From a virus: a stretch of 43,536 nucleotides of DNA. Below are positions 1-43,536 of the stretch, piece after piece. Position 1 is the stretch's first letter; each line of letters starts with the position of its first letter. Where the stretch lies: positions 1-43,536 of the IMG/VR virus record IMGVR_UViG_3300045965_000089. The stretch is one strand, 5' to 3'. Below the pieces are notes generated by a model. It was not told where the DNA came from, searched no databases, and was given only the letters and a program-made list of their open reading frames with translations. A program made the position numbers and the translations under genes.

Positions 1-224
1 ACGTGGCGCTGTTCGTGCAGCGGCACGGCCGCAAGATCCACGAATATCGCTTCGCGATCGAGGAGGATCGCTACGTCGCGCCCGATCTCACGATCCTCGC
101 CGACCACATGCTGGCGAACGGCGTGATCGACTACTGCTACCAGCAGGAGCCGGATTCGATCCTGTGGGTGGCGACGGGGGCAGGCGAATTGCATGCGCTC
201 ACCCACAACCGCGACCGCGGCGTG
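1..224. repeat. Left copy of the near-identical terminal overlap
   Basis: These bases match 43313-43536 in the same order with nine mismatches, all in the first 125 positions; the last 100 are identical. Both copies are in the same frame of the tail-nozzle gene, and joining them restores a single protein. This is what a circular or circularly permuted genome looks like when opened inside a gene. The mismatches suggest that two strain variants were joined. Confidence 0.9.
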
Positions 225-932
225 GTCGGCTGGCACCGGCATCCGCTCGGCGGCGACGGCTTCGTCGAAAGTTGCGCGTCCATCCCGCATCCCGACGGGA
301 CGCACGACGATCTCTGGCTGATCGTCCGCCGCACCGTCAATGGAACGACCCGGCGCTATATCGAGATCCTGGAACGGCCGCTTCAGCGCGGCGCGTCGAA
401 AGACGATGCCTTCTATGTCGACTGCGGCGTGAGCTACAGCGTGGCGGGCGCGCCGCAGACGGTGTTTTCCGGGCTCGATCATCTCAATGGCGAGACCGTG
501 CATATCCTCGCCGACGGCGCGGTTCTCCCGCCGCAGACCGTGCTCGGCGGGCAGGTGACGCTGAGCGAGCCGGCCGCGCGCAAGGTGCATATCGGGCTTC
601 CCTATGCCTCGCGGCTGCAAACCATGCGGGTCGAGGCCGGCGCTTCCGACGGCACCGCGCAAGGGCGCATCAAGCGGATCGCGAAGGTAGTCTTACGCCT
701 CGACACCACGCTCGGCGGCCGGGTCGGCACGCGCTTCGACCGGCTGTCCGAGATCCTCTACCGGTCGAGCGCCATGGAGATGGACGAGGCGCCCGACCTC
801 TTCACCGGCGACATCCGCATGTCGCTCGACGGCGACTGGAGCCGGGAGGGCCACATCTGCGTGTCGCAGGAGCAGCCGCTGCCGATGACGGTGACGGCGA
901 TCGTTCCGCAGGTGTCGACCAATGACGCTTGA
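3..932 (+). CDS. Tail nozzle (tail tubular protein B, T7 gp12-like), C-terminal part
   Basis: This is the C-terminal 309 residues of the tail nozzle protein whose N-terminal part begins at 41992. The frame is open from the first bases of the window, so the apparent GTG at 3 is not a true start; it corresponds to codon 442 of the gene at the other end. Joining the two parts gives about 750 residues, close to the roughly 790 of T7 gp12, which forms the tail tip through which DNA leaves the virion. The segment is rich in beta-type sequence, as expected of this family, and carries no catalytic motif. Its stop overlaps the start of the next gene by 11 bases. The assignment rests on gene order after the gp11-like adaptor and on family resemblance. 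Confidence 0.85.
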   Translation: MALFVQRHGRKIHEYRFAIEEDRYVAPDLTILADHMLANGVIDYCYQQEPDSILWVATGAGELHALTHNRDRGVVGWHRHPLGGDGFVESCASIPHPDGTHDDLWLIVRRTVNGTTRRYIEILERPLQRGASKDDAFYVDCGVSYSVAGAPQTVFSGLDHLNGETVHILADGAVLPPQTVLGGQVTLSEPAARKVHIGLPYASRLQTMRVEAGASDGTAQGRIKRIAKVVLRLDTTLGGRVGTRFDRLSEILYRSSAMEMDEAPDLFTGDIRMSLDGDWSREGHICVSQEQPLPMTVTAIVPQVSTNDA

Positions 933-1365
933 CATCCGCCCGCTGCTCGCGGTCGGCGAGCTGCAAGCGATCCGGCCGCAGCCGCGGCAGGCGGCGGCGC
1001 TCTTGACCACCGGATCGAGCGAAGCCGACTACGCGGCGATGCTTGCGGCCGGGCCCGGCTTCGTCGCCTACGATGCGGCCGGACCGCTCGGCGCGGTCGG
1101 CCTCGCCGTGCGCTGGCGCGGCAACGCCGCGGCCTGGGCGCTGCTTTCCGAGCGCGCGATGCATGACCCGGTCGGCGGCGTGATGATCACCGCCATGGCG
1201 CGGCGCATGCTCGAGGATGCCGGCTTCGAACGCATCGAATGCCACGTCGAGGAGAGCTGGGAGCGGGCGCACCGCTGGGTCAAGGCGCTCGGCTTTGCGA
1301 GCGAAGGGCTGATGCGCAAGTTCGTCGACGGCCGCGATTTTCGGCTTTATGCGCGGGTGAGATAA
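922..1365 (+). CDS. GNAT-like protein in the T7 gp13 position
   Basis: The 147-residue protein has the layout of a compact GNAT acetyltransferase. A beta pair with a GxVGLAV-like segment lies around residues 45-60. A helix follows, then a strand ending in IECHV, then a helix with ERAHRWVKALGF and a final strand (about residues 100-147). In T7-like phages the gene after the nozzle is gp13, a small protein needed for virion assembly that belongs to a GNAT-like family. Position and fold agree with that role. Whether it binds acetyl-CoA cannot be told from sequence, because the usual acetyl-CoA loop (RxxGxG/A) is not clear. The start overlaps the end of the nozzle gene, so the two are probably translationally coupled. 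Confidence 0.7.
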   Translation: MTLDIRPLLAVGELQAIRPQPRQAAALLTTGSSEADYAAMLAAGPGFVAYDAAGPLGAVGLAVRWRGNAAAWALLSERAMHDPVGGVMITAMARRMLEDAGFERIECHVEESWERAHRWVKALGFASEGLMRKFVDGRDFRLYARVR

Positions 1366-1848
1366 ATGGCGTTCCTTCCTGCCGTGCTGGGCGTTGCCGG
1401 CGCCGCGATGTCGGCTTTTGGCTCAATCTATGCCGGCCAGGCGCAGGCCAATGCCGCCAACTACAATGCGCAGGTGCAGGCCCAGCTCGCGCAGCAGCGG
1501 CGCGAGGAAGGCGCCGCGCACGCCGAGCAGGCGACGCGCGAGATGCGCCGCAATCTCGGGCTGCAGCGCGCCGCGATCGGCGAGAGCGGGTTTGGCTATT
1601 CCGGCTCGCTGTTCGACGTTTCGCAGCAGTCGGCGGCGAACCAGGATCTCGACGTGCTGACGCTCGCGCACGAGGGCAATGTCGCGGCCATCGGCCACCT
1701 CAACAACGCGCAGCGCTTGCGCGCGGAGGCGGAGGCGGCGCGCACCGGCGGCTACATCGGCGGCGCGACGCGGCTCTTGTCCGGGCTCGGCAGCTTCGGC
1801 TACGGGCGCTCCGGGACCGGCGGCGGCATGTCGAATTTGTGGGTCTAA
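1366..1848 (+). CDS. Internal virion protein, T7 gp14-like
   Basis: A protein of 160 residues. It starts with a hydrophobic Ala/Gly-rich segment (about residues 4-25). A long Gln/Ala/Arg-rich helical stretch follows (about 28-70), then a Gly-rich C-terminus. T7 gp14 has the same design: a small internal core protein that inserts into the host outer membrane during DNA ejection. The gene starts directly after the preceding stop and precedes the giant core protein, which matches the gp13-gp14-gp15/16 order. Sequence similarity to gp14 itself is not evident by eye, so the call rests on layout and position. Confidence 0.65.
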   Translation: MAFLPAVLGVAGAAMSAFGSIYAGQAQANAANYNAQVQAQLAQQRREEGAAHAEQATREMRRNLGLQRAAIGESGFGYSGSLFDVSQQSAANQDLDVLTLAHEGNVAAIGHLNNAQRLRAEAEAARTGGYIGGATRLLSGLGSFGYGRSGTGGGMSNLWV

Positions 1849-1882
1849 AGGGCGTTCACGCCCGTCTGGATGCAAATAGCTC

Positions 1883-4800
1883 ATGGCGATCCCGATCCCG
1901 TACTTCCAATCGCGCGAACGGGTGCAGGCGGCGTTCCCGGTCGGCCAGGCGACGCCCGACCAGTTCGGCGCCAATATCGGGCGCGAGCTCGCCGGGCTCG
2001 GCTCGACGCTGGCCATGCTCGGCGGGCGGTTCCGCGAGCAACAGGAGAAGCAGGCCGACTTCGACGCGCAGATCGCCGAGGATCAGTTCCTGCAGCGCAT
2101 GCAGGAACGGGAAGCGGAAGCGCGGCAGAACGCCGACCCGACCGGCAAGGGCCACACCACCGGCTTCATGACCACGTTCGGGCAGGAGGGCGAGCAATAC
2201 ATCCGCTCCCTGCCGCCGCCGCTGCAGCAGAAATACCGGGCGCGGCTGGCAAACTTCACCCGGCAATACGCGGCACGCTCGGCCACGTTCGAGCGCGATG
2301 CGCGGCTCGGCTACGAAAGCAACGAGCTGGATCGCTATCGCGATGCTGCCGTCGCCGGTCTTGCCGGCAGGCCTGACGATTACGATGCGCAGCTGGCCGA
2401 ATACGAAAACCGGGTGAACACTTCCGGCCTCGATGCCGGGCGCAAGCACGAGCGGATCGAGGATTTCAAGAAGCGCGCCTACCAATCCCGGCTGCAGGGA
2501 TTGGTCGACGCCAACCGCTACGATGAAGCGAAGGAGATGGAGCGGCAGCGCGGCGAGGAACTGCGGCGGCGAGAGCGCATTGGACCAGTCTCGCAACAAG
2601 ACCGCGACCTGATGATCCGCACGGTCATCGGCGAGGCGAGGGGCGAATCCGACGAGGGCCAGGCGGCGGTCGCCAATGTCATCCTGAACCGTGCCGGTTC
2701 GGGTCGCCATGGCAAAACCGTGCGCGACGTCGTCATGGCGCCGGGACAGTTCGAGCCGTGGTCGACACGGCGCCAGGAGCTGGAGGCGATCTCGCCGGAG
2801 TCGGCGGAATACCGGCGCGCCGCCGCCAATGTCGATCGCGCGCTGGCCGGCGGCGAAGATCCCACCAGGGGGGCGACGCATTTCTATTCGCCGGTGGAGA
2901 TGGCGCGGCGCGGGCAACCGGCGCCGGCCTGGGCAAGAGGCGAAGGGCAGCGCATCGGCGGGCACGCCTTCTATGCGCCGGAAGGTCCGGTTTCCCGGTT
3001 CGGCGGCGGGCCGCGCGCCGTCGGTGGCAGCGACAAACAGTTCACCATGGCCGGTCTGCCGATCCGCTACGTCGCCGACGAAGGCCGCGAGTATGGCCGG
3101 GCCGCAACCGCCAATGCGCAGCCGTTCCGCGCCATCGTCGCGCACCATACCGGCAGCGATACGCTGCAAGGATCGATGGCGCCGCTGAAAGGCGACCCGT
3201 CCCGCGGCGGCGGCTCGTTCGGCTATCATTTCTATATCGACAAGGACGGCACGGTCTATCAGGGCGTGCCGCTCGACAAGCGCACCAATCACGTCAAGGG
3301 ACCGGGACAGGCGCAGCGCACGAGCCGGCCTGACATTGCCAACGAGAACGCGATCGGCATCTCGTTCGTCGGCTCCGGCGGTGAGACGCAGGCGCAGAAG
3401 GATGCCGCGGCGCGGCTCGCTGCGGGACTGATGCAGAAATACGGCATCGCGCCGGACAATGTCGTCGGGCATGGCGAGATCCAGGGCGACCGGCAGTCCG
3501 GCGAAGGACAGGCGCTGGTTGCGGCCGTTCGCAGCGGACGGGGAACGCAGACCGCGCAGGCGGCGACGGGCACGATGACGGATGCCACGAGCCAGACGCG
3601 GTCGGCGGCCGAGTCCGTTCTGCCCGGTGTCGGCGTCGTCGACCGGATGATCGCCCAACGCGACGCAAGGCTCGCGACGCAGGCAAATCGCGAGACTGCG
3701 GATTACTCGCAGTTCATCCGCGACGGCAACGAGCGTGACCCGGCCAAGGAAGCCGAATTCGTCCAGCGTTACGGCCCGAACGTCGGCAAGCTCGCACAGG
3801 AAAGTTTCGACAAGGATGCCGCCTATGGCGCCAAGGTCAAGTCCATCGCCACCGCTACGCCGGAGGAATTGGATACGATCATCAAGGATTACGAGGAACG
3901 GAAGAAATCGCCGGAAGACTATCGCATCAACAAGGCGGAACTGGATGCCATCGGCAAGATCATCCAAGATCGTAATGCAACCCTGGTGAAAGACCCGGCA
4001 ACCTATGCCGCGAGATATTCTCCCGAGGTGCGGCAGTCGGCGCAGACGATGGCGACAGCAGCACGAGCGGCACCGGCCCAGCTGCCAGGATTGTCGCAGG
4101 ATTATGCCGCCGCAACGCTCGCCGAGCAGGCGCGGCTTGGCGTGCCGCCGGAATTACAGCGCATCGCCACGCCGGAGATGGCCGCAGCCATCGGCAAGCA
4201 GTTCGAGGACAATCCGGTCAATGCCGCCAATCTGATGCAAGGCCTGCAGGCGCAATGGGGATCGATGTGGCCGAAGGTGCATGGCGAGATTGCCAAGAAC
4301 CTGCCCGGCACAGCGGTCGTGATCGGCACCATGAACCAGCCGGATCAGGCGCATGCCGCGCAGCGGCTGGCGCAGCTCTCGAAAATCCCGCTCAAGGAAA
4401 TGGAGAAGGCCTACAAGGACGAGGAATTGAAAGGCAGAGACGGGTTGCAGCAGACCGTGCTGGAGCGGATGCGCGGCTTCCGCTCGACGCTGGTGAACAA
4501 TCCCGGCGCGGAAATCACCTTCAATCAGTTCCAGGAAGCAATCTACAAGCTGGCCATGGACAACATGGGCCACGGCGACTCGGTCGAGCGCGCCGCCAGC
4601 CGCGCCTATGAGGATGTTATCGGCAAGAAGTTCACCATGGTCGGCATGGCGCGCATCCCCAACGAATACAACAGCGGCCTGATCATGCATGGCGCCGAGC
4701 AGGCGCTCACGCAGCTGCTGCCACAGAGCGACATCGATCTGCCGACGGCGACGCCGGGAGGCATGAAACCGGAATACTTCAAGGAGCAATTCGTCCGTTC

Positions 4801-5107
4801 ATTACAGGCCGGTAAAGGCTTTTGGGTCACATCATTCGACCAAACGGGCCTGACACTAATGCAGGAGCCGACCCGCAAGGCGGTGACGATCGATGGGAAG
4901 CCGTTCACGGTGTCCTGGGAAAGGCTCCTGCAATTGAGCGCAGGCGCCAACGATACTGCACCGCTTTCCGAACACGAGATTATTTATGGCCTGACGCCGC
5001 AAATGCGGAGCATGCCAGCGCCGCCGCCAGTGCCGGAACCGACAGCATCGCCGCCGCCTTCTGTTCCTCCGGCGCAAGGGCTGACCATGCCGGGCGGCAT
5101 GCCATGA
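1883..5107 (+). CDS. Large internal virion protein with SleB-type hydrolase and N-acetylmuramoyl-L-alanine amidase domains
   Basis: This 1074-residue protein occupies the place of the T7 core proteins that are ejected with the DNA. After a helical, charged N-terminus comes a SleB/CwlJ-type cell-wall hydrolase domain (about residues 240-372). It starts with an IGEARGE motif carrying the presumed catalytic Glu and contains the family's GATHFYS segment. Next is an Amidase_2 domain (about 415-540) with VAHHTGS, a FGYHFYID strand and VGHGEIQGDR, which hold the expected zinc ligands. The remaining 500 residues are helical and end in a Pro-rich tail. T7 gp16 carries one lytic transglycosylase domain. 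Here two different enzymes would cut glycan and peptide bonds while the tail crosses the wall. The stop overlaps the next start as ATGA. Confidence 0.85.
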   Translation: MAIPIPYFQSRERVQAAFPVGQATPDQFGANIGRELAGLGSTLAMLGGRFREQQEKQADFDAQIAEDQFLQRMQEREAEARQNADPTGKGHTTGFMTTFGQEGEQYIRSLPPPLQQKYRARLANFTRQYAARSATFERDARLGYESNELDRYRDAAVAGLAGRPDDYDAQLAEYENRVNTSGLDAGRKHERIEDFKKRAYQSRLQGLVDANRYDEAKEMERQRGEELRRRERIGPVSQQDRDLMIRTVIGEARGESDEGQAAVANVILNRAGSGRHGKTVRDVVMAPGQFEPWSTRRQELEAISPESAEYRRAAANVDRALAGGEDPTRGATHFYSPVEMARRGQPAPAWARGEGQRIGGHAFYAPEGPVSRFGGGPRAVGGSDKQFTMAGLPIRYVADEGREYGRAATANAQPFRAIVAHHTGSDTLQGSMAPLKGDPSRGGGSFGYHFYIDKDGTVYQGVPLDKRTNHVKGPGQAQRTSRPDIANENAIGISFVGSGGETQAQKDAAARLAAGLMQKYGIAPDNVVGHGEIQGDRQSGEGQALVAAVRSGRGTQTAQAATGTMTDATSQTRSAAESVLPGVGVVDRMIAQRDARLATQANRETADYSQFIRDGNERDPAKEAEFVQRYGPNVGKLAQESFDKDAAYGAKVKSIATATPEELDTIIKDYEERKKSPEDYRINKAELDAIGKIIQDRNATLVKDPATYAARYSPEVRQSAQTMATAARAAPAQLPGLSQDYAAATLAEQARLGVPPELQRIATPEMAAAIGKQFEDNPVNAANLMQGLQAQWGSMWPKVHGEIAKNLPGTAVVIGTMNQPDQAHAAQRLAQLSKIPLKEMEKAYKDEELKGRDGLQQTVLERMRGFRSTLVNNPGAEITFNQFQEAIYKLAMDNMGHGDSVERAASRAYEDVIGKKFTMVGMARIPNEYNSGLIMHGAEQALTQLLPQSDIDLPTATPGGMKPEYFKEQFVRSLQAGKGFWVTSFDQTGLTLMQEPTRKAVTIDGKPFTVSWERLLQLSAGANDTAPLSEHEIIYGLTPQMRSMPAPPPVPEPTASPPPSVPPAQGLTMPGGMP

Positions 5108-6759
5108 CGCTGTTCCTGCCACAAGTTCGCACCGGACCGATCTTCTGGTCGGACGTTCAGGCGCCGATGTCGGACGTGCTGGCCGCGCAGGCCGAGGAAG
5201 CCTGGGTGCGCTCGCCGACGCCGTCGATCGGTCGCGCCATCGAATTGCGCAATGCCGCACAGGGCGTGCCGCTCGGCGTCGGCGCCGATACCGGCGAGAT
5301 CCAGCTTGCGGAACCCTCGCCGATGGTTTCGGCGCAAGACGCGCGCGCGCGCATCAAGGAAGAAGGATTGCAGCTCACCGTTCCCGATACCGGCATCCGC
5401 CAGGATCAGCTCGACATCCTGATCGAGCGCAAGTCGAACGAGCGCAGGCGCAAGGACATCATGGCGCGCGGGCCGTCCGGCATCGGCCCGGCGATGGCCA
5501 ATATCGGTACCGCGCTCGCGGTTTCAGCGATGGACCCGCTCAATGTGGCGACCGCGTTCGTGCCGGTGATCGGGCCGTCACGTTATGCCACGGCATTGGC
5601 GCAGGCCGGCGGCGCGGTTGGGCGCGGGCTTGTGCGGGCGCGGGTCGGGGCGGTTGAAGGAGCCGTCGGCGCCGCCATCGTCGAGCCGATCGTCTACGGC
5701 GTCGCGCAGCAGGAGCAGGCCGACTATCACCTGGCCGACAGCCTGCTGGCGATTGGCCTCGGCACCGCGCTCGGCGGCGGCCTGCACGTCGGCATAGGCG
5801 CGGCGGGAGACGCGATCGCGCGCGGCCTGCCGTGGCAGACGACCAAGCCTGTCGACGCGCCGATCCCGCGCATCCTGGAACAGGTTCCGGCGGAAGCGCG
5901 CGAGGCGGCGCTGCGTGTCGGCATCTCGCAAGCGCTGACCGGGCGGGCAATTGATGTTGAGCCGGCGCTGCGTTCGAGTGAGACGCCGATCCGCGGTGGT
6001 GAGTTCGAGCAGCCTACGGCGGCAGTGCGTCAAGCCGGGGCAGCCATCGCCGGAGAACCTGCGCCGCCCGCGCGGTCCGAAGTTCCGCTTGCGACTGAAA
6101 CCGTGCCGCCGCAAACACCGGATACCGTTCGTTTCTATCATGGCGGTGTCGATCCGACGAGCGGCGGTCCGCGCTGGCTGACGCCCGATCCTGCTTATGC
6201 GCGCGATTTCCGGACGGGGGGAGGAAAGCCGAACGAGGTTCACTATGTCGATGTTCCGAAAGGGCATCCGGTCGAGGTCGCGGCCCGGCTATGGGATGAG
6301 ATCGATGAGGCGGGCCAGACCAACATGGTCGGTCGTTACGGCAACATCGAAGCTTCGGAAGACATTGCCAAGCAACTGAAACCATTCGCACCGATGAATG
6401 TATCAAAGCTTGCGGTTCGCCAGGCCGTGACCAGCAGTTCGCCTTTCCGTCCGGAGGATGTCGCCGCCGCCGGTGCCAAGAACTTCACGCCCGAGGAGGG
6501 TCGTTTGGTCGACATGCAGGCCGTCCGCGCCGGCGACGAAACCGTCAAGGCCGCGCCGGCCAATGACGATGCGGCTGTCATCCAGGAAAGTCTCGCCGAC
6601 ATCATGCAGGACACACAGAACCTCGCCCGCGCGCTCGGCGACGAGGAACTGGTGGCGCGCGAGTTGAAGCCGTTCGACGAGCTGACGGAGACGGCCGACG
6701 CCTATGGGCGGGCGGTGCAGGCGGCCGCCAATTGCGGACTGCGGCGGGGCGGCGGATGA
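5104..6759 (+). CDS. Putative internal/ejected virion protein with an ADP-ribosyltransferase-like segment
   Basis: The ATG at 5104 overlaps the preceding stop as ATGA. The frame is open further upstream (to 4822), but that part lies inside the previous gene and is unlikely to be used. The product has 551 residues. Its N-terminal half contains Ala/Gly-rich, weakly hydrophobic stretches (about residues 140-240). Around residue 345 it has RFYHGG, followed about 15 residues later by a W-L-T-P-DPAYARDF segment and then VHYVDVPK. This spacing recalls the His and Tyr regions of H-Y-E type ADP-ribosyltransferase folds seen in phage polyvalent proteins; a catalytic Glu is not obvious. The gene sits between two large core proteins, so it is probably packaged and injected. 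The enzymatic reading is inference only. Confidence 0.6.
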   Translation: MTLFLPQVRTGPIFWSDVQAPMSDVLAAQAEEAWVRSPTPSIGRAIELRNAAQGVPLGVGADTGEIQLAEPSPMVSAQDARARIKEEGLQLTVPDTGIRQDQLDILIERKSNERRRKDIMARGPSGIGPAMANIGTALAVSAMDPLNVATAFVPVIGPSRYATALAQAGGAVGRGLVRARVGAVEGAVGAAIVEPIVYGVAQQEQADYHLADSLLAIGLGTALGGGLHVGIGAAGDAIARGLPWQTTKPVDAPIPRILEQVPAEAREAALRVGISQALTGRAIDVEPALRSSETPIRGGEFEQPTAAVRQAGAAIAGEPAPPARSEVPLATETVPPQTPDTVRFYHGGVDPTSGGPRWLTPDPAYARDFRTGGGKPNEVHYVDVPKGHPVEVAARLWDEIDEAGQTNMVGRYGNIEASEDIAKQLKPFAPMNVSKLAVRQAVTSSSPFRPEDVAAAGAKNFTPEEGRLVDMQAVRAGDETVKAAPANDDAAVIQESLADIMQDTQNLARALGDEELVARELKPFDELTETADAYGRAVQAAANCGLRRGGG

Positions 6760-9236
6760 GCTACCAGGACTGCATCGACGAGATCAAGCGCGCCGCCGGC
6801 CGCGATCTCAGCGACGACGAGCTCGACGACCTGCTGACGGAATTGCAGCGGCGCTCGCGCGAGCGGCAACTGACGGCCTCCGCAGAAGGCTTGGATGAAG
6901 CCGCGCTGAAGGCCGCCGACGACTATGCCGCGCAAATGGCCGAGCAGGCGCTGATCGAGAAGCGCAATGCCGCGATCGGCCTGAAGACGCGGCTCGAGGC
7001 GATCGACTACATCCGCACGCAATTCGCCGGCAAGGAAGGACTCGGGCTCGAGGCCGTGCTGGTCGGCGTGAATCGGCCGCGGCCGGGAGCACGGGCCTCG
7101 GTCGGCGCGGAGCAGACGCAACTCACAAATTACTACCTCGGCGGCTTCATGTCGGACATCGAGGTGGCCGGATTGCGCAAGGAGCTTGCCTCCGGCGCCT
7201 TCGACCGCGACATCGCGCGGGCGCTGCGGGCCAAGGAAGACAATATCGACGCGCCGCCAGGCATTCCGGAGGAGGCGGCGCGCATCGCCGACATCGCCTA
7301 CAAGTGGCAGGAAGCGGTGCGCCAGGACGCCAACAATTCCGGCGCCTGGATCAAGAGGATGCCGGGCTACATCGTGCGGCAGTCGCACGATTCCTACAAG
7401 ATCATGCGGGCTGGCTATGAGGCCTGGAAGGCCGCCATTCTGCCGAAGCTCGATCCCGACCGCACCTTCGAGGGCCGCGATCCCGAGAAGTTCCTACAGG
7501 CGGCCTACAAGCAGTTGTCCGACGGCAATCATCTGAAGACGTCGGATGCCGAGCCGACCGGGTTCAAGGGGCCGTCCAATATTGCCAAGCGGGTGAGCGC
7601 CGAGCGGGCGCTGCATTTCAAGTCGGCGGACGACTGGTTCGATTACAACGAGCAATTCGGCGTCGGCAATCTGCGCGAGGCCTTGCTACGCGGCTTCGAA
7701 TGGCATGCCCAGACCACCGGCTTGATGCGCAAGCTCGGACCCAATCCGGGGGCCAATCTGAACACTATCATGGGCGAGCTGGTGAAGGGCGGCGCACTGA
7801 TAAGCCGCGCGGAAGAACGGACGGCGCACAACAGTCTGGCGACGCTCGACGGCACGACGCGGCTTGCCGTCAATCGGATGAGCGCGCAGATCGGCGCCAG
7901 CGTCCGCGTCGGCGAGAACATCGCCAAGCTCGGCGGCGCGGTGCTGTCGCAGATGGGCGACATTCCGGTCTACGCCTCGGAAATGCGCTATCAGGGGCGC
8001 GGCTTCCTGAGCGCCATGGGCGAAGCCGTCGCCGGACTGATGCGCGGCCGCAACCGGCACGAGATGGCCGAGATCGACGGCATGATCGGCGTGCTGCACG
8101 AGGGCATGCGCGGCGACATGGCCGGGCGGTTCTCGCTCGGCAACGATGCCATGCCCGGCATCATGTCGCAGATCCAGCAAATGTTCTTCAAGCTGAACCT
8201 GATGCAATGGTGGCAGGATAAGCTGCGCGCGACGGCCACGCGCGCGATGTCGCACCGGCTTGCGCTCAACCGCAATCTGCCGTTTGCCGAGCTGGATGCC
8301 GATCTGCAGCGGGTGCTGCGCCTGTTCAACATCGACGAGAAGCGATGGAACGTGATCCGCTCGGCGTCGACGAAGGAAGCGGACGGCCGCGACTATGTGG
8401 TGACGGAAACGATCCTCGACCTGCCAGACGAGGCCGTGGCCGGCATCCTGGCCGATCAGGGCAAAGCGCTGACGCCGGCGCGCGCCAGAGCGATGAAACG
8501 CGAGATCGCGGACCAGCTTCGCACCTACTACGTCGACCGCTCTGGCTATGCTGTGCTTGAGCCGGATGCGCGGGTGCGGACGACTATGCTGCGTGGCACG
8601 CAGCCGGGCACGGTCGAAGGCGAGATGCTGCGGTTCTTCGGCCAGTTCAAGTCGTTTGCCGTCGGCACGGTGCAGAAGACGCTCGGCCGGGAAATCTACG
8701 GGCGCGGCGCCAACACGCTCGGCGAGGCTCTGCGCAACGGCAACGGCGAGATGCTCGGCGTGGCGCAGCTCATGCTATGGAGCGCGGCCTTCGGCTATGC
8801 CGCGATGTCGGCCAAGGATCTGGTGAAGGGCCGGACGCCGCGCGATCCGACCAATCCGAACACCTGGTTCGCCGCGCTGGCGCAGGGCGGCGGCGGCGGC
8901 ATCTATGGCGACTTTCTGTTCGGCGAGGTGAAGAACCGCTTCGGCCATGGCGTCGTCACGACGCTGGCGGGACCGGCAGCCGGCACGTTCCAGGACATCG
9001 TCGATCTTTACGGACGCGTGCGCGCGGGCGACGATGTGGCGTCGGCGGCATTCCGCACGGGGTTGAACAACACGCCGTTCATGAACCTGTTCTACACCCG
9101 CATCGTGATGGACTATCTGTTCCTGTATCAGATCCAGGAAAGCCTCAATCCCGGTTCGCTGCGGCGGATGGAGCGGCGGATCGAGAAGGAGAACGATCAG
9201 ACGTTTCTGATCCGTCCGTCGCAATGGGTTCGTTAG
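6756..9236 (+). CDS. Large internal virion (core) protein
   Basis: ATG at 6756 overlaps the previous stop (ATGA) and gives 826 residues; a TTG eight codons upstream is less likely. The N-terminus is a charged helical segment. The rest is largely helical with Gly/Ala-rich stretches, notably FGYAAMS around residue 690 and a QGGGGGIYGD run around residue 712. No catalytic motif is visible. Size and position after the other core proteins and before the tail fibre match the last T7-type ejection protein (gp16), but without its transglycosylase domain, which has moved to the protein at 1883. I recognise the arrangement rather than the sequence. Confidence 0.65.
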   Translation: MSYQDCIDEIKRAAGRDLSDDELDDLLTELQRRSRERQLTASAEGLDEAALKAADDYAAQMAEQALIEKRNAAIGLKTRLEAIDYIRTQFAGKEGLGLEAVLVGVNRPRPGARASVGAEQTQLTNYYLGGFMSDIEVAGLRKELASGAFDRDIARALRAKEDNIDAPPGIPEEAARIADIAYKWQEAVRQDANNSGAWIKRMPGYIVRQSHDSYKIMRAGYEAWKAAILPKLDPDRTFEGRDPEKFLQAAYKQLSDGNHLKTSDAEPTGFKGPSNIAKRVSAERALHFKSADDWFDYNEQFGVGNLREALLRGFEWHAQTTGLMRKLGPNPGANLNTIMGELVKGGALISRAEERTAHNSLATLDGTTRLAVNRMSAQIGASVRVGENIAKLGGAVLSQMGDIPVYASEMRYQGRGFLSAMGEAVAGLMRGRNRHEMAEIDGMIGVLHEGMRGDMAGRFSLGNDAMPGIMSQIQQMFFKLNLMQWWQDKLRATATRAMSHRLALNRNLPFAELDADLQRVLRLFNIDEKRWNVIRSASTKEADGRDYVVTETILDLPDEAVAGILADQGKALTPARARAMKREIADQLRTYYVDRSGYAVLEPDARVRTTMLRGTQPGTVEGEMLRFFGQFKSFAVGTVQKTLGREIYGRGANTLGEALRNGNGEMLGVAQLMLWSAAFGYAAMSAKDLVKGRTPRDPTNPNTWFAALAQGGGGGIYGDFLFGEVKNRFGHGVVTTLAGPAAGTFQDIVDLYGRVRAGDDVASAAFRTGLNNTPFMNLFYTRIVMDYLFLYQIQESLNPGSLRRMERRIEKENDQTFLIRPSQWVR

Positions 9237-9435
9237 CGCGGCGCTCTGTATCCTTGGGTTGCAGCGCCCAAACGGCGCCGATCGTTCCAAGAAAGATGAT
9301 GGCCAATCCAGCCATGAGCCATGGCATGAACTCGTCATTGTGGAATTTGTAGGTTGCGTTCCAGTGCAAGCACAAAACAAACCACGCGGCTCCTGCAACC
9401 AAGGACACGCGGCCAACTCGTCTGAGATCAAGCAT
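9145..9435 (-). CDS. Small two-helix membrane protein, probable moron
   Basis: On the strand opposite to the late operon, a 96-residue protein with two hydrophobic segments (about residues 11-27 and 38-60) and a polar Ser/Arg/Ala-rich C-terminus. The ATG at 9435 has an AGG about 10 bases upstream; a TTG two codons earlier is the alternative. Its last 92 bases overlap the end of the core protein gene on the other strand. The non-overlapping part is visibly richer in AT than its neighbours, which favours a separately acquired gene. Proteins of this kind in phages often alter host membranes or exclude other phages, but no function can be read here. Confidence 0.5.
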   Translation of the reverse strand: MLDLRRVGRVSLVAGAAWFVLCLHWNATYKFHNDEFMPWLMAGLAIIFLGTIGAVWALQPKDTERRANEPIATDGSETSDRSPSRSAAPSAAANRD

Positions 9436-9489
9436 ACGCAAACCGTACCTTAATCGCCGCCGCGCGCAAGGCGAACAAACCGTGACAGG

Positions 9490-9513
9490 GGCCGCCTTTC
9501 GGCGGCCTCTTCC
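9490..9513 (+). terminator. Hairpin followed by a pyrimidine run before the tail fibre gene
   Basis: A perfect 7-bp stem, GGCCGCC with loop TTTC and GGCGGCC, is followed by TCTTCCTT. The T-run is short, so termination may be partial. It would separate the core protein transcript from the tail fibre gene. Confidence 0.55.
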
Positions 9514-9527
9514 TTAGAGGTAGCAGC

Positions 9528-12227
9528 ATGACCGTTCCCTCAACGATCAACACGTTCTCCTACGCCGGGGATGGCATTACGACGGTGTTCCCATACCCGT
9601 GCTATTTCCTGAGCGAGGCCGACCTGCGCGTGATCTTAAGGCAGGGGGGCTTCGATACGGCGCAGGCGATCAACACGCACTATTCGGTGTCGGGGGCCGG
9701 CATCCCGGCCGGCGGCGCGGTCGCCTTCGTCGCGCCGCCTGCGGTCGGGCAGACGGTGGTGATCTCGCGCGATCCGCCGATCACGCAAGAGACCGACTAC
9801 GTTCCGAACGATCCGTTTCCCGCCGAGAGCCACGAGCGCGCGCTCGACAAGGCGGCGATGATCGACCAGGCGCTGCGCCGCGACATCGACGGCGCGGTGC
9901 GCGGCGCCTACGGGGAAGCGTTGCAACGGCTGCCGCCGGCGGCGGCGCGGGCGCTGAAATATCCGTTCTTCGACGCGAGCGGCCAGCCGACCCTGATCGA
10001 TGCCGGGCTCGGCGAGCTGGTGTTTTCGCTCGGCAGCTTTCCCGACCGCGCCGCGCTCGCCAATGCCGAAATCGCGACCGCGATCACCAAGGTGGTGTTC
10101 GTCGGCGGCTATGCCAGCTACGGCGACGGCGGGCACGGCTGGTATCGGCACATGCCCGGCGGATCGACCTGGACGGACGGCGAGGTGGTCGACCAGCTCG
10201 GCCAGGTCTGGCAGCTCATGCTCACCAATGGATGCCTCTACGCCGCGCAGCTCGGCGTCGTCGCCGATGGCAATCTGGTAGGAAACATCGGCACCGATAA
10301 CAGCGCGGCGATCTCAAGGATCATCGCTGCGCCGGCGGATATCGTGATCTGGCCCTCCGGCGGCATCCGTTTCCTTAACCCGCAGTATCCGCGCGCGAGC
10401 CAATTCTGGGTCAGCGAGATCGCCGATGTCGGGCCTAACAATATCGACGAGGAGAGCAGGCCGAGCGGTAACTGCTTCGTCTATGCCGGGAGCGGCCATC
10501 GCGCCGCGTTCGAGGGCAATCCTCTCGGGATCTGGAGCAACAATTACTGGAGCGGGATCGGCGTCAGGACCGGCTCGGGGCAGGGCGTCGAGGGCATCAA
10601 CGGCACGGACTGCGAGTGGCTGTTCTATGGCTATCATTGCCGCGGCACGCGTTGGGACAAGTGCCGCTGGCGGCATGGCGGCGGCGTTCAAGGAAATGTC
10701 CCGGCCGAGAGCGTCGAGGGCTCATTCGGCTGCCTGCGGCTCGACGGCAAGCTAAGCGGCGCGACCTGGTATCACGAGTTTCGCGAGAACGAGTTTCTCT
10801 CGGGCGCTTCGCGTGAGGACGGGCCGCTCGGCGGCGCCGATACCGCCAATTACCAGGGCTACGCCTGGGCCTTCGATATCGAGGGCAACGACATTCATGC
10901 GAGCGACTGCCACTTCAACAATACCAGCGTCCGCGGCCGGCTCGGCGGCGGGATGAAGATCTCAGGGTGCAACTTCGAGAACGGCGACTGGGGCTCGGAG
11001 CCGGGCTTCGGCAATCCGGCGACTGGGCGCGCGGCCATCGTCGCCACCAATCAGGCGAACAACAAGGGAGCTACCGGAGACAAGCCGGGCGCCATCGGAC
11101 TGACGATCGATTCCAGCTCGCGCATCGGCCAGTACACCTATGCGATCGTCATCGATGCCTCGTATCATGCCGGCACCAGCGAATGCGGGCTCCGCTGCGA
11201 CGGCAACGGCTTCCGCCGCAACCGCGACGGCGAAGTTTTGCTGATCCAGAACGTCAACGGCACCTGCGGCGGCGGCTCGATTCTCGGCTGCGCCAACACC
11301 ACGCGCGACGAGGACGAGATCGAGGACGTGGACTCGCCCGGCATCGGCAAGGCCGCGCCGATCCGATTGATTGTGCGCGCGTCCGACAAGACGACGCCGG
11401 CGCGCTGGCCCGGGCTGCGGGTATCCAGCAACAACACGCTCTATCCCGAGGTGTGGGACGACCAGCGCGGCATCACCGCGGGATGGTGGCCGCGCCACAA
11501 CGCGACCGCGCTCGACACGCGCGGCGCTGCGCCGAAGGCGATCGCGGATTATCCTGCCGAGCCCAATCCCGGCTGGACCAACATGACGGCGGCCGGCGGC
11601 GTCCTCACCGGCGCCTCGTTTCATGCCGGCTGGCCGTTCCTGACCCGCAGCTCGGTCGACAAGGCGGCGGAATTCCACACCGAGGAGTATGTCTGCGCCG
11701 CCGGCGCCTCGATGAATTTCGGCGGCTACATGAATGCGTTTGTGTGGAGCTGCCCGACCGTGGTCGCCGGCAGCGATCGGGGCTTCGTCGGCCTGCGCAA
11801 CGCAACCGGCGCTATCGGAGAAACAGCGCAGCCGTCGAGCCTGGCGCAGATGTGCGGGGTCGGCTTCGACTCCACCGATCCACGCCACTGGCATTTCATC
11901 ATCGGCGACGTCACCGGCGAGAACCAGCACATCGACCTCGGTTCCGACTTCCCGGTGGACACCACGACTGCGGTTTATGCGCTGCGCATCTGGACCGAGG
12001 GCGCGCTGGAAAAGCTGATGCTGGAGCTGACGCGCGTCGACGCCGCGGGCCCGCGCGTCTATCAGTCGTTCTCGGCGTCGCAGGGGCCGGGCGCCGGGCA
12101 GCCGCTGGTGCCGCATTTCTGGCGCTCGGCAGCGCCGAGCGGCACGGTGGCGATGCGAGTCTATCTGTGGGAATGCCGGGCGCAGCCGTTCGACTGGCTC
12201 GGCTCGCGCCTGCGCAGCGTGCGGTGA
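9528..12227 (+). CDS. Tail fibre protein with T7-type N-terminal domain
   Basis: 899 residues. The first 130 or so resemble the Phage_T7_tail N-terminal domain that fixes the fibre to the tail: an N-terminal segment with GDGITTVFPYPCYFLSEADL, then VSGAG and a region ending in ALDKAAMIDQALRRDI. The middle (about residues 260-620) has many short Gly/Asn/Cys-containing strands of the kind found in beta-helix receptor-binding shafts. The C-terminal 250 residues look like a beta-sandwich tip. No lyase or esterase motif stands out. The RBS AGAGG precedes the ATG. The fibre decides host range and is the part most likely to vary between relatives. Confidence 0.85.
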   Translation: MTVPSTINTFSYAGDGITTVFPYPCYFLSEADLRVILRQGGFDTAQAINTHYSVSGAGIPAGGAVAFVAPPAVGQTVVISRDPPITQETDYVPNDPFPAESHERALDKAAMIDQALRRDIDGAVRGAYGEALQRLPPAAARALKYPFFDASGQPTLIDAGLGELVFSLGSFPDRAALANAEIATAITKVVFVGGYASYGDGGHGWYRHMPGGSTWTDGEVVDQLGQVWQLMLTNGCLYAAQLGVVADGNLVGNIGTDNSAAISRIIAAPADIVIWPSGGIRFLNPQYPRASQFWVSEIADVGPNNIDEESRPSGNCFVYAGSGHRAAFEGNPLGIWSNNYWSGIGVRTGSGQGVEGINGTDCEWLFYGYHCRGTRWDKCRWRHGGGVQGNVPAESVEGSFGCLRLDGKLSGATWYHEFRENEFLSGASREDGPLGGADTANYQGYAWAFDIEGNDIHASDCHFNNTSVRGRLGGGMKISGCNFENGDWGSEPGFGNPATGRAAIVATNQANNKGATGDKPGAIGLTIDSSSRIGQYTYAIVIDASYHAGTSECGLRCDGNGFRRNRDGEVLLIQNVNGTCGGGSILGCANTTRDEDEIEDVDSPGIGKAAPIRLIVRASDKTTPARWPGLRVSSNNTLYPEVWDDQRGITAGWWPRHNATALDTRGAAPKAIADYPAEPNPGWTNMTAAGGVLTGASFHAGWPFLTRSSVDKAAEFHTEEYVCAAGASMNFGGYMNAFVWSCPTVVAGSDRGFVGLRNATGAIGETAQPSSLAQMCGVGFDSTDPRHWHFIIGDVTGENQHIDLGSDFPVDTTTAVYALRIWTEGALEKLMLELTRVDAAGPRVYQSFSASQGPGAGQPLVPHFWRSAAPSGTVAMRVYLWECRAQPFDWLGSRLRSVR

Positions 12228-12233
12228 GCGATC

Positions 12234-12545
12234 ATGTCACGGTCCGACTATGAACCGCCGCCGCCCGATCGGCGGCCGCCGCCGGCGAGCACGATGCAGG
12301 TTGCCGGCCAGGCGGCGAGCGACGTGATCGGCGGCTTGAAGCAGCAACCGCTGATGCTGGCGATCGTCGTCCTGAACCTGATCGGCATCGGCGCGGCGGT
12401 GTGGTTCGTCAACAACTTGGAGGAGCGCCAGCACGCGCGCAGCGTCGAGTTGTTCAAGATGCTGCGCGACTGCGCGACCCCGCATCGCAGCGGCATCGAC
12501 GATCCGTTCCTGTTCCGGGTGGAGGGGCCGGAGCGGGGGCTGTGA
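12234..12545 (+). CDS. Small single-span membrane protein near the lysis cassette
   Basis: 103 residues: a Pro-rich, Arg-rich N-terminus, one clear membrane span (about residues 38-58), then a charged helix and a short tail. It lies directly after the tail fibre and before the endolysin, so a part in lysis (pinholin, holin or spanin-like) is possible. There is no lipobox and no second span. The function is not established. Confidence 0.6.
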   Translation: MSRSDYEPPPPDRRPPPASTMQVAGQAASDVIGGLKQQPLMLAIVVLNLIGIGAAVWFVNNLEERQHARSVELFKMLRDCATPHRSGIDDPFLFRVEGPERGL

Positions 12546-12555
12546 TGTGCGGCGA

Positions 12556-13191
12556 CTACAGTGAGACAGGTTCTGTCACAGCCCGTTCCGGCGCCCATCC
12601 GCGCCGGATGCGCTGTCTCGCAGTCCAATAGTCGATCCCGTTCTCTGAGCACCAATCGGGAATGGTCTGTATCCGATCGCCTATTTGGATCAGTTTCACG
12701 CCACGACGGTTTTTTGACTGATCGGCCTTTGCCAGCCATCGACAATTATTCGGTTCGTAATTGCCGTTGGCATCGATGCGTTCAATGGTGTGTCCGTCGG
12801 GGCGCTCGCCCATATCGGAGAGAAAATACTCAAACCCTGTCTTTGTCGCGTTGCCTTGTCGCCAACGTTTGCACACCGAAATGTGCCGGGCGCCGTAGTC
12901 GATGAATGATTTGTTGTTCGGGTTTTGGCAGCGATCGATCATGTGCCACCAGACTTTGTAGAGCGGATGCGAATGAGAGTTTGGCGGGGCCGTGCCGTGC
13001 TTGCGAATGGAATGTCCGCAGTCCATGCGGACTGTGCCAACGATATTGGATTTCTGGGCTGAGAAGGTCTTCCCGCAGTCGCACCGAAACGTGAAGCGGG
13101 CTGCTTTCCCGCGGTTGAATGTTTGCAGTCCATCAAATGCGATGATGGTCAGTTGACCTTGGCGAAATCCGATCCAGTCCGCGCTTCTCAT
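12556..13191 (-). CDS. HNH homing-type endonuclease
   Basis: This 211-residue protein is on the opposite strand inside the late operon. It has an N-terminal Cys-containing ribbon (CDCGKTF near residue 37 and MDCGH near 56). The HNH core follows, with HPLYKVWWHMIDRC, a YGARHISVCKRW segment, and the pair H-TIERID and N-GNYEPNNCRW (about residues 133-152). The C-terminus resembles a helix-turn-helix DNA-binding repeat (about 180-205). Such genes are selfish elements that cut unoccupied homologous sites and copy themselves in. The region is richer in AT than the genes on either side, consistent with insertion between the membrane protein and the endolysin. Confidence 0.85.
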   Translation of the reverse strand: MRSADWIGFRQGQLTIIAFDGLQTFNRGKAARFTFRCDCGKTFSAQKSNIVGTVRMDCGHSIRKHGTAPPNSHSHPLYKVWWHMIDRCQNPNNKSFIDYGARHISVCKRWRQGNATKTGFEYFLSDMGERPDGHTIERIDANGNYEPNNCRWLAKADQSKNRRGVKLIQIGDRIQTIPDWCSENGIDYWTARQRIRRGWAPERAVTEPVSL

Positions 13192-13235
13192 GCGCGGATT
13201 GTCCTTAGTTATTTCTTCCGGCGCAAGAGGAAACG

Positions 13236-13949
13236 ATGCTCAAACCTGCGGTTATCGACCTTTCTCATCACAATGAGATCCCACAATCCCTTGTCCCGGC
13301 AAAGCAGGCGGGAATTTTGGGGTGCATCCACAAGGTGACCGAGGGGACATCGTTCATCGATGATAAGATCAGCGCGCGACGTTTCCTCGCCGATGAGGCA
13401 GGCATGGCGTGGGGCATGTATCACTTCCTGCGTCCCGGCTCGATGCAGGCGCAGGCGGATTTCTTCGCCAAAATCGCCAAGCAGAACGGCGACCGGGATA
13501 CATTGATCTGCTGCGACTTCGAGGTGGCCGGCATCGCGCTTGCCGAGGTTGCCGAGTTCATGCGGATCATTTCCGACATGGGACAGCGCAGCGCGGTTCT
13601 CTATACCGGGCACAGTCTCAAGGATGCATTGATTGCCGGCGAGGACGGCGATGAGCTGAAACAATATCGGTTATGGCTCGCGCAATATTGCGAGGGCGAG
13701 CCGGACTTGCCGCAGGGATGGGATCGCTGGTGGCTGTGGCAGTACAGCCAGAGCGGTGAAATAGAAGGGATCATGGCGCCAACCGATGTCAATGCCTACG
13801 ATGGCGAGGCCGAGCAACTGCTGCGTGAATGGTCGGGCAGCGGTCGCGAGCCGCGGCCGCCGATGCCGGAACCGGTCACGGTCGCCATGACTTTAACGAT
13901 CGATGCGCCGCCGGGCATTGCGGTCACCGTCAACGGGCAAGCGGTTTAA
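13236..13949 (+). CDS. Endolysin, glycoside hydrolase family 25 (lysozyme)
   Basis: 237 residues. The GH25 fold spans residues 3-195. Its active-site residues are all visible: Asp8 in VIDLSHHN, Glu36 in KVTEGTSF, and the catalytic pair Asp94 and Glu96 in CCDFE. The family's WLAQY and late WQYSQSG and DVNAYDG segments are also present. It cuts the beta-1,4 bond between MurNAc and GlcNAc of peptidoglycan. A short Pro linker and a 25-residue beta-type tail follow. There is no signal peptide, so release should need a holin; the two-span protein at 14289 is the best candidate. RBS AGAGGAAA lies before the ATG. Confidence 0.92.
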   Translation: MLKPAVIDLSHHNEIPQSLVPAKQAGILGCIHKVTEGTSFIDDKISARRFLADEAGMAWGMYHFLRPGSMQAQADFFAKIAKQNGDRDTLICCDFEVAGIALAEVAEFMRIISDMGQRSAVLYTGHSLKDALIAGEDGDELKQYRLWLAQYCEGEPDLPQGWDRWWLWQYSQSGEIEGIMAPTDVNAYDGEAEQLLREWSGSGREPRPPMPEPVTVAMTLTIDAPPGIAVTVNGQAV

Positions 13950-13962
13950 CCAGGAGGCAATG

Positions 13963-14292
13963 ATGAGCAAGATGCAATACACGGCGATCGAGGAGATCAA
14001 GGTCGGCGACAAGACGTTTAAGCCCGGCGACGAGTACAGCGGGGCCGACGTCGCCGATCAGGTGAAGGCCGGCAAGGTGCGCGCCGCCGAGGTGGCCGAC
14101 GCCGAGCCGCAGCAGGCGCCGCCCCCGCCAGCCCCGCCACCATCGCCCGAGGACGACGATGAGGACGGCGAGGAAGACGAGGAGGAGGACGACGACGAGG
14201 AGGAGCCGGAGAAGCCACATCCCAAGGCGGCGGCGAAAGCCGCCGTTGCCAAGCCAAAAGCCAAAACCGTGGCGGCGAGACGACGCCGGTGA
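13963..14292 (+). CDS. Small protein with acidic tract and basic tail
   Basis: 109 residues. AGGAGG at 13952-13957 gives proper spacing to the ATG at 13963; a second ATG one codon earlier is too close. The first 45 residues resemble a small beta-type module (KVGDKTFKPGDEY). A Pro run follows, then about 25 Asp/Glu residues, then a Lys/Ala/Arg tail. The sequence is unlike any enzyme. It lies between the endolysin and a holin-like gene and overlaps the latter's start as GTGA. Confidence 0.65.
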   Translation: MSKMQYTAIEEIKVGDKTFKPGDEYSGADVADQVKAGKVRAAEVADAEPQQAPPPPAPPPSPEDDDEDGEEDEEEDDDEEEPEKPHPKAAAKAAVAKPKAKTVAARRRR

Positions 14293-14489
14293 TCGCGTTC
14301 CTGATCTTCTGCCTGATCGTCCTGGTCGTCGTCGTCGTCCTGATCTACGTGTTCGACCTGCTGATCGGGCTGTTGCCGGGCGCGCCGGCGCACCTGTCGA
14401 CCATCTTCCGGATCATCATCGTGCTGATCGGCTTGCTGCTGATCCTCGATCGGGCGCTGCCGCTGTTGGGCTCGTCGCGGCTGCTGTAG
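14289..14489 (+). CDS. Putative holin
   Basis: 66 residues, almost entirely two hydrophobic helices (about residues 2-27 and 37-58) joined by a short Pro/Gly/His turn. The GTG start overlaps the preceding stop (GTGA). The size, the two spans and the place two genes after the endolysin are typical of a small holin that lets the endolysin reach the wall. There is no family motif to confirm this, so it could be another inner-membrane protein. Confidence 0.65.
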   Translation: MIAFLIFCLIVLVVVVVLIYVFDLLIGLLPGAPAHLSTIFRIIIVLIGLLLILDRALPLLGSSRLL

Positions 14490-14639
14490 CGGCCATCTGA
14501 GGAAGCCGCGGTGCGCCAGGATGCGGGCTTCAAGGGCAGTGAGCGCGCGTCGCATGCCACTCGCGCCCTGTTCTTTCGCCATGGCGAAACTCCGTTTCGT
14601 CGACACGAAATGTCCCAATGGCCGTATATGCCACTCCCA
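14490..14639. other. Gap between converging operons, with a 16-bp perfect palindrome
   Basis: 150 bases between the end of the late + strand operon and the end of the leftward - strand genes. The only structure seen is TTTCGCCATGGCGAAA at 14574-14589, a perfect palindrome. It may be a binding site or a weak two-way terminator. No convincing gene was found here. Confidence 0.4.
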
Positions 14640-15248
14640 TTAGCGCAGCGGGCGCGCCGCCGCGGCGATGGTCTTGAGCCCGGCGGTGACGACGCCGGCG
14701 GCGATGAGCGACAGCACGAGCAGGAGCATGAGGCCGGGCAGGATGGGCGGCCTGGCCGCGGCGGCCTGGCGCGGCATCTTGACGGCGTGCAGGCGCGGCG
14801 GCGGTTCCCAGGCCTCGCCTTCCGGATAGGCAATCGTCCTGACCGGGCGAGGCGCCGGGGCGGCGGCCGCGTAAGCATTCCAGATCGAGGGCGCGCCGGG
14901 CGAGGCCGCATCGCCCTGCGGCCGAGGGGGGCCTGGCCGCGGCTTAGGCAGCGGCGCCGGCGGCGCCTCGCCCGCCGGCCTCTTTCTGGCGGGCGAGCCC
15001 GCATCGCCCTGCGGGCGAGGGGCTCTCTCAGGCGCCCAGGCCAGCGCGCTCTTGGCGAGGCGGCGGCGCCCGCGATACCAGCAGCGCCGCCCGTCGACCT
15101 GGCGCCAGGACCAGCCGGAGCGGCCGGGCCGGGTCTGGCAGGTGCGGCGCGCCTGCGCGGAAATTTCGAGCGGGGGGGCGACGGACGCCGAACCTATCGG
15201 CGCCCTCCCGCCGACGGTCGCCACCAGGAGAAGGGCGGCGGCGTCCAT
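14640..15248 (-). CDS. Membrane-anchored, Pro-rich protein of unknown function
   Basis: 202 residues. A short hydrophobic N-terminus that may be a signal peptide is followed by a compact motif, WSWRQVDGRRCWYRG (about residues 46-60), which I associate with cell-envelope proteins of rhizobial bacteria. A long Pro-rich stretch comes next, then a C-terminal membrane span (about residues 169-192). Two in-frame copies of RPQGDA-SP come from hairpin repeats in the DNA. It starts three bases after the stop of the zinc-ribbon gene, so the two form one unit. In the prophage this pair would lie at the end opposite the integrase, a common place for genes expressed in lysogens. Confidence 0.6.
   Translation of the reverse strand: MDAAALLLVATVGGRAPIGSASVAPPLEISAQARRTCQTRPGRSGWSWRQVDGRRCWYRGRRRLAKSALAWAPERAPRPQGDAGSPARKRPAGEAPPAPLPKPRPGPPRPQGDAASPGAPSIWNAYAAAAPAPRPVRTIAYPEGEAWEPPPRLHAVKMPRQAAAARPPILPGLMLLLVLSLIAAGVVTAGLKTIAAAARPLR
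14904..14923. repeat. REP-like hairpin, copy 1
   Basis: GGCCGCA, a six-base loop TCGCCC, then TGCGGCC: a perfect 7-bp stem. The same loop with a GCCCGCA stem recurs at 14997. Both lie in the same frame of the - strand gene and encode RPQGDA-SP. Confidence 0.6.
14997..15016. repeat. REP-like hairpin, copy 2
   Basis: GCCCGCA, loop TCGCCC, TGCGGGC. The loop is identical to copy 1 and the stem changes are compensated on both sides, so the pairing is kept. Confidence 0.6.
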
Positions 15249-15251
15249 GGG

Positions 15252-15983
15252 CTATGGCTTGGTCGCGCGGCGCGGCGAGGAACCGCCGACGATATCGATC
15301 GGCATGTCGCGGGGGCCGACCAGTGAGGGTCGGTCGGGTTTCTGGCCGCTCGGAAACCCTTGTGCCGCAAGCGCTCCCGCATCGCTGGAAACGCCGACCC
15401 TTGGCTCCCCGCCTTCCTGCGATTTTGCGGCCTTGCGCCAGACGCTTGTATGCGCCGCACAACAGGTGTCTCGGGTGGTGGCGCTGTAGGTGCGCTTGAC
15501 CGGCACCTTGCCCGCGCAAACAACGCAGCGATAATCCCGCGTCGATGGGGTGTCCACCAGCGCGCCTTGGGCTGCCTGTGCCGCTTTGGTAGGCGGCTTG
15601 CGCTCGCGGCAATCGGAACAGGTCGCCAATCCGAGGCTGTCGAATTCGCGCCCGCAACTGCGGCACGTCACGATCGCGCCGCGCGGTCCCTGCCGGATGA
15701 TCCGCGGCGAAACGGGGAAGCGGTTCAGCGCTTGCACCGACGAGGCGATCGGCGGCTGCGGCATTCCACCGGCGTCGTACCATTCGCGGCAGCGGGCGCA
15801 ACAGAAGCGCCCGGAACTGTCGCCGTCCGGCCCGCGATAGAGGAAGCTGCGGCCGCAGGAGAGGCAGGCGATCGGGTCGCCGGGGGCGCCTGCGAACGTT
15901 TCCGCAACGGCGGCGGCGAGTGTCCCACCGAGTGTCACACCTGCTTGCAGCAAAAACGGCATTTTTCGTTCCTTGGCGTTCAT
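15252..15983 (-). CDS. Protein with three zinc ribbons
   Basis: 243 residues. After a short hydrophobic N-terminus, three Cys clusters follow. The first is CLSCGRSF with CCARC (about residues 40-65). The second is CRSCGREF with CSDC (about 107-125). The third is CVVCAGKV with CCAAH (about 152-175). Each looks like a zinc ribbon of the kind that binds nucleic acid or protein. The Pro/Ser/Arg-rich C-terminus has no motif. It sits just beyond the attP core from the integrase, so in a lysogen it would be separated from the leftward operon and expressed on its own or from host DNA. The function is unknown. Confidence 0.65.
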   Translation of the reverse strand: MNAKERKMPFLLQAGVTLGGTLAAAVAETFAGAPGDPIACLSCGRSFLYRGPDGDSSGRFCCARCREWYDAGGMPQPPIASSVQALNRFPVSPRIIRQGPRGAIVTCRSCGREFDSLGLATCSDCRERKPPTKAAQAAQGALVDTPSTRDYRCVVCAGKVPVKRTYSATTRDTCCAAHTSVWRKAAKSQEGGEPRVGVSSDAGALAAQGFPSGQKPDRPSLVGPRDMPIDIVGGSSPRRATKP

Positions 15984-16049
15984 TTTCCGTGCCGGCGGCT
16001 TGACGGGAGCGCCCGCAACAGACTAGGAATTTCAAGGGGTTGGATCGGT

Positions 16050-16089
16050 CGGAGCGTGGCGCAGCCCGGTTAGCGCACTAGTCTGGGGG
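16050..16089 (+). other. attP: Putative attP core: 5' half of a tRNA-Pro(GGG) gene
   Basis: Forty bases fold as the first half of a tRNA. They comprise acceptor strand CGGAGCG, TG, D-stem GCGC with loop AGCCCGGTTA and GCGC, then A. The anticodon stem strand CTAGT and the seven-base loop CTGGGGG with anticodon GGG complete it. The next base breaks the expected ACTAG stem, and no T-arm follows, so this is not a whole tRNA. It overlaps the last 20 bases of the integrase gene. A tRNA fragment beside an integrase is the usual mark of an attachment site, here with the crossover in or near the anticodon loop. Confidence 0.8.
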
Positions 16090-17278
16090 GATTGCGGGCG
16101 ATTGCGCCAACCTCTTGACCCGTCGTCGGTTTTTCCTCTCCTTGCGCGAGTGTCCCGCAAAGTGTCGCGTCCGCAGGCGCGGCCGCTGCATCGGCCGCCT
16201 TCTGCATCGCCGCCGCCACGTCGTCTTTGAGCACATGCGCATAGCGCAAGGTCGTCTCGATCGAGGAATGCCGCAGCAATTCCTTGACGATCTTTAAGTT
16301 GCCGGTCGCGCGCAGGATGCGGGTCGCCGCCGTGTGCCGATGATCGTGCCAGCGAAAGCCGTCGACCTCGGCCTTGACGCGCAGCCGCCGCCACATGGTC
16401 TTGATGCCCGAGGCGGTCATCGGCTGGCGGGCGCCCCGCTCGCGCCCGTCGCGGGTGCGGGCTGCGCGATAGGTGAAGACCGGCCAGCTCCCCGGCAGAT
16501 CGTCGAGGCCGAGCTCGGCGACCACATCGGCGCGCAACTGCCACAGCACAGCGCGCACCGCCGGCGGCAGCGGGATGGTATCGGCCTTGCCGCCCTTGCC
16601 CTTGACGGCGATCGAGCGCTCGCCCCAATCGATGTCGCGCCAGCGCAGCGCGAGACATTCGCCCTGCCGGGCCCCGGTCAGGATCGCGAAGGCGATCAGC
16701 GGCGCATAGTCGGGGCGCGCGGCGGCGAAGGTGCGGGCCTCCTCGGCGGCGGACAATTCGCGCGGCCGCTCGGCCGGCTCCTTGAGCATGTGCAGGCGCC
16801 AGTTGATGCGCTGGAGCTCGGCCTTGCCGACATCTCGCGCCCGCAGCAGCGCCTTGCGCAGCGGCTCGGTGACCGAGCGGTTGACGGTCGCGTTGGAAAG
16901 CGCCTGGCCGTGCCGTCCAAGCTCCGCGCGCCGCTGCGCGACCAGATCGGCGACCAGCGCATCGTCGATATCGGCAAGCCGCCGGCCCGCGCCGATCTCG
17001 CGCTTGAGCCAGTCGAGCGACCAGGCGGCGTTGGCGGCGCCCTCGCCGGCGAGATGCTGGCCGACCTGCGCCCACCATAATTCGCAGGCCTCGCCGAACG
17101 TGAATGGCGCGCCCGGGCCCGCCTTCGCTAGCGCGGTTTCGGCCGCTCGCCGCCGCTCCCGCTCGACCCGCCTGGCATCGCGTTCCGACGCTGTTTTAGT
17201 CGATCCACAAAACTCTCGACCTGCGATCTTGAACCGGTAGTACCAGAACGGCGAACGGGCGCGGCGATAGAGCGACAT
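16070..17278 (-). CDS. int: Tyrosine-type integrase
   Basis: 402 residues from the ATG at 17278. An N-terminal arm-binding part (about 1-50) is followed by a core-binding helical domain (about 58-165) and a catalytic domain (about 175-365). The catalytic residues are all present: Arg204 in TGARQGE, a Lys near 229, the H-x-x-R box His311 and Arg314 in WHDHRHTAAT, His337 in LLRHSSIETT, and the nucleophile Tyr346 in LRYAHV. It would recombine attP with a host tRNA-Pro gene. The last codons (NPPRLVR and stop) are encoded inside the tRNA-like core, so integration changes what lies beyond its C-terminus. It overlaps the excisionase-like gene upstream. Confidence 0.93.
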   Translation of the reverse strand: MSLYRRARSPFWYYRFKIAGREFCGSTKTASERDARRVERERRRAAETALAKAGPGAPFTFGEACELWWAQVGQHLAGEGAANAAWSLDWLKREIGAGRRLADIDDALVADLVAQRRAELGRHGQALSNATVNRSVTEPLRKALLRARDVGKAELQRINWRLHMLKEPAERPRELSAAEEARTFAAARPDYAPLIAFAILTGARQGECLALRWRDIDWGERSIAVKGKGGKADTIPLPPAVRAVLWQLRADVVAELGLDDLPGSWPVFTYRAARTRDGRERGARQPMTASGIKTMWRRLRVKAEVDGFRWHDHRHTAATRILRATGNLKIVKELLRHSSIETTLRYAHVLKDDVAAAMQKAADAAAAPADATLCGTLAQGEEKPTTGQEVGAIARNPPRLVR

Positions 17279-17472
17279 GATTCGGTTCTCCGGTTGGCGG
17301 CGATGAACTTCTCCAGATCGGAGGGATCGAACAAGGGCGAGCGGCGGCTTCCCACATAGGAAATCGCGCCCTCGGCGACGTATTTCTTCAACCGCGCGGT
17401 CGAGATGCCGAGGAACCAGGCGGCGACCGGCGGCGGCATCAGGCGCGCGGGCGGGGCGGTGAGCGAGGTCAT
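17128..17472 (-). CDS. Excisionase-like helix-turn-helix protein
   Basis: 114 residues. Residues 14-62 form a winged helix-turn-helix of the HTH_17/MerR-like type used by excisionases. A first helix ends in VAAWFLGISTARLKKYVAEG, a YVGSRRSPLF wing follows, then a DPSDLEKFIA helix. The C-terminal third overlaps the first 150 bases of the integrase in another frame and is low in complexity. The start overlaps the previous stop (ATGA). Position directly upstream of int supports a role in directing excision, but no experiment or close relative is at hand. Confidence 0.65.
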   Translation of the reverse strand: MTSLTAPPARLMPPPVAAWFLGISTARLKKYVAEGAISYVGSRRSPLFDPSDLEKFIAANRRTESCRSIAAPVRRSGTTGSRSQVESFVDRLKQRRNAMPGGSSGSGGERPKPR

Positions 17473-17906
17473 GGGCTGGCCCTCGTTCCGCGCTTAATCG
17501 GAATAACCGTCGCGCCACTGTCAGCAACAAACTGAGGGTGCTGTCGCTTCATGTGCTCGGCCATGTTCGAGAAAGTTCGTTGACAGCATGGGCATGTGCC
17601 GGCCGCGGAGCGTTTTTTTATCCGCCTATTCGCGGCCTCCGCTTTTTCAGCGCGCTCGCTGGCTAGGCGCGCCTCATCTTCCAGGCGCGCGGCTTGCTGC
17701 TTGAGCATGTCGCGCTCGCGTCGCAACTGCTCGCGTTCGCATTTCTCTTTGCTCCAGCCCCATTGATGCCCGTTCGGGCAGAAGTGATATCCTCCTTGAG
17801 CGTAGTGCTGCTCGTAAACAATCTCCGGGCATGTCGCCCAAACGCCGCATGTTCCGCATTGCCATGCGACATGCCGCGTCCCGTGGATAACGTGCAATTC
17901 TCTCAT
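17469..17906 (-). CDS. Zinc-finger protein with coiled coil
   Basis: 145 residues from the ATG at 17906, which overlaps the HNH stop as ATGA; the frame is open further upstream but without support. The N-terminus has CGTCGVW and a CPNGHQW segment (about residues 17-50). A long charged coiled coil follows (about 55-105). The C-terminus has CPCCQRTFSNMAEHMKRQHP, a C2H2 finger. Proteins of this layout are common in phages of Rhizobiales. Nucleic-acid binding is likely; the role is unknown. Confidence 0.65.
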   Translation of the reverse strand: MRELHVIHGTRHVAWQCGTCGVWATCPEIVYEQHYAQGGYHFCPNGHQWGWSKEKCEREQLRRERDMLKQQAARLEDEARLASERAEKAEAANRRIKKRSAAGTCPCCQRTFSNMAEHMKRQHPQFVADSGATVIPIKRGTRASP

Positions 17907-18244
17907 GAGCGCCGCTCCCACCCTCCACCAACTTTCTGTTTCCATCCGCTCGCCCGCGATCCCGGCATGGGCCGCCCGCTCTTGCGGATGCCCATGTGGC
18001 GCTGCTCGCGGCGCTTGGCCTTGGCGATCTGCGGCAGGTCGCGGCTGCGGGTCTTGGCCCGATGGCAGGAGCGGCACAGAACGCGGCAATTGTCGAGCGT
18101 CGGCGCGCCGCCGAGCTGGTCGGCGACGGCATGATCGTAATGATAGTCGCCGACGCTGAGCCTGCGCGTGCATTCCTCGCAATGGCCATTGGCGCGCTTG
18201 GCGGCGGCGCGCTTGACGCTGACTGAGAATTCCTGCCGGCTCAT
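17903..18244 (-). CDS. HNH nuclease
   Basis: 113 residues. A compact HNH domain spans residues 20-65, with the zinc-binding Cys pairs CEEC (22/25) and CRSC (57/60). It has the metal-binding YDH (His38), an Asn in DNC, and the final His61. This type in phages may serve in recombination, packaging or homing. Here it lies among recombination genes, between DUF1367 and a zinc-finger gene, joined to both by ATGA overlaps, which favours a part in DNA processing. Confidence 0.8.
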   Translation of the reverse strand: MSRQEFSVSVKRAAAKRANGHCEECTRRLSVGDYHYDHAVADQLGGAPTLDNCRVLCRSCHRAKTRSRDLPQIAKAKRREQRHMGIRKSGRPMPGSRASGWKQKVGGGWERRS

Positions 18245-18699
18245 GCGGCGCGGCCCTTCATCCAGCCCGGCTCGATCATCGCCTCGATCTCGGCGCGCAC
18301 GCTTTCAGGCGTGGTGTGCGGCGGCATCCACCTGTTGGCGACGATGTTGACGGCGCGGTCGAAGAACGCCGCGAACTCGACCTGGCTCATGCTCTCGAAG
18401 GCAATCGAGCGGGTGGTCCAGAACACCTCGCCGCTCACCGGGTCGATCACCGGGTCGACCTCGCCGCAGGCGACCTTGAGCGCGGTGAGCGCCGCCGCGG
18501 TCGAGGGGAAGCGGTCGGTGTGGTCGGCGATCAGCTTGAGCATCGCCCACAAGAGCCGGTGATGGCGCGGATTGCGCGCTTGCTTGACCTCCACGACCAC
18601 GTCGCGGTTGCCCTTGATGCGCGCCAGCAGGTCGAGGCCCTCCTGGTCGACCGCAGCGAGCGTGCGCGCGTCACGCTTGCGAAACACTGCCTTGGTCAC
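18241..18699 (-). CDS. DUF1367-like recombination-associated protein
   Basis: 152 residues. The N-terminal part contains VVVEVKQARNPRHHRLLWAM, which matches the RN-x-x-H-R pattern I know from DUF1367, a family encoded beside phage recombination genes. The rest is helical, with no catalytic motif. It overlaps the start of HNH (ATGA) and the end of the Bet/RecT gene by 29 bases. A role with the annealing protein is likely but undefined. Confidence 0.65.
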   Translation of the reverse strand: MTKAVFRKRDARTLAAVDQEGLDLLARIKGNRDVVVEVKQARNPRHHRLLWAMLKLIADHTDRFPSTAAALTALKVACGEVDPVIDPVSGEVFWTTRSIAFESMSQVEFAAFFDRAVNIVANRWMPPHTTPESVRAEIEAMIEPGWMKGRAA

Positions 18700-19771
18700 G
18701 GTCGGCCTCCATGATGCGGGCGGCGTTGAGGTCGAGCAATTGCTTCGCCTTGCGGCGCGCCGACGGGGCCGCCAGATGCGCGTCGGCCATCAGCTTGTCG
18801 CGCAAGAGGCCGAGCGACACCATGTCCTCGCAGCCCGAGAATGCACCTTCCAGCTGGTTGAGCCAGTCGCGCTCGTTCAGCTCTTCGACGCCGGCCCCGC
18901 GCATAAGCTCGTCGTGGCCGAAGATTGCGGCCATGCGGTCCTGCGCGCGCTCGATCTCAGGCTCGGCGATATCAGGCGCTCGGCGCGGGACGCGGCGGTC
19001 GAGGAAGTCCGGCAGCGGGCCTCCGTCGCGCGGATCGCCCTGCCGGGGCCGCTGGACGGCCGGCGGCGCGGCGGCTTTGTTCGCCGTCGCCTCGGTTGGC
19101 GGTGGCGGATCGTCCCAGATCTCGCCGGTGCTGGGATCGTAGTCGGGCATGGTTTTCGGCGCGGCGATGCGCGGCGGCGGCGGGGGGAAGACGGCGGGGC
19201 GCGGCTCGGACGGCGGCGATATTCTGGTTGGCGTGGATTTGTGGCCGTTGCCCGGCGCGATGCGCTCGGCCTCGTCGGGATCGACGATGCCGGCAAAGCC
19301 GAAGGCATAGCGCGCGCACTGGATCAGCGCCTTGTGGCGCAGCATGCGGCGCGGCCATTTGCGCCACGGCTCGGTGCCGCGGTCGCATTCGGCGAGATAC
19401 TCGGTCACGGTGCAGGGCTTGGCGCGGTCCTTGCGCCAGATGCGGCAAGTGATGGCGGCGTCGGCGTCCTCGAACTCGATGCCGTCGAGCTGCGGATGCG
19501 AATTGATCAGGTTGATCCACCCGTCGACCGAGACCACCGGCTGAATGCCGCCGTTGCGGCCGGGGATGGCGAAGATCTCGCGCGTAAGCGGGTTCAGGTT
19601 ATATTCCTTCGCCACCAGCAGGAAGGCGGCGAACTGCTCGCGCGTGACATTGACGTTGGCGGACATGACGGTGGCGCGGAGCGTTGCCTCGAATGCGCCC
19701 GGCTCCATGCCGTAGCGCGTCGCCATGTCGATGATGACGGAGCGTTTCTGGGTTTCGACGAGCGCGTTCAT
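18671..19771 (-). CDS. Bet/RecT-family single-strand annealing protein
   Basis: 366 residues. The first 190 resemble the Bet/RecT family: FLLVAKEYNLNPLTREIFAI, then GGIQPVVSVDGWINLINSHP and the later RMLRHKALIQCARYAFGFAG (about residues 50-165). It would anneal complementary single strands during recombination or replication. The Pro/Ala-rich linker and acidic C-terminal part (about 200-366) are longer than in lambda Bet and may bind partners. No RecE, lambda Exo or YqaJ-like exonuclease is recognisable next to it. It overlaps the start of the genes on both sides. Confidence 0.85.
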   Translation of the reverse strand: MNALVETQKRSVIIDMATRYGMEPGAFEATLRATVMSANVNVTREQFAAFLLVAKEYNLNPLTREIFAIPGRNGGIQPVVSVDGWINLINSHPQLDGIEFEDADAAITCRIWRKDRAKPCTVTEYLAECDRGTEPWRKWPRRMLRHKALIQCARYAFGFAGIVDPDEAERIAPGNGHKSTPTRISPPSEPRPAVFPPPPPRIAAPKTMPDYDPSTGEIWDDPPPPTEATANKAAAPPAVQRPRQGDPRDGGPLPDFLDRRVPRRAPDIAEPEIERAQDRMAAIFGHDELMRGAGVEELNERDWLNQLEGAFSGCEDMVSLGLLRDKLMADAHLAAPSARRKAKQLLDLNAARIMEADRDQGSVSQA

Positions 19772-20733
19772 GCCGCCACCTTTTCCACGGTTACGCCGAC
19801 GCCGGGCGGGGTCATCTTGGCGCGCACGGCGCGCTCGGCGAGTTTTTGCAATGTTTCAGTAATCTCATCATGCTCAGCGAAATGCGCGAGCAGCGCGGCG
19901 CGGTCGGTAATCGTCACCGTCACCTTCTCGCGCATCGAGACCGGGCGGCCGCGCGTCCCCGCAGTGACCTTCGGCTGGGCGGCCTCGCCCGGCGGCGTGC
20001 CGAGCGTGAGCTGCTCGAATTCCGCCGCCTGGCGGCGCCGCTCGATCTCGGCGAGATACGGCGTAATCACCTTTGCCTTGAGCCGGGTCTTGCTGTCGCC
20101 GGCCTTGACGATGGCGGGTTTCCATTTCGCGTCGACGGCGCGGCCGGCTTCCAGATGCGGCTCCTTCTCGTCCTTGCGCGCGGTGTCGGCCTTCTGCTCC
20201 AAAGCCCCGAGCGCATTGGCGAGATCGGCGGCCTGGTCGCAGGTCGCCTGGTCGGCGGCAGCGCCAGCCGCGATCAGGGCGTCAGCCTCGCGAGCAAGAT
20301 CCTCAATGCGATCCAGCAACGCTTCGAACGAATTGGCGGGCGGCGCTTTGTTGCTGCGGCTGACGGCGTCGTGCTCGTCCTGCCACGAGCCGCCGCCGAT
20401 GACGGTGCTGTATTCCTCCTGGGAAACGGGCGCGCAACGCGGCCACCCGGAATCGACAAACGCCAGATACGGGTTATCGCCATTGACGGTTTGCCCCTCG
20501 CGCAGCAGCCGGCTCGGGCCGATCAGGACGCGCATGCTCTTGTCGTCGTCAACCCAGATCGCGACCGGCCAGGATTTCGGCGGCTTGCCCTCGCGCACGG
20601 CTCCCGGCGAGGTCGATGGATTTTTCCGCGCCGCCGGCAGGCGGTATCGTCCTGGCTGCGGCAGGTCGGGATGCGGCGCGTCCACGCCGGACAGGCGGGC
20701 GGTCCAGTAGGCATAGTCGCTCATGTCAGTCAC
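19768..20733 (-). CDS. Unknown protein paired with the annealing protein
   Basis: 321 residues. The N-terminal third is a small alpha/beta region with SWPVAIWVDDDKSMRVLIG (about residues 54-72). The middle is helical and charged (about 137-235), with KDEKEPHLEAGRAVDAKWKP. The C-terminus looks like a short alpha/beta domain. Similar helical middles occur in phage proteins encoded directly upstream of RecT-like genes, and the ATGA overlap with that gene supports a shared function. It carries no nuclease motif I can see, so I cannot name it as the missing exonuclease. Confidence 0.6.
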   Translation of the reverse strand: MTDMSDYAYWTARLSGVDAPHPDLPQPGRYRLPAARKNPSTSPGAVREGKPPKSWPVAIWVDDDKSMRVLIGPSRLLREGQTVNGDNPYLAFVDSGWPRCAPVSQEEYSTVIGGGSWQDEHDAVSRSNKAPPANSFEALLDRIEDLAREADALIAAGAAADQATCDQAADLANALGALEQKADTARKDEKEPHLEAGRAVDAKWKPAIVKAGDSKTRLKAKVITPYLAEIERRRQAAEFEQLTLGTPPGEAAQPKVTAGTRGRPVSMREKVTVTITDRAALLAHFAEHDEITETLQKLAERAVRAKMTPPGVGVTVEKVAA

Positions 20734-21011
20734 CAGGGATAAGAACGGATAGGGGGCGATGTCGGAATGTGGATGCGGCCTTCACGCCTGGCGCGCTCCT
20801 GTTCGATCCGCTCCTGCCGCTTCCAGAGTTGGTCCATTTCCTCGTTCATTTGCCGGTTCATTTGCTCGATTTGGAATTGCTGGTTTTGGATGGCCCGTTC
20901 CTGATCGAAACATCTGAAAAAAGCGTCGTTGGGAAGATATGATGGGCATAGGGCGGCTGCCGGCGACGCCGCCAGGCACAGCAGCATTGCGGCTATGGTT
21001 CTTCGCATCAT
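20730..21011 (-). CDS. Small secreted coiled-coil protein
   Basis: 93 residues from the double ATG at 21011, which overlaps the previous stop. A clear signal peptide (two Arg, then AAMLLCLAASPAAA, cleavage near residue 20) is followed by two Cys and a Gln/Glu/Arg-rich coiled coil. A periplasmic protein inside a recombination operon is unexpected; it may act on the envelope in lysogens or early in infection. No family is recognised. Confidence 0.6.
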   Translation of the reverse strand: MMRRTIAAMLLCLAASPAAALCPSYLPNDAFFRCFDQERAIQNQQFQIEQMNRQMNEEMDQLWKRQERIEQERARREGRIHIPTSPPIRSYPW

Positions 21012-21301
21012 GCGGTCTCCAGATAAGCGGTGATCGTGTCCTCGATCGCGCGATTGAACTGCGCCCGCAGCGACGCCTCGAACAGCGGGTGCCACTGGTG
21101 CGCGGGTGAAATGGCGATGAACTTGTCAAGCGCGCCGACGCTGCTGGTGGCGTTCGGCAGGTAGATGTCGCCAACGGCGTAACCACTGCGGTCGGCGATG
21201 ATCTCGGCGGCGCCGTTGAACCAGCCTATGGCGCGGGTGGGGCGGTTCGGATCGAGGATCAGATTGAGCTCCTCGAATTTGTATTCGATGCTAATTGGCA
21301 T
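21008..21301 (-). CDS. Hypothetical protein
   Basis: 97 residues of mixed alpha/beta character with no recognised motif. Support comes from its position: it overlaps the gene before it by 11 bases and the gene after it as ATGA. The codon pattern is like that of its neighbours. Confidence 0.6.
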   Translation of the reverse strand: MPISIEYKFEELNLILDPNRPTRAIGWFNGAAEIIADRSGYAVGDIYLPNATSSVGALDKFIAISPAHQWHPLFEASLRAQFNRAIEDTITAYLETA

Positions 21302-21599
21302 CTTTCTGTCCTTGCTCCAGATCGCGCGCGAGCGTTTGCAGCGCGGCCTCGGTTTCCAACCAGTCGAACGAGTTGAGCTCGTGCTCGGCTTCGAGCGCGA
21401 TGGCGTTGTCGATGCGGTTCGCCCACATGCGGTGGTGCTCGACCCAGATCCCGGCGAACTTGTCGAGCGCAGCTTTGCGCGCCGGCGGCGGCAGCGTGTG
21501 CAGATAGGCGTCGACGACGCCGGCGAGCTGGCGAGCGCGCGCGCGTGCGCACATGCGCAGGTAGGTCATCATGTGCATGGGACCAGGCTCGGCGTTCAT
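21291..21599 (-). CDS. Hypothetical helical protein
   Basis: 102 residues from the ATG at 21599, which overlaps the stop of the tiny membrane gene upstream. The product is helical, His/Met-rich at the N-terminus and acidic at the C-terminus. No motif is recognised. Confidence 0.6.
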   Translation of the reverse strand: MNAEPGPMHMMTYLRMCARARARQLAGVVDAYLHTLPPPARKAALDKFAGIWVEHHRMWANRIDNAIALEAEHELNSFDWLETEAALQTLARDLEQGQKDAN

Positions 21600-21691
21600 T
21601 GCGCGCCTCCTAGGATCGCCGCCCACACCGCGATCGTGGCGAGGAACAGCGACAGCGCGACAAGCTCGGCGGCGGTGTGGAGGATGGTCAT
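21596..21691 (-). CDS. 31-residue single-span membrane protein
   Basis: A tiny gene with ATGA overlaps at both ends: its start lies in the stop of the gene at 21688 and its stop in the start of the gene at 21599. The product begins MTILHTAAELVAL and has one membrane span (about residues 7-28). Double coupling inside a tight operon is good evidence that it is translated. The function is unknown. Confidence 0.65.
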   Translation of the reverse strand: MTILHTAAELVALSLFLATIAVWAAILGGAQ

Positions 21692-21930
21692 GGGCGCGCC
21701 TCGACTTTGGCGATCAGTGCGTCAAGGACCGCGCGGGCGTCATGCAATACATCCAGCGATAGATCGGACTCGTTCAAGCGTTTCGGCATCCGCCCCGAAC
21801 CGAACAAGTAACCCAGATATTGGCGTGTCCTTAGATCGGCCAAAGCCTTTCGGCCTTGCTCCACAATCGTGCGATCCTCCGGTGTCATCATCGCGTAGAT
21901 CTCTTCCGCGGTAAGCCTCTTCGCTTTCAT
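21688..21930 (-). CDS. Hypothetical helical protein
   Basis: 80 residues, three predicted helices: an EEIYAMMTPEDR start, a central Lys/Arg-rich part and a DLSLDVLHDARAVLDAL end. It is the first gene after a hairpin terminator and opens the tightly overlapped part of the leftward operon. An AGAGG lies ahead of the ATG. No family is recognised. Confidence 0.6.
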   Translation of the reverse strand: MKAKRLTAEEIYAMMTPEDRTIVEQGRKALADLRTRQYLGYLFGSGRMPKRLNESDLSLDVLHDARAVLDALIAKVEARP

Positions 21931-21956
21931 GATCTCAGCCTCTTGCCCATCACGGT

Positions 21957-21987
21957 GAAAACGGCGGCGAGATCTGGCCTCGCCGCC
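21957..21987 (-). terminator. Leftward hairpin terminator
   Basis: On the - strand: GGCGGCGAG, a 7-base loop, CTCGCCGCC, then GTTTT. The 9-bp stem is perfect. It stands after the second gene of the leftward operon, so expression of the recombination and integrase genes may need read-through or antitermination. Confidence 0.65.
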
Positions 21988-21996
21988 GCAGCTCGA

Positions 21997-22863
21997 TCAG
22001 ATGACGCGGTGAAAACCCTTGCTCACGTCATATTTGATGCTCTTGGTGATCGGCTTGCCTTCCCGGAACGCGTTCCAGGCGAAGATTGCGCCCTGATAGT
22101 ACTGCCCGGGCTTGAGCCCGTTCTTCTCCTCCTTGAGCGCCTTCAGCCAGCTGTCGAGCACGGTTGCTGGCGCATCGTCCTCGTATTCGACGCCGCCGCG
22201 AGCGACATCGTTCCAGAACTTGCGGGCGTCGCCGTCGCTGGCGATGAAGCCCGCATACATGGCGGCGATGAGCGGCGCCTTCTTGAGTTCCGGCGTCTTG
22301 ATCGACAGCACTTCGCCGATCCAGCGGATGAACGCGTGCGTGCCGGTCTGGTTGAACAGTTCATACTGATCGTCGCCCGAGGCCGCCTGCACGCCTTCGA
22401 CGAAGCGCCGGTACCAGGTGATGCCTTCGGCCGCGAGCTTGGCGGACGGCCGCGGCACGTCGCGCAGCGGCTCGAACAGCATCTGATAGGCGCCGGCGAC
22501 ATCGCGCGCATTGCGGCTCGACTTGCGATCGTCGAACTGGCGGAACAGCGAGGCCAGGGCGAATTCGCTGTCGACCTCGTATTCGTCGAGATGCACCGTC
22601 AGATCCTCGGGAAACGCACCGTTGAGCTCGGTGAGCATGGTCGAGGAATGCTGCCCGTTCATGCGCACCCGGCGATTGCCGAGCTTGGCGACCGACCATT
22701 GGAAGGTAACCAGATGGCCCTTGTCGGCCTTGCCGCGCAGATGCTCGACCCGCTTGCGGTCGAGCTCGCGTTCGGTCGGCGAGGGCTCCATGGCGTGGAA
22801 CTCCTCGGCGAGCGCGCGCGTCAGCTTGCGCGTTTCCGAATTCAGCAAACGGAAGTCAGTCAT
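21997..22863 (-). CDS. Conserved phage-type protein with NGQH motif
   Basis: 288 residues. Around residue 68 it has RVRMNGQHSS, and about 45 residues later FDDRKSSRNARDVAGAY. The NGQH-to-DxRxxSRxxxD layout recalls DGQHR-type and ParB-like domains, in which these residues form a nucleotide- or DNA-binding pocket; this comparison is tentative. The rest is helical. It follows a helix-turn-helix gene with an 8-base overlap, and both lie before the leftward terminator, so they should be the first proteins made from the repressor-controlled promoter. Confidence 0.6.
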   Translation of the reverse strand: MTDFRLLNSETRKLTRALAEEFHAMEPSPTERELDRKRVEHLRGKADKGHLVTFQWSVAKLGNRRVRMNGQHSSTMLTELNGAFPEDLTVHLDEYEVDSEFALASLFRQFDDRKSSRNARDVAGAYQMLFEPLRDVPRPSAKLAAEGITWYRRFVEGVQAASGDDQYELFNQTGTHAFIRWIGEVLSIKTPELKKAPLIAAMYAGFIASDGDARKFWNDVARGGVEYEDDAPATVLDSWLKALKEEKNGLKPGQYYQGAIFAWNAFREGKPITKSIKYDVSKGFHRVI

Positions 22864-23695
22864 TGTCGTCGTCCTTCACGCCCGCAACTGTGGCAGCGAA
22901 TTCGTCTGGGCGTGTGCGCGACGGATCGATGCCTTCCTCCCATTCCTTCACGAGCCGCTCCAAGGCGGTCGCGAGGGCTGCGACGGCGGCGACCGACATG
23001 GTGGCCGCGTGCTTGCGCCCTTCCGCCTTGAGTCCGGTGATGATGGGGTGAAGCTTGGTCTTGATCTCGGCGAGGCCGACGCTCTTGTCGATCTTGAAGA
23101 TGCGATAGAGCGTCTGCTTGCCGGACTGCTTCTTTTCGCAGCTGGCGCCGTAGGCGCGGCGCAGCGCCTGCATGTTATGCAGGGTATCGGCGACGTGGTC
23201 CTCTTCGGTATCGAGCGCCTTGGCGATGGCGGCGAGGCCGTGCCACTTGCCGTCGGCGAACTTGGCGATGATCTCGCGGCCGATCAGCGGACGCCGTTCG
23301 CGCCGGAACGTCGCCTCGCGCTGCATCAGCTCGATCACGGCGCGGAAGCGGATGCGCTCGTTGCCGCCGGCCTTGTCGGTGCGCTCCCAATATTTGCGGA
23401 AATGCCGTTCGGTGAGCGCGTTCGGGCTGAAATCAGCATTTACACCCGTGGGTGTATTTTCAAAAAAGTCCAGGAATTGGCCAAATTTCAAACGGCGAGC
23501 GATGTGCTGCTGCGCAGTCCCTTCTTTCTTCGCCAGATCTTCCTGCGTCCATCCGGAGCGGTAGAACAGCTTCGCGAGCGCCTGGTCGCGCCGGGCCACG
23601 GCTTCCGCGGAGCTCTCGCCGTAGGTCTCGCGGATCGCTTGGCGCTCGCGCTCGTAGTCGGCGGTCGACAGGCGGTTGGGGATAGTTCCGTGCAT
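22856..23695 (-). CDS. Helix-turn-helix DNA-binding protein, first gene of the leftward operon
   Basis: 279 residues from the ATG at 23695, which follows AGGAAG at a suitable distance. A helix-turn-helix lies around residues 43-75 (YRSGWTQEDLAKKEGTAQQH, then IARRLKFGQFLDFF), of the ParB/KorB or XRE kind. A helical C-terminal half with no further motif follows. The promoter ahead of it carries two repressor operators. It could control replication, partition or transcription; the sequence does not decide. Confidence 0.65.
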   Translation of the reverse strand: MHGTIPNRLSTADYERERQAIRETYGESSAEAVARRDQALAKLFYRSGWTQEDLAKKEGTAQQHIARRLKFGQFLDFFENTPTGVNADFSPNALTERHFRKYWERTDKAGGNERIRFRAVIELMQREATFRRERRPLIGREIIAKFADGKWHGLAAIAKALDTEEDHVADTLHNMQALRRAYGASCEKKQSGKQTLYRIFKIDKSVGLAEIKTKLHPIITGLKAEGRKHAATMSVAAVAALATALERLVKEWEEGIDPSRTRPDEFAATVAGVKDDDND

Positions 23696-23731
23696 GGCTG
23701 CTTCCTGGCTCGGAAATCGAGCGTCGGAAGC

Positions 23732-23760
23732 AGCGTAGGACAAATTGTCCTTGCCGTCAA
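23732..23760 (-). promoter_or_regulatory. Leftward early promoter
   Basis: On the - strand: -35 TTGACG (23760-23755), a 17-base spacer, -10 TACGCT (23737-23732). The start of transcription would be near 23725, about 30 bases before the first gene. The spacer contains operator O1 flush against the -10 box, so repressor binding should block RNA polymerase. Confidence 0.6.
23738..23750. promoter_or_regulatory. Repressor operator O1
   Basis: GGACAAATTGTCC, a perfect 6+1+6 palindrome and the best match to the consensus GGACAAnTTGTCC. It lies between the -35 and -10 boxes of the leftward promoter. Confidence 0.7.
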
Positions 23761-23773
23761 GGACGATTTGTCC
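23761..23773. promoter_or_regulatory. Repressor operator O2
   Basis: GGACGATTTGTCC, five of six arm pairs. Its centre is 23 bp from that of O1, about two helical turns, which would suit two dimers side by side. It touches the -35 box from upstream. Confidence 0.65.
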
Positions 23774-23780
23774 GGCGCAC

Positions 23781-24077
23781 CTATGCCGCCTTTCGGCGTC
23801 GGCGTCGGCGAACGGGAATTTCTTTCGGATATTCCTGAGTCGGTGGGCCCTGACCCTCGCCGGTCAGAAGCCATTCCATGGAAACCCTTGTTGCGGCACA
23901 AAACTTCGGGATGTAGCGATGCGGCAGCGGAGTTCTTGATTCGTATTGCTTGTAAGTCCCCTGATCCAGGCCCAAGATCGTACACATTGGCTTTTGCGTT
24001 TCAAATGTCGCCTCGCGCGCCAATTTCGTCCGGCGAATGAAGGCGAGTTTCTCCTCGGTGTCCGACATCCTGGCCAT
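23781..24077 (-). CDS. XRE-family phage repressor (CI-like)
   Basis: 98 residues if started at ATG 24077 (24068 and 24101 are alternatives; none has a good RBS). A helix-turn-helix of the XRE type spans residues 9-75, with ILGLDQGTYKQYESRTPLPH and later AATRVSMEWLLTGEG, a common ending of phage repressor DNA-binding domains. A run of six Arg follows. There is no S24 peptidase domain, so RecA-driven self-cleavage, as in lambda CI, is not expected. The gene is flanked by two operator pairs. A -10-like TATAAC on the - strand at 24134-24129 may belong to its promoter, with O3 directly before the start as a site for self-control. Confidence 0.75.
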   Translation of the reverse strand: MARMSDTEEKLAFIRRTKLAREATFETQKPMCTILGLDQGTYKQYESRTPLPHRYIPKFCAATRVSMEWLLTGEGQGPPTQEYPKEIPVRRRRRRKAA

Positions 24078-24090
24078 GGACACATTGTCC
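24078..24090. promoter_or_regulatory. Repressor operator O3
   Basis: GGACACATTGTCC, five of six arm pairs. It abuts the repressor start codon, where bound protein would hinder its own transcription or translation start. Confidence 0.6.
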
Positions 24091-24126
24091 AGGCCCTGCA
24101 TTGAACGGTCACGGGACAGATCGGCC

Positions 24127-24155
24127 TTGTTATAAAGGACGCTTTGTCCTACAAT
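24127..24155 (+). promoter_or_regulatory. Rightward early promoter
   Basis: -35 TTGTTA (24127-24132), a 17-base spacer, -10 TACAAT (24150-24155). Operator O4 is flush against the -10 box, the same geometry as in the leftward promoter. Transcription would start about one base before the ATG at 24163, so the message is probably leaderless or nearly so. Confidence 0.65.
24137..24149. promoter_or_regulatory. Repressor operator O4
   Basis: GGACGCTTTGTCC, four of six arm pairs and the weakest of the four sites, placed between -35 and -10 of the rightward promoter. Confidence 0.55.
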
Positions 24156-24162
24156 TGAGGCC

Positions 24163-24384
24163 ATGCCTGAGATTTCTGATTTTCGCTCAATCATCGGGCT
24201 GTGGCCATCACCGGATGCCATGGCGGCTGAGATCGGTGCTGGCGCAGCGGCCGTCCGCAAGTGGGCGCAGCGTGACCGCATTCCATCGGAATGGTGGGCG
24301 GCGGTGGTGTCCTCGCCGCGCGCAAAGGCGGCGAACGTAACGTCGGATCTCCTGATCGTGTTGGCGGCTCGGGAGGTCGCGTGA
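24163..24384 (+). CDS. Cro-like regulator (carph-isopro type helix-turn-helix)
   Basis: 73 residues. The layout F-R-S-I-I-GLWPS, a helix with MAAEIGAGAAAVRKWAQRD and then RIPSEWWAAV is that of short helix-turn-helix proteins found opposite repressors in alphaproteobacterial phages. Being the first rightward gene, divergent from the repressor and under an operator, it should act like Cro and hold back repressor synthesis. GAGG stands only two bases before the ATG, and the promoter position suggests a leaderless transcript. Confidence 0.75.
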   Translation: MPEISDFRSIIGLWPSPDAMAAEIGAGAAAVRKWAQRDRIPSEWWAAVVSSPRAKAANVTSDLLIVLAAREVA

Positions 24385-24818
24385 CCATGCGGGAGAGGGG
24401 CGCAGAAAAGTCTTGGGAGGGCGAGGATGCCTCCCAAAATCACGCCAATTCCTTGGGAGCCCGCGCCGCCCTTCGCGAGCTTGCCGAGCCGTGGACGCGC
24501 GGCGACCGGGTGAAGGCGGCGATCGCGCGCTCAGCGCGCCGGGCCGGGCTCACCTACTGGCGCGCGTTCGACATCTGGTACGGCAAGGCGCGCCGCATCG
24601 AGGAACACGAGATGCAGTCGATCGCTGTGGCGCTCGAGAAGCGCCGCAAGGAGGTCTCGCGCAATGAGATCGCCGAGCTCAGAAGCCGGCTCGCCCGGCT
24701 CGAAGCGCTACTGGTGCAAAGCGATCCGGAGTTTCATCGCCCGACGCTTGATCGGCTGCGGGAACAGGCTGGCGGACTGGGCGGAATGGATCGCGCCCTG
24801 GCTAAACGACGAAGCTGA
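24381..24818 (+). CDS. Hypothetical DNA-binding-type helical protein
   Basis: About 145 residues from the GTG at 24381, which overlaps the previous stop as GTGA; an ATG two codons later is possible. A helical region containing LTYWRAFDIWYGKARRIEEH (about residues 58-77) is followed by a coiled coil (about 95-115). Such proteins follow the Cro-like gene in related prophages, and a regulatory role is plausible. No family is recognised with certainty. Confidence 0.6.
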   Translation: MTMRERGAEKSWEGEDASQNHANSLGARAALRELAEPWTRGDRVKAAIARSARRAGLTYWRAFDIWYGKARRIEEHEMQSIAVALEKRRKEVSRNEIAELRSRLARLEALLVQSDPEFHRPTLDRLREQAGGLGGMDRALAKRRS

Positions 24819-24923
24819 TCGCTGATCAAGCCGCCCGGCCGAAGGCGGCGTGAACAATCTCACCTTCCGAAGAGGAACAATCGAAGCGACGGCGTAAACC
24901 TCGGATGCGGGGAGGCATGACGC

Positions 24924-25448
24924 ATGGGTGAGCTCCTGGACCGGCTGCACCACGAGCATATCGAACGCCGGCGCCGCTGGTTTGCGCCGGAACCAGAACC
25001 GCCACCGCCAGAACCGGAACAGCCGATGCAGCAGCCAGCCCCTTCGCCTGAGCCCGTCGACCTTGAGCTCTACCGGCTGGTGGCGCGGGCGGAAAAAATC
25101 GCCGCCGGCGAGCGAAGCGAAAGCGGCGCGCCGCGCCCGACCTGCAAGCTGATCCGCCGCGTCGTCGCTAGCTTCTATCGGCTGCCGGCGACCGAGCTGA
25201 TCGCGGCGCGGCGCGATCGGGCGGCGTGCTGGCCGCGGCACGTCGCGATCTATCTCTGCTGCGCGATGACGACCCATTCGCTGCCGCATATCGGGCGCGC
25301 CTTCGGCGGGCGCGACCACACCACCGTGCTGCACGCCCGGCGCAGGATCGCTCAGCTGCGCGAGACCGACGCGCGGCTGCGCGACGAGCTGGCGCTGTTG
25401 GCGATGCGGATCGAGGAAGCGAGCGGCTGGCGCGAGGAGGGGACGTGA
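24924..25448 (+). CDS. Replication initiator-like protein with DnaA domain IV
   Basis: 174 residues. The N-terminal 50 residues are charged and Pro-rich, with no ATPase domain. Residues 74-145 match the DNA-binding domain IV of DnaA: SFYRLPATELIAARRDRA, then WPRHVAIYL and the signature IGRAFGGRDHTTVLHARRRI. In DnaA this part reads the DnaA box. A stand-alone copy may bind the phage origin and recruit host replication proteins, or compete with host DnaA. GGGGAGG stands 8 bases before the ATG at 24924. The stop overlaps the GTG of the methylase gene. Confidence 0.85.
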   Translation: MGELLDRLHHEHIERRRRWFAPEPEPPPPEPEQPMQQPAPSPEPVDLELYRLVARAEKIAAGERSESGAPRPTCKLIRRVVASFYRLPATELIAARRDRAACWPRHVAIYLCCAMTTHSLPHIGRAFGGRDHTTVLHARRRIAQLRETDARLRDELALLAMRIEEASGWREEGT

Positions 25449-26347
25449 CGACCGCGCCCACCCGACCGGTTTTGAGATGGCACGGCGGAAAATGGAAACT
25501 CGCTCCTTGGATCATTGCGCATTTCCCGCCGCACCGCGTGTACGTCGAGCCGTTCGGCGGGGCGGCGAGCGTGCTTCTGCGCAAGGAGCGCAGTTTCGCT
25601 GAGCTCTGGAACGATCTCGACGATGAGGCCGTCAATCTGTTTTGCATCTTGCGCGACGTCGGCCGTTCGGCGCGGTTGCTGGAAGCGTTGCGATTGACAC
25701 CTTTCGCCCGGCGTGAATTCGAGCTCGCATATCAGACGACGGACGACGCGATCGAGCGCGCGCGGCGATTGATCATTCGTTCGTTTATGGGCATTGGCTC
25801 GGTAAGCAACGTCGCGCTTGCCGGGGCGACAGGCTTCCGCAACAACACCACTCGAAGCGCTAGATCACCGTTCAGCACGATCCCTTCGCACGATTGGGCG
25901 CGCTACCCCGACGCCCTGCAAAGAGCGATCGTGCGCCTCGACGGCGTGTGCATCGAGAACCGCGACGCCATCGAGCTGATGCGCCAGCACGACGGCGATG
26001 ATGTGCTGTTCTATTGCGATCCGCCCTACATGCCCGAAACGCGCAGCCGCATAGGAAACCGCAAGGGCAACGGATACGTCGCCTACACGCATGAGATCGA
26101 TCGGGCAGGACACGTCCGCTTGCTTGACACGCTGCGGCTGCTCGACGGCATGGTAGCGCTCTCAGGCTATCCGTCGCCCGATTACGACGAGCTGCTGCCC
26201 GGGTGGCGGCGCAGCGAGACGCAAGCGTATGCCGATGGGGCGAGGCCGCGCACCGAATGCCTGTGGCTCAACCGCCAAGCCTACGAAGCGCTCGATGCGA
26301 TGCGCGCGCCATTGTTCGCAGGCCTGGCCGAGGAGGGCGCGCCATGA
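25445..26347 (+). CDS. DNA adenine methyltransferase, D12/Dam class
   Basis: 300 residues from the GTG at 25445, which overlaps the previous stop. Motif X/I features are WHGGK (12-16) and VYVEPFGGAA (32-41) for S-adenosylmethionine binding, and WND (55-57) follows. The catalytic DPPY is at 192-195. It would methylate N6 of adenine in a short site not readable from sequence. In phages such enzymes protect DNA from host restriction or set transcription and replication timing. A second, unrelated adenine methylase follows at once. Confidence 0.9.
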   Translation: MTTAPTRPVLRWHGGKWKLAPWIIAHFPPHRVYVEPFGGAASVLLRKERSFAELWNDLDDEAVNLFCILRDVGRSARLLEALRLTPFARREFELAYQTTDDAIERARRLIIRSFMGIGSVSNVALAGATGFRNNTTRSARSPFSTIPSHDWARYPDALQRAIVRLDGVCIENRDAIELMRQHDGDDVLFYCDPPYMPETRSRIGNRKGNGYVAYTHEIDRAGHVRLLDTLRLLDGMVALSGYPSPDYDELLPGWRRSETQAYADGARPRTECLWLNRQAYEALDAMRAPLFAGLAEEGAP

Positions 26348-26961
26348 CCGCGCCCGACGCCTTTGCCGGCCTGCCGCGCAACCATTTCGGCGCGATCCTC
26401 GCCGACCCGCCGTGGCGATTCCGCACATGGGATAACCGCGAGGCAATCCGGCGGCGCGGCGCCGGAACGAACGTCTCGGCCGCCACACACTACAACACAA
26501 TGCCTATTGACGACTTGCGCGGGCTGCCGGTTGCCAGCTTGGCGGCCGACGATTGTGCGTTGTTCCTTTGGGTGACGTGGCCGAACCTAGAAGATGCCAT
26601 ATCGCTCCTCAGCGCGTGGGGATTCGCTTACAAAACATGTGCGTTCGATTGGACGAAAGCCCATGCCGGACAAATCGAATTATTCGAGCGGTCGATTCCC
26701 GCATCTATGGGCATGGGCTACTGGACCCGCGCCAATACCGAACCATGCTTGCTCGCCACCCGCGGCAAGCCCAAGCGCCTTAACGCCGATGTGCGACAAG
26801 CGATAATTGAGCCGGGGCGCGAGCATTCCCGCAAGCCCGACTGCGTGCATGAGCGGATCGAACGGCTAGTCGCTGGGCCTTACCTCGAATTATTCGCGCG
26901 GCAGGAGCGGCGGGGTTGGACGGTCTGGGGCAACGACACGAGGCGCTTCAATGTCGCCTGA
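26344..26961 (+). CDS. MT-A70 family adenine methyltransferase
   Basis: 205 residues. ILADPPWRF carries the DPPW signature (21-24) of the MT-A70 family. Further family marks are the LFLWVTWPNLEDAISLLSAW stretch (about residues 73-92), an AFDWTK strand and the late SRKPDCVHERIERLV. It should add a methyl group to N6 of adenine in DNA. It overlaps the Dam-class gene as ATGA, so the two are made together. Different folds suggest different target sites. Confidence 0.9.
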   Translation: MTAPDAFAGLPRNHFGAILADPPWRFRTWDNREAIRRRGAGTNVSAATHYNTMPIDDLRGLPVASLAADDCALFLWVTWPNLEDAISLLSAWGFAYKTCAFDWTKAHAGQIELFERSIPASMGMGYWTRANTEPCLLATRGKPKRLNADVRQAIIEPGREHSRKPDCVHERIERLVAGPYLELFARQERRGWTVWGNDTRRFNVA

Positions 26962-27097
26962 CGATCCCGCCGGCCTTGCCGATCAGCACCGCGAGGCATT
27001 GGCCGCCATGGTCGAGGCTGTTAACAGCTCCGACGCACAGCTGTCGGCAACTGCGGCGATTGGTGCGCCGCCTTTTCTTTCCGAGGCCCGGCGATGA
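26951..27097 (+). CDS. 48-residue hypothetical protein
   Basis: ATG at 26951 overlaps the end of the MT-A70 gene by 11 bases, and the stop overlaps the next start as ATGA. The product begins MSPDDPAGLADQHREAL and is helical and Ala-rich. No motif. The call rests on the coupling at both ends. Confidence 0.5.
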   Translation: MSPDDPAGLADQHREALAAMVEAVNSSDAQLSATAAIGAPPFLSEARR

Positions 27098-27453
27098 TCG
27101 CGCCTCACCCAAAATACCCCAGAGGCGTCTGGTACGGCTCGCAAGGCCCCCAGCGGTCCGTTATAGGGCGGACCCTCCGATTTCTGCGCCGATGTAGTTG
27201 CGCTGCCTTGGGCATCAACGCCGGTTGCGGTCGATCGGGTGAAGCGGAGCACAGCTCGCGCCTCGTTCCCATTCTCAGTTCTCGCGGCGGCGTCACGCTC
27301 GCCTGGTGCAACTGCGGCTGGGCGAGCGACCCTAGGAGCGAGGGGCTGCGCGGCTTAACCGACGCGGTGTTTTCCGCGAGCGCGGCGCACGATCTCGACC
27401 CGGATCCCCGCCTGCGCGGGGACGCGGCGATGGCGCAGAGCGAGGCCACATGA
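27094..27453 (+). CDS. Hypothetical Cys-containing protein
   Basis: 119 residues. Several Cys, including RRCSC and WCNCGW, could bind a metal. The C-terminal DPDPRLRGD comes from a host-type hairpin repeat (27405-27422) read in frame, so the end of the gene may be recent. Start is by ATGA overlap. Coding support is moderate. Confidence 0.45.
   Translation: MIAPHPKYPRGVWYGSQGPQRSVIGRTLRFLRRCSCAALGINAGCGRSGEAEHSSRLVPILSSRGGVTLAWCNCGWASDPRSEGLRGLTDAVFSASAAHDLDPDPRLRGDAAMAQSEAT
27405..27422. repeat. REP-like hairpin TCCCCGC-loop-GCGGGGA
   Basis: Perfect 7-bp stem with loop CTGC. The same stem with loop GAAG is at 32738. It lies downstream of the - strand cassette ending at 27475 and could also help to end that transcript. 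Confidence 0.6.
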
Positions 27454-27474
27454 TTGTGTCGCCCTGCCGTCGTC

Positions 27475-27696
27475 TCAGCACTCGGGTTGGCGGTCACGGG
27501 GCGCCGGCCGTTTCCACGGTCCATCATTGCCGGCCCAATCTTGCACGTCGAGCGAGGTTCCCATGAACCAGCAATACAGCGGGTAAGGATGCAATTGATC
27601 GAGCCGATCAACCAGCTTCAGCCGAAACAGACGCGATACGCCATGACCCAGCCAAAAGAGCGCCCAACTGACGATCCAGCCGATGGCTCGTTTCAT
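27475..27696 (-). CDS. Small Trp-rich membrane-associated protein
   Basis: 73 residues. The N-terminus has a membrane-type helix with Trp and Gly (about residues 4-24), followed by a basic stretch and a Trp/Pro/Tyr-rich end. It starts just after the stop of the BrnA-like gene and is the last of three genes of the leftward-facing cassette. No family is recognised. Confidence 0.55.
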   Translation of the reverse strand: MKRAIGWIVSWALFWLGHGVSRLFRLKLVDRLDQLHPYPLYCWFMGTSLDVQDWAGNDGPWKRPAPRDRQPEC

Positions 27697-27698
27697 GG

Positions 27699-28052
27699 CT
27701 ATTTCGCCTTACGCCGCTTGGCCGGGATGGGGCCCGCCGGCGCCGCGCGGGCGAGCGTTGCGCCCATGCGCGTCTGCCAGCCGGGGCCGGAGGCGCGGTA
27801 CCAATCGAGCACGCGCCGCGGCAGCCGCAGCGTCACCTGCACCTTGCGCTCGGCTTCCGCCACCGGCGGCCGGCCGCCGCGCCGCAGCTTGCGCATCAGC
27901 GCGAACTCGGCATCGGTGAGCGGCGGATTATCGGGATCGGCCTTCGCCGCCGCCGTGATCTCGGCGTCGGTCATCGCATCGAGCCGCCGCTTTTCCGCGC
28001 GCGTCAATTTGAACTTGCGCGCCTCTTCAAGCGTCATGCGAACCGTCGGCAT
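27699..28052 (-). CDS. BrnA-like antitoxin without a neighbouring toxin
   Basis: 117 residues. The acidic DPDNPPLTDAEFALMRKLRR (about 39-58) and the ribbon-helix-helix part VTLRLPRRVLDWYRASGPGW with QTRM (73-96) are the two marks of BrnA-family antitoxins. These normally bind a BrnT RNase and repress their own promoter. No BrnT-like gene lies next to it: the neighbours are a coiled-coil protein and a membrane protein. It may neutralise a host toxin, or work only as a repressor. It is the middle gene of a - strand cassette with its own promoter. Confidence 0.75.
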   Translation of the reverse strand: MPTVRMTLEEARKFKLTRAEKRRLDAMTDAEITAAAKADPDNPPLTDAEFALMRKLRRGGRPPVAEAERKVQVTLRLPRRVLDWYRASGPGWQTRMGATLARAAPAGPIPAKRRKAK

Positions 28053-28059
28053 AAGCGAG

Positions 28060-28269
28060 CTATTCGGTCTGTTCCAGCTTGCGCACGCGCTCGGACAGGG
28101 AGGCCAAGCCGTCGCGCATCTGCACCATGCCGCGCTCGAGGCGCAGCACCATGCCGGTCAGCACAGTGATGTCGGCTTTTATGTCGGCGATATCGGCGCG
28201 CACCGCCGCCAAGTCGGCCTGGATACGCTCCAGCCGTTCGCCGATGAATTCCAGGGTCACTTCAGCCAT
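28060..28269 (-). CDS. Small coiled-coil protein
   Basis: 69 residues forming one continuous heptad pattern (RLERIQADLAAVRADIADIK and onwards). It is the first gene of the cassette and seven bases separate the -10 box from its ATG, so its message may be leaderless. The function is unknown; an oligomerisation role is likely. Confidence 0.65.
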   Translation of the reverse strand: MAEVTLEFIGERLERIQADLAAVRADIADIKADITVLTGMVLRLERGMVQMRDGLASLSERVRKLEQTE

Positions 28270-28276
28270 ACCCGTT

Positions 28277-28305
28277 TATGTAACGACAAAAACCAGCCGC
28301 GTCAA
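28277..28305 (-). promoter_or_regulatory. Promoter of the - strand antitoxin cassette
   Basis: On the - strand: -35 TTGACG (28305-28300), 17-base spacer, -10-like TACATA (28282-28277), then seven bases to the ATG at 28269. The -35 is the same hexamer as in the leftward early promoter, but no GGACAA operator lies here, so it could be active in the lysogen. Confidence 0.5.
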
Positions 28306-28316
28306 GGGGCATCCGC

Positions 28317-28469
28317 ATGACCGCGCCGCCGCGCCTGCCGCGCGTCTACGTGATCCGCGTGCTGGCGGCCGACGAGCGCGCGGGGCTGCACGCCCTGCGG
28401 CGGCTGCTCAAGCGGCTGCTGCGCGACTGCGGCCTGCGCTGCATCGGCATCCGGGAGGAGAGGCCGTGA
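28317..28469 (+). CDS. 50-residue basic hypothetical protein
   Basis: ATG at 28317; the product begins MTAPPRLPRVYVIRVLAADE and continues with a Leu/Arg-rich helix and two Cys. It overlaps the next gene's GTG as GTGA. It restarts the rightward operon after the antisense cassette. No family is recognised. Confidence 0.5.
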   Translation: MTAPPRLPRVYVIRVLAADERAGLHALRRLLKRLLRDCGLRCIGIREERP

Positions 28470-28741
28470 GCGCTATCGGCGACGACGATCGCCCGATCTT
28501 TATTCATACGGTCGCATTCTTGGAGGCGACGCGCGATTGCAGTGCATTGGAATTTGGCGCTTTTTTCCGTCTGATGATGCACCGGCATCGTCATGGTTCA
28601 TTGCCCGATAGCGATGCCGAGCTCGCCCAGATTATCGGCGTCACAGCCAAAGAATGGGCCGCCATCCGCGTCAACGTCAAAGCGTTGCTCAACACGGCCC
28701 ACCTGTTCATGCGCAACCACGATCCGGACGATCGGCCATGA
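28466..28741 (+). CDS. DUF1376-like protein (short copy)
   Basis: 91 residues from the GTG at 28466. It has the DUF1376 layout: a helix with DCSALEFGAFFRLMMHRHRH, then GSLPDSDAELAQIIGVTAKEW, and a last helix. The family forms the N-terminal domain of phage replication proteins. Only this domain is present, and the next gene carries it again with an extension. The two overlap as ATGA. Confidence 0.7.
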   Translation: MSAIGDDDRPIFIHTVAFLEATRDCSALEFGAFFRLMMHRHRHGSLPDSDAELAQIIGVTAKEWAAIRVNVKALLNTAHLFMRNHDPDDRP

Positions 28742-29538
28742 CGCACGCGCCGCACACGATGCAATGGCACTGGGGCGACTACTGGCGCGATACGCTGCAC
28801 CTGACGCACATCGAGCGTTCGGCGTATCAATTCTTGCTCGGGTATGCGTGGGTGCATGGCGGCAATATCCCGGACGATGACCGGCAACTGATGGCAATCT
28901 GCCACCTCCACCATAAGCAGTGGAAAGCCAGCCGGGACAAGCTGCGTGCGCTGTTCATGCCGGACGCCAGCATCCCCCCCATGCTTTCCCACAAGCGGAT
29001 CGGCAAGGAATTGGCTAACTCATTGAAATATCACGAGCGGCAGTCTACCGCGGTAAAGGCTCGGTATTACCGTGGTAGTACCAAGCCTCTACCTACCTTA
29101 CTCCATACTCCAGACTCTCAAGATGTATCTTCCTCCAAGAAGGAAGATACATCTCTCGCGTCTTCGCGCGCGCGCGAGGAAAAATTCGATCAGGAAGAAA
29201 GCTTCCAGCGCTTCTGGCAGAGCTACCCGGAACGCGAGGGCGGCAACAGCGAGCAAGCGGCTCGCGAGTCCTTCGGCCAAGCAGTCGAGGACGGGGTTGA
29301 CCCGCAAGCCATCGTCGACGGCGCCAAGGGCTATGCCGAGGCGCAGGCCAGGCTCGGCAATGTCGGCACGCGCTACATCGCCAGCGCCGCCCGCTGGCTC
29401 GACGACAAGCGCTGGACGGAAACGCAGCCGAGCCAACCGACGATGACTCTGGAAGAGCAGGACGCCTTCATGGCCGGCAAGGGCTATGCCTGGGACGGCA
29501 AGCAATGGCGACCGACCAACGGCGGCAAGGGGGCTTAG
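28738..29538 (+). CDS. DUF1376-like replication protein (long copy)
   Basis: 266 residues. Residues 10-80 are a DUF1376 domain (LTHIERSAYQFLLGYAWVHG, then IPDDDRQLMAICHL). A Ser/Lys-rich linker follows (about 105-150). The C-terminal domain (about 155-245) has FQRFWQSYPEREGG and GTRYIASAARWLDDKRW, a pattern seen in primosomal, DnaT/gp18-like phage proteins that help load the helicase. With the DnaA-like gene it forms the replication module. No helicase gene is recognisable in the window, so the host enzyme is presumably used. Confidence 0.75.
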   Translation: MTHAPHTMQWHWGDYWRDTLHLTHIERSAYQFLLGYAWVHGGNIPDDDRQLMAICHLHHKQWKASRDKLRALFMPDASIPPMLSHKRIGKELANSLKYHERQSTAVKARYYRGSTKPLPTLLHTPDSQDVSSSKKEDTSLASSRAREEKFDQEESFQRFWQSYPEREGGNSEQAARESFGQAVEDGVDPQAIVDGAKGYAEAQARLGNVGTRYIASAARWLDDKRWTETQPSQPTMTLEEQDAFMAGKGYAWDGKQWRPTNGGKGA

Positions 29539-29541
29539 GCT

Positions 29542-29733
29542 ATGATCTCGCTCAACCAGCAGATCGAGGAAGTCGAAAGAGAATTATCGCTGCGCCGGCG
29601 CGTCTACGCTAGCCAAGTGGCAAGCGGAAAAATGCGCCAGTCGGTGGCCGAATTGCACATGCAGCGCATGCAAGCCGTGCTCGAAACGCTCAACCGCCTG
29701 CGCGAGGAGGCCGAACAGGAGCAGCCGCCATGA
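29542..29733 (+). CDS. 63-residue coiled-coil protein
   Basis: A small helical protein (ISLNQQIEEVERELSLRRRV and onwards) that starts three bases after the previous stop. Its stop lies just before the first repeat array, and the SEP/REP reading frame of that array is in phase with it. Read-through of the TGA would therefore add a hexapeptide-repeat tail. No function is known. Confidence 0.65.
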   Translation: MISLNQQIEEVERELSLRRRVYASQVASGKMRQSVAELHMQRMQAVLETLNRLREEAEQEQPP

Positions 29734-29735
29734 CT

Positions 29736-29915
29736 GAGTGAGCCGTTGTTCGTGAGAGAACCGAAGTTCCAGAGCGAGCCGCAGACTTCGAGAGGACCGT
29801 CGGTGATGAGTGAGCCATCGCAGGCGAGAGCACCGTCAAGAGCGAGCGAGCCGGTTGATCAGAGTGAACCGTTCGAAGTGAGCGAGCCGTATGTGCTGAG
29901 AGAACCGACATGTGG
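29736..29915 (+). repeat. 18-bp phased repeat array 1 (10 units plus a partial unit)
   Basis: Ten units of exactly 18 bp, each a conserved 10-base core and a free 8-base linker. Cores alternate between S type (GAGYGAGCCG) and R type (GAGAGAACCG, with variants GAGAGGACCG, GAGAGCACCG and GAGTGAACCG). There is no insertion or deletion over 180 bases. A partial eleventh S unit, GAGCGGCC, runs straight into the ATG at 29924, and its GGGAG serves as ribosome-binding site. The same element, three times longer, follows that gene. It is not recognised as a known repeat class. Confidence 0.9.
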
Positions 29916-29923
29916 GAGCGGCC

Positions 29924-30721
29924 ATGACCTATCTCGACCAGGAAGCCGTGCAGCGTCTGTCGAAAGACCTGCGCGAGGCGGCGCGCACGCTGTCCGACCA
30001 GGAGGTTCGCTTCCTGGTCGACGGCTACTACTCGATGCAGAAACAGCGCATCGTGCAGGACAACCGCCGCCGCGCCATGGCGGACGAGCCGCATGCCGTG
30101 CTCGACTGGTTTTCCAGCAACGCCATGTTCATGGAGAACCAGGTCAAGGCGGCGCTCGACCGCTACTCGAGCGCGCATCCGATGGGCGCATGGACGCGCG
30201 GCATCGTCGGCATCGGCCCGGTGATCGCGGCCGGCCTGCTGGCGCATATCGACATCAAGGCCGCGCCGACGGTCGGCCACATCTGGCGCTTCGCCGGCCT
30301 CGATCCGACGCTGAAATGGGGCAAGGGCCAGAAGCGGCCATACAACGCCGGCTTGAAGGTCTTGTGCTGGAAGCTGGGCGAGAGCTTCAAGAAATTCTCC
30401 GGGCACGAGGGCTGCGTCTATGGCCACCTTTACCTGCAGCGCAAGCGGTACGAGATCGCGCGCGATCAGCGCGGCGAGCATGCGGAGCTGTGCAAGTCCG
30501 ATCTCGCGGCGCGCGGGCCGCGGATGACGGCGGAGCAGCGCGCGCACTACGAGCGCGGGCGCCTGCCGCCCGGCCGGCTCGACCTGCGGGCGACGCGCTA
30601 TGCGGTCAAGCAGTTCTTGTCCGATCTACATGGCGAGTGGTATCGCCACGAGTACGGCAGGGAGCCGCCGCTGCCGTATCCGATCGCCATTCTCGGCCAC
30701 GCGCATGTGCGCAGGCCGTGA
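29924..30721 (+). CDS. IS110/IS116-like helix-hairpin-helix protein between the two arrays
   Basis: 265 residues from ATG 29924. Residues 92-108 (RGIVGIGPVIAAGLLAH) are a helix-hairpin-helix. Together with FAGLDP (123-128) they resemble the C-terminal domain of IS110/IS116 family transposases. The N-terminal DEDD catalytic domain of those enzymes is absent; the first 90 residues are plain helix. It is therefore a DNA-binding relative, not a transposase. Being enclosed by two arrays of the same 18-bp repeat makes it the first candidate for a protein that binds or maintains them; this is inference. Confidence 0.7.
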   Translation: MTYLDQEAVQRLSKDLREAARTLSDQEVRFLVDGYYSMQKQRIVQDNRRRAMADEPHAVLDWFSSNAMFMENQVKAALDRYSSAHPMGAWTRGIVGIGPVIAAGLLAHIDIKAAPTVGHIWRFAGLDPTLKWGKGQKRPYNAGLKVLCWKLGESFKKFSGHEGCVYGHLYLQRKRYEIARDQRGEHAELCKSDLAARGPRMTAEQRAHYERGRLPPGRLDLRATRYAVKQFLSDLHGEWYRHEYGREPPLPYPIAILGHAHVRRP

Positions 30722-30735
30722 AGGCCGGGGGGTTT

Positions 30736-31257
30736 GAGAGGACCGAACAGCGCGAGCGAGCCGAACCTCTAGAGCGCACCGTGAAGTGAAAGCGAGCCGA
30801 TATTCGCGAGAGAACCGTCAAGCTAGAGCGAGCCGCCATTCGCGAGAGAACCGTCAAGCTAGAGCGAGCCGCCATTCGCGAGAGAACCGTCAAGCTAGAG
30901 CGAGCCGCCCGTCGTGAGAGAACCGTCGAGCTAGAGCGAGCCGAGACGAGTGAGAGAACCGAGATAACTGAGCGAGCCGGTGCTACAGAGCGAACTGTTG
31001 CAAAGGAGCGAGCCGTCAACCGCGAGAGAACCGTGTTGAGAGAGCGAGCCGAAACCACTGAGAGTACCGAATCGTCGGAGCGAGCCTAGCGGTCGGAGAG
31101 AACGGTGTAACGAGAGCGAGCCGTTGCAGGCAAGAGAACCGACATGCCGGAGCGAGCCGTTCCTGGAGAGTGAACCGGACGACGGGAGCGAGCCGTGCGA
31201 CTTGAGAGAACCGCATTGCCGGAGCGAGCCGTTCCTGGAGAGAGAACCGACCTGCCG
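30736..31257 (+). repeat. 18-bp phased repeat array 2 (29 units plus a partial unit)
   Basis: Twenty-nine 18-bp units in perfect register, again alternating R (GAGAGAACCG) and S (GAGCGAGCCG) cores without exception, with variable 8-base linkers. A 36-bp R+S pair is repeated exactly at 30808 and 30844, and nearly so at 30880. The pair of linkers TTCCTGGA recurs at 31150 and 31222. A thirtieth, partial unit (GAGCGATCCGC) ends at the ATG at 31269 with GGAG in ribosome-binding position. The SEP frame contains at least six stops, so the array as a whole is not one protein repeat. Confidence 0.9.
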
Positions 31258-31268
31258 GAGCGATCCGC

Positions 31269-31805
31269 ATGAGCAAGCCGCAAGCCCTCCCCGACCGCCG
31301 CGCATCGCCGCCCTACAACGCCGACGTCGCCACGATCGAGGCCGACGATCCCTACGAGCCGGGCGGGCGCATCCTTGCGCTCGCCTCGCTGCGCGACGAT
31401 CCGCTCGGCCGGCTGTTCCGCCGCGGCCACATCGACCAGGCGCAATACGCCGCCGGCCGGCATGTGCAGGAACTGTTCGAGCTCGCCGATATCGGCCGCG
31501 TCGGCGCGGTCGACACCACGCAGACGCCGGTCGACGGCGGCGCCGTGGCGGTCTCCACGATCGGCGACCGGGTATGCTGGGCAATGGCCGAGTTGCGCAA
31601 GCTGCGCGCCGAGATCGGGCCGCGCCGGTTCTTCCTGCTGCGCGACGTGCTCGCCGAGCGGATGTTCCTCTACCAGGCCGGCGTCAGGCGCGGCTACGCG
31701 AGCGAGCGGCAGCTCAAGGTGTTCGCCGAGCAGTTCCGGCTGGCGCTGGAGCTCGCAGCTATTGCGCTCGGCTACGCCTCGATTGCACCAATGGATTTTT
31801 CATGA
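31269..31805 (+). CDS. Conserved regulator-like protein
   Basis: 178 residues from ATG 31269. The part DPLGRLFRRGHIDQAQYAAG (about residues 44-63) and the later FFLLRDVLAERMFLYQAGVR with YASERQLKVF (about 120-155) recall DUF6456-like proteins of Rhizobiales, where the second region is a probable helix-turn-helix. As the last sizeable gene before the early-region terminator, it could be the late activator or antiterminator, but that is inference from place. The last repeat of array 2 supplies its ribosome-binding site. Confidence 0.55.
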   Translation: MSKPQALPDRRASPPYNADVATIEADDPYEPGGRILALASLRDDPLGRLFRRGHIDQAQYAAGRHVQELFELADIGRVGAVDTTQTPVDGGAVAVSTIGDRVCWAMAELRKLRAEIGPRRFFLLRDVLAERMFLYQAGVRRGYASERQLKVFAEQFRLALELAAIALGYASIAPMDFS

Positions 31806-31897
31806 CCGGCCTCGAACGCCGCGGCGCCCGCGTGCTGCTCATCGCCGCCGCGCTCGCGCTCATCGCCCTGCTGCTGAGCCTGTGGGCCACCGCTTGA
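31802..31897 (+). CDS. 31-residue single-span membrane protein
   Basis: Starts by ATGA overlap with the previous stop. It begins MTGLERRGARVLLIAA and has one membrane span (about residues 10-28). It is the last gene before a strong terminator. The function is unknown. Confidence 0.55.
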   Translation: MTGLERRGARVLLIAAALALIALLLSLWATA

Positions 31898-31945
31898 CGG
31901 CGTCGGGTAAGTGGAGGTAAAAACGCCAAGATGCAGTTCTATGGC

Positions 31946-31971
31946 CCTCGCGTTTCCGCGGGGGTTTTTTG
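31946..31971 (+). terminator. Strong intrinsic terminator of the early rightward operon
   Basis: CCCTCGCG, loop TTTC, CGCGGGGG (8 pairs, one of them T-G), then six T. It separates the early region from the late packaging genes. The stretch 31898-32091 otherwise holds no gene. It should contain the late promoter, though I see no clear consensus. Confidence 0.85.
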
Positions 31972-32091
31972 TTTCCCGGCGCAACCGCCCTTGCTAGCCG
32001 GGGAACAGCGGGCCGGACGGAAAACCCCTTCCCCACACGCGCCCGTCCGGCTCGCTCGGCAATGGTGTCAGGAAGCCATAGGAAGTCCGCC

Positions 32092-32253
32092 ATGCCCGTC
32101 AAATCCAAGGCCCAGCTGCGCGCCATGCAGGCCGCCGCCCACGGCCGCTCCACGCTGGGCATCCCCAAATCCGTCGGCAAGGAATTCACCGCCCACAAGC
32201 CGCCGGCGCGCCTGCCTGAGCGCAAAGGCAGCGCAAAAGGTCGGGGCAAGTGA
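32092..32253 (+). CDS. Small basic protein, DUF3008-like
   Basis: 53 residues. The pattern MPVKSKAQLRAMQAAAHG, then GIPKSVGKEFTA and a Pro/Lys/Arg tail, is that of a small family common in tailed phages and their hosts (DUF3008-like). GGAAG precedes the ATG at 32092; the longer upstream frame has no support. It opens the late region. The function is unknown. Confidence 0.65.
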   Translation: MPVKSKAQLRAMQAAAHGRSTLGIPKSVGKEFTAHKPPARLPERKGSAKGRGK

Positions 32254-32257
32254 GCCG

Positions 32258-32344
32258 GTGGATGCGATCAATATCCTCATGTGGCTCGCCGTCGCCGCCG
32301 TCCTCGCTACCATCGCCGCTGCCATCGCCTATCTGCTCAGATAG
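32258..32344 (+). CDS. 28-residue membrane peptide
   Basis: From a GTG at 32258, five bases after the previous stop; almost entirely one hydrophobic helix. No clear ribosome-binding site. Coding is plausible but not secure. Confidence 0.35.
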   Translation: MDAINILMWLAVAAVLATIAAAIAYLLR

Positions 32345-32375
32345 ATAAGTTTGATCGGTTAGAAGGAGCGGCCCC

Positions 32376-32798
32376 ATGGCCCTCGGTCGAAAAACCGGCG
32401 GGCGGCAAAAAGGCACCGGCAACAAACCAAGGATCATCGCTGCAACCGAGGAAGCAATCGAGGCCGCGCAAGCCTCGGCAGGCCTGCTGCCGATCGATTA
32501 CATGCTTCTGGTGATGCGCGATCCCATGGCGGCCGTGCGGCGTCGCGACGACATGGCGAAGTCGGCCGCGCCCTATCTGCACCCCCGCCTCGCCACGATC
32601 GATCACCGCGGCAACAACGGCGGCGGCATCCACCTCGAAGTCAAGCAATTCATCATCCACCTCGACGGTCGCGCGCAGACCAATGGCAGCGCATTGATCG
32701 AGCACGAGCCGATCGAGGACAGCAGCAGCAACGGCCGTCCCCGCGAAGGCGGGGATCGCAACGGCGGCGGCCCGGCGATCAAGCGTTACGATGAATGA
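32376..32798 (+). CDS. Putative small terminase subunit
   Basis: 140 residues. It begins with a GRKTGGRQKGTGNKPR basic segment. Then comes LLPIDYMLLVMRDPMAAVRR (about 38-57) and a DDMAKSAAPYLHPRLATID stretch, a layout frequent in small terminase proteins of podoviruses encoded just before the large subunit. It would bind the packaging site. A host-type hairpin repeat lies in frame near the C-terminus (32738). AAGGAG stands before the ATG, and the stop overlaps the large subunit start by 8 bases. Confidence 0.7.
   Translation: MALGRKTGGRQKGTGNKPRIIAATEEAIEAAQASAGLLPIDYMLLVMRDPMAAVRRRDDMAKSAAPYLHPRLATIDHRGNNGGGIHLEVKQFIIHLDGRAQTNGSALIEHEPIEDSSSNGRPREGGDRNGGGPAIKRYDE
32738..32755. repeat. REP-like hairpin in the small terminase gene
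   Basis: TCCCCGC, loop GAAG, GCGGGGA. It has the same stem as the element at 27405 and encodes PREGGD near the end of the protein. Confidence 0.6.
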
Positions 32799-34125
32799 CC
32801 AGCCGGCCAAGACGCTCACGCTGCCCAACGAGTGGGATCCGCGCAGCTACCAGCTGCCGGCATGGTGCTATTTGCAGAACGGCGGCAAGCGCGCGGTGCT
32901 GGTGTGGCATCGTCGCGCCGGCAAGGACAGCATGACGCTGAATTGGACCGCCGTGTCGGCGGCGCAGCGCGTCGGGCTCTACTGGCACATGGCGCCGACG
33001 CAACGTCAGGTGCGCAAGATCGTGTGGGACGGGATCGCATCATCCGGCGTCCGCTTCATCGAGCAGGCGTTCCCGGCCGATTTGCGCGCCAAGACCAACG
33101 ATCAGGAGATGAAGATCGAGCTCATCAACGGCTCGATCTGGCAATGCGTCGGCTCGGACAACTACGACAACCTGGTGGGCGCCAACCCGGTCGGCGTGGT
33201 GTTCTCCGAATACGCGCTCGCCGATCCGACGGCGTGGTCCTACGTGCGGCCGATCCTCGCCGAGAACGGCGGCTGGGCGGTGTTCATCTACACGCCGCGC
33301 GGGCGCAATCATGGCGTCGATATCTACAACATGGCGCGGCGCGAGCCGGACTGGTTCGCGCAGCTGCTCACGGTGGAGGACACGCGCGCGATCCCGAGCC
33401 ACATCGTCGAGCGCGAGCGCAGAGAGATGGCGGACGAGTTCGGCAACGTCGAGGATGCCGGCATCTACATCCGCCAGGAATACTACTGCTCGTTCGATGC
33501 GATCATCCGCGGCAGCTACTACGGCGCGCAATTCGCGCAGATGGAGAAGAACGGGCAGCTCACGCGCGTTCCCTACGATGCCGGCCACGCGGTGACGACG
33601 GCGTGGGATCTCGGCATCGGCGACGATACCGCGATCTGGTTCGTGCAGCAGGTCGGGCGCGAGGTGCGCGTGATCGACTATTACGCCAACCGCGGTTACG
33701 GCCTTGATCACTATGCCAAGGTATTAAAGTCTAAGCCTTACGCATACGACAACCACATCCTGCCGCACGATGCCGAGGCGAGCGAACTGATCACCGGCAC
33801 GACGCGGGTGAAGGCGCTCGCCGGGCTCGGTATCCGCGGCACGGTGCTGCCGATGTACAAGGTCGACGACGGCATCAATGCGGTGCGGGCGCTGCTCAAC
33901 AGGTGCGTGTTCGACGCGGAGAAGTGCAAGGACGGGATTTCCGCGCTGCGCCAGTATCAGCGCAAGTGGGACGAGCGGCTGCGCGTGTTCGCGGATCATC
34001 CGCTGCATGATTTTTGCTCACACGCTGCCGACGCATTCCGCTATCTCGCGCACGGCCTCAAGACGCCGTCGATCGGCCGCACGCAGCGGCCGCAAGTGGC
34101 CGAAGGCTATTCGATCTTTGGATAG
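32791..34125 (+). CDS. terL: Large terminase subunit
   Basis: 444 residues. The ATPase half has a Walker A-like WHRRAGKDS (39-47) and a Walker B VGVVFSE (134-140) with catalytic Glu140. The RNase H-type nuclease half has Asp273 in AWDLGIGDDT with Asp278/279, and Asp414 in HAADAFRY. It pumps DNA into the prohead at the portal and cuts the concatemer. It overlaps the small subunit gene. Confidence 0.92.
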   Translation: MNDQPAKTLTLPNEWDPRSYQLPAWCYLQNGGKRAVLVWHRRAGKDSMTLNWTAVSAAQRVGLYWHMAPTQRQVRKIVWDGIASSGVRFIEQAFPADLRAKTNDQEMKIELINGSIWQCVGSDNYDNLVGANPVGVVFSEYALADPTAWSYVRPILAENGGWAVFIYTPRGRNHGVDIYNMARREPDWFAQLLTVEDTRAIPSHIVERERREMADEFGNVEDAGIYIRQEYYCSFDAIIRGSYYGAQFAQMEKNGQLTRVPYDAGHAVTTAWDLGIGDDTAIWFVQQVGREVRVIDYYANRGYGLDHYAKVLKSKPYAYDNHILPHDAEASELITGTTRVKALAGLGIRGTVLPMYKVDDGINAVRALLNRCVFDAEKCKDGISALRQYQRKWDERLRVFADHPLHDFCSHAADAFRYLAHGLKTPSIGRTQRPQVAEGYSIFG

Positions 34126-34134
34126 GAGGAGCCG

Positions 34135-34362
34135 ATGGGCTTCTTAAGACCGCCGAGCATTCCGGCGCCGATTGCGCCGCCGCCGCCGCCGCGCATCGAT
34201 GAGGCGCAGATGCGCGCGCGCGAGCGCTACAACACGGCGCGGCGCGGGCAGGCGGCAACGGTGCTCACCAGCGAAAGCGGGCTGCCCAACCTCGGCGGGC
34301 TCGGCCCGCGCTCGCAGCTCTACAACGGGCGCGGCGGCGGCATTTCCGGCGGCGTCGGCTGA
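34135..34362 (+). CDS. Small Pro/Gly-rich protein
   Basis: 75 residues: a Pro-rich N-terminus (PPSIPAPIAPPPPP), an Arg-rich helix and a Gly-rich end. GGAGGA stands before the ATG. Small proteins of this type occur between terminase and portal in related podoviruses. The function is unknown; it may be a minor head component. Confidence 0.6.
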   Translation: MGFLRPPSIPAPIAPPPPPRIDEAQMRARERYNTARRGQAATVLTSESGLPNLGGLGPRSQLYNGRGGGISGGVG

Positions 34363-34820
34363 TGGTGGATATTCCCGGCCTCGCCTACTGGCGGGCGCAG
34401 CGCGAGCAGGGGATGGTGGGCGATCGTCCAGCGTGGGAGCTGGAGGAGCTGCGCGCGATGATGCAGTTGGTGGGCGGGCAGGAGGCGCGACCGACCGATG
34501 TGAGCGGGCAATCGCGTGTGGGAAGGACCGAGGAAGAAGCGGCCTTGCCCGAATTGCCGCACGAGGAAGCAAGCAAGTTGTTCCATCCCTGGCGCAGCCG
34601 CAACACGGTGCCGGATTTCAAGAACGAACGGGAATTGGACGAGTGGGTGAACCGGCTCGGCGAAGGGTTTGTTTCGACCTATGACGATGCGCAGGCGGCG
34701 ATTATCAATCGATATCTGCGCAATCTTCCCGCCGACAAGGATGCGTTCAAGCTGCAACTGGATCCCCGTGCTCCAAACACGAAATGGATTTATATCAGGG
34801 CAAACCCCAAGACATCATGA
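34362..34820 (+). CDS. Hypothetical protein between terminase and portal genes
   Basis: 152 residues; the start overlaps the previous stop as TGATG. The C-terminal half (about residues 75-152) with NTVPDFKNERELDEWVNRLG and DAQAAIINRYLRNLPADKDA looks like a folded alpha/beta domain. No family is recognised. Confidence 0.6.
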   Translation: MVDIPGLAYWRAQREQGMVGDRPAWELEELRAMMQLVGGQEARPTDVSGQSRVGRTEEEAALPELPHEEASKLFHPWRSRNTVPDFKNERELDEWVNRLGEGFVSTYDDAQAAIINRYLRNLPADKDAFKLQLDPRAPNTKWIYIRANPKTS

Positions 34821-34826
34821 TGCATC

Positions 34827-36458
34827 ATGCCTGACGATCGCGCGGGAGAGGTGATCCGCGACCAGGAGCGCATGGCGGCTGATCGCGCGGTCTGGGAAGG
34901 CCTGTGGGAGGATGCCGCGCGCCGCGTGCTGCCGCGCCTCGCCGACGTCACCGCCGGCAACTGGCGCACGGTAGCGCAGCGGCGCGACGAACTGATGTTC
35001 GACAGTACCGCGCCGATGGCGCTGGAAGTGTTCGCGGCCGCGATGGAGAGCGTATGCTGCCCGCGCTCGCAGAAATGGCATACGTTCCGGGTGCGCGACG
35101 AGGCGCTCAACGACCAGCCCGAGGTCGCGCGCTACATGGACGCGCTCGCCGACCAGGTGTTCGCGATGCGCTACCGCCCGGCCGCCAACTTCGCCGGCCA
35201 GATGGCGGAAGTGTTCATGGAGATGGGCGTGTTCGGCCCGGGCTGCCTGCTGGTCGACGAGGTGCCCGGCGTCGGCACGCGCTACGAGGCGATCGACGTG
35301 GTCGAGATGTATCTCGCCGAGAACGCGGTCGGGCAGATCGACAAGGTGCATCGCAAGTTCAAATACACGGCCAGGCAGGCGGTGCAGGCCTACGGCGAGA
35401 ACTGTCCCGACGAGATCAAGACGCGCGCCGAGCGCGAGCCCGAGCACGAGTTCGAGTTCATCCACTGCGTCAAGCCGAATGCCGAGATCAAGCGCGGCAT
35501 GCGCAACTATCGGGGGATGCCGTTCGCTTCCTACCATGTGAGCATTACCGGGCAGCAGATCGTGCAGGAGGGCGGCTACCGCACGATGCCGTACTGCGTC
35601 GGGCGCTATCAGACGACGCCGCGCGAGGTGTACGGACGCTCGCCGGCGATCAACGTGCTGGCCTCGATCAAGATGATCAACGAGATGGCGAAGACCGTCA
35701 TCAAGGGGGCGCAGCTCTCGGTGTCGCCGCCGCTCTTGCTGCCGGACGCCGACACGATCCGCGCGTTCCAGGTGCGCCCCGATGCGCTCAACTACGGCGG
35801 GGTCGACGAGCAGGGCCGCGCGCTGGTGCAGCCGCTGCAATTGAAGGGAGAATTCCAGGTCGCATTCGAGGTGATGCAGCAGGTGCGCGAGGCGATCAAC
35901 CGCGCGTTCTTCGTCACTGTGTTCCAGATCCTGATCGACAATCCGCAGATGACGGCGACCGAGGTGCTGATGCGGGCGCAGGAGAAGGGCATCCTGCTCT
36001 CGCCGGTGGCGGGCCGCATCCAGGCCGAGATCCTCGATCCGGTGATCCAGCGCGAGCTCGACATCATCACGGCGGCCAATGCCGCGCCGCAGCCGCCGGA
36101 AATCCTGCTCGAAAGCGGCGGGCTGGAAATCCAGTACGAGACGCCGCTGACGCGGGCGCAGCGGGCGGGCGACGCCTTGGCGCTACAGCGCACGTTCGAG
36201 GGCATCGCGCCATTGGCGCAGATCAACCCGGAAGTGATGGCCCGGTTCAACGCCGACGAGGTCTTGAACATGCTCGCCGACGCGCACGGGCTGCCGCCGA
36301 AGACGCTGCGCTCGCCGGCCGAGATGGAGGCGCTGGCCCAGCAGGCGGCGCTGATGCAGATCGCGCAGGCGGTGCCGGCAGGGGCGACGGCGGCGCGCGA
36401 CATCGCCCAGGCCGGCAAGCTCTCGGCGGAAACGATGCAGATCGCGCAGGGCGGCTAG
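34827..36458 (+). CDS. Portal protein (podovirus head-to-tail connector)
   Basis: 543 residues. It matches the head-tail connector family of Bbp21/T7 gp8 type: an N-terminal helix pair, TVAQRRDELMFDSTAPMALE (about residues 47-66), then ESVCCPRSQKWHTF. The central EVYGRSPAINVLASIKMINE and the long helices around residues 330-400 are also in keeping. Twelve copies would form the ring at the tail vertex that receives terminase and passes DNA. Start is 6 bases after the previous stop; the stop overlaps the next GTG. Confidence 0.9.
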   Translation: MPDDRAGEVIRDQERMAADRAVWEGLWEDAARRVLPRLADVTAGNWRTVAQRRDELMFDSTAPMALEVFAAAMESVCCPRSQKWHTFRVRDEALNDQPEVARYMDALADQVFAMRYRPAANFAGQMAEVFMEMGVFGPGCLLVDEVPGVGTRYEAIDVVEMYLAENAVGQIDKVHRKFKYTARQAVQAYGENCPDEIKTRAEREPEHEFEFIHCVKPNAEIKRGMRNYRGMPFASYHVSITGQQIVQEGGYRTMPYCVGRYQTTPREVYGRSPAINVLASIKMINEMAKTVIKGAQLSVSPPLLLPDADTIRAFQVRPDALNYGGVDEQGRALVQPLQLKGEFQVAFEVMQQVREAINRAFFVTVFQILIDNPQMTATEVLMRAQEKGILLSPVAGRIQAEILDPVIQRELDIITAANAAPQPPEILLESGGLEIQYETPLTRAQRAGDALALQRTFEGIAPLAQINPEVMARFNADEVLNMLADAHGLPPKTLRSPAEMEALAQQAALMQIAQAVPAGATAARDIAQAGKLSAETMQIAQGG

Positions 36459-36745
36459 TGCTCGACTTCGTGCGCTCGCGCTGGCGGCTCAAGTCGTGCT
36501 GGCGTTCGATCCTGGTGGGCGACCGGGGCGAGCTGACGCCGCCGGCGGCGATCGTCATGGCCGACCTGCGGCGGTTCTGCTGCGTCGACCGCACCACGGC
36601 GATCGACGGGACCAATGCGGCGCTGGAGATGGCGGCGCTTGAGGGGCGGCGGCAGGTCTGGCTGCATGTGATGAACCGGCTCAAGCCGGACGCCGAGTTG
36701 CGGCGGCTGATTGAAACCGCCGAGCCGGAGCGAGAGGAAGTCTGA
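36458..36745 (+). CDS. Bbp19-like head protein
   Basis: 95 residues from a GTG that overlaps the portal stop (TAGTG). The pattern DFVRSRW near the start, then MADLRRFCCVDRTT and a helix with ALEGRRQVWLHVMNRL, is like the small Bbp19 family encoded between portal and scaffold genes. Its role in the head is unknown. Confidence 0.7.
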   Translation: MLDFVRSRWRLKSCWRSILVGDRGELTPPAAIVMADLRRFCCVDRTTAIDGTNAALEMAALEGRRQVWLHVMNRLKPDAELRRLIETAEPEREEV

Positions 36746-36746
36746 C

Positions 36747-37673
36747 ATGGCGGAAGCGACGGCAACACCCGCAGCCACACCGGCTGCAGGAACGGGAGCG
36801 GCTGCGCCAACGACACCGTCGGCGCTGCTCACGAGCGGCGGCGCGCCGTCGGCGGCGGCGCCCAGCGCCACGGCGAGCGGATCGCCGATGGTCACAACGG
36901 CACCGGAGGGCGCCTGGTATGGCAAGCTCGGCATCCAGGACGCCGACACGCTGACATGGCTCGGCGCGAAGAATTTCGCCGATGCGCCGACCGCAATGGC
37001 GTCCTACCGCAACCTCGAACGGCTGCTCGGCAGCGAGGAGCGCGTGATCGTGCCGTCGAACGCGGACGACGTGGCGGGCTGGGACACGCTCTACAACCGG
37101 CTCGGGCGGCCGGAGCAGGCGGACGGCTACGGCTTCTCGGCGATCGAGGGCGCCGACAAGGGCTTCACGGCCTGGGCCGAGACGGCGTTCCACGAGGCGG
37201 GCTTGTCGAAGCGGCAGGCCGAGCGGCTGGCGCAGCAATACCAGAGCTACGCCGTCGAGCAGCAGCGCGCCGCGCAGGAGGTGTTCGAGGCGCAAGCGGG
37301 GCAGGAATGGTCCGAGTTCGAGCGCCGGCAGGGGCAGGCCTACGAGCGCTCGATGACGATGATGAAGCGGGTGCTCGACCATGACGGCCTCTCCGACGCA
37401 GAGCGGTTCGCGATCGAGCGCGCGCTCGGCACCAAACGGTTCCTGGAAATTCTGCACAAGCGCGCGCATGAGGTGGCGGAGGACACCTTCCCGAACAATC
37501 CACAGCGGGCGCACATGCTGATGACCGCGGAAGCGGCGAAGGCGAAGATCAAGGAGCTGACGACCAGCCGCGAGTGGACGACGCGCTATCTCTCCGACGA
37601 TCCGCGCGTGCGCGCGCCTGCGATCGAGGAGATGCAGCGGCTGCAGACCATCGCCGGCGGCGGCGCGGGCTAG
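36747..37673 (+). CDS. Capsid scaffolding protein
   Basis: 308 residues from ATG 36747, two bases after the previous stop. The N-terminal 55 residues are Ala/Pro/Thr-rich and disordered. The body is helical and highly charged (about 60-300), without enzyme motifs. This composition and the place between portal and major capsid protein mark the scaffold that shapes the prohead and then leaves. Confidence 0.8.
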   Translation: MAEATATPAATPAAGTGAAAPTTPSALLTSGGAPSAAAPSATASGSPMVTTAPEGAWYGKLGIQDADTLTWLGAKNFADAPTAMASYRNLERLLGSEERVIVPSNADDVAGWDTLYNRLGRPEQADGYGFSAIEGADKGFTAWAETAFHEAGLSKRQAERLAQQYQSYAVEQQRAAQEVFEAQAGQEWSEFERRQGQAYERSMTMMKRVLDHDGLSDAERFAIERALGTKRFLEILHKRAHEVAEDTFPNNPQRAHMLMTAEAAKAKIKELTTSREWTTRYLSDDPRVRAPAIEEMQRLQTIAGGGAG

Positions 37674-37674
37674 C

Positions 37675-37875
37675 ATGAGCAAGACGCGGCTCGCGCTGCT
37701 GACGCTGGTTTATCGAAGCGACCTCTCGCCCGAGCAGATCATTGCACGGGCGCAAATTCTGGAAGCCTGGGTCGACGATGCGGCGGACAAGCCGGAAGGC
37801 CCCGTCGTGTCGTATCGGCGCAAGCGACCACCCAAGCGGACAAGCCGGAAGGCCCCGCTGACATCCGCGGAATAG
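37675..37875 (+). CDS. 66-residue basic protein
   Basis: Starts one base after the scaffold stop. A helical N-terminus (DLSPEQIIARAQILEAWVDD) and a Lys/Arg-rich tail. It may be a minor head or DNA-binding protein. No family is recognised. Confidence 0.6.
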   Translation: MSKTRLALLTLVYRSDLSPEQIIARAQILEAWVDDAADKPEGPVVSYRRKRPPKRTSRKAPLTSAE

Positions 37876-37935
37876 ACGCGGCGAGACGACGGCGCAGCGT
37901 AAGGCGCCGAGAACGGGTCCGTGACGACGCGGGCA

Positions 37936-37958
37936 ACCCCCGGACTTGATCCGCGGGT
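37936..37958. repeat. Host-type hairpin upstream of the capsid gene
   Basis: ACCCCCGGA, loop CTTGA, TCCGCGGGT with one mismatch in nine pairs. It lies in the non-coding gap 37876-38017, which otherwise holds only the ribosome-binding site of the capsid gene. Confidence 0.5.
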
Positions 37959-38017
37959 CCGCTAGCTCGGCGGGCAACCCCTTCGACGAACGCAACTCAG
38001 TTCATCGGAGGGCAGGA

Positions 38018-38902
38018 ATGTCTGCCAATCTCATCAACAACTATGTCTCGACGTTCTCCACGAACGTCGATCTGCTGCTGCAACAGAAGGGCTCAAAGCT
38101 CCGCAACACCGTGATGAACGGTAGCGCGGTCGGCAAGCAGGCCTCGCCGGTCGACCAGATCGGCGCCATTGCAGCAACCCGCGTCTCCTCGCGGTTCGCG
38201 CCGATGCCGCGCATCGACGCTCCCACCGACCGGCGCTGGGTGTTCCCCGCCGACTACGACGTCCCGCAGCTGATCGACACGCTCGACATGCTGCGGCTGA
38301 TCATCGATCCGAAATCGGCCTATACCGAGAACGCGACCTATGCGCTCGGCCGCGCCATGGACGATGAAATCATCGCCGCCTTCTTCGGCGACGCCAAGAC
38401 CGGGGAAACCGGCGCCACCACAACGTCCTTCCCTGCCGCCAACCAGGTCGCCGTCGACTACGGGGGCGCCAGCAATACCGGCTTGACCATCGCGAAACTG
38501 CGCGAGGCCAAGCGGCTCTTGATGACCAACGAGGTCGACGTCGAGGCCGACACGCTCTACGTCGCGATCACGGCGCAGCAGCATGACGACCTGCTCGGCG
38601 AGCAGCAGGCGATCTCGCTCGACTACAACACACGGCCGGTGCTGGTGGACGGACGGATCACCTCGTTCATGGGGTTCAACTTCGTCAACACCCAGCGGCT
38701 CGGGCTCAATGCCTCTACGTTCCGGCGCGTGCCGGCGTGGGCGAAGTCGGGCATGCATCTCGGCACCTGGCAGGACATCCGGCACTCGGTGTCGACCCGC
38801 CACGACCTGCGCAACGAGCCTTACCAACTCTATTCCGTCGCCACCATCGGCGCGACGCGGCTGGAGGAAGGCAAGGTGATCGAAATCATCTGTGCGGAAT
38901 AA
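38018..38902 (+). CDS. Major capsid protein
   Basis: 294 residues from ATG 38018 after GGAGG. Family marks for podovirus capsids are VFPADYDVPQLIDTLDML (about residues 74-91), DDEIIAAFFGDAKTGETG (about 115-132) and the EVDVEADTLYVAITAQQHDD stretch. It should have the HK97 fold and form the shell. The fold itself cannot be seen from the sequence. Its place after the scaffold supports the call. Confidence 0.9.
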   Translation: MSANLINNYVSTFSTNVDLLLQQKGSKLRNTVMNGSAVGKQASPVDQIGAIAATRVSSRFAPMPRIDAPTDRRWVFPADYDVPQLIDTLDMLRLIIDPKSAYTENATYALGRAMDDEIIAAFFGDAKTGETGATTTSFPAANQVAVDYGGASNTGLTIAKLREAKRLLMTNEVDVEADTLYVAITAQQHDDLLGEQQAISLDYNTRPVLVDGRITSFMGFNFVNTQRLGLNASTFRRVPAWAKSGMHLGTWQDIRHSVSTRHDLRNEPYQLYSVATIGATRLEEGKVIEIICAE

Positions 38903-38912
38903 GGAGGCAATC

Positions 38913-39419
38913 ATGGCAGTCGTTACGGTAAAATCCACACAGATCTCGAACCGCGATGCCACGCCGGTGGTCTTGAGCTCCGGCGCGCTCACGGGCGCCA
39001 ACGTCAAGGAAAGCGTCGGCACCGTCGCCATCGCGTCCGGCGACAGCATCGCCTCAAAGTACCTGATCTGCGAAGTGCCCTCGAATGCCGTCATCAAGCA
39101 TGTTGGCATCGATGCGCCCGACATCGGCACCACGACGGCCGGCGATCTCGGGCTGTACCAGACCACGCAGAACGGCGGGGCTGCGGCCGACGCCGATCTG
39201 TTCTGCTCAGGCTTAGCGCTCGGCTCGGCGGCGATCGTTGCCGCCACCAATCAGATGTACGAGTCTGGCGTCTATACCGTCGCCACCTCGACGCAGGCGG
39301 TGTGGCAGAAGCTCGGGCTCGCGTCCGATCCTGGCCGCAACTACGACGTGGTGCTCACGCTCACTGCGGCGGCCGACGCCGCCGGCACGATCGCCGTGTC
39401 GGTCAAGTACACGCAGTAA
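38913..39419 (+). CDS. Head accessory or decoration protein
   Basis: 168 residues, beta-rich, Ala/Thr/Gly/Ser-rich, with repeated short strands such as VTVKSTQIS and TIAVSVKYT. AGGAGG precedes the ATG at 38913. Small beta-rich proteins encoded directly after the capsid gene are often capsid decoration or head-fibre proteins. It is followed by a run of three hairpin terminators, so it is the last gene of the head transcript. Confidence 0.6.
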   Translation: MAVVTVKSTQISNRDATPVVLSSGALTGANVKESVGTVAIASGDSIASKYLICEVPSNAVIKHVGIDAPDIGTTTAGDLGLYQTTQNGGAAADADLFCSGLALGSAAIVAATNQMYESGVYTVATSTQAVWQKLGLASDPGRNYDVVLTLTAAADAAGTIAVSVKYTQ

Positions 39420-39429
39420 ACGTCAAGAC

Positions 39430-39446
39430 GGGCGTAAACGCCCTTT
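39430..39446 (+). terminator. Hairpin terminator 1 of 3
   Basis: GGGCG, loop TAAA, CGCCC, then TTT. Short stem; weak alone, but part of a series. Confidence 0.5.
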
Positions 39447-39461
39447 CGTTAACGTCAAGAC

Positions 39462-39477
39462 GGGCGCAACGCCCTTT
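39462..39477 (+). terminator. Hairpin terminator 2 of 3
   Basis: GGGCG, loop CAA, CGCCC, then TTT; the tandem copy of the first. Confidence 0.5.
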
Positions 39478-39493
39478 CGTTAGTGCCAGACTG

Positions 39494-39523
39494 GGGCGCA
39501 GCCGTTTGCGCCCTGATCTTTTT
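39494..39523 (+). terminator. Hairpin terminator 3 of 3
   Basis: GGGCGCA, loop GCCGTT, TGCGCCC, then GATC and five T. The strongest of the three; it should end the head-gene transcript. Confidence 0.75.
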
Positions 39524-39538
39524 CCTGGGAGCAGGAAT

Positions 39539-40279
39539 ATGCCGAGCCGGCACTGGTCGAGCGATGTTCCCTACACCTCGCGCGCCCGCGAAGGGTTCCC
39601 GAGCTATGCGCGGCTGCGCGCCGACAACCCGCATGCGGTGACGGCGCCGCAAGTCGGTCTAGGCAACGTCGACAACACCGCGGACGCCGACAAGCCGGTC
39701 GGCGACGCCACACAGGCCGCGCTCGATCTCAAAGCCCCGCTCGCCTCGCCGGCGTTCACCGGCGATCCGCAGGCGCCGACGCCGGCCACGGCCGATAACG
39801 ACACGAGCATCGCGACCACGGCGTTCGTGAAGGCGCAGGGCTATGTGACGGCCGCGCACACGCACGCGCAGTCGGATGTCACCAACCTCGTCGCCGATTT
39901 GGCGCTGAAGGCGCCGCTCGCCTCGCCCAACTTCACCGGCTACCTGCGGCTCTCCTCAGTCATCACGCCAGCGGCGCTGACCGCCGACGTGAACAACTGG
40001 GCGCCGGACGCAGGCGCCGCCGCTGCGGTCTGGCTGATCAGCGCAACCACGCCGGTGAACATCACCGGCATAGCGCCGGAGGGCGGCAACACTGGGCGCC
40101 TCCTCGTCCTGCACAACACCACCTCGACCGCGATCACCCTCAAGAACGATAGCGCCTCCTCCACAAGCACGAACAGGTTCGTCTTCTCTGGCGGAGTGGA
40201 TGTGGTGCTCGGTGGCGTCCAGACCATCCAGCTGATGAAGATCAACACCCGCTGGCGCGCCCTCGGAGATAAGTTCTGA
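39539..40279 (+). CDS. Fibre-like structural protein with phage stalk repeats
   Basis: 246 residues from ATG 39539. The stretch GLGNVDNTADADKPVGDATQ with ALDLKAPLASPAFTGDP and TADNDTSIATTAFVKAQGY (about 40-100) is the stalk repeat found in many tail and side-fibre proteins. The LALKAPLASPNFTGY segment repeats part of it near residue 120. The C-terminal 110 residues are a beta-type tip. It may be a secondary receptor-binding or head/tail fibre, as the main fibre is at 9528. Confidence 0.75.
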   Translation: MPSRHWSSDVPYTSRAREGFPSYARLRADNPHAVTAPQVGLGNVDNTADADKPVGDATQAALDLKAPLASPAFTGDPQAPTPATADNDTSIATTAFVKAQGYVTAAHTHAQSDVTNLVADLALKAPLASPNFTGYLRLSSVITPAALTADVNNWAPDAGAAAAVWLISATTPVNITGIAPEGGNTGRLLVLHNTTSTAITLKNDSASSTSTNRFVFSGGVDVVLGGVQTIQLMKINTRWRALGDKF

Positions 40280-40280
40280 G

Positions 40281-41177
40281 ATGGCCGTGCGCTACTTCAG
40301 CCTGTCGCAGGGAGGCCAGAAAACCGCCGTCGTGGCGGCGGCTTCCGCCCAGGGCGGCAGCGTCGAGATCGCGGTTGACGCCGACGGCATGAGCACGGCC
40401 GAGTTCGTGCGGCTTCTCACCGATGTGCGCCAGCATATCGACGAAGGCTACTGGCCCGATGCCCCGGCCACGCTGTGGACGCCGGCCGATCTCGGGGCGG
40501 GTCTGCTGGCATGGTGGAACGCCGACGATCTGGGCGAGGGGCCGGCTAGCGCCTGGGCCGACCGCATTGCCGGCAATACGCCCGTGCAGGCGAGCCCGGC
40601 CAATCAGCCGGTCGCGGGCTGGGCGTCGTTCAACGGCGTCGGCGGTGTGACGTTCGATGGCGTCGACGACCAGTTGACGCTGGTCGGGACTGGCAGCCTG
40701 CCGGTCGGCGCCGTGCCGTGCGAAGTGTGGACGCTAACGCGGCGCACATCCGGGTCGACGATAACCGTTTTCGGATATGGCGGCGCCGCCGCCAGCTTCC
40801 GTACCGTGCGGCGCTCGGGCGGCCTGGCGCAGATGCACGACGGCAGCGGCGGTCTTGTCAACGGCGGCTCGTTTGGTGGTTTCGGCATCCTGGGCGCCCG
40901 CTTCGATGCCGCGCTGTTCACGTTGCGGCAGAACGGCGCGCAGGCCGGAACGGACGACGCAACGCTCAACACCGACGCGACGCGGCTGCGCATCGGGGCG
41001 AACACGGCCACATCGGCGGCAAACCTCTTCGGCGGCATCGTCCGCCATATCCTGGTGACCGACCTTCTCGCGCTCTCCGATCAGGAAAAAATGGAAGGCT
41101 GGCTGGCGCACGATGCGCGCCTGCCGAGCCTGCTGCCGCCCACGCATCCATACGCGCATTTCCCGCCGGGGGTTTGA
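40281..41177 (+). CDS. Lectin-like (LamG/concanavalin fold) structural protein
   Basis: 298 residues. The first 60 residues (YFSLSQGGQKTAVV and on to the YWPD motif) are a small domain repeated as a separate gene at 41196. From about residue 70 a jelly-roll of the LamG type is suggested by LLAWWNADD, VTFDGVDDQLTLVG and the later strands to residue 270. Such folds bind sugars or other proteins. A role in surface adhesion or host binding is likely. Confidence 0.65.
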   Translation: MAVRYFSLSQGGQKTAVVAAASAQGGSVEIAVDADGMSTAEFVRLLTDVRQHIDEGYWPDAPATLWTPADLGAGLLAWWNADDLGEGPASAWADRIAGNTPVQASPANQPVAGWASFNGVGGVTFDGVDDQLTLVGTGSLPVGAVPCEVWTLTRRTSGSTITVFGYGGAAASFRTVRRSGGLAQMHDGSGGLVNGGSFGGFGILGARFDAALFTLRQNGAQAGTDDATLNTDATRLRIGANTATSAANLFGGIVRHILVTDLLALSDQEKMEGWLAHDARLPSLLPPTHPYAHFPPGV

Positions 41178-41195
41178 CGGTAACGGAGGACAGTC

Positions 41196-41387
41196 ATGGC
41201 TCGTTTCTACAAGCTCGCCAAAGGCGGGCAGAAGACCGCGGTGGTGGAGAGCGCCACGGCGACGCTTGCCGGCGCCGGCGTCGAGATCGCGGTCAACTTG
41301 ACCGGCGGCCTCGACCGCGCCGAGTTCGCCCGGCTGGTCGAGGAGATCAAGAACGCCGCGCTCGAGGATCGGTGGCCGCCGGCTTGA
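41196..41387 (+). CDS. Small protein homologous to the N-terminal domain of the lectin-like protein
   Basis: 63 residues, starting FYKLAKGGQKTAVV and ending with DRAEFARLVEEIK and a W-P-P tail. It aligns along its whole length with residues 1-60 of the preceding protein (shared GGQKTAVV, VEIAV, AEF-RL, WP). The two must come from one duplication. It may be a small connector or adaptor domain. The function is unknown. Confidence 0.7.
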   Translation: MARFYKLAKGGQKTAVVESATATLAGAGVEIAVNLTGGLDRAEFARLVEEIKNAALEDRWPPA

Positions 41388-41391
41388 TGTC

Positions 41392-41991
41392 ATGCCTGCA
41401 TCCCGCACGGCCATCGCCAACCGCGCGCTGACCAAGGTCGGCGCGGCGCGCATCATCGATCTGACCGACGACACCCCGGAAGGGCGCGCCGTCAATTCCA
41501 TGTACGACATTGAGCGGCGCGCGCTGCTGCGCGAGTACGGCTGGAATTTCGCCACCCGGCGCTGCAAGCTCCCCGCGCTCGCCGATCCGCCCGATTGGGG
41601 CTATGCGCTGCGCTACCAGCTCCCCGCCGACTTCATCCGCTTGATCTATGTCGGCGAATGGTACGCCTTCCCGGTGCGCCGGCCCTATGTCACGGGCCCG
41701 CTGCAACCGTGGCACGTCGAGGGCGGACAGGTGTTCACCGACCAGGGCGCGCCGCTGCCGATCGTCTACATCGCCGACACCGAGGAGGCGCAGGACGCGC
41801 TGTTCGACAATGCGCTTGCCTGCAAGCTCGCGGTCGAATTGAACGTGCCGATGACCGAGGGCGGCGCCGACCGGCGCGAGCTGCTGCTGAAGGAATTCGA
41901 CTACGCCATCAAGCGCGCCAAGCGCGCCGGCGCGATCGAGAACCCGCCGGAGCCTATTCCCGACGATGCCTGGATTTGGGGTCGGCTGTAG
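41392..41991 (+). CDS. Tail tubular protein A (T7 gp11-like adaptor)
   Basis: 199 residues. The T7 gp11 family pattern is visible: AIANRALTKVG at the start, ALLREYGWNFATRRCKL (about residues 44-60), LRYQLPADFIRLIYVGEW, then IVYIADTEEAQDALFDNALA and a long C-terminal helix. Twelve copies join the portal to the nozzle. The next gene, at 41992, starts directly after its stop. Confidence 0.85.
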   Translation: MPASRTAIANRALTKVGAARIIDLTDDTPEGRAVNSMYDIERRALLREYGWNFATRRCKLPALADPPDWGYALRYQLPADFIRLIYVGEWYAFPVRRPYVTGPLQPWHVEGGQVFTDQGAPLPIVYIADTEEAQDALFDNALACKLAVELNVPMTEGGADRRELLLKEFDYAIKRAKRAGAIENPPEPIPDDAWIWGRL

Positions 41992-43536
41992 ATGGCTCGT
42001 CAGTATGGGATCTGGACGCAGTTTAACGGTGGAGAATATTCGCCGGCTATTGATGGTCGTGTAGATCAAGAAAAATATTTTACGGGGGCGAAGGTCCTCG
42101 AGAACTTCATCCCGACGGTGCCGGGCCCGGCGGTGCGGCGCGGCGGGACCCGCTTCGTCGCCGAGGTGAAGGATCAAAGCAAGCGCACTTGGCTGTCGAC
42201 GTTCCAGTTCAACGAGGAGCAGAGCTACATCGTCGAATGGGGCGAGAACTATCTGCGCCTGTTCGTCAACCGCGCACCGCTGCTCACCGGCGGCGCGCCG
42301 CTCGAAGTGGCGACGCCGTATGCGGAAGCCGACCTGATCGCGGCGGCGGGCACCTTCGCATTGCAGACCGTGCAGTCGGCCGACGTGCTGTTCGTGGTCT
42401 CGGTCAAGGGCGACCAGCAGCCGCGGCAATTGCGGCGCATGGGCGCGACCGACTGGACGTTCCCGGTCTACGACAATCTGGAGGGGCCGTTCCACGACCT
42501 GCGCAGCGACGAGGCGATCACGCTGGCCGCCTCAGCCGCGACCGGCGCGATCACGCTCACCGCCTCGGCGGCGCTGTTTTCCGACGATGACATCGGCAAG
42601 CTGGTCTATCTCGAACCGGAGAACCTCGCCGCCGTCGGCTCCTGGCAACCCGGGCTCGGCGTCGGGGGGGGCGACATCGACGTCGTCCCCAGACGCAACG
42701 CCGGCAACATCTACCTGTGCCGAGGGCCGATCACTGGCGCGACCGGCGCGGCGCCGCCGATCCACGATCGCGGCATCGGCAACGACGGCGTCATCGATTG
42801 GGAATATCTGCATTCCAACTACGGCATCGTGCAGATCGAAGCCATCGCCTCGGCGACGGTCGCCAATTGCACGGTGCTCAAGCGGCTGCCGGACGAGAGC
42901 GCAACCTATGCGCAAGCCGGCGTCGTCGCCAATCCGACCAAGTGGTGGGCGTTCGAGGCCTGGTCGGACGCGGAAGGCTGGCCGACCACGGCCGCGCTCT
43001 ACAAGGAAAGGCTATTTTTCGGCAAGGGCCGCACCATCTACGCCAGCCAAGTCGGCGACTTCTTCAGCCACAACCGCAAGATCGGACCCGACTTCACGCC
43101 GGATGCGGCGATGGTGCTGGCGATGGCGACCGAGAGCGTCGACGAAATCCGCTGGATGATGCCGATCGCCAACGCGCTCGCCGTCGGCACCGCCGGCTCG
43201 GAGGTGATCGTCGCCGGCGCGACCGAGAACCAGCCGTTCTCATCGACCAACGCCACCGCCGTGGTGATGACCGGCGTCGGCTCGCAGCGCCTGCAGGCGA
43301 TCCGCATCGGCAACGTGGCGCTGTTCGTGCAGCGGCACGGCCGCAAGATCCACGAATACCGCTTCGCGCTGGAGGAGGACCGCTACGTCGCGCCCGACCT
43401 CACGATCCTCGCTGACCACATGCTCACGAACGGCGTCATCGACTACTGCTACCAGCAGGAGCCGGATTCGATCCTGTGGGTGGCGACGGGGGCAGGCGAA
43501 TTGCATGCGCTCACCCACAACCGCGACCGCGGCGTG
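41992..43536 (+). CDS. Tail nozzle (tail tubular protein B, T7 gp12-like), N-terminal part
   Basis: The first 515 codons of the nozzle gene, running off the window end and continuing in the gene fragment at 3-932. Early family marks are QFNGGEYSPAIDGRVDQEKY and FIPTVPGPAVRRGGTRFV (about residues 11-56), followed by beta-rich sequence. In the virion, six copies form the tail tip. The first 90 bases use AT-ending codons, unlike the rest of the gene and its neighbours. No start other than ATG 41992 fits. Confidence 0.88.
   Translation, partial: MARQYGIWTQFNGGEYSPAIDGRVDQEKYFTGAKVLENFIPTVPGPAVRRGGTRFVAEVKDQSKRTWLSTFQFNEEQSYIVEWGENYLRLFVNRAPLLTGGAPLEVATPYAEADLIAAAGTFALQTVQSADVLFVVSVKGDQQPRQLRRMGATDWTFPVYDNLEGPFHDLRSDEAITLAASAATGAITLTASAALFSDDDIGKLVYLEPENLAAVGSWQPGLGVGGGDIDVVPRRNAGNIYLCRGPITGATGAAPPIHDRGIGNDGVIDWEYLHSNYGIVQIEAIASATVANCTVLKRLPDESATYAQAGVVANPTKWWAFEAWSDAEGWPTTAALYKERLFFGKGRTIYASQVGDFFSHNRKIGPDFTPDAAMVLAMATESVDEIRWMMPIANALAVGTAGSEVIVAGATENQPFSSTNATAVVMTGVGSQRLQAIRIGNVALFVQRHGRKIHEYRFALEEDRYVAPDLTILADHMLTNGVIDYCYQQEPDSILWVATGAGELHALTHNRDRGV
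43313..43536. repeat. Right copy of the near-identical terminal overlap
   Basis: Matches 1-224 with nine mismatches. Seven are synonymous or paired within a codon; two codons change the protein (Leu for Ile, Thr for Ala). Same frame in both copies. Confidence 0.9.

What the first reader, a model, noticed from the sequence alone, without database searches (positions are those of the whole stretch)
29736..31268. Two arrays of a strictly phased 18-bp repeat with alternating cores and free linkers
About 39 full units (10 in 29736-29915, 29 in 30736-31257) keep an exact 18-bp step with no insertion or deletion. Each unit is a 10-base core plus an 8-base linker. Two core types, GAGCGAGCCG (S) and GAGAGAACCG (R), alternate without exception, so the true period is 36 bp. 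Linkers vary almost freely while cores stay, which points to selection on the core and on spacing. Core and linker are too short for CRISPR, and the alternation is unlike ordinary iterons. Possible roles: an origin or partition site, a cooperative binding track for the HhH protein between the arrays, or a translation-related leader. I know no described family of this form.
Basis: seen in the sequence. Interest (0 to 1): 0.92.

Follow-up and report, generated by a model that had tools for sequence, protein, structure and literature searches.

The report
TIGR guide-RNA arrays around phage tasA
The strange repeats are two arrays of short guide RNAs (a TIGR-Tas system, a kind of RNA-guided DNA-binding machine first described in 2025) flanking its TasA protein gene in an uncultured tailed phage: a clear new member of a known kind, whose guides change very fast between close relatives and whose targets remain unknown.

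Summary
Two cores, GAGCGAGCCG and GAGAGAACCG, alternate every 18 bp at 29736-29925 and 30718-31267 (longest chain 30 units; at most 2 in shuffles). It is not an unknown element. It is a TIGR dual-repeat array: edge repeat, 8-nt spacer A, loop repeat, 8-nt spacer B, a 36-nt unit. The 'HhH protein' between the arrays (29924-30721, 265 aa) is a nuclease-less TasA (Nop domain); its best sequence and fold matches among solved structures are TasR and TasH. A DNA-pattern scan of IMG/VR found 39 array stretches, most encoding this protein; conversely 75 of 80 protein relatives have such arrays. The published TIGR phage Salicola CGphi29 carries nearly the same repeats. Edge-repeat positions 3:8 and 4:7 show compensatory changes, as expected of RNA. 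The window encodes about 20 tigRNAs. Most likely mechanism: TasA dimers loaded with 36-nt tigRNAs bind, and probably bend, DNA matching A and B on opposite strands, without cutting. Spacers turn over fast (0 of 14 shared with a relative 89% identical over 12 kb). No target was identified. New member of a known kind.

The parts
29736..29925 (+). TIGR array 1: five edge-spacerA-loop-spacerB units (edges at 29736, 29772, 29808, 29844, 29880) and a 3'-truncated edge repeat (29916) that runs into the start codon of tasA
29924..30721 (+). tasA: 265-aa nuclease-less Nop-domain protein (TIGR-associated protein A)
   Evidence: phmmer to TasR 9mty 2e-8 and TasH 3e-8; profile 7e-23 and 2e-13; Foldseek of AF2 model to TasH/TasR 5e-7; homologues in most array contigs
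30718..31267 (+). TIGR array 2: fifteen units (edges every 36 bp from a 5'-truncated edge at 30718 to 31222) and a 3'-truncated edge at 31258 that abuts the start codon (31269) of the next gene
30790..30933 (+). four successive units with related spacers (ATATTCGC/TCAAGCTA; CCATTCGC/TCAAGCTA twice; CCCGTCGT/TCGAGCTA): a likely amplification of whole 36-bp units
31269..31805 (+). downstream gene of unknown function (PHROG 21451), whose start codon follows the last edge repeat
31943..31966 (+). terminator-like hairpin with T-run; candidate end of the transcript through both arrays (weak: 2 found, 3.8 expected by chance)

Best explanation
This is a TIGR-Tas system of the TasA type in a temperate tailed phage. 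The two dual-repeat arrays are transcribed in the direction of tasA and matured into about 20 tigRNAs of 36 nt, each half edge - spacer A (8 nt) - loop repeat - spacer B (8 nt) - half edge. GAGCGAGCCG is the edge repeat and GAGAGAACCG the loop repeat. A TasA dimer holds one tigRNA by the box D-like (GAG) and box C-like (CCG) ends of both repeats. It binds double-stranded DNA in which spacer A pairs with one strand and spacer B with the other. Having no nuclease domain, it would bind and bend rather than cut. The likeliest use is interference with competing mobile elements, or regulation of host or phage genes, without cleavage. Shown here: array anatomy, co-occurrence with TasA, Tas fold, RNA-type covariation, fast spacer turnover. 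Inferred from the characterised systems: transcription, 36-nt processing, tandem-strand targeting, DNA bending. Unknown: targets and benefit.
For: A pattern scan chosen from DNA alone recovers 39 viral stretches, and most of these contigs encode a homologue of the protein beside the arrays. A protein profile finds 367 viral relatives, and 75 of the best 80 carry tandem arrays, nearly always with a 36-bp lag. The protein matches TasR 9mty and TasH by sequence and fold. Salicola phage CGphi29, the published TasH/SpTIGR phage (PMC12045711), has AAGCGAGCCA-N8-AAGACAACCA arrays after its Tas gene. Edge repeats of relatives change G3:C8 to A:U or U:A and C4:G7 to U:A, U:G or A:U, while loop repeats keep A4 and mostly A7: the extra edge pair and A-rich loop described for TasR. 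Related arrays share A+B spacers as one unit: 151 of 202 shared A spacers keep the same following B, 105 of 197 the same preceding B.
Against: No RNA data. No target found: exact tandem matches were no commoner than in control orientations, and three whole-collection guide scans gave only scattered hits. Unlike typical TIGR arrays, no rho-independent terminator directly follows; the last edge abuts the next gene. The covariation scan used the 3:8 and 4:7 pairs in its scoring or sorting, although the unbiased folds show several of the same variant repeats.
Confidence: 0.95

Rival explanations
1. The arrays are DNA sites (iterons or a centromere) bound directly by the protein between them, serving replication or partition.
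For: Phased repeats in direct orientation next to a gene for a nucleic-acid-binding protein. Some TasA loci are in operons with ParB-like genes (PMC12045711).
Against: Edge repeats vary by compensatory base-pair changes at 3:8 and 4:7, which fits RNA and not a DNA site; spacers change completely between close relatives while units stay whole; the protein is a Tas/Nop RNA-binding fold; arrays can exceed 60 units.
Confidence: 0.03
2. The arrays are low-complexity coding sequence (hexapeptide repeats such as SEPxxxREPxxx).
For: 18 bp is a multiple of three and array 1 has one open forward frame.
Against: Array 2 has 4-8 stops in every forward frame; relatives have 17- and 19-bp steps that shift the frame; the core difference at position 7 is synonymous in the SEP/REP frame (GAG/GAA), so a protein would not fix its alternation.
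Confidence: 0.01
3. A transposase (IS110-like, as PHROG 4285 names it) with its bridge-RNA or target repeats.
For: Weak Transposase_20 match and PHROG 4285 'transposase'; IS621 is the next-best fold.
Against: No DEDD catalytic domain in the 265 aa; TasR/TasH match better by sequence and fold; alternating dual-spacer arrays are not an IS110 feature.
Confidence: 0.01

Closest known systems
TIGR-TasH of Salicola phage CGphi29 (SpTIGR; PMC12045711)
   Same: 18-bp step, 10-nt repeats and 8-nt spacers, 36-nt unit; edge AAGCGAGCCA is 8/10 identical to GAGCGAGCCG; array beside the tas gene; same Nop fold
   Different: The Salicola protein has an N-terminal HNH nuclease; its array ends in a terminator hairpin; repeats end in CCA, here CCG
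TIGR-TasR of a Thermoproteota archaeon (TaTIGR; PDB 9mty)
   Same: Best profile match in the PDB (7e-23); Nop domain; dual repeats with box D and box C ends; extra covarying pair in the edge repeat and A-rich loop repeat
   Different: TasR carries a RuvC nuclease; 9-nt spacers; UG/CCA boxes
TasA of Flavonifractor plautii (FpTIGR; PMC12045711)
   Same: Solo Nop protein without nuclease, dual-repeat array
   Different: 9-nt spacers (18 nt per tigRNA) in FpTIGR; its sequence was not compared here
IS110 family (IS621) with bridge RNA
   Same: Shares the Nop-like/Transposase_20 RNA-binding domain
   Different: DEDD recombinase, single bridge RNA, no arrays
CRISPR arrays
   Same: Repeats separated by variable guides, turnover of units
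   Different: Here two alternating 10-nt repeats, 8-nt spacers, no cas genes seen

Membership tests
TIGR-Tas (dual-repeat type) | Two distinct alternating 8-12-nt repeats separated by short variable spacers (mostly 9 nt; 8 in SpTIGR), 36-nt unit | tested here: met
   10-nt cores, 8-nt spacers, 36-bp unit; Salicola array read directly
TIGR-Tas (dual-repeat type) | Nop-domain Tas protein encoded next to the array | tested here: met
TIGR-Tas (dual-repeat type) | Box D and box C ends covary between edge and loop repeats; edge has an extra covarying base pair, loop is A-rich | tested here: met
   CCG/CCG here, CCA/CCA in most other relatives; edge pairs 3:8 and 4:7 change with compensation; loop A4 and mostly A7
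[quoted passage not shown]
   degenerate edges at 30718 (5' end of array 2), 29916 and 31258 (3' ends); array 1 begins with a full edge repeat
TIGR-Tas (dual-repeat type) | Rho-independent terminator after the array (typical, not obligatory) | tested here: not met
   no terminator directly after either array; roughly half of the family's arrays run into a start codon (rough criterion)
TIGR-Tas (dual-repeat type) | Processing into 36-nt tigRNAs bound by Tas | not testable with these tools
   needs small-RNA sequencing
TIGR-Tas (dual-repeat type) | Tandem-strand DNA targeting by spacers A and B | tested here: inconclusive
   no enrichment of tandem matches over control orientations; guide scans scattered
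TasA subtype | Nop domain without HNH or RuvC domain | tested here: met
   265 aa; all-helical model, no nuclease domain matched
IS110 transposon | N-terminal DEDD catalytic domain | tested here: not met
   only Transposase_20 matched, just below cutoff; model has no RuvC-like sheet
CRISPR array | One repeat of about 25-36 nt with spacers of similar size and cas genes | tested here: not met
   10-nt alternating repeats, 8-nt spacers

The most novel reading that the evidence does not exclude
In this phage family TIGR arrays are an actively renewed memory or arsenal. Whole edge-A-loop-B units are gained, lost, duplicated and replaced far faster than the neighbouring genes diverge, which implies an unknown acquisition or diversification route and fast-changing targets (rival phages or host loci) that are bound, not cut, by TasA.
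Probability: 0.3. Interest if true: 0.8.

Novelty: new member of a known kind. Interest (0 to 1): 0.5.

Why it matters
The finding is settled as a TIGR-Tas locus, and it opens a large comparative set: 367 viral relatives, many with long arrays, some of them close relatives that differ in their spacers. The discovery paper names natural targets, the role of nuclease-less TasA and the way arrays grow as open questions. Pairs such as the window and L187 (89% identical, no shared spacer) or L009 and L020 (96% identical, 9 of 15 shared) make array growth directly testable, and suggest that the heritable unit is the whole dual-spacer tigRNA.

Tried and rejected
Target search with spacer A followed by the reverse complement of B (gap 0-2): no excess over control orientations or the wrong register, in own and relatives' DNA (the array contigs; 2.0 Mb). 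Whole IMG/VR scans of one duplicated window guide (23 stretches) and two guides of relatives (9 and 34): hits scattered, no homology of the hit contigs to TIGR phages. Genome contigs pattern hits were not examined one by one; most look like chance matches in coding DNA. L040, a short MAG contig with array-like matches at both ends, encodes no Tas protein in the searched ORFs. Host: not identified; structural genes match known phages only weakly and diversely. Rfam: no match. Coding-repeat, iteron and IS110 readings rejected as described.

Full report
The observation. Reading the sequence and scanning it confirms two arrays on the + strand with an exact 18-bp step: 10 units and a truncated one at 29736-29925, and 29 units with truncated ends at 30718-31267. 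The two cores alternate by parity. Shuffled windows never give a chain longer than 2, against 30 in the real one. Core letters vary in some units, so 'without exception' applies to core position 7 and to the register, not to every letter.

What it is. A pattern of three units with either core, chosen from DNA alone, found 39 stretches in 2.9 million viral contigs. In 40 contigs neighbouring units alternate 1189 times and fail 28 times. Most core positions are 90-99% conserved and spacers are nearly random. Most of these contigs encode a homologue of the window's 29924-30721 protein next to the arrays, although the scan did not use the protein; those without it are mostly short stretches cut near the array. 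Going the other way, a profile of that protein found 367 viral relatives, and 75 of the best 80 carry tandem arrays, nearly always with a 36-bp lag, mostly close to the gene.

The protein. The best PDB sequence matches are TIGR-TasR (9mty) and TasH (21kl and others), at 2e-8 and 3e-8 alone and 7e-23 and 2e-13 with the family profile, followed by IS621. An AlphaFold2 model (pLDDT 84) matches TasH-tigRNA and TIGR-TasR structures first (5e-7), then IS621. No nuclease domain is present, so it is a TasA. PHROG 4285 calls this family 'transposase' and Pfam gives a sub-threshold Transposase_20 match; both reflect the domain shared with IS110.

The array as RNA. In Faure et al. 2025 (PMC12045711; [quoted passage not shown] In TasR arrays, edge repeats have an extra covarying pair and loop repeats an A-rich tetraloop. 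Here GAGCGAGCCG has pairs G3:C8 and C4:G7, and GAGAGAACCG keeps only G3:C8. Relatives have edges GATCGAGACA, GAACGAGTCA, GAATGAATCA, GAGTGAACCA and GAGAGATCCA: both pairs change with compensation. Caveat: the scan used these pairs in scoring and sorting, but the unbiased folding shows several of the same variants. The final G or A of the box C end changes in edge and loop together (CCG or CCA) in most loci. Salicola phage CGphi29, a published TIGR phage, has AAGCGAGCCA-N8-AAGACAACCA arrays just after its Tas gene. This makes the identification firm.

Window inventory. Array 1 encodes five tigRNAs and array 2 fifteen. Units 8-11 are near-copies, pointing to growth by duplication of whole units. 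The last edge repeat of each array runs directly into the start codon of the next gene (tasA at 29924; 31269), with no terminator between. About half of the arrays in the family do likewise under a rough criterion, whereas published arrays typically end in a terminator.

Evolution. L187 is 88.8% identical to the window over 12 kb, yet none of 14 spacers is shared; L009 and L020 are 96% identical and share 9 of 15. Aligned arrays show whole A+B units retained amid wholesale replacement, internal insertion and relocation. A shared A spacer keeps its following B in 151 of 202 cases and its preceding B in 105 of 197, which supports GAGCGAGCCG as the edge repeat; these counts pool related pairs and are not independent events. 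Spacer GC follows genome GC only partly (slope 0.56, mean 0.49 against 0.57).

Targets. From the published cut geometry (8-nt 3' overhangs) I deduced that one target strand reads spacer A, then the reverse complement of spacer B, with a gap of 0-2. Exact matches in the array contigs and in 2.0 Mb of local DNA were no more frequent than in control orientations. Three IMG/VR scans with single guides gave scattered hits unrelated to TIGR phages. The power is low, so this is inconclusive, but there is no sign of self-targeting in the window.

Verdict. A new TasA-type TIGR-Tas locus in a temperate phage (integrase, Bet-like annealing protein, replication initiator and terminase genes). Mechanism by membership: RNA-guided, tandem-strand DNA binding without cutting. 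What the phage gains is unknown; interference with rival elements or gene regulation are the leading guesses, both also raised in the discovery paper.

Noticed in passing
L107:2911-3990 (Microcystis phage Mvi-JY20, PP438412.1): Unannotated TIGR-Tas system in a cyanophage record: tasA-like gene (hypothetical protein XAI95461.1), a dual-repeat array (ATGCGAGCC / ACGAAACCC) and a terminator hairpin, just upstream of a terminase gene.
   Followed up: partly
29924-30721: PHROG 4285 labels this Tas family 'transposase, integration and excision'; this is probably a misleading annotation inherited from the IS110 domain.
   Followed up: yes
1-224 and 43313-43536: The window ends are 215/224 identical, and a near-identical contig (L185) continues from the window's end into its start: the record looks like a complete, terminally redundant or circular genome.
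   Followed up: partly
27699-28052: BrnA-like antitoxin gene on the minus strand, next to a small minus-strand ORF.
   Followed up: no
39419-39482: Two copies of a 32-bp tandem repeat just after a structural gene.
   Followed up: no
L013, L024, L039 arrays: Three related arrays share their 3'-terminal units but differ more on the 5' side; this hints at polarity of unit gain and was not tested statistically.
   Followed up: partly
L111, L119: TasA relatives on contigs whose IMG numbers (2522125054, 2900685891) look like isolate genomes; these could reveal a host.
   Followed up: no
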